In this document: positions 1 through 31,057 of the stretch, one piece after another
How positions within the stretch are numbered: position 1 is the stretch's first letter
Layout: each line of letters starts with the position of its first letter
Virus record (IMG/VR): IMGVR_UViG_3300046533_000334
Coordinates: 1-31,057 of that record
Length of the DNA: 31,057 bases
Reading direction: 5' to 3' (one strand)
Origin: a virus
Notes under the pieces: generated by a model
The model's input: the letters and a program-made list of their open reading frames with translations, nothing else
Told to the model about the DNA's origin: nothing
The model's database searches: none
Made by a program: the position numbers and the translations under genes

Positions 1-29
1 GCCACGCGCGAGATGCCGCAGGTTAGAAA

Positions 30-409
30 ATGCTGGGAATTATGCCAATTAGCTCCCTTTCGCAATTGACGCCCGACCCGCACAACCGCCGGGCCCACAC
101 GCCGCGGAACCTCGAGATGCTCCGGGCCGCGCTCGCGAAGGTCGGGGCGGCGCGCTCGATTGTCATCGACGAGGACGGGGGGATCCTGGCGGGTAACGGG
201 TTGGTCGCCGCCGCCTCGTCGATGGGTCTCGACAAGGTGAAGGCGGGTTGACGGTCGACGAGAAGCGCGAGCTGGCGATTTACGACAACCGGATCACCCG
301 CGCCTGCCGCGCCATCGAAATCGAGCCACAGTATGTGCAGGTCACGATCGACCGTTGGGAAGCGTTCACCGGCCAGCGCGCCGTGAAGGTGGGCGATGCC
401 CGGTCCTAG
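30..409 (+). pseudogene. Relic of a ParB-like nuclease/DNA methyltransferase fusion
   Basis: Two reading frames carry pieces of one protein type. Frame 30-251 encodes a ParB N-terminal segment (LTPDPHNRRAHTPRN, then GGILAGNG). Positions 248-409, in another frame, resume with DEKRELAIYDNR, the usual next ParB segment, and then pass directly into CRAIEIEPQYVQVTIDRWE, the typical C-terminal end of a DNA methyltransferase. Phages often carry a ParB domain fused to an adenine/cytosine-N4 methyltransferase just upstream of terminase. Here a short stretch with a frameshift is lost near 248, and the whole catalytic core (DPPY and the SAM-binding loop) is missing near 290. The end overlaps the terS start at 396. 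No functional methylase can be made. A sequencing or assembly deletion is the alternative. The segment assignment is from family recognition; the fusion history is inferred. Confidence 0.7.
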
Positions 410-854
410 ACGGCAGCCGACGGTCCTCCGGTTGATGCGCGGTAATCCGGGCAAGCGCCGGATCAACCATCAGGAGCCGCGCCCGGGCCCGCTCGCGGCT
501 GACTGCCCGCCGGAACTGACCGACCCCGTCGCCCGCGCCGAGTGGGATCGCGTCGCGCCGGGCTTGGTCAGTAGTGGCCAGGTCACGACGGTCGATCGCG
601 CGATGCTGATCGGCTATTGCCAGAAGTGGGCGCAGTGGCAAGCGATCGAGACGGCGGCGTCGGCGCATCCCTTCATCGTCAAAGGGCCGGATGGCCGCCC
701 GATCCCGAATCCCGCCCTCGGGCTCGCGTTCAAGGCGTACAACCTGCTGCTCCGGTCGGCGGCCGAACTCGGGATGACGCCGAGCGCTCGGTCGCGCGTC
801 ATGGTCGCGACCGCGGAGGCCGCCCCGGTCAGCAAATGGGTCGGGCTCAAGTGA
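396..854 (+). CDS. terS: Terminase small subunit, P27 family
   Basis: 152 aa. The N-terminus PGPRRQPTVLRLMRGNPGK, the following proline-rich stretch and the body (PVARAEWDRVAPGL, then a helical region and a C-terminal RSAAELGMTPSARSR motif) are characteristic of P27-type small terminases. The protein recognises phage DNA at the packaging site and feeds it to the large subunit. The length is normal. The ATG at 396 sits inside the tail of the upstream relic, and the gene overlaps the next start by GTGA. An HNH gene at the far right end of the window would be its upstream neighbour on a circular map, the usual HNH-terS-terL order of cos-type phages. Function is from family recognition. Confidence 0.9.
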   Translation: MPGPRRQPTVLRLMRGNPGKRRINHQEPRPGPLAADCPPELTDPVARAEWDRVAPGLVSSGQVTTVDRAMLIGYCQKWAQWQAIETAASAHPFIVKGPDGRPIPNPALGLAFKAYNLLLRSAAELGMTPSARSRVMVATAEAAPVSKWVGLK

Positions 855-1753
855 AGCGCACGATCGGGAGTGATCGAGCCGTCGCGATTATCAACCGGTT
901 GACGCATACCAAAGGCCCGTTTGCCGGGCAGTCGTTCCGCCTCCGACCCTGGCAAGAGCGCGACATCGTACGGCCCCTCTTCGCCACGGATCGGACGGGA
1001 CGGCGGCGCTATCGGTCGTGCCTCCTGATGATGCCGCGCAAGAACGGCAAGACCGAACTGGCCGCGGCGTTCGCCATTCAAGGCTTGCTGTTCGATGGGG
1101 AACTCGGCGGCGAAATCTACTCGGCGGCGGCCGACAAGGACCAGGCCGCGCTCGTGTTCCACGTCGCCGCGCAGATGATCCGCAACGATCCCGAACTCGA
1201 GGCCGACGTCGAGATCATCGACTCGCAAAAGCGCATCGTGCACCGGGCGAGCGGCAGCTTCTATCGCGCGATTTCGGCCGAGGCCTATTCGAAGCACGGG
1301 TTCAACGCCTCGCGGGTCATCTACGACGAGCTGCACGCCGCCCCGTCCCGGGAACTCTACGACGTGCTGACGACGTCGATGGGCGCGCGGGCGCAGCCGC
1401 TTCTGATTGCGATCAGTACCGCCGGCTACGACCGTCACTCGATTCTGTGGGAACTCTACGCCCACGCCCAGAAGGTGCACGAGCAGCCGGCGCTCGATCC
1501 CACGTTTCTGCCCATCCTCTACGAGGCCCCCGTGGAGGCCGATTGGACCGACGAGCGCGTGTGGCACGCCGCGAATCCCGCCCTCGGTGATTTCCGCAGC
1601 CTCGAGGAGATGCGGATCATGGCGGCCCGCGCCAAAGAGATTCCGGCGCAGGAGAACACCTTCCGGCGGCTGTATTTGAACCAATGGACCGAGCAGGCAT
1701 CACGGTGGATCTCGCTCGCGAGCTGGGATGCCTGCTGTGTGGTGACGGCATGA
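851..1753 (+). CDS. terL: Terminase large subunit, N-terminal ATPase half (split gene)
   Basis: 300 aa from a GTG that overlaps the terS stop (GTGA). Walker A is PRKNGKTE at about residues 63-69 and Walker B is VIYDE at about 156-160, followed by the coupling motif region (TTSMGARAQPLLIAIST). The protein ends with LNQWTEQASRWISLASWDAC, the conserved hinge that normally leads straight into the nuclease domain of HK97-like terminases (Terminase_1 family). Here translation stops at 1753 and the nuclease is encoded separately from 2052. This half would power DNA translocation at the portal. Nothing of the ATPase domain appears missing; only the covalent link is broken. A start further upstream in the same frame would run through terS and is unlikely. 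Confidence 0.9.
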   Translation: MKRTIGSDRAVAIINRLTHTKGPFAGQSFRLRPWQERDIVRPLFATDRTGRRRYRSCLLMMPRKNGKTELAAAFAIQGLLFDGELGGEIYSAAADKDQAALVFHVAAQMIRNDPELEADVEIIDSQKRIVHRASGSFYRAISAEAYSKHGFNASRVIYDELHAAPSRELYDVLTTSMGARAQPLLIAISTAGYDRHSILWELYAHAQKVHEQPALDPTFLPILYEAPVEADWTDERVWHAANPALGDFRSLEEMRIMAARAKEIPAQENTFRRLYLNQWTEQASRWISLASWDACCVVTA

Positions 1754-2055
1754 AGCAAACCTTCAAATCGTCAGTTGATGTGGCACGGTTCAAGTGCGTG
1801 AACGAAGCAGGAGACGATCTGATTTTTCAATGCGACACAGTGCGCGGTGATATTCGCGTGCTGGCGTATTTCGTCCCTGAAAATTTAGAAAAGATGCTGC
1901 TGGCGTTTGATAAGCCCCACGTCATGGGCGTCATTTGTGAAACACGGTTACTCGTTCAAGTGCGAGAGATGATCGCGTTTGGCTGTCCCTTGGATCAGAT
2001 GCGCGCGACGTTACAAGCCGCCCTGGCTCTCGTGGATGACGCGATGAAGCCATGA
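1750..2055 (+). CDS. Unknown 101-aa protein inserted between the terminase halves
   Basis: The ATG at 1750 overlaps the stop of the ATPase half (ATGA) and the stop at 2055 overlaps the start of the nuclease half (ATGA), so the three genes are translationally coupled. I do not recognise the family. The N-terminal half looks like beta strands (VARFKCVNEAGDDLIFQC, then IRVLAYFVPENL), and the C-terminal half is helical (LVQVREMIAFGCPLDQMR, then a terminal helix ending VDDAMKP). There is no signal peptide, membrane segment or nuclease motif, and it is not a homing endonuclease or intein. The DNA is visibly less GC-rich than both flanks, suggesting separate origin. It could help assemble the split motor or simply be a hitch-hiking gene. 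Confidence 0.75.
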   Translation: MKQTFKSSVDVARFKCVNEAGDDLIFQCDTVRGDIRVLAYFVPENLEKMLLAFDKPHVMGVICETRLLVQVREMIAFGCPLDQMRATLQAALALVDDAMKP

Positions 2056-2705
2056 CCCGCACCGAATATCGGGCGCGGCTCGGCGGCCGCCGCTGTTACG
2101 TCGGGATGGACCTCAGCTCGACGAAGGATCTCACCGCGATCGTCGCCGTGTTTCCCGACGACGAGGGGCCGGGCTTCGACGTGCTCGCGCAGTTTTTCGT
2201 CCCTGCCGAGAACATGGCCGAGCGCGTGCGCCGGGACCGCGTGCCCTATGACCAGTGGGCGCGCGAGGGGTGGCTGGTCCCGACGCCTGGCAACGTCGTG
2301 GATTACGACTACGTGCGTCAGGCCCTGCGCGCGTGGGGGACGGAATTCGAAATTCGCGAGATTGCGTACGATCCGTGGAACGCGATCGGGCTCGTGATTC
2401 CCTTGCAGGATCAGGACGGGTTTACGTGCGTCGAGCTGCGGCAAGGCTTTGCGACATTGTCGTCGCCCACCAAATCGCTCGAGACGGCGATTCTCTCGCG
2501 GACCCTTCGGCATGACGGGCATCCGGTGCTGCGCTGGAACATTTCGAATATCGCCGTCGAAACCGACGCGACGGGAAACCTGAAGCTCTCGAAGAAAGTC
2601 TCGACGGAACGGATCGACGGGGCGAGCGCGCTTGTGAATGCCTTGCATCGTCGCGATCACATGGCCGCGGGCCCGCCGGCCTACCAGATGGTGGTGTTTG
2701 GGTGA
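2052..2705 (+). CDS. terL: Terminase large subunit, C-terminal nuclease half (split gene)
   Basis: 217 aa. It begins almost exactly where the nuclease domain of an intact large terminase starts. The RNase H-like acidic residues are present: Asp20 in YVGMDLSSTKDLTA, Asp107 in IAYDPWNA, and Asp189 in STERIDGASALVNALHR. It would cut concatemeric DNA at the start and end of packaging. The only start is coupled by ATGA to the inserted gene, with no good Shine-Dalgarno sequence, so its synthesis probably depends on translation of that gene. The reading frame differs from the ATPase half, so removing the insert exactly between the two ATGs would not restore a fusion. Function is firm from motifs; two-chain assembly is inferred. 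Confidence 0.9.
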   Translation: MTRTEYRARLGGRRCYVGMDLSSTKDLTAIVAVFPDDEGPGFDVLAQFFVPAENMAERVRRDRVPYDQWAREGWLVPTPGNVVDYDYVRQALRAWGTEFEIREIAYDPWNAIGLVIPLQDQDGFTCVELRQGFATLSSPTKSLETAILSRTLRHDGHPVLRWNISNIAVETDATGNLKLSKKVSTERIDGASALVNALHRRDHMAAGPPAYQMVVFG

Positions 2706-2923
2706 CGGCCGCCGGGAAACGGCCCACGGGCGGTCGGCCGCCGCTCAACGAGGTCGCGGCCACCGAGCGGATCTATGTCCGTGTGACGCCGGCCCAGCGC
2801 CTCGAGCTGCGGCGCGTGGCCAGCGACAACAAGACCCATGTCTCGGGCATCATTCGTGAAGCCGTGAATGAATACGTGAGCGATTACGGCGAGCGGAACC
2901 CTTTCCGGCGCACAAAACACTAA
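2702..2923 (+). CDS. Small ribbon-helix-helix-like protein
   Basis: 73 aa, starting with a GTG that overlaps the terminase stop (GTGA). After a basic N-terminal tail (GKRPTGGRPP) comes ERIYVRVTPAQRLELRRVA, then a turn and SGIIREAVNEYVSDYG. This strand-helix-helix pattern matches MetJ/Arc/CopG-type DNA-binding proteins. It lies inside the late packaging and head operon, so it could be a late-gene regulator or a DNA-binding packaging accessory. The fold call rests on pattern only. There is a 29-base gap to the next gene without a clear terminator. Confidence 0.6.
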   Translation: MTAAGKRPTGGRPPLNEVAATERIYVRVTPAQRLELRRVASDNKTHVSGIIREAVNEYVSDYGERNPFRRTKH

Positions 2924-2952
2924 CCACCCCCACAGACTCAAGCGCGACCCCT

Positions 2953-4842
2953 GTGGATCGCGCCTACTCGCTCCTGACGATCAAGGCCCTCGACGTCGAG
3001 CAGCGGACCATTACCGGCCTCGCCTCGACGCCCGAACCCGATCGCATGGGCGACATCGTCGAACCCCTCGGCATCACCTACAAGAATCCGCTGCCGCTGC
3101 TGCTCTACCACGACACGAAGAAGCCGGTGGGCGCGGTGACGTTCAAGACGCCGACCCTCACGGGCCTGGAATTCGAGGCCACGCTGCCGACGGTCACCGA
3201 GCCCGGGGCTCTGCGCGACCGCATCGAAGAAGCGTGGCAATCGATCAAGGCCGGGCTGCTGGCCGGCGTCTCGATTGGGTTTCGTGCGCTTGAGGACAGC
3301 TATAACAAAACGACGGGCGGCACGCGCTTTCTGAAGACGGAGATCCTCGAACTCTCGCTCGTGTCGATTCCGGCCAATGCCGGCGCGACGATTCACACGA
3401 TCAAATCGCTCGACCTGGCCGCGCCTGGCCTCCATCCGTCCCGCGACAGGGACACCCTCCCGATCGTGCGCGTCAACAAGGACGCGCGTCCCATGGAACA
3501 GAAAACCATCAACGAACAGATTGCCAGCTTCGAGAACAGCCGCGCCGCGAAACACGCCCGGATGACGGCCATCATGACCAAGTCGGCCGAGGCCGGCGCG
3601 ACGCTCGACCAGGCCGAGACCGACGAATACGACGGCCTGGCCGGCGAGCTGAAGGCGGTCGACGCCCATCTGGTGCGCTTGCGCGCGCTCGAGGCGACCA
3701 CGATTGCCAAGGCGACCCCGATCACGGCGGGCACGTCCGAGGAGGCCAGCGCGCAGCGGAGCGGCGTGCCGATCATCTCGGTCAAGAGCAACGTCATTCC
3801 GGGCACGGCGTTCATCCGCTACTGCCAGGCGCTCGCGGTCTCGAAGGGCTCGACCATGCAGGCCGTCGAGTATGCCAAGCGCTGGCATGATTCGACGCCG
3901 GAAGTCGAACTGGTGTTGAAGGCCGCCGTCGCCGCCGGCACGACGACGGACGCGACCTGGGCGGGCCCGCTCGCGCCCATCACGCCGCTGACCTCGGAGT
4001 TTCTCGCGTATCTGCGGCCGGCGACGATCCTCGGCCGCATTCCCGGCCTCGTGAAGGTGCCCTTTAACGTCTCGGTCGCCGCGCAGACCGGCGGCGGGAC
4101 GTATCAGTGGGTCGGCCAGGGGGCGCCGAAGCCGGTCGGCAAGCTCGCGTTTGCGACGGTGACGCTCGGCATCACCAAGGCCGCCGGCATCATCGTGATC
4201 ACCGAGGAACTCGCGCGGACCTCGACGCCGTCGGCTGAGGAAGTCATCCGGCGCGACATGGTCAACGGGATCGCGGCGTTCTTGGATACGGAGTTCATCG
4301 ATCCGAGCAAAGCCGCGGTGGCGGGCGTCTCGCCGGGTTCGGTCACGAACGGCGTGACGCCGATCACGACCGCCGGGACGTCGCCGGCTAATGCGCGCAC
4401 TGACGTCCAGGCGCTCGCGAACGCGATGATCGCGCTCGGCATCTCGACGTCCGGCGCCGTCCTCGTGCTGTCGGAGACCAACGCCGCCGCGTTCACCAAC
4501 GCGCTGAATCCGCTGGGGCAGCCGCTGTTTCCGGGCGCGACGCCGATGGGCGGCACGATCATGGGCTACACCGCGGTGGCCTCGCAGGCCGCGGGCACGA
4601 CCGTCGCGCTGTTGCAGCCCAACAGCATCCTCTACGCCGATGACGGCGGCGTGACCATCGACGTCTCGCGTGAGGCGTCCTTGCAGATGGATACAGCGCT
4701 CGACAATCCGCCGCTCGCGACGACGCTCTTGACGTCGCTGTGGCAGATGAACCTGGTCGGCCTGCGCGCCGAGCGGTTCATCAACTGGAAGAAAGGCCGC
4801 ACCGGCGTCGTGCAATACACGGTCGCGACCTACACCGCGTGA
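2953..4842 (+). CDS. Prohead protease-major capsid protein fusion, HK97 type
   Basis: 629 aa from GTG; a stop lies just upstream in frame and there is no obvious Shine-Dalgarno site. Residues 1-150 are an HK97-family (U35) prohead protease, with candidate catalytic His53 (LLLYHDTKKP) and Ser107 (LLAGVSIGF) and the conserved ILELSLVSIPANAGA. Residues about 181-260 are helical (FENSRAAKHARMTAIM onward), like the scaffolding delta domain. The rest is an HK97-fold capsid protein (GRIPGLVKVPF, ITEELARTSTPS, the C-terminal NWKKGRTG). The enzyme would cleave itself and the delta domain during head maturation. Protease and capsid are usually separate genes, though fusions are known. An ATG at 3493 preceded by AAGGA could also yield a 449-aa capsid-only product. 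Confidence 0.9.
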   Translation: MDRAYSLLTIKALDVEQRTITGLASTPEPDRMGDIVEPLGITYKNPLPLLLYHDTKKPVGAVTFKTPTLTGLEFEATLPTVTEPGALRDRIEEAWQSIKAGLLAGVSIGFRALEDSYNKTTGGTRFLKTEILELSLVSIPANAGATIHTIKSLDLAAPGLHPSRDRDTLPIVRVNKDARPMEQKTINEQIASFENSRAAKHARMTAIMTKSAEAGATLDQAETDEYDGLAGELKAVDAHLVRLRALEATTIAKATPITAGTSEEASAQRSGVPIISVKSNVIPGTAFIRYCQALAVSKGSTMQAVEYAKRWHDSTPEVELVLKAAVAAGTTTDATWAGPLAPITPLTSEFLAYLRPATILGRIPGLVKVPFNVSVAAQTGGGTYQWVGQGAPKPVGKLAFATVTLGITKAAGIIVITEELARTSTPSAEEVIRRDMVNGIAAFLDTEFIDPSKAAVAGVSPGSVTNGVTPITTAGTSPANARTDVQALANAMIALGISTSGAVLVLSETNAAAFTNALNPLGQPLFPGATPMGGTIMGYTAVASQAAGTTVALLQPNSILYADDGGVTIDVSREASLQMDTALDNPPLATTLLTSLWQMNLVGLRAERFINWKKGRTGVVQYTVATYTA

Positions 4843-5066
4843 TGCGGACGCCGATGACGGTCCTGCGTGACGGGTACTGGGAAGGCCAGTACCCGCGCGT
4901 GGGCGACACGATTGCGGTCGACCCCGAACACGTCCAGACCCTCGAGCAGGCCGGGTTCGCGACACGGAGTGACACGACATGGCCGGAACCTCCCTCGACG
5001 TCGTCGCCCGCACCTACCACACGGAAAACGGCGTCGTCCACATCGAAGGCGACACCTACGCGGTAA
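4842..5066 (+). CDS. Small hypothetical head-region protein
   Basis: 74 aa. The ATG at 4842 overlaps the capsid stop (TGATG). The first 50 residues (VLRDGYWEGQYPRVGDTIAVDPEHVQTLEQAGFA) look like the short beta-rich proteins often found after phage capsid genes. The C-terminal third is Ser/Thr/Pro-rich and overlaps the next gene by 88 bases in another frame. That overlap is long for this genome, so the real functional part may be only the N-terminal 50 residues. Function unknown. Confidence 0.5.
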   Translation: MRTPMTVLRDGYWEGQYPRVGDTIAVDPEHVQTLEQAGFATRSDTTWPEPPSTSSPAPTTRKTASSTSKATPTR

Positions 5067-5428
5067 CCGATCGCGTCCTCGCGGAAACGCTGCGCGGGAT
5101 CGGGTTCGTCTCGATTGACGGTTGGACCGACACGGCCCCCGGGACGCCTCCCCCGGTGCTGACGGCCCTCGTCCCCGCGACGGTGGCGCTGGGGGCGCCG
5201 TCGTTCACGCTGCACGTCCAGGGCTCGGGCTTTACGCCGGAAGCGGTGATCGTGTTCGCCGGCCGTGATGAACCGACGACGGTGGTGTCGCCGACCGAGG
5301 TGACGACGGGCGTTGACATGACCATGTGGCTCGGCCCCGACACGGTCCCGGTGACCGTGAAGCACGGGACCGGCACGGCCAGCAACGCGCTGTCGTTCAC
5401 GTTCACCGCGGCGGCGCGGCGGCGCTGA
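4979..5428 (+). CDS. Ig-like (IPT/TIG-type) head decoration candidate
   Basis: 149 aa. The ATG at 4979 is preceded by GGAG at a suitable distance. Residues about 10-45 form a small N-terminal unit (RTYHTENGVVHIEGDTYAV). Residues about 58-145 look like one IPT/TIG immunoglobulin-like domain (VLTALVPATVALGAPSFTL, GSGFTPEAVIVFAG, then VPVTVKHGTGTASNALSF). Phages place such domains on capsid surfaces or tail tubes, where they can bind surface polysaccharides weakly. Its position between capsid and portal fits a head decoration protein or head fibre. The domain call is by pattern; the location on the virion is inferred. Confidence 0.6.
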   Translation: MAGTSLDVVARTYHTENGVVHIEGDTYAVTDRVLAETLRGIGFVSIDGWTDTAPGTPPPVLTALVPATVALGAPSFTLHVQGSGFTPEAVIVFAGRDEPTTVVSPTEVTTGVDMTMWLGPDTVPVTVKHGTGTASNALSFTFTAAARRR

Positions 5429-6837
5429 TGGCGACCGTCCGTGTGCACCTCTTCGGGCGGTCGCTCGAGCTGACCGCGAAGACGTTGACGGCGCCCAATG
5501 GCCTCGACAGCACCCGCGGCGGCTGGTACCCGCTCGTCGTGCGCGAACCCTACGCGGGCGCCTGGCAGGTCAACGTCGAAGGCCGCCGCGACCTCGTGCT
5601 GGCGTATTCCGCGGTCTATGCCTGCGTCACGCTCATCGCGTCGGACATCGGGAAGCTGTGCCTGCGCCTGGTCGAGCAATCCGACGAGGACGTGTGGGAG
5701 GAAACGGACTCGCCGGCCTTCAGCCCGGTGCTGCGCAAACCGAATCGCTACCAGACGATCAACAAATTCGTCGAACAGTGGATCACCTCGAAACTGGTCT
5801 GGGGCAACACCTACGTGTTGAAGGAACGCGACGGCCGCGGGGTCGTCGTCGCGCTCTACGTGCTCGATCCGTGTCGCGTCAAGCCGCTCGTGGCGCCGGA
5901 TGGCGGGATCTACTACGAGCTGCGCCGCGATGATCTCTCGGGCGAGCTGGCCGGGCTGACGAGCGAATCGATCATCGTGCCGGCGCGCGAGATCATCCAC
6001 GACACGATGATCTGCCTGTTTCATCCGCTGGTCGGCGTCTCGCCGATTTTCGCGTGCGGCCTCGCGGCGATGCAGGGGCTCGCGATTCAGAACCAGTCAA
6101 GCCAGTTCTTCACCAACGGCAGCCGGCCGAGCGGCTTGATCACCGCGCCGGCCGGGATGACCGCCGCGCAGCTCGCCCAGGCCAAGACCGATTGGGAAGC
6201 CTTCAACGGGGCGGGCAACGCCGGCAAGGTCGCCGTCATCACGGCCGACATCAAGTACACGCCGCTGACGATGAACGCCGTCGATGCGCAACTGATCGAA
6301 CAGTTGAAGTGGACGGCCGAGACCGTGTGTAGCTGCTATCACGTGCAGCCCTACATGATTGGCGTCGGGCCGCCGCCGCCCTACGCGAACGTCGAGCCGC
6401 TGCTCCAGCAGTACCTCGCCCAGTGCTTGCAATCGCTCATGACGAACCTCGAAACGAGTCTGGACGAGGGCCTCGGCCTACTGCTGCCGGTCAACGGCAC
6501 GCAATACGGGACCGAGTTCGACATCGACGATCTGATCTGGATGGACACGCTGACGAAGACGAAGGCGGCGCACGACGCCATCAGCGCGGGCGCGGTGTCA
6601 CCCGATGAGGCGCGGCTCAAGTACTTCGGCCTCGGCCCCGTCGAGGGCGGCGATACGCCGTACATGCAGCAGCAAATGTTTTCGCTGAAGGCGCTGGCGC
6701 AGCGCGACAGCGGCGATCCCTTGTCGAAGCCGCAGCCGGCGCCGATGGTCGCACCGCCCGCGGCGGATCAGCTCTCGCCCGATCAGGTGACGGCGACCGT
6801 GCGGCATCTACTCGCGCAGGCGCTCGAGGCCGCATGA
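5428..6837 (+). CDS. Portal protein, HK97 family
   Basis: 469 aa; the ATG at 5428 overlaps the previous stop (TGATG). Diagnostic segments include AYSAVYACVTLIASDIGKL near the N-terminus, KLVWGNTYVLKERDGRG, the FHPLVGVSPIFACGLAA stretch, FTNGSRPSGLITAPAG, the helix MNAVDAQLIEQLKWTAETV and the C-terminal AISAGAVSPDEARLKYFGLGPVEGGD. It forms the dodecameric channel at the head vertex used for packaging and for joining the tail. The usual order in HK97-like phages is terL, portal, protease, capsid; here portal comes after the capsid fusion. The gene overlaps the next by ATGA. Confidence 0.93.
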   Translation: MATVRVHLFGRSLELTAKTLTAPNGLDSTRGGWYPLVVREPYAGAWQVNVEGRRDLVLAYSAVYACVTLIASDIGKLCLRLVEQSDEDVWEETDSPAFSPVLRKPNRYQTINKFVEQWITSKLVWGNTYVLKERDGRGVVVALYVLDPCRVKPLVAPDGGIYYELRRDDLSGELAGLTSESIIVPAREIIHDTMICLFHPLVGVSPIFACGLAAMQGLAIQNQSSQFFTNGSRPSGLITAPAGMTAAQLAQAKTDWEAFNGAGNAGKVAVITADIKYTPLTMNAVDAQLIEQLKWTAETVCSCYHVQPYMIGVGPPPPYANVEPLLQQYLAQCLQSLMTNLETSLDEGLGLLLPVNGTQYGTEFDIDDLIWMDTLTKTKAAHDAISAGAVSPDEARLKYFGLGPVEGGDTPYMQQQMFSLKALAQRDSGDPLSKPQPAPMVAPPAADQLSPDQVTATVRHLLAQALEAA

Positions 6838-7424
6838 CCGAAGCCGACATTACCGCGCTCGTCGCCGGCATCGTGCCCGTCATTCGGGAGACGGTCACGC
6901 GGGCCACGGCGGCGCTCGTGCAGCGGCAGGCGGCGATCGACGCGCAGTTGGTGCAGTTGGGCGAGACCGCGAAGGACACGCCCGTCTTGCGTGAGCGGGT
7001 CGCAACGCTCGAGGCGCGCGCGCTGGTGCCGGGTCCACCTGGCCCCCCCGGGCGGGACGGCGTCGACGGGCTCGGCGTCGAGGACCTGACGGTCACGCAA
7101 CGCGACGACCGCTCGTTCACGATCGCGGCCGTGCATGGGGACCGCGTGAAGGACGTCGGGACGGCGCGCTTCGCGGTCGCGCTCTATCGCGGCGTGTGGG
7201 TCGAGGGCCGGTCGTATGAGCCCGGCGATGGCGTGACCTGGGCCGGCTCGGAATGGCACTGCGTGGCGCCGACGACCACGAAACCGGGTGAGGGCTCGAA
7301 GGCGTGGACGCTCAAGGTCAAGCGCGGGCGCGATGGCAAGGACGGCAAGGACGGCCCCAGCGGCCCGCCAGGGCCCGCCGGGCGCGATTGGCAACAGGTC
7401 TACGACGAGACGAGGCGGCGGTAA
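6834..7424 (+). CDS. Collagen-like protein with coiled coil and carbohydrate-binding-like module
   Basis: 196 aa, ATGA overlap with portal. Residues about 1-60 are helical and may form a coiled coil (LVAGIVPVIRETVTRATAAL, RVATLEARA). A short GXY collagen-like run follows (GPPGPPGRDGVDG). Residues about 115-160 contain YRGVWVEGRSYEPGDGVTW with WHCVAPTT, the pattern of small chitin/carbohydrate-binding modules common in phage tail and head fibres. A second collagen-like run is GRDGKDGKDGPSGPPGPAG. The layout suggests a trimeric fibre that binds glycans and protrudes from head or neck. The location is inferred from neighbours only. Confidence 0.65.
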   Translation: MTEADITALVAGIVPVIRETVTRATAALVQRQAAIDAQLVQLGETAKDTPVLRERVATLEARALVPGPPGPPGRDGVDGLGVEDLTVTQRDDRSFTIAAVHGDRVKDVGTARFAVALYRGVWVEGRSYEPGDGVTWAGSEWHCVAPTTTKPGEGSKAWTLKVKRGRDGKDGKDGPSGPPGPAGRDWQQVYDETRRR

Positions 7425-7427
7425 GCC

Positions 7428-7757
7428 GTGTCGACCTTTGTGACGCTGGATCAACTCAAAGCGCGGTTGCGGATCACGTCGACCGACGAGGATGTCGACC
7501 TGCAGGCGCTGCTTGACCAGGCCGAGGCCCAGGTCCTCAATTGGTGCAGCGTGACCGCGCCGTCGAAGGCCATCGTCGAGGGCTGGACGGCCGGCACGGT
7601 GCCGCCGGTCGTCGTGGCCGCCATCCTCGTGCAGACCGGCGAGCTGGATCGGTTCCGCGGCGATGACGGCGACGGGCCGCCGCGCCTGGCCGACGAATCC
7701 CTCGGCGTGACGGTCCGTGAACTGTTACGCCCCTATCACGACCTGGCGATGGCCTGA
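7428..7757 (+). CDS. Head-tail connector, gp6-like adaptor
   Basis: 109 aa starting at GTG 7428. The N-terminal LDQLKARLRITSTDEDVDLQ and the following helix (LLDQAEAQVLNWC) are typical of gp6/gp15-type connector proteins that dock under the portal. The C-terminus ESLGVTVRELLRPYHDLAMA is the usual ending. It lies between portal and the head closure gene, as in other siphoviruses. It overlaps the next gene by TGATG. Confidence 0.8.
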   Translation: MSTFVTLDQLKARLRITSTDEDVDLQALLDQAEAQVLNWCSVTAPSKAIVEGWTAGTVPPVVVAAILVQTGELDRFRGDDGDGPPRLADESLGVTVRELLRPYHDLAMA

Positions 7758-8125
7758 TGCCGGGCGCGCTGACGGCCCAACGCGATCGGCTGACCGGGAG
7801 TGGCGCCTATCGGTCCCGCGTGACCGTGCAGGCGCCCGGGGCGCCCGCGGCCGATGGCGACGGCGGTTATACCGAGACGTGGGTGGACGGCCTGCCGGCG
7901 ACGTGGGCCGTGAGCCTCGGCGCGGCGCCGACCGGCGGCGAAGCCCCGATGGCCGGGACGACGATCTCGACGGCCTCGTATGTCGTCCGCGGGCGGTATC
8001 GCGCGGACGTCACCACGCATACGCGGCTGGTGCTCGGCGCGCGCCTCTTTAATGTGCTCCAGGTCCGCGACGTCGACGAGCGTCATCGCGTGCTGGAACT
8101 CATCTGCACCGAGGTGCAGCCCTGA
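7757..8125 (+). CDS. Head-tail adaptor / head closure protein
   Basis: 122 aa. It starts with an N-terminal helix-loop (ALTAQRDRLTGSGAYRSRVTVQ), followed by the beta-barrel core (ETWVDGLPATWAVSLG, YVVRGRYRADVTTHTRLVLG, FNVLQVRDVDERHRVLELIC). This matches the SPP1 gp16-like head-tail joining family. It would close the neck after packaging. The TGATG junctions on both sides place it in the connector operon. Confidence 0.8.
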   Translation: MPGALTAQRDRLTGSGAYRSRVTVQAPGAPAADGDGGYTETWVDGLPATWAVSLGAAPTGGEAPMAGTTISTASYVVRGRYRADVTTHTRLVLGARLFNVLQVRDVDERHRVLELICTEVQP

Positions 8126-8544
8126 TGGCCAGCGTGACCATGACGGGCCTCGACGAGCTGCTGACGCAGTTGCGCACCCTGCCCGAGCACCTGGCCGGTC
8201 AGGCGCAGACGATCGTGACGACGGCCGCGGAGGACGCGCGGACGACGATGGCGGCCGACTACGCGAAGCACCAGGTCACCGGCAATCTCTCGCGCGGGCT
8301 CAAGAAGCGCGACAAGGCCGGCGGCCGTTATGGCGTGGTGATCGAGGTGGTCAACACCTCGCCGCACGCGTGGATGGTCGAGAACGGCAGCGATGCGCGG
8401 CACACGAGCCGGGGCTTCAATCGCGGCCGGATGCCCCCGCTGCACATCATGTTGCCGACCGCGATTCGGCGCCGGGCCCAGATGTATCGCGAGCTGAAAG
8501 CGATGCTCGTCGACGAAGGCCTCACGGTGAGCGGCGATGTCTGA
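8125..8544 (+). CDS. HK97 gp10-like tail completion protein
   Basis: 139 aa. It opens with MTGLDELLTQLRTLPEHL, contains VTGNLSRGLKKRD and PHAWMVENGSDARH, and ends in a helix (IRRRAQMYRELKAMLVDEGL). These are the standard landmarks of the HK97-gp10 family, which acts in joining the tail to the connector. It overlaps the following gene by 8 bases. Confidence 0.85.
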   Translation: MASVTMTGLDELLTQLRTLPEHLAGQAQTIVTTAAEDARTTMAADYAKHQVTGNLSRGLKKRDKAGGRYGVVIEVVNTSPHAWMVENGSDARHTSRGFNRGRMPPLHIMLPTAIRRRAQMYRELKAMLVDEGLTVSGDV

Positions 8545-8971
8545 TTCCTCCGCGATCGTCAACGGCGTGATCGCGAAGCTGGGCGCCGACACCGCGCTGC
8601 TGGCGCTCGTGCCGAACGGGGTGTACGAGGACATGGGCCCGCCCGCGGCGACACGGTTTGTGATCGTGTCGCAGATTCTCGCGACCGACACGCCGGTCTT
8701 CAGCCAGGGGCGGGTGATCGAAGAAGCGCTGCTGCTCGTCGAGGCGCGCGTGCTCAAGGCGTCGGGCGGCGATGTGGCGGCGGCCGCGGCGCGCATCGAC
8801 GCGCTGCTCGAGGACGGCACGTTGACCGTAGCCGGCTATCAACTGGCCGCGCTCTATCGCGAAGAGTTCGTGCGCGGGACCGAAGTGGATGAAGTCGATC
8901 CGACGATCGTGTGGCGGCGGCGCGGCGGGCGCTATCGCGTCTCGCTGTACCGCGATCCGAGTCTGCCGTAA
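8537..8971 (+). CDS. Tail terminator protein (DUF3168-like)
   Basis: 144 aa. The N-terminus IVNGVIAKLGADTALLALVPNGVYEDM and the central QGRVIEEALLLVEARVL pattern fit the DUF3168/lambda gpU-like tail terminator group, which caps the tail tube and fixes its length. It lies just before the major tail protein, the conserved place for this gene. The match is by pattern and synteny. Confidence 0.75.
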   Translation: MSDSSAIVNGVIAKLGADTALLALVPNGVYEDMGPPAATRFVIVSQILATDTPVFSQGRVIEEALLLVEARVLKASGGDVAAAAARIDALLEDGTLTVAGYQLAALYREEFVRGTEVDEVDPTIVWRRRGGRYRVSLYRDPSLP

Positions 8972-8998
8972 CCACGGGTTTGCACAGGAGACGAAACC

Positions 8999-9466
8999 AT
9001 GGCGATTCTCTCAGGGCGCAACGGGGTCGTGAAGTATGACCCGCTCGGCATCACGCCGGTCGAGATCATCAGCGTGAACAATTTCAAAATCAGTTGGAAG
9101 ACGCCGAAGCAGGACGTGAGCTGCTTCGGGGACCCCAATAAGGTCTATGTCCCCGGCTTGCCCGACGTGCAGGGCACGCTGGCCGGCTACTGGAACTCTG
9201 CCGATACCACGATGTTCGAGGCCGCCCTGGCCGATACGCCGGGGATGCTCGAACTCGTCCCCAACGACACTGAGGCCACCTTCAAATTCACCGGCCTCGC
9301 CTACCTCGATGCCGACCTCGATGTGAAAGTCGACAGCGCGCCGACGGTGACCGGCACCTGGATGGCCGCCGGCCCGTGGACGATGGCGAGCGGCACCACC
9401 CTGATGCGCGGCCCGCAGGGGCGCAGCCGCGAACCGCGCCCCGAGCCGAAGACGCCCGGCGCGTAA
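8999..9466 (+). CDS. Major tail (tube) protein
   Basis: 155 aa. It has a strong Shine-Dalgarno sequence (AGGAGA) 7 bases before the ATG, as expected for an abundant structural protein. The sequence has strand-rich segments typical of tail tube proteins (VVKYDPLGITPVEIISVNNF, CFGDPNKVYVPGLPDVQG, LAGYWNSADTTMFEAAL). The tube forms the channel for DNA. The C-terminus is short and basic/proline-rich (REPRPEPKTPGA), with no Ig-like extension. Its place between tail terminator and the assembly chaperones supports the call. Confidence 0.85.
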   Translation: MAILSGRNGVVKYDPLGITPVEIISVNNFKISWKTPKQDVSCFGDPNKVYVPGLPDVQGTLAGYWNSADTTMFEAALADTPGMLELVPNDTEATFKFTGLAYLDADLDVKVDSAPTVTGTWMAAGPWTMASGTTLMRGPQGRSREPRPEPKTPGA

Positions 9467-9470
9467 GCGC

Positions 9471-9758
9471 GTGTTCCGCCGCCTGACGATCCGAGGGCAA
9501 GCCGGCGCGGTGCTCTGGGGGCATCGCACGGCCGCGGTCCTCGGCGCGTGGACGATCGCCAAGCAGGAACAGCCGCGCCAGGCGCCCGTGTGGCAGCTCG
9601 CCGCCCGGGTGACGCGCGCCGATGCCTTCCAGTGTCGGCAGCGGCCGCTGTTGTTCACCGCGCATCGCGAACGAGAAGGTCAGTGGTGCTGGTCGATCGC
9701 GTCCATCGACGTGGTCGGCGATCAGCTCTACGCCGTGCTCGGCCCGCCCGAGCACTGA
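9471..9758 (+). CDS. Small tail-module protein of unknown function
   Basis: 95 aa from GTG 9471, four bases after the major tail stop. It contains VLWGHRTAAVLGAWTIAKQEQ, TRADAFQCRQRPLLFTAHRE and WCWSIASIDVVGDQLYAVLG. Similar short proteins recur between the tail tube and the assembly chaperones of other siphoviruses, but I cannot name their role. A tail tube accessory function is possible. Confidence 0.65.
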   Translation: MFRRLTIRGQAGAVLWGHRTAAVLGAWTIAKQEQPRQAPVWQLAARVTRADAFQCRQRPLLFTAHREREGQWCWSIASIDVVGDQLYAVLGPPEH

Positions 9759-9768
9759 GGGGGATGGG

Positions 9769-10209
9769 ATGGAAGAACGACGGTGTCGGTTCGTGCCCGG
9801 GGATGTCGTGCGCTTGCCGCTCGCGGGCGGCGAATGGATCGACGTCAAGAAAGAACTCAACGCGGGCGAGGCGCGGCGCATCTTCTCCGCACTCGTGAAA
9901 GAGATGCACGCCGGCAAGCCCACGAAGCTGGACCCGGACAAGGTCGGCCTCACCAAAGTGGTCGAATACGTGGTCGGGTGGTCCCTGCTGAACGCGGACG
10001 GGCGGCCGGAGCCGGTGAGCGAATCGGCGATTGATGGCCTCGACATCGAGACCTACAACGACATCGTCAACGCCGTCGACGCGCACGATCTGGCCTGCGA
10101 GGCGGTGCGGGTCGCCCGAAAAAACGGCCAGGGTGGCGAGATGGCATCCGCAGCGACCTCGCCATCGCCCGGCGCTGCGGCTGGCGCGTCGAGTGGGTCC
10201 GCGAGCTGA
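9769..10209 (+). CDS. Tail assembly chaperone G
   Basis: 146 aa. The start is ATG 9769 with GAGGGGG just upstream. The sequence (DVVRLPLAGGEWIDVKKELNAGEARRIFSALV, YNDIVNAVDAHDLACEAVRVARKN) matches tail assembly chaperones that coat the tape measure before tube polymerisation. The zero-frame C-terminus after the slip site is low-complexity (SAATSPSPGAAAGASSGSAS), as is common when the alternative frame carries the real domain. It is translated with a -1 frameshift extension, listed separately. Confidence 0.88.
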   Translation: MEERRCRFVPGDVVRLPLAGGEWIDVKKELNAGEARRIFSALVKEMHAGKPTKLDPDKVGLTKVVEYVVGWSLLNADGRPEPVSESAIDGLDIETYNDIVNAVDAHDLACEAVRVARKNGQGGEMASAATSPSPGAAAGASSGSAS

Positions 10210-10283
10210 GTCAGGACGATTACGAGGTGCTCGTCGAGATGCTGATCACGGAATCGAAGGACCGCGAGCGCGAGGACTTCTGA
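9769..10283 (+). CDS. Tail assembly chaperone GT fusion by -1 ribosomal frameshift
   Basis: Ribosomes that slip back one base at 10119-10125 leave the G frame after about residue 119 and continue in frame 10125-10283, adding 52 residues (about 171 aa in all). The extension contains IRSDLAIARRCGWRVEWVRE and SQDDYEVLVEMLITESKDRE, a typical T domain that binds the tape measure. The extension stop lies directly before the tape measure start. The extension has no good start codon of its own. In lambda-like tails the G:GT ratio matters for assembly. Confidence 0.88.
10119..10166 (+). promoter_or_regulatory. Programmed -1 frameshift signal (slippery site plus hairpin)
   Basis: The heptamer A AAA AAC (10119-10125) is aligned with the G frame exactly as X XXY YYZ. 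Six bases further on, 10132-10140 (GGTGGCGAG) can pair with 10158-10166 (CTCGCCATC) in a 9-bp stem with one G-U pair and a 17-base loop. Slip site, spacing and stem all match classic bacterial -1 signals, and the resulting frame opens onto a conserved T domain. Confidence 0.88.
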
Positions 10284-10284
10284 G

Positions 10285-12402
10285 ATGCCGATCACCACGA
10301 CCTTTCAGGCCGACTTCGGCACGTTCGTCGCCGCCGTCGAGGCGGCACAGACGAAGCTCGTCACCTTCGAGGGCAACGCCAACAAGGTCGCGACCAGTCT
10401 GAGCGCGATGGAGAAGTCCATCAGCGGCGTCTCGATCGTCCAGGCGGCGACCATCGCCGCGGAAGCGGTCGAGCGGCTCGGCGGTGTCTCGAAACTCACC
10501 GAGGCCGAACTCCAACGGCTCGGCGGCACTGCACAAGAAGCCGTCGAGAAAATGCAGAAGCTCGGGCAGGACGTGCCCGCCGGGATTCAGCAGCTCGCCA
10601 ATGCCTCAAAGGACGCGGGCGAGAAGACGGGATTCTGGAATAGCGCGCTCAGCACCTTGTCGGGGACGTTTGGGGCCCTCTCCCTGCAGCGCGTGATTGA
10701 CGAGGCGATTGCGTTCGGGAAGGAAATCTTTGCCGCGGCCAGTCAATTGCAGAACCTCTCGGCGAAAACTGGGATCAGCGTCGAGGCCCTGCAAGGGTTT
10801 CAGAAGGTCGGCAATGAAACGGGGGTGAGCCTCGACACGATCGCGGGCGCCGCGACGCATCTTCAGAAAGCTCTGGGCTCCGGCGACACCGCGGTCGAAG
10901 GCCAATTGCAACAGATTGGTTTGCAGTTCGCCGACATCAAGAAGCTGTCGATGGAGGACGCCTTCCTCAAGGTCGGCGACGCCCTCAAGGAAACGGACGA
11001 TCAAACCAAAAAGGTGGCCGTCGGGACGAGCTTGATGGGCAAGACCTTTACCGAGGCCTTGCCGGCAATCAAACAGGGCTTTGATGCGGCGAAGGACAGC
11101 GCCACGGTGTGGAGCACGACGACCGTCCAGGTCCTCGACACGGCCGCGACGAACGCCTCAAAAGTCGTCGGTATTTTCAAAGCGGGGTTTGGCCAGGTCA
11201 TCGCGGACGCGCTCACGGGAACGACGGAAGGGTTCCGCCGGATGAAGGACTCGTTCGAGGAGTTCGTGAAGGCGACGACCAAGGAGGCCATCGATTGGGG
11301 TGCGATTGTCCCGCCAGGGCTCCCCAAGGATCTCGACGACATCGTCGCGAAGTCCGATGCCTGGGCGAAGGTGCAGGAAAAACAGGCGCCCGCGCTCGCC
11401 GCCATCGCCGATCTCACGAAGGACTGGAACGCCGAGATCAAGACGTTGAATCCGGCGACGGTGGAATTGGCGAACAATGCGCTCAAGCATGGGGCCTCGC
11501 AGCAAACCGTGGTCGATGCCTATCAACTCACGGCCGGCGCGGTGAAATACCTCGACGACACGCTGAAGGCCTACGGTGACACCGTGAAGAAGGTGCGCGA
11601 ACTCGAAACGGCCAGGAGCGTCGATAGTGACGACTGGATGAAAAAACTCAATTCGAATGAACGGATCGAGACGCAGAAAACACGCGAGGCCGAGGTGCGC
11701 GGGATCGATGCCGTCGAGAAGGCGAACGCGGCGTATAACGATTTCATCCACAAGCAGACGCTCGATAGCACCTCTTATCAGATTCTCAAGATCTGGGAAA
11801 CCGTCGATGAACAGGAGAAAGCTTACAAAGGCGATGAAGCCCATCGCGCCGCATACAACGCGGCGATCGAGGCGCTCGCCTCCGAGCAAGCCGCGGCGAT
11901 CGAATACAAAGCCGACGAGGCCTTGACCAAAGTCGCGGCTAAAGCGGTGGAGACGGTCGGATCCGCCGTCGGCCAGATGCAATCCTTGGCGGGGGGGATC
12001 AAGCTGCCGGGCACGAGCATCCAGAATGCGGGCGGCGTGAAGTATCTCATCGGCCCGAATGGCCAGCGCATCGAGATCGGGCCGCATGGCGAGCTGCCCG
12101 ACAACATCTTCGACGTGCTCGCGGGCACGGCCGGATCGTCGGGCTACAGCAATCAGCCCCGCATCGGATCGGGCTACTATCCGCCGAGCTTCGCGGAGGG
12201 CGGCGTCGGCGACTTCGGCAGCGGCACGCTCGCGATCCTGCATGGCAAGGAAGCGATCGTCCCGTTGACCAGCGGGAGCGGTGTCGGGGTCACGCAGAAC
12301 ATCACCATCCACGTGAATGGCACGGCGGCCGATGTCGCCCGGCAAATCTCGGCCGAGCTGATGCGCACGTTGCGCGCCGGCCAGCAGCTCCCGCTGCGCT
12401 GA
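10285..12402 (+). CDS. Tail tape measure protein
   Basis: 705 aa, beginning one base after the GT stop. The sequence is long and helical with Ala/Lys/Glu-rich coiled-coil-like stretches. Landmarks are LQNLSAKTGISVEALQGFQKV in the first third and, near the C-terminus, FAEGGVGDFGSGTLAILHGK leading to EAIVPLTSG, a common tape measure ending. I see no convincing membrane segment and no lysozyme or peptidase domain. At about 0.15 nm per residue it would set a tail of about 105 nm (inference). The last 40 residues (VTQNITIHVNGTAADVARQ) also match the family. Confidence 0.9.
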   Translation: MPITTTFQADFGTFVAAVEAAQTKLVTFEGNANKVATSLSAMEKSISGVSIVQAATIAAEAVERLGGVSKLTEAELQRLGGTAQEAVEKMQKLGQDVPAGIQQLANASKDAGEKTGFWNSALSTLSGTFGALSLQRVIDEAIAFGKEIFAAASQLQNLSAKTGISVEALQGFQKVGNETGVSLDTIAGAATHLQKALGSGDTAVEGQLQQIGLQFADIKKLSMEDAFLKVGDALKETDDQTKKVAVGTSLMGKTFTEALPAIKQGFDAAKDSATVWSTTTVQVLDTAATNASKVVGIFKAGFGQVIADALTGTTEGFRRMKDSFEEFVKATTKEAIDWGAIVPPGLPKDLDDIVAKSDAWAKVQEKQAPALAAIADLTKDWNAEIKTLNPATVELANNALKHGASQQTVVDAYQLTAGAVKYLDDTLKAYGDTVKKVRELETARSVDSDDWMKKLNSNERIETQKTREAEVRGIDAVEKANAAYNDFIHKQTLDSTSYQILKIWETVDEQEKAYKGDEAHRAAYNAAIEALASEQAAAIEYKADEALTKVAAKAVETVGSAVGQMQSLAGGIKLPGTSIQNAGGVKYLIGPNGQRIEIGPHGELPDNIFDVLAGTAGSSGYSNQPRIGSGYYPPSFAEGGVGDFGSGTLAILHGKEAIVPLTSGSGVGVTQNITIHVNGTAADVARQISAELMRTLRAGQQLPLR

Positions 12403-12403
12403 C

Positions 12404-15400
12404 ATGGCGATGACGAACGCCCTGCTCGGCACCGCGCGCCTCAATAACTTCCGCCTGAATTATCTCGAGGCGGCGGTCGCGAAGGCCCGGGTTGCGAAGG
12501 TGGGCATCCTGCTGGACGGGGCCGACGTGCGGGGCCGGGTCCGGATCGGCTCGCTCACCATCCGTGATGTCATCAATGACGCGCCCAATACCGCGGAGTT
12601 GGCGATCGAGGCCGCGGCGCATGAAGCGTATGCCGACGGGGTCTTGTCAGAGGGCCCGATCGCCTACTGGCGCCTGGGCGACGTGACCGCGACCGCGCTC
12701 GATCAGACCGGCCGCGGGCATACGGGGACGGTGACCGGCGCGATCACGATCAATGTGCCGGGGGCGATTGGGGATGGGGACCGCGCGATGCATTTTCCGG
12801 GCGTGGTGGGTGCCCGGATTGACGTCGCCGACGCGGCCGATCTCGCGCTGGTCAACACGGTGGCGGTCGAAGCCTGGGTCAAGACGGATCAGGCGTCCCA
12901 GTATGGCGGGATTCTCGAAAAGACGACCAGTTGGGCCGTGGATACCGGCTATGCGCTGATGCAATACGGGACCCTCTGGTTGTTTGAGGTCGCGGGCTCT
13001 TTTGGCGTCCCGTCCCTCACGATCCCCGTCGATCCCGGCGACGTCGGCCACTGGGTGCATCTGGTGGGTGTCTATCACACGGCCGGCCATCTCCAGTTCT
13101 ATAAGAACGGCACGCTGCAAGCCTACCGCAGCGACGTGCCGGGGACCATGACCGGAGGGGCCGGCCCGCTCGTGATCGGCCATCGGGGGATCTCGGCGGG
13201 GACGCTGATCTGGCCGTTTGCCGGCGCGATCGATGAAGTCGCGGTCTATCCGTATCTCTTCGCGGATCGCATCGCGCGGCATTATGCCAATGCCTTCGGC
13301 GAGGCGCCGCCGAGCGTCGCGCAAACCCTCCGCATCACCGTCGGCGTCGATGCGCCCGTGCTCTTGTTCAACGGGACGGTCAGCCAGGTGGCCGTGACCT
13401 ATCAAGGCCGGCCCGAGCAAGCGATCTACCGGTGCAGCGCCACGGATGATACGGCCCGTGCGAATCGGCGCCGCCCGTTCGGATCGTGGACGAACGTCTC
13501 GGCGACGACGGTCGCGCAGCAGCTCATCGCGCAATTCGTGCCGGGCTTCGGCACCGCGTTCGTGCAGGCGGGCCTGCCGCCGGTCACGGTCGTGTTCGAT
13601 GGCTCTGAAGGGATGTCCCGCTGCCTGACGCAGATCACGAATCTGATTGGCGGCTACTGGTATTTCCTCGACAGGCAACTGCACCTGTTTCTGACCGAGA
13701 CGACGGACCCGCCCGATCCGATCGATATGACGCCGCAGCGGTTCCTGAACGATCCACCGATTGCCGGCGCGACCGAGATGTCCCAGGTGCGCACGCGCGT
13801 GTATGGCCGCGGGCACGGGGAGCAGCTCCTGAGCGCGGTCCTGCCCGGGGAGACGATCCTGCCGATCGCCGACACGGTGATGTTTGCACCGACCGGCGGG
13901 AAGGCGATCGCCGTCTCGCAAGTGCTGGCCTATACCGGGCGGGATCTCGGCGGCAACGGTTCACTGGTCGGCCCTGGTGCCGGCCCGAGTGTGGCCCCGA
14001 ACCCGACGCTGGCCGCCGGGGCCGGCCTCGGGAACGGGAGTTATCAATACGCCTATACCAACGTCACGGCGTCCGGGGAATCGCTGCCGGGGCCGATCGC
14101 CGCGATCACCACCGGGCCGCTTCCGGCCCCGAGCGCGCCGACCGTGGGCCTGCCGACGGTGGGCAGCGGACCTGATCCGGGCACGCATCAATACGCGACG
14201 ACGTTTGTCACCGCGAGCGGCGAGACGACGCCGGGGCCGAGCGTCTCGGCCGCGACGGGCCTCACACCCGCGCCGACCACGGCGCCGACCGCCGCCTTGC
14301 AGAGTGGCGCGGGCCTCGATGTCGGCGGCGTCTACGACTACGTGGTGTCGTTCGTCACGACCATCGGCGAAACGACGCCCGGGCCGATCAGCGGATCGGT
14401 CACAGCCCGCATCGTGGCGCCGCCGACCGTGCCGCGGGACGTCGGGATCCCGGTGAGCCCCTACACCGCACTCTGGGCTGTGGGGGATACCGTCTACTTC
14501 GTCGATGTCTTTCGCACGGCGGCCGGCGGCGAAACGACGGGCGTGCAATCGGCCTCCTTCGTCGCGACGGGACAACTCGTGGGCGGCACCTGGCTGGCCT
14601 ACAGTCGCTACTGCTCGACCTATCCGCTCAGCAGCGATCCGGCGGTGAAGAGTTTGCGCACCTACGTCAACGCGAACGGGGTGTGGAAGGGGTATCAGGA
14701 TCCCAGCGGCTCCGCTGTCGGGGTGAGTTATGTCCAAGGTCCGACCGCGCCGACGAGCGTGAACACGACCCAGATCGCCCAGGCCTCGCTGACCGGGGTG
14801 CCCGTCGATGGCGTCTCGACGCGGAGACTGTATCGGCGGCTCAATGGATCCGGCGCGTTCCAACTGGTCGCGACCCTCGCGAATCCCACGGCCACGACCT
14901 ACACCGACACGACGCCCAACGCCGGCCTCGGGGCCGCGGCGCCGACCGTGAACACCGCCGCGCTGCAACGGTTCCCGCTCACGCTGCCGCTCGGCTCGGC
15001 GCTGGTGACCGCGCGCAAGGTCTATCGCACCGCGGCCGGTGGCGCGTCGTTGAAGCTGGCCGCGACCATCGCGGACAACGTCACCACAAGTTGGACGGAC
15101 ACGATCCCTGATGCGTCACTCGGCGCGACGGCGCCCGTGAGCAACACGGCGACCGCGAATCAAGTCGCCCTCAGTGGCATCGCGGTCGGCGCGGCCTCAG
15201 TGTCCGCGCGCAAGGTCTATCGCACGACCGTCAATGGCGCGCAGCTCAAGCTGCTCGTCACGATCGCCGACAACGTCACGCTGACCTATCTCGACGCCCT
15301 GGGCGATGGGAGCCTCGGCGCGAACGTGCCGACCGGCGATACGTCAGGCCTGACGCAGCCACAGGGCCAGGTCAACGCGGGATCGCCGACGATCCCCACC

Positions 15401-16018
15401 GCCAGCGCGGGGCCGTTCCGCTCGAGCGGCTGGGTGATCCTCGGGTCGCAGCTCGTGCGGTATAGCGGCATCTCGGGGAATTCCCTGACGGGCATTCCGC
15501 CGTCAGGCCTGGGCGCGTTGATCACGACGGTCCGCTATGGCGATCACATCCTGGCGGCGCCCGTCCTGACCGGCGTGACGGTGCTCGGCGGCGGCGCCCT
15601 GACGGCCCCGGTGGGCACGGTCGTCTATCTCTGGGTGCAGCGCGATGACGTGCCTGCGCAAACCGCGATGGCGGCGCGCGACGGCGGCGACGGCATCTAC
15701 GAATACCTGGTGCAGGACGAGCGGCGCGGCGAGCCCTCGATCACGGCCCTGTGTGATGCGCACCTGATCGCCTACAAGAACCCGATCGCGACGGTGACCT
15801 ATGCCACGCGCGATCTGAAGACCAAGAGCGGCAAGCCGATCGTGGTCGACCTCGTGTCGCCGCCGATCCGCGGCACGCTCGTCATTCAGGATGTGACCAT
15901 CGACGAGATCGATCTGGCGCCCGGCCTGGCGCCGCGGTTCACCGTCACGGCGAGTTCGGTGCGGCTCTCGCTCGATGACCTCTTACGGCAGCTCGCCGGC
16001 ACCCTGGAGGCATCGTGA
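12404..16018 (+). CDS. Giant baseplate hub / tail tip protein with LamG and Ig-like inserts
   Basis: 1204 aa; ATG one base after the tape measure stop. Residues about 1-75 form an N-terminal hub segment (VGILLDGADVRGRVRIGSLT). Residues about 82-300 are a LamG/concanavalin-like lectin domain (GPIAYWRLGDV, ALVNTVAVEAWVKT, HWVHLVGVYHTAGHLQFYKN, AGAIDEVAVYP) inserted into it. Residues about 305-510 continue the gp27-like hub. Residues about 515-980 hold Ig/fibronectin-like repeats: three with QYAYTNVTASGE, QYATTFVTASGE and DYVVSFVTTIGE, then three with LYRRLNGSGAF, KVYRTAAGGASLK and KVYRTTVNGAQLK. The C-terminal 220 residues return to hub-like sequence. It probably forms the tail tip and binds surface glycans. 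Exact domain borders are estimates. Confidence 0.8.
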   Translation: MAMTNALLGTARLNNFRLNYLEAAVAKARVAKVGILLDGADVRGRVRIGSLTIRDVINDAPNTAELAIEAAAHEAYADGVLSEGPIAYWRLGDVTATALDQTGRGHTGTVTGAITINVPGAIGDGDRAMHFPGVVGARIDVADAADLALVNTVAVEAWVKTDQASQYGGILEKTTSWAVDTGYALMQYGTLWLFEVAGSFGVPSLTIPVDPGDVGHWVHLVGVYHTAGHLQFYKNGTLQAYRSDVPGTMTGGAGPLVIGHRGISAGTLIWPFAGAIDEVAVYPYLFADRIARHYANAFGEAPPSVAQTLRITVGVDAPVLLFNGTVSQVAVTYQGRPEQAIYRCSATDDTARANRRRPFGSWTNVSATTVAQQLIAQFVPGFGTAFVQAGLPPVTVVFDGSEGMSRCLTQITNLIGGYWYFLDRQLHLFLTETTDPPDPIDMTPQRFLNDPPIAGATEMSQVRTRVYGRGHGEQLLSAVLPGETILPIADTVMFAPTGGKAIAVSQVLAYTGRDLGGNGSLVGPGAGPSVAPNPTLAAGAGLGNGSYQYAYTNVTASGESLPGPIAAITTGPLPAPSAPTVGLPTVGSGPDPGTHQYATTFVTASGETTPGPSVSAATGLTPAPTTAPTAALQSGAGLDVGGVYDYVVSFVTTIGETTPGPISGSVTARIVAPPTVPRDVGIPVSPYTALWAVGDTVYFVDVFRTAAGGETTGVQSASFVATGQLVGGTWLAYSRYCSTYPLSSDPAVKSLRTYVNANGVWKGYQDPSGSAVGVSYVQGPTAPTSVNTTQIAQASLTGVPVDGVSTRRLYRRLNGSGAFQLVATLANPTATTYTDTTPNAGLGAAAPTVNTAALQRFPLTLPLGSALVTARKVYRTAAGGASLKLAATIADNVTTSWTDTIPDASLGATAPVSNTATANQVALSGIAVGAASVSARKVYRTTVNGAQLKLLVTIADNVTLTYLDALGDGSLGANVPTGDTSGLTQPQGQVNAGSPTIPTASAGPFRSSGWVILGSQLVRYSGISGNSLTGIPPSGLGALITTVRYGDHILAAPVLTGVTVLGGGALTAPVGTVVYLWVQRDDVPAQTAMAARDGGDGIYEYLVQDERRGEPSITALCDAHLIAYKNPIATVTYATRDLKTKSGKPIVVDLVSPPIRGTLVIQDVTIDEIDLAPGLAPRFTVTASSVRLSLDDLLRQLAGTLEAS

Positions 16019-16554
16019 GTATCGATCGCACGGCCTACAACGCCCTGGTGGACGACGACGGATCCAACCTCGTCGGCTCTATCTGGAATAAGAACGCGAT
16101 CAAGACCGTGCTGCTCGATCCGATCGATGCGCTGCCGGGCGTGTCCGGCGCCTGGACGCCCTATGCGGCGGCCTGGGCGGGCGGCGATGGCGTGCAGCCC
16201 GTCCTCGGGAACGGCATCCTGAGTGGCCGGTATCAGCGGATTGGGCAGTGGATCGACCTGTCGATCGTGCTGGCGATGGGGTCCACCACCACGTTCGGGA
16301 CGAGCACGTATTGGACCCTGACCCTGCCCTTCACGCCGCGATTCTTCGGCACGGGCGCGGCGCAGGAGATCCATTTTCGCGCCGCGGCGATGTCCGGCGT
16401 GGGCGCCGCGTATCCGCCGATCATTGCCTATTGCATCAGCGCCGCGGCGGTCTATCTGCTGACCACGAGCGGGGCCCTCGTCAACCCGACCGTGCCCTTT
16501 ACGTGGAGCGCCAACGCCATCCTGTCGGTGCGCGGCAGCTACGAAATCGCCTAA
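16015..16554 (+). CDS. Distal tail / fibre-like protein
   Basis: 179 aa from a GTG overlapping the hub stop (GTGA). The N-terminus (IDRTAYNALVDDDGSNLVGSI) resembles virion-attachment ends of short tail fibres. The rest is beta-rich (WTPYAAAWAGGDGVQPVLG, GRYQRIGQWIDLSIVLAMG, YWTLTLPFTPRFFGTGAAQ) and resembles C-terminal domains of receptor-binding or tail tip proteins in siphoviruses. It sits at the end of the tail operon, which supports a host-recognition role, but specificity cannot be read. Confidence 0.6.
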   Translation: MSIDRTAYNALVDDDGSNLVGSIWNKNAIKTVLLDPIDALPGVSGAWTPYAAAWAGGDGVQPVLGNGILSGRYQRIGQWIDLSIVLAMGSTTTFGTSTYWTLTLPFTPRFFGTGAAQEIHFRAAAMSGVGAAYPPIIAYCISAAAVYLLTTSGALVNPTVPFTWSANAILSVRGSYEIA

Positions 16555-16568
16555 GCAGCAGAGGACGT

Positions 16569-16880
16569 ATGGCCCCCCCCCACCAGCCCCAAGGGAATCA
16601 GAAACAACACACCGAGCGGCCCCTCAAGATTTTCGCCGAGCAATACCTGGCGAGCGCGCCGCTGCCGATTGGCGCCGTGCTGATTCCCGATCTCTTCACC
16701 GATGGCCTGCCGCGCGTCTTCACGGACACCAAGACGTTCGAGCTGCACGAGACCGAGTGGGTGATTTCGAATCGCTACTCGGGCAAGCCGATCGAGGTGA
16801 TCTCGGATGAGGAGATGGCGGAACGCTTCGGCGGCGCCGGCACGGACGACATCCCCATCATCACAGAGGAGCAGCCATGA
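16569..16880 (+). CDS. Hypothetical protein of the tail operon end
   Basis: 103 aa; AGAGGA lies just before the ATG. After a Pro/Gln-rich start there is a compact region (LKIFAEQYLASAPLPIGAVL, GLPRVFTDTKTFELHETEW) and an acidic tail. The second to fifth codons include a run of nine C residues (16573-16581), a possible slippage tract. I do not recognise the family. It overlaps the next gene by ATGA. Confidence 0.55.
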   Translation: MAPPHQPQGNQKQHTERPLKIFAEQYLASAPLPIGAVLIPDLFTDGLPRVFTDTKTFELHETEWVISNRYSGKPIEVISDEEMAERFGGAGTDDIPIITEEQP

Positions 16881-17062
16881 GCCCAAAAGTCGATCACCCG
16901 ATCGCGGATCCCACACCGACGCCGCGGCCCGGCCAAGGCCTTCCTGGGGATCGGTCTGATAGGCCTGATAGGCCTGATCGCCCTGAGAGGCCCGAGACCC
17001 CTGAGCCCCATCCGGACCAGGAGCTGCCGACGCCGCCGCCGGCCGTGCCCACGCCCGGCTAA
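16877..17062 (+). CDS. Short proline-rich protein
   Basis: 61 aa, ATGA overlap with the previous gene. The sequence is dominated by Pro, Asp, Arg and Glu, with a short tandem repeat (DRSDRPDRPDRPERPE) encoded by a repeated GATAGGCCT-like DNA unit near 16958-16990. It is probably disordered. Function unknown; it is the last rightward gene before the convergent lipoprotein. Confidence 0.45.
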   Translation: MSPKVDHPIADPTPTPRPGQGLPGDRSDRPDRPDRPERPETPEPHPDQELPTPPPAVPTPG

Positions 17063-17104
17063 CGCGCCGCGTCGGATGGAAGTCTTGGATGGAAGTCGCT
17101 GCAA

Positions 17105-17152
17105 GTGACGTCAACAAAGACGTTACAGTGGACAACCCGCCTCCTAAGCGGG
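17105..17152. terminator. Candidate hairpins between convergent genes
   Basis: GTGACGTC (17105-17112) pairs with GACGTTAC (17119-17126) across an AACAAA loop, with one G-U pair. CCCGC (17136-17140) pairs with GCGGG (17148-17152) across 7 bases. They lie between the rightward tail operon and the leftward lipoprotein gene, where a two-way terminator is expected. Neither has a clear T-run, so the terminator call is weak. Confidence 0.35.
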
Positions 17153-17175
17153 GAGGACCCTCGATCGTCTTGCTT

Positions 17176-17529
17176 TCAGTCGTGAAAGGTGCTGATTGCT
17201 TCTCCGGTCTCGTCCACCTGAATGGCGGCGACCACGATCCGGAGCGCCGCGGTCTTCAGCGGCTGAAAGCGTTCTCCGTCGTCGGCCACGCAGCCCGCCA
17301 GTTTGACGGTGGCGGTCGCGCCGGGCTCGATAGTATCGACCGCGGGGCAGGAATATTTCTCATTCACGCGGAGCCGCACGTTGCGCCAATCCTGATGGTC
17401 GTCGTTTGTCACCTTGACGAAGAAGCTATTCAACTCGACGGACGCGGGCAAGTGCTTCACTGTTTCGTGGCTGCAGGCTGCGAGGCTTCCAGAGCAGAGG
17501 ATCAGGAATGCGAGGCCGAATCGATGCAT
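17176..17529 (-). CDS. Small lipoprotein, probable lysogenic conversion gene
   Basis: 117 aa. The chosen ATG (17529) is preceded by AAAGGA at good spacing. A signal peptide (HRFGLAFLILCSGSL) ends in a lipobox LAAC with Cys19 as the lipidation site, so the protein should be exported and anchored in a membrane. The mature part is beta-rich, with SFFVKVTNDDHQDWRNVRLR and two further cysteines (YSCPAVD, KLAGCVADD) that may form a disulfide. It is transcribed opposite to the tail genes next to the immunity region, as phage-borne cargo genes are. Superinfection exclusion or host-surface change is possible but not shown. Confidence 0.75.
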   Translation of the reverse strand: MHRFGLAFLILCSGSLAACSHETVKHLPASVELNSFFVKVTNDDHQDWRNVRLRVNEKYSCPAVDTIEPGATATVKLAGCVADDGERFQPLKTAALRIVVAAIQVDETGEAISTFHD

Positions 17530-17603
17530 GGGCGGTGATTCCTTTCGGCTCGGGACAGAGCAAGCGGCCTGCCGCGCAAAAAGCCTAACGATTCGGCGTG
17601 CGG

Positions 17604-17621
17604 CTGTCGGCGTGCCGACAG
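17604..17621. repeat. Perfect 18-bp inverted repeat
   Basis: CTGTCGGC and GCCGACAG (17604-17611 and 17614-17621) are exact inverted copies around GT. The repeat lies 75-92 bases upstream of the lipoprotein start, between it and the rightward regulator gene. It could be an operator or a leftward-transcript hairpin. No factor can be named. Confidence 0.55.
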
Positions 17622-17628
17622 TCCAGTT

Positions 17629-17752
17629 GTATCTAGATACGGATACTCTATCGACGCTGGCACGCCATAAAATACCGACAATGCGCGACACGCCTTTATA
17701 CAGTACAAGCTAACCGTTTAGGTTTATCCGTCCATAGATATACTCGGAAAAG
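17629..17752 (+). promoter_or_regulatory. Control region of the 17.75 kb regulator with TATCCGTATC motif
   Basis: A perfect palindrome GTATCTAGATAC (17629-17640) overlaps GATACGGATA (17636-17645), which is TATCCGTATC on the minus strand. The same 10-mer occurs at 20218-20227 in the other control region. A further TATCCG is at 17725-17730. A -10-like TATACT (17739-17744) lies only 8 bases before the GTG at 17753, with a weak TTTAGG about 16 bases upstream of it, which would give a nearly leaderless mRNA. The rest of 17530-17752 holds no gene that I can see. Confidence 0.4.
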
Positions 17753-18193
17753 GTGGGCGACGTCTGGAAGGTGATCCGCGCCGATTACGCGCGGCGATGG
17801 GCTGCGGTCAAACCAATCGGCGGGAGGGCCAGGGCGCACGGCGCAACGCAGGCGGCGGTCGCCGCGCACGGTGGACTTGCGGGACAGAATGCCGTATCGC
17901 GCATTGTGCACGGCAAGGGCGCCGGGCCGCAGGTCGAGACCTTTGTGCGTGGGCTCATGGGGCTCGGCGTGAAACCATCCGACTTCTTCGCCGCCATCGA
18001 GCATCAGTTCCTCCCGGCCGTCGAGCCGCCCTGGGCGCGGGCGGCAAGTGCACGGCCGACCGAAGCGCCCCGATCACCGGCAGCCGATGCGCTCGACGCG
18101 GAGCGCGCCCGTCTCCTGAAGGCCGGGCGCCATGCCCAACAGATCCACGATCTCTTCGCCACGCTTGACGCGCACGCGAAGAAGCGACGCTGA
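17753..18193 (+). CDS. Helix-turn-helix regulator, paralogue of the 19.56 kb protein
   Basis: 146 aa from GTG. Residues about 26-55 read ARAHGATQAAVAAHGGLAGQ then NAVSRIVHGKG, a helix-turn-helix of repressor type, followed by ETFVRGLMGLGVKPSDFFAAIE as in XRE-like proteins. The C-terminal part is helical and basic (ERARLLKAGRHAQQIHDLFA). It shares ARA.GATQ..A..GG.AGQN.VS with the leftward protein at 19563-20135, so the two are paralogues. It lies left of attP and would be separated from the rest of the immunity region on integration. Candidate lysogeny repressor or modulator; targets unknown. No classic Shine-Dalgarno spacing is present. Confidence 0.65.
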   Translation: MGDVWKVIRADYARRWAAVKPIGGRARAHGATQAAVAAHGGLAGQNAVSRIVHGKGAGPQVETFVRGLMGLGVKPSDFFAAIEHQFLPAVEPPWARAASARPTEAPRSPAADALDAERARLLKAGRHAQQIHDLFATLDAHAKKRR

Positions 18194-18216
18194 CCGTATC
18201 CAAGGCTTGCGGCGCC

Positions 18217-18260
18217 GCCAACTTTTCTGCCAACTTCCGCCAACTTTTTCGCCAACTTTT
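18217..18260 (+). repeat. Integrase arm-type sites, left arm of attP
   Basis: Four copies of GCCAACTTTT start at 18217, 18229 (GCCAACTTCC), 18239 and 18251, so they are spaced 12, 10 and 12 bases, close to one helical turn. The same unit recurs on the other side of the core at 18470 and 18482 in the same orientation. This is the pattern expected for binding sites of the N-terminal domain of a tyrosine integrase. Confidence 0.75.
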
Positions 18261-18317
18261 CCCCAGCCCCCCGGCATGAACCGGCACGATCCGGCCTACT
18301 GGTGTAGAAAAACGACG

Positions 18318-18347
18318 GCCCGATTTCATCAATGAAACCGGGCTTTT
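18318..18347 (+). terminator. Rho-independent terminator
   Basis: GCCCGATTTCA (18318-18328) pairs with TGAAACCGGGC (18333-18343) with one A-C mismatch and a four-base loop, followed by TTTT. It would end rightward transcription from the 17753 regulator before it enters attP and the opposing integrase gene. On the other strand it would lie just beyond the tRNA-like core. Confidence 0.75.
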
Positions 18348-18370
18348 CGTCAATGTTTCTGGGGTTTTCG

Positions 18371-18419
18371 TGGTGGAGCGGGCTACGGGAATCGGACCCG
18401 TGTCCAAGGCTTGGGAAGC
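18371..18419 (-). other. attP: attP core: 3' half of a tRNA-Gly(CCC) gene
   Basis: Read on the minus strand this stretch is a tRNA 3' half: anticodon loop TTCCCAA (CCC anticodon), a four-base variable region, the T arm ACGGG-TCCGATT-CCCGT, acceptor strand AGCCCGC, discriminator T and CCA, with a second CCA after it. No 5' half is present: the bases 5' of the anticodon do not complete the anticodon stem and belong to the integrase stop region. Many phages integrate into tRNA genes and carry such a 3' half to restore the gene. The T loop has C where a T is nearly invariant. Crossover position inside this core cannot be read. Confidence 0.85.
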
Positions 18420-18420
18420 A

Positions 18421-19536
18421 CTAGCCTACCCGTCGTAACTTGCTACGATTAGGGCCTTTACGAGACGTCGCCAACTTGGCGGCCAACTTTTCAGGCACGG
18501 GCGGTGCCAGAGACGCCCGTCTAGCGGCGGCCATCGCCTCGACCGCGCGCCGGTCGACCTCGGCATGCGCGCCCTTCGAATACTGCTCCGACATCCGCGA
18601 GCCCTGGGTGTGCCCAAGCACCCGTCCGACTGTTGCGGTGTCGCCGCTCGCCCGCAACGTGTCTGCGCCGACACTGTGCCGCATCGAGTAGAGATGCACG
18701 GGCGTTTCGGGGCCGAGGACCCGCCGGCACGCGCGCTTGTAGCTGTGGCTGACGGCCGCAGGCGAGAACTGGCCATACAGATCGGCGGCGTCGAAGGCGC
18801 GCAGCGCCGCGAGCGCCTCGTCGCTCAGCACGCACATCCACCATTCCCCGCCCTTCCCTTTCTTCGTGGGCGGCATCTGCACGGCGCCCCGCTGCCAATC
18901 GACATGCGAGCGCCGCACCTGCAGGAGGTCGCAGCCTCGCACGCCCGTGTGCATCAGGAGCGCGCTCACGAGGCGCGCAGCGGATGGCTGTCGAATCCCT
19001 TGCTTCACGACGCGCTCCGTGGGCATCGCGTCGAGAATCTTCGCGAGGGTCGCGAAGTCGACCGATTGATCACGCGGCGTCCACGCCGCCGGCACCGTCG
19101 TATCAAGCACGACGTTTTCCGCGTGCGTCCCATACACGAAGGTGAAGACGGCCAACAACGACGAGCGCCGATGGTAGACCGTGGCCGGCGCGAGGGTCTG
19201 CAGCCAGTCCTGCAGGATGTGCTCGAGGTGGTCGCGCGTGATGGCCCCGATCGGTGTGTCCCATCCGAGCAGGTCAAGCCACAGCTTCACATGGGCCTTC
19301 TTCTGGTCGACAGAGGGCTGCGCGGCGACCTCTGGCTTCGCGAAGTAGTCCTCGGCATGCGCCGCGAGTGTCCCCTTGGCCGGCGGCGGCGCGACGATCG
19401 ATCGCTGCCGCTCCTGCCACGCGCGCATCTCCGGCACATCGAGCGCGTCGAAGGTCTCCGTACGGAGCTTGCCATCGACCCGGACGTAGACCTCCCACTT
19501 CTTACCTCTGGGTCGGATTCCTTTTAGCTTTTTCAC
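18421..19536 (-). CDS. int: Tyrosine-family site-specific integrase
   Basis: 371 aa. Two GTG codons are possible; the one at 19536 has GAGGAG at 8 bases, while 19542 is only 2 bases from it, so 19536 is preferred. The N-terminal part is an arm-binding and AP2-like domain (KGIRPRGKKWEVYVRVDGKL) and residues about 55-155 are a core-binding SAM-like domain. The catalytic domain has Arg in LLMHTGVRGCDLLQVRRSHVD, Lys in PTKKGKGG, the box YSMRHSVGADTL (Tyr in place of the common first His, as in many integrases), RVLGHTQG, and the nucleophile Tyr in MSEQYSKGAH. The stop abuts the attP core, and two arm-type sites lie inside its 3' end. It catalyses integration and, with an excisionase, excision. 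Confidence 0.93.
   Translation of the reverse strand: MKKLKGIRPRGKKWEVYVRVDGKLRTETFDALDVPEMRAWQERQRSIVAPPPAKGTLAAHAEDYFAKPEVAAQPSVDQKKAHVKLWLDLLGWDTPIGAITRDHLEHILQDWLQTLAPATVYHRRSSLLAVFTFVYGTHAENVVLDTTVPAAWTPRDQSVDFATLAKILDAMPTERVVKQGIRQPSAARLVSALLMHTGVRGCDLLQVRRSHVDWQRGAVQMPPTKKGKGGEWWMCVLSDEALAALRAFDAADLYGQFSPAAVSHSYKRACRRVLGPETPVHLYSMRHSVGADTLRASGDTATVGRVLGHTQGSRMSEQYSKGAHAEVDRRAVEAMAAARRASLAPPVPEKLAAKLATSRKGPNRSKLRRVG
18470..18491 (+). repeat. Integrase arm-type sites, right arm of attP
   Basis: GCCAACTTGG (18470-18479) and GCCAACTTTT (18482-18491) are spaced 12 bases, like the left arm. They lie inside the integrase gene, where they encode part of PEKLAAKLATS, whose internal repeat (KLAAKLA) follows from the DNA repeat. 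Confidence 0.7.
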
Positions 19537-19562
19537 ACGCACTTCTCCTCTGTTCGACGTAA

Positions 19563-20135
19563 TTACGCAGGCTTTGCAGCTTCTCGACGACGATGCGTGC
19601 CTCGCGCGGTGGGCTTCTTCGAAGGGACGTTTCCATCGCGGTGACCCAGCCTCGCCACGCGGGCATCCAGCCGCCCGAGCGCGGTCTGGACGCTTTCAAT
19701 CCTCGCGTCGACTTTGGCTTCGAACTGCCACAGATCGGGCGTGGCGATGTGGTTGTGATTGATGACAGCTGGGGAAAGCGCAGAACAGCCATGGGATGGT
19801 CTCCCCTCTTGGGTGCCCGGTGGTGCCGGTGCGCCGAGGCTGCTCGATGCCAATTGTGATGACGCCGCCGCCGACGACGACACCGAGACACCGAGACTCT
19901 CGAGCGCGCGTTCGATCCGATTCAACCGATCAATCACCGAGGCCGTGGGCGCGGCGGGCGGTTCAGGTGTCCCGGCCGCCCCCTGCTCAAGCTCGACGAA
20001 GAATTGCGACGACACGGTGTTCTGGCCCGCGATGCCTCCCCGTTCGGCGATGGCCTTCTGTGTCGCGCCCGCCGCCCGCGCCTGCGCATGAAGCGCCGCG
20101 TAGTGCGCACGAATTTCCACCCACGTCATAGCCAT
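19563..20135 (-). CDS. Divergent regulator lacking part of the helix-turn-helix region; repressor candidate
   Basis: 190 aa from ATG 20135 (MAMTW; ATG 20129 is also possible). Residues 5-43 (EIRAHYAALHAQARAAGATQ, then KAIAERGGIAGQNTVS) match the protein at 17753. Where that protein continues RIVHGKG...GLGVKPSDFF, this one jumps to SQFFVELEQG, so about 26 residues after the recognition helix are missing in frame. The remainder has a predicted coiled coil (SVIDRLNRIERALESLGVSV, later FEAKVDARIESVQTALGRLD) and a basic tail. It is transcribed leftward, 26 bases before the integrase start, and divergent from the Cro-like gene, the position of a CI-type repressor. Whether it still binds DNA is unclear. 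Confidence 0.65.
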   Translation of the reverse strand: MAMTWVEIRAHYAALHAQARAAGATQKAIAERGGIAGQNTVSSQFFVELEQGAAGTPEPPAAPTASVIDRLNRIERALESLGVSVSSSAAASSQLASSSLGAPAPPGTQEGRPSHGCSALSPAVINHNHIATPDLWQFEAKVDARIESVQTALGRLDARVARLGHRDGNVPSKKPTARGTHRRREAAKPA

Positions 20136-20265
20136 AATAGTATCCGACTTCGGATATTGAGCTAGCTCTTGCACGGTCTTTTCGTATTTCCTAAGGATTT
20201 ATCGCATCCTTGACGGCTATCCGTATCGGGATTTAGCCTACCCGCCTCAGCTAGGAGGAACGGGG
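20136..20265. promoter_or_regulatory. Divergent immunity control region with operator-like dyads
   Basis: A perfect dyad TATCCGACTTCGGATA (20141-20156) overlaps a leftward -10-like TACTAT (20142-20137) that abuts the leftward regulator's start, implying a leaderless mRNA. A related imperfect dyad TATCCGTATCGGGAT (20218-20232) lies between a -35-like TTGACG (20210-20215) and TAGCCT (20234-20239), which would drive the rightward early operon. Another possible -35 is TTGCAC at 20169. The TATCCG half-site recurs upstream of 17753. A strong TAGGAGGAA precedes the Cro-like start. This is the likely lysis-lysogeny switch; promoter calls are by eye. Confidence 0.5.
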
Positions 20266-20505
20266 ATGCACCTTCGTACGGCGCGCAAACGTCTCGGCAT
20301 GACGCAAGAAGACCTGCAGAAGAAAAGCAAAATCGCGCAGAACAGCATCTCGCGCCTGGAGAACGACAAGAACGCCCGGCCGTCCCTGGCGACGGTGGTC
20401 GCCCTCGGCAAGGCGCTCGGGGTCGACCCGATGTCGATTGAGTTCGGCCCGCCGCGGACGAAAGCGCGCGCGAAGGCGGGCCAGGCGGAAGCGGTGCCGG
20501 CATGA
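20266..20505 (+). CDS. Cro-like XRE-family DNA-binding protein
   Basis: 79 aa, with the strong ribosome site TAGGAGGAA 7 bases before the ATG. Residues 1-60 are a classic XRE helix-turn-helix (LRTARKRLGMTQEDLQKKSK, IAQNSISRLENDKNARPSLA, TVVALGKALGVDP), then a short basic tail. It is the first rightward early gene, divergent from the leftward regulator, the usual place of Cro. It probably binds the dyads in the preceding region. It overlaps the next gene by ATGA. Confidence 0.85.
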   Translation: MHLRTARKRLGMTQEDLQKKSKIAQNSISRLENDKNARPSLATVVALGKALGVDPMSIEFGPPRTKARAKAGQAEAVPA

Positions 20506-20720
20506 GCGCCGCCTGCTACACCGCGCGCGACATTCAACAGCGTCTCAGGATGTCGCGCACGACCTTCAACGACCTGAAGCGTGCCGGCAAGCTCCCCTTC
20601 TTGGAGGAACTGAAGCCGCGCCTGGGCGGCGTCATTCGGTACCGCGCCGACCTGGTCGACACCTACCTCCGCAACGAGTGGCAGCGCCCCCGCTTTGGCG
20701 GCCTGCGGCGCATCCGCTAA
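20502..20720 (+). CDS. Excisionase/MerR-like helix-turn-helix protein
   Basis: 72 aa. YTARDIQQRLRMSRTTFNDL followed by KRAGKLPFLEELK and a strand (GGVIRYRADLVDTYLR) is the winged helix-turn-helix layout of excisionase-type (HTH_17) proteins. Second gene of the early operon. It could direct excision with the integrase or act as a transcription factor; the sequence does not decide. Confidence 0.7.
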   Translation: MSAACYTARDIQQRLRMSRTTFNDLKRAGKLPFLEELKPRLGGVIRYRADLVDTYLRNEWQRPRFGGLRRIR

Positions 20721-20731
20721 GGGATATTCAC

Positions 20732-21049
20732 ATGAGCCCTACCCCCGGCCCGTGGGCATTCGACGGCCTCCGCGTCTTCGCCCCGGCGCTCGAGGAACCG
20801 CGGGTGACGTTCGCGGACGGCAGCTATCTCGAAACCGGCCTAATTGCCCTCGTCTATTCCTGCGGCGATGGCTCGTCGGCCGCGAACGGGCCGCTCATCG
20901 CCGCGGCGCCCGAACTCGTGGGCTGCTGCCGCGAGCTGCTCGCCGTCCTCGATCGCCATCTCGACCCAGACAGCCTGGCGGCCGTGGTCGCCCGCATCCG
21001 GGCCGTCGTTGCGCACGTCGAAGACGGCACCCGGGCGATGACGCCATGA
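20732..21049 (+). CDS. Hypothetical early phage protein
   Basis: 105 aa; GGGATA a few bases upstream may serve as a weak ribosome site. It begins SPTPGPWAFDGLRVFAP and contains SAANGPLIAAAPELVGCCREL with a helical C-terminus. Proteins with the TPGPW start and the LIAAAPEL motif are widespread in phage early regions, but their function is unknown to me. It overlaps the next gene by ATGA. Confidence 0.7.
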   Translation: MSPTPGPWAFDGLRVFAPALEEPRVTFADGSYLETGLIALVYSCGDGSSAANGPLIAAAPELVGCCRELLAVLDRHLDPDSLAAVVARIRAVVAHVEDGTRAMTP

Positions 21050-21168
21050 CGATCCGCGTGCGCGTGAAGGTCGTCTGTCTGGACTGCGGCCACAAATGGG
21101 CGGTGTCCCCGAACGCCGATCCGGAGTGCCCGCGCTGCGGCAACACCGACATCGAGGTGCGGGCGTGA
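21046..21168 (+). CDS. 40-aa zinc-ribbon protein
   Basis: It consists of little more than one zinc ribbon: VVCLDCGHKW and ECPRCGNTDI give two CxxC pairs. It has start and stop overlaps (ATGA and GTGA) with its neighbours, which supports a real gene despite its size. It may bind a host protein or nucleic acid; unknown. Confidence 0.65.
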   Translation: MTIRVRVKVVCLDCGHKWAVSPNADPECPRCGNTDIEVRA

Positions 21169-21284
21169 CGACGCTGATGTCGCCGCGGCCGCCGGTCCTG
21201 CCGCCGGGGATCCGCATCGGGCGGCCGCGCTGGTTCACGCGCCTGCGCCGACTACTGCACCTGTTCTGGAGGAGCTGCCCATGA
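21165..21284 (+). CDS. 39-aa basic peptide
   Basis: It runs from GTG 21165 (overlapping the previous stop) to 21284, overlapping the next ATG. The body is basic and aromatic (GRPRWFTRLRRLLHLFWRSC), possibly an amphipathic helix. It may be only a coupling leader, because it covers the GGAGGAG ribosome site of the following gene. Function unknown. Confidence 0.35.
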   Translation: MTTLMSPRPPVLPPGIRIGRPRWFTRLRRLLHLFWRSCP

Positions 21285-21538
21285 CGAAAGACGGCGCAAC
21301 GGTGCTAGAGCCGGATCCGATCGAAGTGACGACCATTCGGCCGATGACGATCGTGGAAGCGGATCGATTTGGCGGGGCGCGCGGGTCCACGACGTGTGAC
21401 CACTGCGCGTGGGCGGCACTACTGCGCGGCGACGACGTGATCGAGGTTCGCACGTTTCTCCGCGCGCTTCTACATCGGCATCTGGTCGAGCGGCATCCGG
21501 ACCTCGCGGACGCGCCGGTCGAGGAGGGAACCCAATGA
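21281..21538 (+). CDS. Small early protein with Cys/His cluster
   Basis: 85 aa with GGAGGAG upstream. It starts MTKDGATVLEPDP, nearly the same as the start of the 22160 protein (MTKDAATILEPET), and the DNA is alike there. The middle has TTCDHCAWAALL and LLHRHLVERHPDL, a CxxC plus His pattern that could bind zinc. Function unknown. It overlaps the next gene by ATGA. Confidence 0.6.
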   Translation: MTKDGATVLEPDPIEVTTIRPMTIVEADRFGGARGSTTCDHCAWAALLRGDDVIEVRTFLRALLHRHLVERHPDLADAPVEEGTQ

Positions 21539-21882
21539 GCACGGCATCATCCGCTCGCAACTGCGGAGAGTGTCTGATGAACGATGTCGAGGTCGTGGCG
21601 CTGAATACCGCGGGCCTCTGTCCGCGGTGCGGCGCCGACTACGGGCCGAGCGGCGGGCCGCACGACGACGAGCGGCGCGCGGCCGAGGCCCACGACCACG
21701 CGCGAGCCGGCGAGCGCGGCGACCGGCTCCGGCGGATCGCCAACGAGGTCGTCAGTAGGATGCTGGCGGCGGGCATCATCCGCGATCCCCGCGGCGCGCG
21801 AGTGATTGCGTTTCACGTCCTGGCCGATCACCTGTACGGCAACAAGTCGATCGATATTCCGACCGAGCTGGGCAAACCGTAA
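21535..21882 (+). CDS. Small early protein with zinc-binding motif
   Basis: 115 aa. It has NCGECLMNDVEVVALNT and GLCPRCGADYG, two CxxC pairs that probably form a zinc ribbon, followed by a charged helical segment (DERRAAEAHDHARAGERGDR) and a hydrophobic helix (MLAAGIIRDPRGARVIAFH). Hypothetical; coupled to both neighbours (ATGA before, TAATG after). Confidence 0.6.
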   Translation: MSTASSARNCGECLMNDVEVVALNTAGLCPRCGADYGPSGGPHDDERRAAEAHDHARAGERGDRLRRIANEVVSRMLAAGIIRDPRGARVIAFHVLADHLYGNKSIDIPTELGKP

Positions 21883-22145
21883 TGCCGCACGACGACGCTA
21901 CCGGCATGGTCGAAGCCGACACCGTGATCAACGGACACGTACTGTCGTTTCCGGAAGCGATGACGTTGCGCGTGGCGCTCGCCAGCTTTCTCGTCTGGCT
22001 TGCCGATCCAGCGAATCGCGAAGCACTGGGGCAGGCGCTCGCGGCGGGCTACATTCGCCACGCGAACGCACGTGCCACGCCCGGCGTGTGCTGGCTCGCC
22101 CTCTACCAGGCCGGCGAGCGCCGGCGGCGCGTGCACGGCGACTGA
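21882..22145 (+). CDS. Hypothetical early phage protein
   Basis: 87 aa. VINGHVLSFPEAMTLRVALA and WLADPANREALGQALAAGYI recall short helical proteins found in many phage early operons, but no function is known to me. The TAATG start overlap and normal codon use support it as a real gene. Confidence 0.6.
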   Translation: MPHDDATGMVEADTVINGHVLSFPEAMTLRVALASFLVWLADPANREALGQALAAGYIRHANARATPGVCWLALYQAGERRRRVHGD

Positions 22146-22159
22146 AGGAGAGGCACAGC

Positions 22160-23131
22160 ATGACGAAAGACGCGGCGACCATCCTCGAGCCGGAAACCCA
22201 GGAGCGGCACGAACCGTCACTCGACATGGCCCTCGTGCGCGCCGAAGTGGACACGATGATCGCCACGGCGAAGCGCTTCCCGCGGTCCCTGAAAACCTTC
22301 AAAGACCGCGCGCTTGAGATGGCCACGCTGGATCAGGAGACCGCCGAATCCTGCATCTATGCGCTGCCCCGGGATGGCAAAACGATCGAAGGCCCGTCGT
22401 CACGCTTCGCCGAAATCCTCGCCAGCGCCTACGGCAACATGCGGATTGAAGGCCGGCCCGTCGATGACGATGGGCGCTTCATCACGGCCCGCGGCACGGC
22501 GTTCGACATTCAGAACAACGTCTTGATTGCCTTCGAGACGAAGCGGCGGATCACGTCGAAGAACGGCAAGCGCTTCAGCGACGACATGGTCGGCGTGACC
22601 TCGAACGCCGCGACGTCGATCGCGATTCGCAATGCGGTGTTGAAGGTGGTCCCGAAGGCCTTCTGGGGGCCGGTGTACGACGCCTGCCGCCAGGTGGCCG
22701 TCGGCGATGCGTCGACCCTCGTCGGCCGCCGCGACAAAATGCTGGCGTATTTCCTGAAGCTCGGCGTCACGCACGAGAAGGTGTTTCGCCTGCTCGAGAT
22801 CAAGGGCGCCGAGGACATCACGCTCGAGCACCTGGCGACCCTGAAGGGCCTGGCCACGGCGATCAAGGAAGGCGATACCACCGTCGACGAGGCCTTCGCC
22901 GGCCCGACCCGCGATCCGAAGCCGACGGACAAGCCGAAGCCCGAAGACTTCGATGGCTGGCTGATTGACATGACGGCCGTCGCCGATGAAGGGACCGCGC
23001 TGCTGGCCGAGGCCTGGGAGAAGTCGCCGCAGGTCGCGCGCGAGTATCTGACGACGACCGAGCCGGGGGCATGGGACGCGTTGAAGAAGAGGGCGGTGGA
23101 GGCCGACGCGAAGAAGGCGAAGGGTGAGTGA
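22160..23131 (+). CDS. Candidate single-strand annealing protein of the recombination module
   Basis: 323 aa with GGAG 9 bases before the ATG. The core (MIATAKRFPRSLKTFKDRAL, SCIYALPRDGKTIEGPSSRF, AEILASAYGNMRIEGR, KRRITSKNGKRFSDDMVGVT, SNAATSIAIRNAVLKVVPKA) belongs to a widespread phage family usually left unnamed. Its closeness to a YqaJ-type exonuclease (24990) and its general layout, with a conserved alpha/beta core and a variable charged C-terminus, suggest a RecT/Rad52-like annealing protein, but I cannot show this from motifs. The C-terminal third (KGLATAIKEGDTTVDEAF, then KPKPEDFDGW) is likely a separate regulatory or protein-binding part. Confidence 0.55.
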   Translation: MTKDAATILEPETQERHEPSLDMALVRAEVDTMIATAKRFPRSLKTFKDRALEMATLDQETAESCIYALPRDGKTIEGPSSRFAEILASAYGNMRIEGRPVDDDGRFITARGTAFDIQNNVLIAFETKRRITSKNGKRFSDDMVGVTSNAATSIAIRNAVLKVVPKAFWGPVYDACRQVAVGDASTLVGRRDKMLAYFLKLGVTHEKVFRLLEIKGAEDITLEHLATLKGLATAIKEGDTTVDEAFAGPTRDPKPTDKPKPEDFDGWLIDMTAVADEGTALLAEAWEKSPQVAREYLTTTEPGAWDALKKRAVEADAKKAKGE

Positions 23132-24234
23132 TGCACTTCGCGAAGAACGAGACGCCGGATCGGGTGCATGGGCGGCTGCTCGAATCGGTACATGTGTCCG
23201 GATACACGTCTGAACGAGCTTGCGATGAATTGAAATGGCTGGTACGCCAGGAACGCTGGAAAAGCGTCAGCCCGGGCTACGAGGACATCGATGCGTTTCT
23301 CGCAACGATGGACATGAAGGAATTTCGGCTCGCGCGCGAACAGCGGAAGGATCTCGTCAAGCAATTAAATGCTATCAGGGCCGGGCAACGCGCGACGGCG
23401 CGACTCTTGGGCATATCGAAAGAAACGGTCGCGCGCGACCTCAATCTACGTGGCACAAATGTGCCATCAAATTCCAGCGATTCTATCGATATTCAACAGC
23501 ACTCCTCGGAAACCCTAAACCTTGCTGGCACAAATGTGCCAGTCGGTCGGCCGTACTACTCTGAATCCGGCATCACGATTTATCACGGCGACTGCCGAGA
23601 GATTCTGCCGTCCTTGCCCTGTGGGCTCATGGTGACGGATCCGCCCTATAACGTCGGGTATCACTACAACGAGTATCACGACGACCTCGACCAGGGGGCG
23701 TATGACGCGCTGCTGAGCGATGTGCTGCGAATGCCGCTCGTGGTGATTCATTATCCAGAAGCCATCTTTCCTATCGCGCAACGCTACCGTCGGGCGCCAG
23801 ATGAACTAGTCGCGTGGGTCTACAACGCCCACACGCCGAAACAATGGCGAGCCGTCGCGTGGTTTGGCGTGAGTCCAGATCTATCACTCGACAGTCAAGC
23901 CTATAAAAATCCCACCGACAAACGTGTGGCTGCGCGGATCGCGAGAGGTGACGAGGCCAGACTTTATGACTGGTGGCACATCGAGCAAGTCAAGAACGTG
24001 AGTGCTGACAAGACAGAACATCCCTGCCAGATCCCAATGGCGCTGATGATGAGGATCCTACGGGTAACGCCGTTCGACGGCCCCGTGATTGATCCCTTCT
24101 GCGGGTCAGGGACGACATTAGTCGCGGCGCAGGCGTTCGGACGACAGGCGATCGGTATTGAATCCAGCGAGGAGTACTGCGAAATCGCCGCGTATCGGTT
24201 GCGACAGCCCTCGCTTGAACTGGCGGCGCCGTGA
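23131..24234 (+). CDS. DNA methyltransferase with N-terminal helix-turn-helix region
   Basis: 367 aa (ATG 23131; GTG 23128 is also possible). Residues about 60-105 include GQRATARLLGISKETVARDL, a helix-turn-helix. A linker with two GTNVP units (108-112 and 133-137) follows. The catalytic domain has motif IV DPPYNVGY at about 170 and motif I DPFCGSGTTLVAA at about 321, then FGRQAIGIESSEEY. IV-before-I order is that of beta-class N6-adenine or N4-cytosine methyltransferases. No restriction partner is nearby, so it probably protects phage DNA or regulates genes. The DNA is less GC-rich than surrounding genes and the linker repeats are perfect palindromes, so recent acquisition is likely. Confidence 0.85.
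   Translation: MHFAKNETPDRVHGRLLESVHVSGYTSERACDELKWLVRQERWKSVSPGYEDIDAFLATMDMKEFRLAREQRKDLVKQLNAIRAGQRATARLLGISKETVARDLNLRGTNVPSNSSDSIDIQQHSSETLNLAGTNVPVGRPYYSESGITIYHGDCREILPSLPCGLMVTDPPYNVGYHYNEYHDDLDQGAYDALLSDVLRMPLVVIHYPEAIFPIAQRYRRAPDELVAWVYNAHTPKQWRAVAWFGVSPDLSLDSQAYKNPTDKRVAARIARGDEARLYDWWHIEQVKNVSADKTEHPCQIPMALMMRILRVTPFDGPVIDPFCGSGTTLVAAQAFGRQAIGIESSEEYCEIAAYRLRQPSLELAAP
23451..23541. repeat. Two identical 16-bp palindromes inside the methyltransferase gene
   Basis: TGGCACAAATGTGCCA occurs at 23451-23466 and 23526-23541, exactly 75 bases (25 codons) apart and in frame, each encoding GTNVP. The arms TGGCACA/TGTGCCA are perfect around AA. Between them the sequence is AT-rich. They may bind the gene's own helix-turn-helix domain or be a small mobile palindromic unit. 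Confidence 0.85.
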
Positions 24235-24989
24235 TGGTCAGCAGGCCACAGCCTCGTACGCGGCGCGCGCCATTCACGACGCTACCTGGTGGCGCTCGGC
24301 TCACCTTTGACGGCTACCTGCCGGCGAAACGGTGTCCCGCCTGCAAAATTATGTGGCCCGCGGCGGCCTACAGCAAGCGCGTGTATACCAACGCTCAGCG
24401 GCGTTGGCTGGACTTCGGCGAGTGGTGTCTGCAATGTGATCCGCCGAATGACTTCCCGCGCGACCTCCACGGTGTTCGGCCCACTAGCACCTACTATGTT
24501 GCGGCCGCCGACGGATCGAAGCCTGTCGTTGTCGGCTGGCAACAGCGGGACCGTGAGCATGGGCGTTTCGGTCCAGAGTTGCATCTCGAATTGATGGGAT
24601 TGCGAAAAACCGCCGATGGCGTGTGGCGTCCACAACCAAAGCTAGACCGACGGTCGAAAAAGCAACAGCAAGAGAGGCCGCCCGCGATGAAGATCTATCG
24701 CGCGGTTGGTGATCATCGCCGCGGCTTTCCGGAAATCGTCTTAGCGAACGCCATCGCTAAGCAAAGCGGCCTGTGTGCCGCATGTGGCAAGCCGTTCACT
24801 GAGAGCGATCCGGCGGTTGGTGACCACAATCTCCCCTTTGCGGATGGTGGAGCAACCCATCCAACAAACTGCCTCGCCCTGCACCGAACATGCAATGGCA
24901 AAAAGGGACGGCGTCGTTTCACGCAGTACCAGCGTGACCACAGATTGCGCGATGGCGATCTATTCAGAGACGCATCGGTGAAGAAGTAA
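24234..24989 (+). CDS. HNH endonuclease with N-terminal zinc-binding region
   Basis: 251 aa; ATG 24234 overlaps the methyltransferase stop. The N-terminal half has KRCPACKIMWPAAAY and EWCLQCDPPND (two CxxC pairs). The C-terminal HNH region reads SGLCAACGKPFTESDPAVGD, HNLPFADGGATHPTNCLALH, then RTCNGKKG, with the DH...N...H/C arrangement of ββα-metal nucleases intact. G+C is lower than average. It may be a homing-type or restriction-like nuclease; next to a methyltransferase it could form a modification-cleavage pair, but nothing else supports this. Confidence 0.8.
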   Translation: MVSRPQPRTRRAPFTTLPGGARLTFDGYLPAKRCPACKIMWPAAAYSKRVYTNAQRRWLDFGEWCLQCDPPNDFPRDLHGVRPTSTYYVAAADGSKPVVVGWQQRDREHGRFGPELHLELMGLRKTADGVWRPQPKLDRRSKKQQQERPPAMKIYRAVGDHRRGFPEIVLANAIAKQSGLCAACGKPFTESDPAVGDHNLPFADGGATHPTNCLALHRTCNGKKGRRRFTQYQRDHRLRDGDLFRDASVKK

Positions 24990-25643
24990 ATGTCATTCAC
25001 CATTACCACCCCCGATCAACGCACGCCGGCCTGGTATGCCGCGCGCGTGGGCAAGCTGACAGCCTCGCGCGCCGGCGACATGCTGGCCACCATCAAAACC
25101 GGCGAGGCCGCCGCGCGCCGCGACCTGCGGCTGCAGATCGTCTGCGAGCGCCTGACGGGCCTCTCGCAGGACAACGGCTTCATCAATGCCGAGATGCAGC
25201 GCGGCATCGACAAGGAAGGCGAGGCCCGCGCCGCCTACGAAGCCGCGACCGGCGCCCTGGTGCAGCCGTGCGGCTTCCTGCAGCATCCCGAGCTGGCGAC
25301 CGGCGGCTCACCCGACGGCGAGATCGGCGGCTATGGCGGCCTCGTCGAGATCAAGTGTCCGAAATCCGCGACGCACCTGGCGTACCTGCGGACGCACGCG
25401 GTCCCGAAGGAGTATCTGGCGCAAATCCAGCATCAGCTCTGGCTGACCGGCGCGCGCTGGTGCGACTTCGTGTCGTTCGATGATCGCTTTCCCGAGGCGT
25501 TGCGCCTGGTGATCGTGCGCGTGACGCGCGACCAGGTGGATCTGAAGGCCTATGAACTCTTGGTGCGGATGTTCTTGACCGAAGTCGATCGCGAATACGA
25601 GGCGGTCGCGGGCTTGATGGTGGCCGAGGCGGTGGGGGTGTGA
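24990..25643 (+). CDS. YqaJ/lambda-type exonuclease
   Basis: 217 aa, starting directly after the HNH stop. The N-terminus has QRTPAWYAARVGKLTASRAG, the hallmark start of the YqaJ recombinase family. Catalytic positions are Glu in RGIDKEGEARAAYE, Asp109 in GGSPDGEIGG, and Glu120-x-Lys122 in LVEIKCPKSATH. It would degrade one strand of a double-stranded end and hand the overhang to an annealing protein (candidate at 22160). It ends in TGATG overlap with the next gene. Confidence 0.9.
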   Translation: MSFTITTPDQRTPAWYAARVGKLTASRAGDMLATIKTGEAAARRDLRLQIVCERLTGLSQDNGFINAEMQRGIDKEGEARAAYEAATGALVQPCGFLQHPELATGGSPDGEIGGYGGLVEIKCPKSATHLAYLRTHAVPKEYLAQIQHQLWLTGARWCDFVSFDDRFPEALRLVIVRVTRDQVDLKAYELLVRMFLTEVDREYEAVAGLMVAEAVGV

Positions 25644-26458
25644 TGGATCCCTTCGTCGTGGACGGCCCCGCGGTGATCTCATTCAGCGGCGGGCGGACCA
25701 GTGGCTACATGCTGCGGCGGATCCTCGACGAAGGGCTACGGCCGGACGTCCATGTGCTGTTTGCGAATACCGGGAAGGAACGCGCCGAGACCTTGGATTT
25801 CGTTCGCGACGTAGCGGTGCATTGGCAGGTTCCGATTCACTGGATCGAATATGCGGCGCCGGTTGGCTATGACCAACCTACCACCAGAGGTGTAGCAGCA
25901 TTCCATGAAGTGTCATACCGCACGGCATCGCGGCAGGGAGAACCTTTCCGATCGCTGATCGGACGGTTCTTGCCAAACCCCGTCCAGCGGTTTTGTACAC
26001 AGGAACTGAAGATCCGGCCAATGCGGGATTGGATGCTCGCGCATGGCTTTACGCATTGGACGAATGTGGTTGGGATTCGTGCCGATGAACCGCGGCGCGT
26101 CGCTCGGATGCGGGAGGCTGAGGAACGGCGCTCGGAGCGATGGGACATTGCTTTGCCACTGGCAGACGCCGCCGTGACGGTCACCGACGTCAATGCCTTT
26201 TGGTCCGACCAACCCTTTGACCTGATGCTTCGTCCACATGAGGGCAATTGCGATCTCTGTTTTTTGAAAGGCTCGGCCAAGATACGAAATCTCGTCCGCG
26301 ACCGGCCTGATCTAGCGGAGTGGTGGGCGCAACAGGAAGAACGGACGGGCGCGACGTTTCGGAAAGACCGCGCGAGTTACCGCGCGATGCTGATGCAACC
26401 TGATTTGTTTACCGACGGGATGGAGGACACCCTGACGGAGTGTTTCTGCCATGACTAG
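25643..26458 (+). CDS. PAPS reductase-like PP-loop protein
   Basis: 271 aa. Residues 13-21, SFSGGRTSG, form the PP-loop that binds ATP or PAPS. LFANTGKERAETLDFVRDV, RFCTQELKIRPMRDWM and GIRADEPRRVARM are further family landmarks. Cysteines at NCDLCFLKGSAKI and the extreme C-terminus (ECFCHD), together with FCTQELK, could hold an iron-sulfur cluster. Such CysH/DndC-like proteins are common in phages, and roles in sulfur metabolism or nucleic-acid modification have been suggested. No dnd partners are visible. G+C is below the genome average. Confidence 0.75.
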   Translation: MDPFVVDGPAVISFSGGRTSGYMLRRILDEGLRPDVHVLFANTGKERAETLDFVRDVAVHWQVPIHWIEYAAPVGYDQPTTRGVAAFHEVSYRTASRQGEPFRSLIGRFLPNPVQRFCTQELKIRPMRDWMLAHGFTHWTNVVGIRADEPRRVARMREAEERRSERWDIALPLADAAVTVTDVNAFWSDQPFDLMLRPHEGNCDLCFLKGSAKIRNLVRDRPDLAEWWAQQEERTGATFRKDRASYRAMLMQPDLFTDGMEDTLTECFCHD

Positions 26459-26885
26459 CACGCGCGCCTATGTCGCCTCGGGCTTCGTCCGACACGGCCA
26501 GCTGAAGCTGCGGCAGAAACTCGCCTTTCAGCAGGCGTGCGCGCAGTGGCCGGATGGCGAAGTGCTGGTGCGGATTGAGCCGGCGAGCGCCACCCGGTCC
26601 CGGGCGCTGAATGCGCGCTACTGGGCCGGCTACGTGGCGCCGCTGGCTGCGCATACCGGCTACTCGCCGCTCGAGGTGCACGCCTATCTGAAACAGCGCT
26701 TCATCCCGGCCGCGCATCGGGTGCTGATTCACGACGCCCAGGGCGAAGTCGTCGACGACGTGGAGCTGCTCGCGCTGACGACGACGACCACGTTGACGAA
26801 GGACGAGTTCAGCGCCTATCTCGACCAGGTCGCGGACTTCGCGCGCCGGCTCGGCGTGCCGGTGGATTCCGAGGTGGCCGCATGA
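26451..26885 (+). CDS. NinB/Orf-like recombination protein
   Basis: 144 aa, overlapping the previous gene by 8 bases. The pattern SRALNARYWAGYVAPLAAHTG, then SPLEVHAYLKQRFIP and, near the end, TTTTLTKDEFSAYLDQVADF with ARRLGVP, fits the NinB/Orf family that acts as a recombination mediator in lambdoid phages. Closeness to exonuclease and RusA supports a recombination role. The match is by pattern only. Confidence 0.55.
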   Translation: MTSTRAYVASGFVRHGQLKLRQKLAFQQACAQWPDGEVLVRIEPASATRSRALNARYWAGYVAPLAAHTGYSPLEVHAYLKQRFIPAAHRVLIHDAQGEVVDDVELLALTTTTTLTKDEFSAYLDQVADFARRLGVPVDSEVAA

Positions 26886-27241
26886 GCAAGCGCAAGGATC
26901 CCGTCGATCAGGTCGTGGCGTTCTTCGAGACGGCGCCGCTCGATCAGGCCGTGATGGTGCTGGCGATCGTCCGCGGCATCCTCGCGCGTCGGCAGCCGAA
27001 GACGAAACCCGCGAAGCCTGCGCGCAAAGGCGGGCTGCTGCTCGACGGTGCCGAACGCCCGCCCGCCGCACCCGTGGGACGCGACCGATGCGGAACCCTG
27101 CGGCAGCCGGCCGCAACACGACTACACGATGAAAGGCCCGGACGGCCTGCGGCGCTGTTGGTATTGCAGCCGGCTCAGTCCACGCAGCCGCGCCGAACTC
27201 GACGCCCGTGGCCAGGACCAGTAAGGAACGCAGAGCGTTAA
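26882..27241 (+). CDS. Hypothetical protein, C-terminal half probably out of frame
   Basis: 119 aa, ATGA overlap upstream. Residues 1-60 (KRKDPVDQVVAFFETAPLDQ, AVMVLAIVRGILARRQ) look like a genuine helical protein ending in a basic stretch. From about 27050 the sequence becomes Arg/Pro-rich, and the better protein lies in another frame (27048-27224). Either the two genes overlap or a stop has been lost. Function unknown. Confidence 0.5.
   Translation: MSKRKDPVDQVVAFFETAPLDQAVMVLAIVRGILARRQPKTKPAKPARKGGLLLDGAERPPAAPVGRDRCGTLRQPAATRLHDERPGRPAALLVLQPAQSTQPRRTRRPWPGPVRNAER
27048..27224 (+). CDS. 58-aa zinc-binding protein in an overlapping frame
   Basis: It starts at GTG 27048. The sequence contains PHPWDATDAEPCGSRPQHDY, then GPDGLRRCWYCSRLSPRSRA. 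A Cys, a His and a CxxC form a plausible zinc site, and the amino-acid composition is much more natural than that of the overlapping frame. Similar small phage proteins with a CxxC near the C-terminus exist. It ends at TAA 27222-27224. Confidence 0.55.
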   Translation: MPNARPPHPWDATDAEPCGSRPQHDYTMKGPDGLRRCWYCSRLSPRSRAELDARGQDQ

Positions 27242-27245
27242 GTAA

Positions 27246-27304
27246 TCGGCGGGCTAGGGTAGCTCCCGACACGGTTGGTCTTCCTGGCCCAACCTGCCCG
27301 CCGA
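27246..27304. ncRNA. Candidate structured RNA element before the small HNH gene
   Basis: TCGGCGGG (27246-27253) pairs perfectly with CCCGCCGA (27297-27304). Inside, GGTTGG (27273-27278) pairs with CCAACC (27289-27294), and GGG/CCC at 27257-27267 can form a weak third stem. The whole looks like a branched structure. It fills most of the gap between 27225 and 27337, which holds no gene. It could be an intron remnant, a terminator or a leader. Function unknown. Confidence 0.4.
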
Positions 27305-27337
27305 CGCACTGGCCAGGCTGTGACAGGAGACAGGCCT

Positions 27338-27535
27338 ATGGCGTTGAGCGTCCGCACGCGGTTCGAGGTCTTTAAACGCGATGAGTTTACCTGCCAATAC
27401 TGCGGTCGAAAATCTCCAGATGTCGTCGCGCTCAATCGAAACATGACGAAGAACCTGAAGTATGTGGCCGCGTGCTGCAGAAATTGGCGCTACGAACACA
27501 CGGCCACCAAGGATATGCGTGGCGATTACGAGTAA
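27338..27535 (+). pseudogene. Degenerate HNH endonuclease fragment
   Basis: 65 aa with AGGAG 8 bases before the ATG. Residues 1-30 (SVRTRFEVFKRDEFTCQYCG, RKSPDVV) are the standard N-terminus of a common phage HNH family, which should continue with the DHI...N...H active site. Instead the sequence runs into NRNMTKNLKYVAACCRNWRY with no D-H pair and then stops. The catalytic part is lost, so this is probably a relic, although it could still be translated. Confidence 0.6.
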
Positions 27536-27544
27536 ATCTGGAAC

Positions 27545-27913
27545 ATGAGCGACAAGTTACTGGCTGAGTGGTTCTGGACAGATCGGTGGATCGGCTCATC
27601 AGGGCGCCTCTTGCCGATGGAAGCGCGTGGGTTGTATCGCGAAATGCTGACGGTGGCGTGGAATCGGAAGTGTAAGCTGCCCGCGGACCACGAAGAAATC
27701 CGGCGCGCGACCGGGTGCACGCTGCAGGAGTGGAAACGATGCTGGCCGAAAATCGAGAAGTACTGGCGGCGAGACGGCGACTGCCTCGTGAACGATACGC
27801 AGCTCAGCGTCTGGGCCACGGCGAACGCGGGCCATGAACGCGCCTTGGAACGCGCGCGCAAAGGCGGGAACGGCCGGGCCCATCAGCTGCTTAAGCAGCG
27901 CTTAAGCACATAG
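27545..27913 (+). CDS. DUF1376-like replication protein
   Basis: 122 aa. LLAEWFWTDRWIGSSGRLLP, MEARGLYREMLTVAWNRKCK and IRRATGCTLQEWKRCWPKIE form the winged-helix-like domain of DUF1376 proteins, often found where lambda-type phages have O-like initiators. The 3' end codes LLKQRLST and lies within the first iterons. TAG at 27911 ends the gene, but the same frame stays open for 39 more codons (repeats of LKQ/LS type, e.g. MLKQCLSRTQAALKQCLGSA) to TAA 28031. The protein may therefore be truncated or read through. Probable initiator; loader partner not identified. Confidence 0.7.
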   Translation: MSDKLLAEWFWTDRWIGSSGRLLPMEARGLYREMLTVAWNRKCKLPADHEEIRRATGCTLQEWKRCWPKIEKYWRRDGDCLVNDTQLSVWATANAGHERALERARKGGNGRAHQLLKQRLST

Positions 27914-28003
27914 ACAAGCACAGCTCAAGCTGTGCTTACTTGCATGCTTAAGCAGTGCTTAAGCAGAACTCAAGCTGCGCTTAAGCAGTGCTTGGGCAGT
28001 GCT
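27887..28003. repeat. 11-bp iteron array, probable replication origin
   Basis: GCTTAAGC occurs exactly at 27889, 27900, 27946, 27957 and 27979, with degenerate copies at 27968 (ACTCAAGC) and 27990 (GCTTGGGC). The main block from 27946 is a tandem 11-bp repeat of GCTTAAGCAGT type. Between the two groups, AAGCACAGCT (27916-27925) and AGCTGTGCTT (27928-27937) form a perfect inverted repeat around CA. The array overlaps the 3' end of the DUF1376 gene, as lambda's origin lies inside gene O. The region up to about 28108 is AT-richer (CTCTTTAAGAACGAGAAC, TAATTAGCAAGG), suitable for unwinding. No gene is seen between 27914 and 28108 other than the possible in-frame extension. Confidence 0.75.
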
Positions 28004-28108
28004 CTCTTTAAGAACGAGAACAGAACCAGCTAATTAGCAAGGTTCTTCTCTCTTCGTTAAGTACCTGTACTAGAAGCAATTAGTACCTCGCGCCGACGCG
28101 AATTGCCC

Positions 28109-28342
28109 ATGCACACCGAAGACACGAGAGACCGGACGACCGAGACCCACGGACGGCTGCTGGCCAAGCTCGTGAGGGTGCTGCTGGCTCGCGAAAACTT
28201 CGAGACCCTGGCCGACCTGACCGAGGCGCTGAAGGTCGAGTGTGCGCGGCTGAAGATCCGGTGGACCCACGACGACCTCACCGAGGCGTATCGGCTGATC
28301 GAATCGAACCGGCCGTTGGTGCGTGAACGGAGACGCGCATGA
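28109..28342 (+). CDS. Hypothetical helical protein
   Basis: 77 aa from ATG 28109; TTG 28103 in frame is less likely. Mainly charged helices: LLAKLVRVLLARENFETLAD, LTEALKVECARLKIRW, and DDLTEAYRLIESNRPLV. Such a short protein right after the origin could assist replication, but I do not recognise it. It overlaps the next gene by ATGA. Confidence 0.6.
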   Translation: MHTEDTRDRTTETHGRLLAKLVRVLLARENFETLADLTEALKVECARLKIRWTHDDLTEAYRLIESNRPLVRERRRA

Positions 28343-28632
28343 GAACGTGGCGCCGCGCCACGCGCGCGATCCGCTGCGGTGGGCTGCACGAACAGATCAC
28401 CACGATTCCCGTCGGGGCGCCGGTGCTGGTGATTACGCCGATGCTGACACGGACGCTCTATCGGTGCGAAGCGTGCGCGGGCGAGCCGGCACCACCGTTG
28501 CCGCCGCTCTCGTCACCGTCCGTCGACGCCACGGATCGCTTACCGGCGCCGATGACCCGGCCGACTGTCGCCGCGCTCACGAAGGTGTTGCCCTTCGATT
28601 TCAAAACCGCGCAAGCGGGCCGGGAGGACTGA
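28339..28632 (+). CDS. Small protein with possible zinc site
   Basis: 97 aa. RAIRCGGLHEQITTIPVGAP and TLYRCEACAGEP supply Cys, His and a CxxC, as in small phage zinc-ribbon proteins that start with RCGxCH. The C-terminal half is Pro-rich (PAPPLPPLSSPS). Function unknown. Confidence 0.55.
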   Translation: MRTWRRATRAIRCGGLHEQITTIPVGAPVLVITPMLTRTLYRCEACAGEPAPPLPPLSSPSVDATDRLPAPMTRPTVAALTKVLPFDFKTAQAGRED

Positions 28633-28634
28633 CT

Positions 28635-28859
28635 ATGGCGTTGTTCGGCCGCTGGCACAAAGGCGACGCGCTGATCGACACGTTGATTGTGCCGCCGGTG
28701 CAACGGTTCGCTGGCGTCGATGAAACGCTGGCGGCGCGGACGCGCAAACGACGGGAAGCGGCCGAGACGATTCGGCGGCGTGCGGATGCGGTGGAAACGG
28801 GCGCCGCGGTGTCGAAGGTGTTAATGATGGCGAAGCGAAGTGATGGGAGGATTGCATGA
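28635..28859 (+). CDS. Small basic hypothetical protein
   Basis: 74 aa; GGGAGGAC upstream of the ATG is a reasonable ribosome site. It begins ALFGRWHKGDALIDTLIVPP and continues as a strongly basic helix (ARTRKRREAAETIRRRADAV), possibly DNA-binding. Overlaps the next gene by ATGA. No family recognised. Confidence 0.55.
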   Translation: MALFGRWHKGDALIDTLIVPPVQRFAGVDETLAARTRKRREAAETIRRRADAVETGAAVSKVLMMAKRSDGRIA

Positions 28860-29353
28860 AGGTGGCACTGCGGGCGAACGCGAACGGCATGCTGGTCAGT
28901 GCGGATGATCAACTCGGCGGCGACTACGAACCGACGCGCCCGCTGCAAGCGAATCGCGACATGGCGATCCCTGGCGGTTGGGAAACGTTCGACTTGCTGA
29001 TGCAGGATGCCGCCGGCAACTGGGTGCCGTTCGCGTTTCCGGTGGCGCCCCCGACCCCCGAGCCGATTCCGCCCGCGTCAACGTCGGACTATGACCCCGC
29101 GGTCCGGCAACCGTGGCCCAGGCCCATGCCGCCCGACATCGACACCGCCATCGAGAACGAGGTCATCAACAGGGTGGACTGGTGCCTGCAATCCTTCAAC
29201 AGCAGCGACGATCGCTCGTATTGGGTCGACGTGATCATGGGCCGGAAGGAAGAACTGCATCAGATCGGCTGGACCGCGGACGGCTACTGGCGCACCGAGA
29301 AGATGGCCTATGGCGAGGGCAACGGTAAGGGCTACGTCTGGCCGCCCAGATGA
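28856..29353 (+). CDS. Hypothetical protein with one fascin-like beta-trefoil lobe
   Basis: 165 aa. The first 50 residues (VALRANANGMLVSADDQLGG, PLQANRDMAIPGGWETFDLL) match a single lobe of fascin/actin-crosslinking-type beta-trefoils, which normally come as repeats, so one lobe alone is unusual. A Pro-rich linker (PPTPEPIPPAS) leads to a C-terminal domain with NRVDWCLQSFNSSDDRSYWV and ELHQIGWTADGYWRTEKMAY. A carbohydrate-binding role is conceivable, but the gene lies among early genes. Confidence 0.55.
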   Translation: MKVALRANANGMLVSADDQLGGDYEPTRPLQANRDMAIPGGWETFDLLMQDAAGNWVPFAFPVAPPTPEPIPPASTSDYDPAVRQPWPRPMPPDIDTAIENEVINRVDWCLQSFNSSDDRSYWVDVIMGRKEELHQIGWTADGYWRTEKMAYGEGNGKGYVWPPR

Positions 29354-29377
29354 TGCCGAAGTGATTCGGGCCAGCTA

Positions 29378-30073
29378 ATGAGTCAACCCCCATACATTCA
29401 ACGGATCGTCCCCTGCGCGTGCGGTTCCACCGAGCCCTACTGGCACGGACCAGAGGACGGCGCGCGCGAGTATTGCTGTGATGCCTGCTGGCGCATGCGG
29501 AAGAACCCTGCCGCCGTCGCGCGCGCTGCGCTGGTCCGGTCCAGTCGTGCGGCGGTTTCATCTGAGCATCTACCGATGACCCTCGAGTTCCGCGTGTTCG
29601 GCGTGGCCCAGCCCAAAGGCAGCATGAAGGCGTTTTATCGTCCCGGGATGAAAGCGCCGATCGTGACGGATTCGAATCGGAGCGCGAAGTCGTGGGCGCA
29701 GCTCGTCGCCGAAGGGGCGAACCACGCCCTGGCGCAACGGCCACCCGAGGAGCGCGGCGTGCTCGACGGCCCGGTGCGCTTGACGCTCGCGTTCTACTTG
29801 CCGCGCCCGAAGAAGTATCAACGCCGACGCGGGATCGACCCGGCCCACGTCACGAAGCCCGATGCCTCGAAGCTGGTCCGCGGCGTCGAAGATGCGCTCA
29901 CCCAGGTGGTCTATCGGGACGATGCGCAAATCGTCGAACTCGTCGTGACGAAGCGGTATGCCGCGCTCGAGGCGGCGCCGCATGTCTACATCCGCGTCGA
30001 ACGCACGGCCGGTGTCGCGGCCCTGCACGTGCGCTGCCCCGCTGCCGCTGTTCGCGGAGGCGGCGACATCTGA
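29378..30073 (+). CDS. rusA: RusA-like Holliday junction resolvase with N-terminal zinc-like extension
   Basis: 231 aa. Residues 1-66 hold CACGSTEPYW and YCCDACWRMRKN, a likely zinc site. The RusA domain begins at Met67 (TLEFRVFGVAQPKGSMKAFY) and has FYLPRPKKYQRRRG, THVTKPDASKLVRGVEDAL-like text (here HVTKPDASKLVRGVEDAL) and VVYRDDAQIVELVVTKRYA, with the conserved aspartates for metal binding. It resolves branched DNA during late replication and packaging. An internal start at ATG 29576 would give the standard-length RusA, but it has no clear ribosome site, so the fusion is preferred. Confidence 0.85.
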   Translation: MSQPPYIQRIVPCACGSTEPYWHGPEDGAREYCCDACWRMRKNPAAVARAALVRSSRAAVSSEHLPMTLEFRVFGVAQPKGSMKAFYRPGMKAPIVTDSNRSAKSWAQLVAEGANHALAQRPPEERGVLDGPVRLTLAFYLPRPKKYQRRRGIDPAHVTKPDASKLVRGVEDALTQVVYRDDAQIVELVVTKRYAALEAAPHVYIRVERTAGVAALHVRCPAAAVRGGGDI

Positions 30074-30107
30074 GACTCGTCCATCAGTCCCGTGAACGGA
30101 GGCCGCG

Positions 30108-30293
30108 ATGGGGTTGATCTCGCTGCTGCTGATACTGGTGATCGTCGGCGTGCTGCTCTACATGGTCGAGACCGTGATCCCGATGGATGCGGGGATCAAG
30201 GTGGTGATTCGGGTGGTGGTGCTGTTGGTCGTGCTGCTCTGGCTGGTCCAGGTGTTCTTCGGGGATCTGCCGATTCCGAGGCTCGTGCGGTGA
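30108..30293 (+). CDS. Small two-helix membrane protein, holin candidate
   Basis: 61 aa with GGAGG before the ATG. Two membrane segments are evident: residues 2-22 (LISLLLILVIVGVLLYMVE) and about 33-51 (VVIRVVVLLVVLLWLVQVFF), joined by a short loop (TVIPMDAGIK). It resembles small bacterial membrane proteins of the same two-helix layout. It could be a holin, but no endolysin is found beside it or elsewhere, so the role is open. Confidence 0.6.
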   Translation: MGLISLLLILVIVGVLLYMVETVIPMDAGIKVVIRVVVLLVVLLWLVQVFFGDLPIPRLVR

Positions 30294-30324
30294 TAGGTAT
30301 CAACGGTCTCAGGCGTCTCACGGC

Positions 30325-30543
30325 ATGACGAGACGCCCCGATCCGCCTGCCGTGACGCAGCGCCGCGCCGACCTCGCGCGCCTGGGGCATGTGGCGTATT
30401 GGATCGTGCTCAGCGGGCAGGACGCGTTCGACCTGTTGGCCGGGCACGTGCCGCCGGCCGTGCAGACGCAGGCGCTGGTGGTGAAACGCGGGCGGGCCGA
30501 AAGCGCCGAGGCATATGCGGCGCGGATCGCGGAGTTGGCGTGA
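30325..30543 (+). CDS. Hypothetical protein
   Basis: 72 aa. It contains TQRRADLARLGHVAYWIVLS, GQDAFDLLAGHVPPAV and a terminal helix (ESAEAYAARIAELA). No family recognised. It ends with a GTGA overlap to a short downstream frame. Confidence 0.5.
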   Translation: MTRRPDPPAVTQRRADLARLGHVAYWIVLSGQDAFDLLAGHVPPAVQTQALVVKRGRAESAEAYAARIAELA

Positions 30544-30650
30544 TCCCCAGCTACACGTGCTATAGGGCCTTCTGGGCGCGTCAAATCTTCGGGAAGTGCC
30601 TCCAGGCCGCTCCGACAGCGCTTCCTGGGCATCGTGGGACGGTGTCCTGA
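30540..30650 (+). CDS. Possible 36-aa linker ORF
   Basis: It runs from GTG 30540 to TGA 30650 with overlaps to both neighbours (GTGA before, TGATG after). The residues (SYTCYRAFWARQIFGKCLQA) show no recognisable motif. It may only couple translation of the HNH gene. Confidence 0.25.
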   Translation: MIPSYTCYRAFWARQIFGKCLQAAPTALPGHRGTVS

Positions 30651-30985
30651 TGCCGATGGCGCCGCCCCGCGTCTGTGCGGTGTGTGGTGGGCTGGCCTGT
30701 CAGGCCCATCGCCGGCAGGCCTGGCGCTCTCCGGCCCAGGCGCCGCCGGCCCGCATGCGTGGACGTCGGTTGCAGGCCCTGCGTCATGCGTTGTTCCGTG
30801 CGCAACCGTGGTGTCAGCACTGCTTAGGACAGGGACGTCAGATCCTTGCCACGATTCGGGACCACGTGGTGCCGCTCGCCGAAGGTGGGCGCGACGATGA
30901 GGGCAATGTCCAGGCGCTTTGCCAAATCTGCAGCGATACCAAAACCGCAGCCGAGGCGCAGCGTGGGATGCGGCGGATCCGGTGA
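30650..30985 (+). CDS. HNH endonuclease of the DNA packaging module
   Basis: 111 aa; ATG 30650 overlaps the preceding frame. An N-terminal Cys pair (RVCAVCGGLACQ) and a basic linker precede the HNH core: QPWCQHCLGQGRQILATIRD, then HVVPLAEGGRDDEGNVQALC and QICSDTKTAAE. The D-H pair, Asn and the second CxxC are all present. HNH proteins of this type, next to terS, are needed with terminase for cos cleavage in HK97-like phages. On a circular map this gene lies about 0.5 kb upstream of terS. Confidence 0.85.
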   Translation: MPMAPPRVCAVCGGLACQAHRRQAWRSPAQAPPARMRGRRLQALRHALFRAQPWCQHCLGQGRQILATIRDHVVPLAEGGRDDEGNVQALCQICSDTKTAAEAQRGMRRIR

Positions 30986-31057
30986 GATGCGGCCGATCCG
31001 CGCGATGCGCCGAGACCCGGGGGGACGGTGGAAGTTGGCGCTGGGGGGCCGGGAAAC
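30986..31057. other. Gene-free end of the window, candidate cos region
   Basis: These 72 bases, together with 1-29 at the other end, would lie between the HNH gene and the packaging relic/terS. The stretch is rich in G runs (CCCGGGGGGACGG, CTGGGGGGCCGGG) and has GATCCGCGCGATGCGCC-like alternations. No shared direct repeat joins the two window ends. A cos site is expected here from gene order, but its cut positions cannot be read. Confidence 0.3.

Follow-up and report, generated by a model that had tools for sequence, protein, structure and literature searches.

The large terminase (TerL) of the virus analysed here is encoded by two separate genes, one for the ATPase half and one for the nuclease half, with an unrelated 101-codon ORF lying between them. 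The stretch of DNA examined, called the window below, comprises the 31,057 nt of IMG/VR record IMGVR_UViG_3300046533_000334, and coordinates given for it are positions in that whole stretch. Since the same split was found at 35 distinct junctions, with and without inserted DNA, the most probable explanation (at roughly 80%) is a terminase made as two translationally coupled chains, with a slot for exchangeable passenger genes at the linker between its domains.

Four genes on the plus strand follow one another at this locus, each joined to the next by a 4-nt overlap (GTGA, ATGA and ATGA, in that order). The first, terS (396-854), encodes the small terminase (PF05119, E 2.5e-22), and its stop overlaps the start of TerL-N (851-1753), a 300-aa ATPase half (PF03354, E 2e-27) that most likely begins at GTG 851 and ends in WDACCVVTA-stop. 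The tail of this gene (1736-1753, TGTGTGGTGACGGCATGA), of a type found in split loci, encodes CVVTA-stop; it contains a GGTGA that resembles an SD sequence, and the next gene starts at its ATGA. There follow the putative passenger ORF (1750-2055, 101 aa) and TerL-C (2052-2705), the 217-aa nuclease half (PF20441, E 3e-35). TerL-C opens with a head (2052-2073, MTRTEYR) that is similar in other split loci and absent from the sister locus L004, where the terminase is fused. The whole replaced block spans 1736-2073, and L004 has in its place a 21-nt linker, CGGGATCCTGCGTTCGATCGC.

The domains, their order and their catalytic residues are those of an HK97-type large terminase (PF03354 plus PF20441; chain 6z6d): a P-loop ATPase domain with intact Walker A and B motifs (PRKNGKT, IYDELH), and an RNase H-like nuclease domain with an intact acidic triad (GMDLSS, YDPWN, RIDG), in which D20, D105 and D186 of TerL-C (alignment numbering) are invariant across 13 split relatives. 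The HK97-type enzyme is a single chain, however, whereas here translation would stop at 1753 and begin again at 2052 in a different frame, giving two polypeptides. PF20441 is matched at profile positions 7-85 in the ATPase half and 89-281 in the nuclease half, so the cut lies inside one otherwise complete TerL and no part of the terminase is missing. A fused relative could be aligned to the solved chain 6z6d over nearly its full length, placing the cut between WELC and KWYAGLDLS of 6z6d, in the interdomain linker; this junction region of TerL has been described as flexible (PMC10893049). The sequence-only reading, which had described a TerL split into ATPase and nuclease genes around an inserted gene, thus proved accurate in its coordinates, ATGA overlaps and catalytic motifs. 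An intein or split intein was also considered and rejected, as the N half continues for only five residues past WDAC, the C half starts some 12 residues ahead of the core of the nuclease, and an intein domain was not found.

Relatives with the same split, which that reading had proposed to look for, were found in IMG/VR. A scan that used the nuclease half of the window as seed gave 80 loci, in each of which both halves were then read, and further scans brought the collection to 35 distinct split junctions. Split loci made up 14 of the 70 unique loci from the seeded scan, which, since the later scans targeted split forms, is the sole fair share and holds for close relatives of the window only; among more distant loci in bacterial genomes there were 0 of 79. 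The cut falls in the ATPase-nuclease linker at every split junction. Past W-D-A-C the ATPase half usually has only a few more residues, C-V-V-x-A-stop being its commonest end. The start of the nuclease half varies little and reads [MV]-T-R-x-[ED]-[YF]-R. At 17 of the 35 junctions there is no insert and the halves overlap by 4 nt; the other 18 carry inserts of 106-1193 nt. A start codon for the nuclease half was kept in all (24 ATG, 9 GTG and 1 TTG, with locus L109 scored as ACG and having a GTG two codons upstream that provides the 4-nt overlap). All split relatives are metagenomic contigs, and from the type of dataset that contains them we infer a soil habitat; phage records of the annotated collection reach less than 60% identity at best. 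In Streptococcus phage PY9 (locus L257, 557-2289) TerL is likewise annotated as two genes, with a break inside the ATPase domain rather than the linker, which ruled it out as a second case of the same split.

Among split-split pairs with finite dS, dN/dS ranged from 0.005 to 0.157 for the ATPase half and from 0.030 to 0.272 for the nuclease half; by this measure purifying selection is acting on both, and the catalytic residues are intact in almost every locus where the sequence reaches them. In 11 split records (the window and 10 others of 22-57 kb) the search for a second TerL was negative: there was no further ATPase domain, and every nuclease match fell in one or other part of the split gene. 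These results, together with the 17 insert-free relatives, give good support to the two-chain terminase put forward in the sequence-only reading. That the terminase is decayed or misassembled is barely credible. Only metagenomic contigs represent it, which is what such a reading could call upon, but the same junction recurs in contigs from many samples, a second contig is identical to the window over the region, and both the preserved catalytic residues and the strong selection speak against it. Ahead of the junction start, SD-like pairing was predicted to be stronger in split loci (-4.8 kcal/mol) than at the corresponding place of fused genes (-2.5 kcal/mol), a difference that hinges on the region chosen and was obtained from split sequences related to one another.

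A self-splicing intron with an internal ORF would be the simplest way of restoring one TerL. It had been argued that removing the insert from ATG to ATG, 302 nt, leaves the ATPase frame in a stop. This holds, but removal of 310 nt (1745-2054) joins GTG GTG to ACC CGC in frame and leaves a linker of plausible length (CVVTRTEYRARLGG), and therefore frame arithmetic does not by itself exclude an intron. Introns in terL are moreover known from ICP1 (PMC10448857) and the Jug phages (PMC12363816). The relatives do exclude it, and so the earlier conclusion stands although its frame argument does not suffice: 17 of them are split at a 4-nt overlap with nothing to splice, and the inserts of the others have no common sequence. 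Within the window, Rfam gave no match at E up to 5 over 1500-2300 and no ribozyme core was detected, the RNA folding z was only -1.8, and the ORF occupies all but about 8 nt of the segment. Start codons of the nuclease half are also conserved, and we regard splicing as very improbable. Equally so is programmed frameshifting or bypass that would still yield a fused TerL from the split gene. In the split loci without insert the nuclease half is read in the -1 frame with respect to the ATPase half, and this frame is often open upstream; against frameshifting, none of these 17 loci has a slippery heptamer in the last 15 codons, the start codon is retained in all, and inserts of any length and frame are tolerated.

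The insert of the window was confirmed to be without a family and lower in G+C, as had been noted: neither Pfam nor PHROG gave a match, and its GC is 0.52, compared with 0.65 and 0.64 in the TerL halves. GC3 is 0.59 versus 0.82-0.84, and the low values of both suggest a recent arrival. Its only relative among viral contigs was one identical contig; none was found among phage records, and plasmids gave only a chance-level match (E 0.3). AlphaFold prediction without an alignment reached a mean pLDDT of 55, a quality insufficient for searching by fold. Close to the ends of the insert lie the two copies of a 14-nt direct repeat (1743-1756 and 2037-2050, 12 of 14 identical), but other short repeats of this stretch are at least as good. 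The insert has the traits of a moron, namely a foreign gene of deviating composition and sporadic occurrence (only the window and the identical contig), and its ORF leaves zero intergenic space on either side. Most likely, the 101-aa protein is a passenger exploiting a well-expressed late operon.

What occupies the junction elsewhere argues in the same direction. No sequence likeness was detected between inserts, each distinct junction having its own cargo. In 9 of the 18 inserts a single ORF overlaps both halves by exactly 4 nt, where 0.64 would be expected from shuffled inserts in random frame. Six of the 18 are without a long ORF reaching the nuclease start, and coupling through the insert thus cannot be general. 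Scanning of ten cargos gave a 57-aa ORF in locus L246 (1579-1752) that resembles a stretch of phage capsid protein (PF05065, E 2.5e-4, a score that falls short of the family cut-off), as though a capsid gene fragment had been captured, as well as a helix-turn-helix-like stretch in L061, a zinc-ribbon-like stretch in L086 and a match to a PHROG of unknown function in L050. Two pairs of loci have near-identical TerLs with different cargo (L086 and L254, about 89-97% nucleotide identity across the TerL blocks; L027 and L029, about 83-95%), which, at the level of sequence, shows that cargo is replaced faster than the terminase diverges.

These observations bear on two further explanations. According to the first, the 101-aa protein works as a third subunit, bridging the two terminase chains or regulating them, a role as bridge or tether having been suggested in the sequence-only reading. 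Exact coupling on both sides would match its synthesis to theirs. The cargo, however, differs at every distinct junction, is missing in 17 of 35 and is often not a full ORF; nearly the same TerL occurs with other cargo in the two pairs above, and the composition points to recent arrival. Such a role is unlikely for an insert that is optional and changes from junction to junction, and we hold it to be quite improbable for the window. The second, also improbable though somewhat less so, is that the gene was broken by insertion of a homing endonuclease, as with MobE in nrdA of Aeromonas phage Aeh1, the passengers being endonucleases or their remnants. The outcome there is the same, an essential gene in two ORFs around a foreign ORF (PMC2988022), and the largest cargo (397 aa, locus L037) weakly matches the N domain of the GmrSD restriction endonuclease (E 0.006). 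Neither the window insert nor the other ten cargos scanned matched an endonuclease family above the cut-off, though, about half of the split junctions are insert-free, and inserts as short as 37 codons are too small.

The earlier proposal that an insertion caused the split fared no better, as the relatives point to a cargo-free split junction spreading by recombination, with the cargo as an exchangeable passenger. In a tree built from both halves with the junction left out (117 rows), split and fused forms were interleaved, well-supported branches forced at least seven changes of state, and a single split clade was rejected (AU p 4e-81). Both the outgroup and the more distant relatives have fused genes, which makes the split state probably derived. 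Sister pairs of opposite state were the window and L004, L251 and L090, L037 and L044, and L050 and L059. Within the window, 1461-1660 is best matched by the fused L004 and 2091-2190 by fused genes, L004 being first or tied first, whereas the ten best matches to 1724-1753 are all split loci, with 29 of 30 nt identical to L029. The tail at 1736-1753 is common to distant split TerLs. With flanks that match fused genes and a 30-nt tail that matches split genes, the split junction was probably brought into the window by recombination. Locus L055 (1302-3045) has a mosaic terminase, 74% identical to L050 in the ATPase half and 98% in the nuclease half, with the last approximately 50 nt before the junction nearly identical. 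Taken together, the mosaics, the sister pairs and the near-identical TerLs with different cargo suggest that split junctions move by recombination in conserved flanks. A bolder version, in which the linker is an actively mobile cargo site, the split junction being driven by targeted gene conversion into fused terminases and picking up new genes, and the motor being converted repeatedly and reversibly between one and two chains, can be offered only tentatively and is on balance doubtful. The fused TerL linkers of L047 (SVVGSALSVAEFRARLRG) and L107 (HTVDPLDVYRARLLG) resemble a split junction rejoined in frame.

In the preferred reading, that of two coupled chains with a passenger slot, the large terminase would be produced from one operon as an ATPase chain and a nuclease chain, and termination-reinitiation at the ATGA or GTGA overlaps would supply matched amounts of both. 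The chains may then reassemble through the normal interdomain contacts into a packaging motor. The junction would act as a tolerated insertion slot for unrelated short passenger genes, often fitted so as to be coupled to both halves themselves, and homologous recombination within the conserved flanks could transfer it from one terminase to another. Its arrival in the window would be recent, in a terminase that has fused genes as its closest relatives.

Actinophage annotation lists may carry separate names for the ATPase and nuclease domains of TerL. Essential phage enzymes encoded in two ORFs around foreign DNA are known from nrdA of Aeh1, T4 gene 60 with mobA, and gene 43 of phage 25; the nrdA halves were reported to form an active enzyme, and co-purification was reported for 43A and 43B (PMC2988022). 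As in the nrdA/mobE type, both parts of the host gene described here are under selection, with dN/dS far below 1. Unlike that type, the present enzyme is the packaging terminase and is split without a recognised homing endonuclease, the cargo varies by junction, the split persists cargo-free, and it is recurrent and recombining within one lineage. The split DNA polymerase of the OM43 phages MEP401 and MEP402 is likewise divided, across relatives, into two ORFs flanking a small orphan ORF, but this concerns another enzyme in one lineage, and the authors leave an intron possible (PMC10580990). In ICP1 and the Jug phages terL is interrupted too, but by introns with RNA support, whereas insert-free split copies exist here. 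Genes in pieces and terL introns are therefore known in phages; a two-chain terminase or a cargo slot at the TerL linker was not found in the literature searched, a scope that left most subscription papers outside.

If the two domains occur naturally on separate chains in this lineage, the need for a covalent linker becomes directly testable, and the junction would represent a slot for capturing genes within a phage gene that is essential. Phages of this kind may come out of annotation pipelines as TerL-less or TerL-broken.

Three minor features of the surrounding sequence were also observed. At 30-409 of the window, two small ORFs correspond to both ends of a ParB-like/DNA-methyltransferase-like gene (named by eye) whose middle is gone; in L004 it is a single 414-aa ORF (412-1656). 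Downstream of the terminase, a single ORF (2953-4842) combines the prohead protease (PF04586) with the major capsid protein (PF05065), apparently likewise in L004 (3878-5782). Finally, the window and IMGVR_UViG_3300046461_000040 begin at exactly one and the same position, with no difference in the 7052 nt compared, a shared start that is perhaps a physical genome end or a common assembly break.
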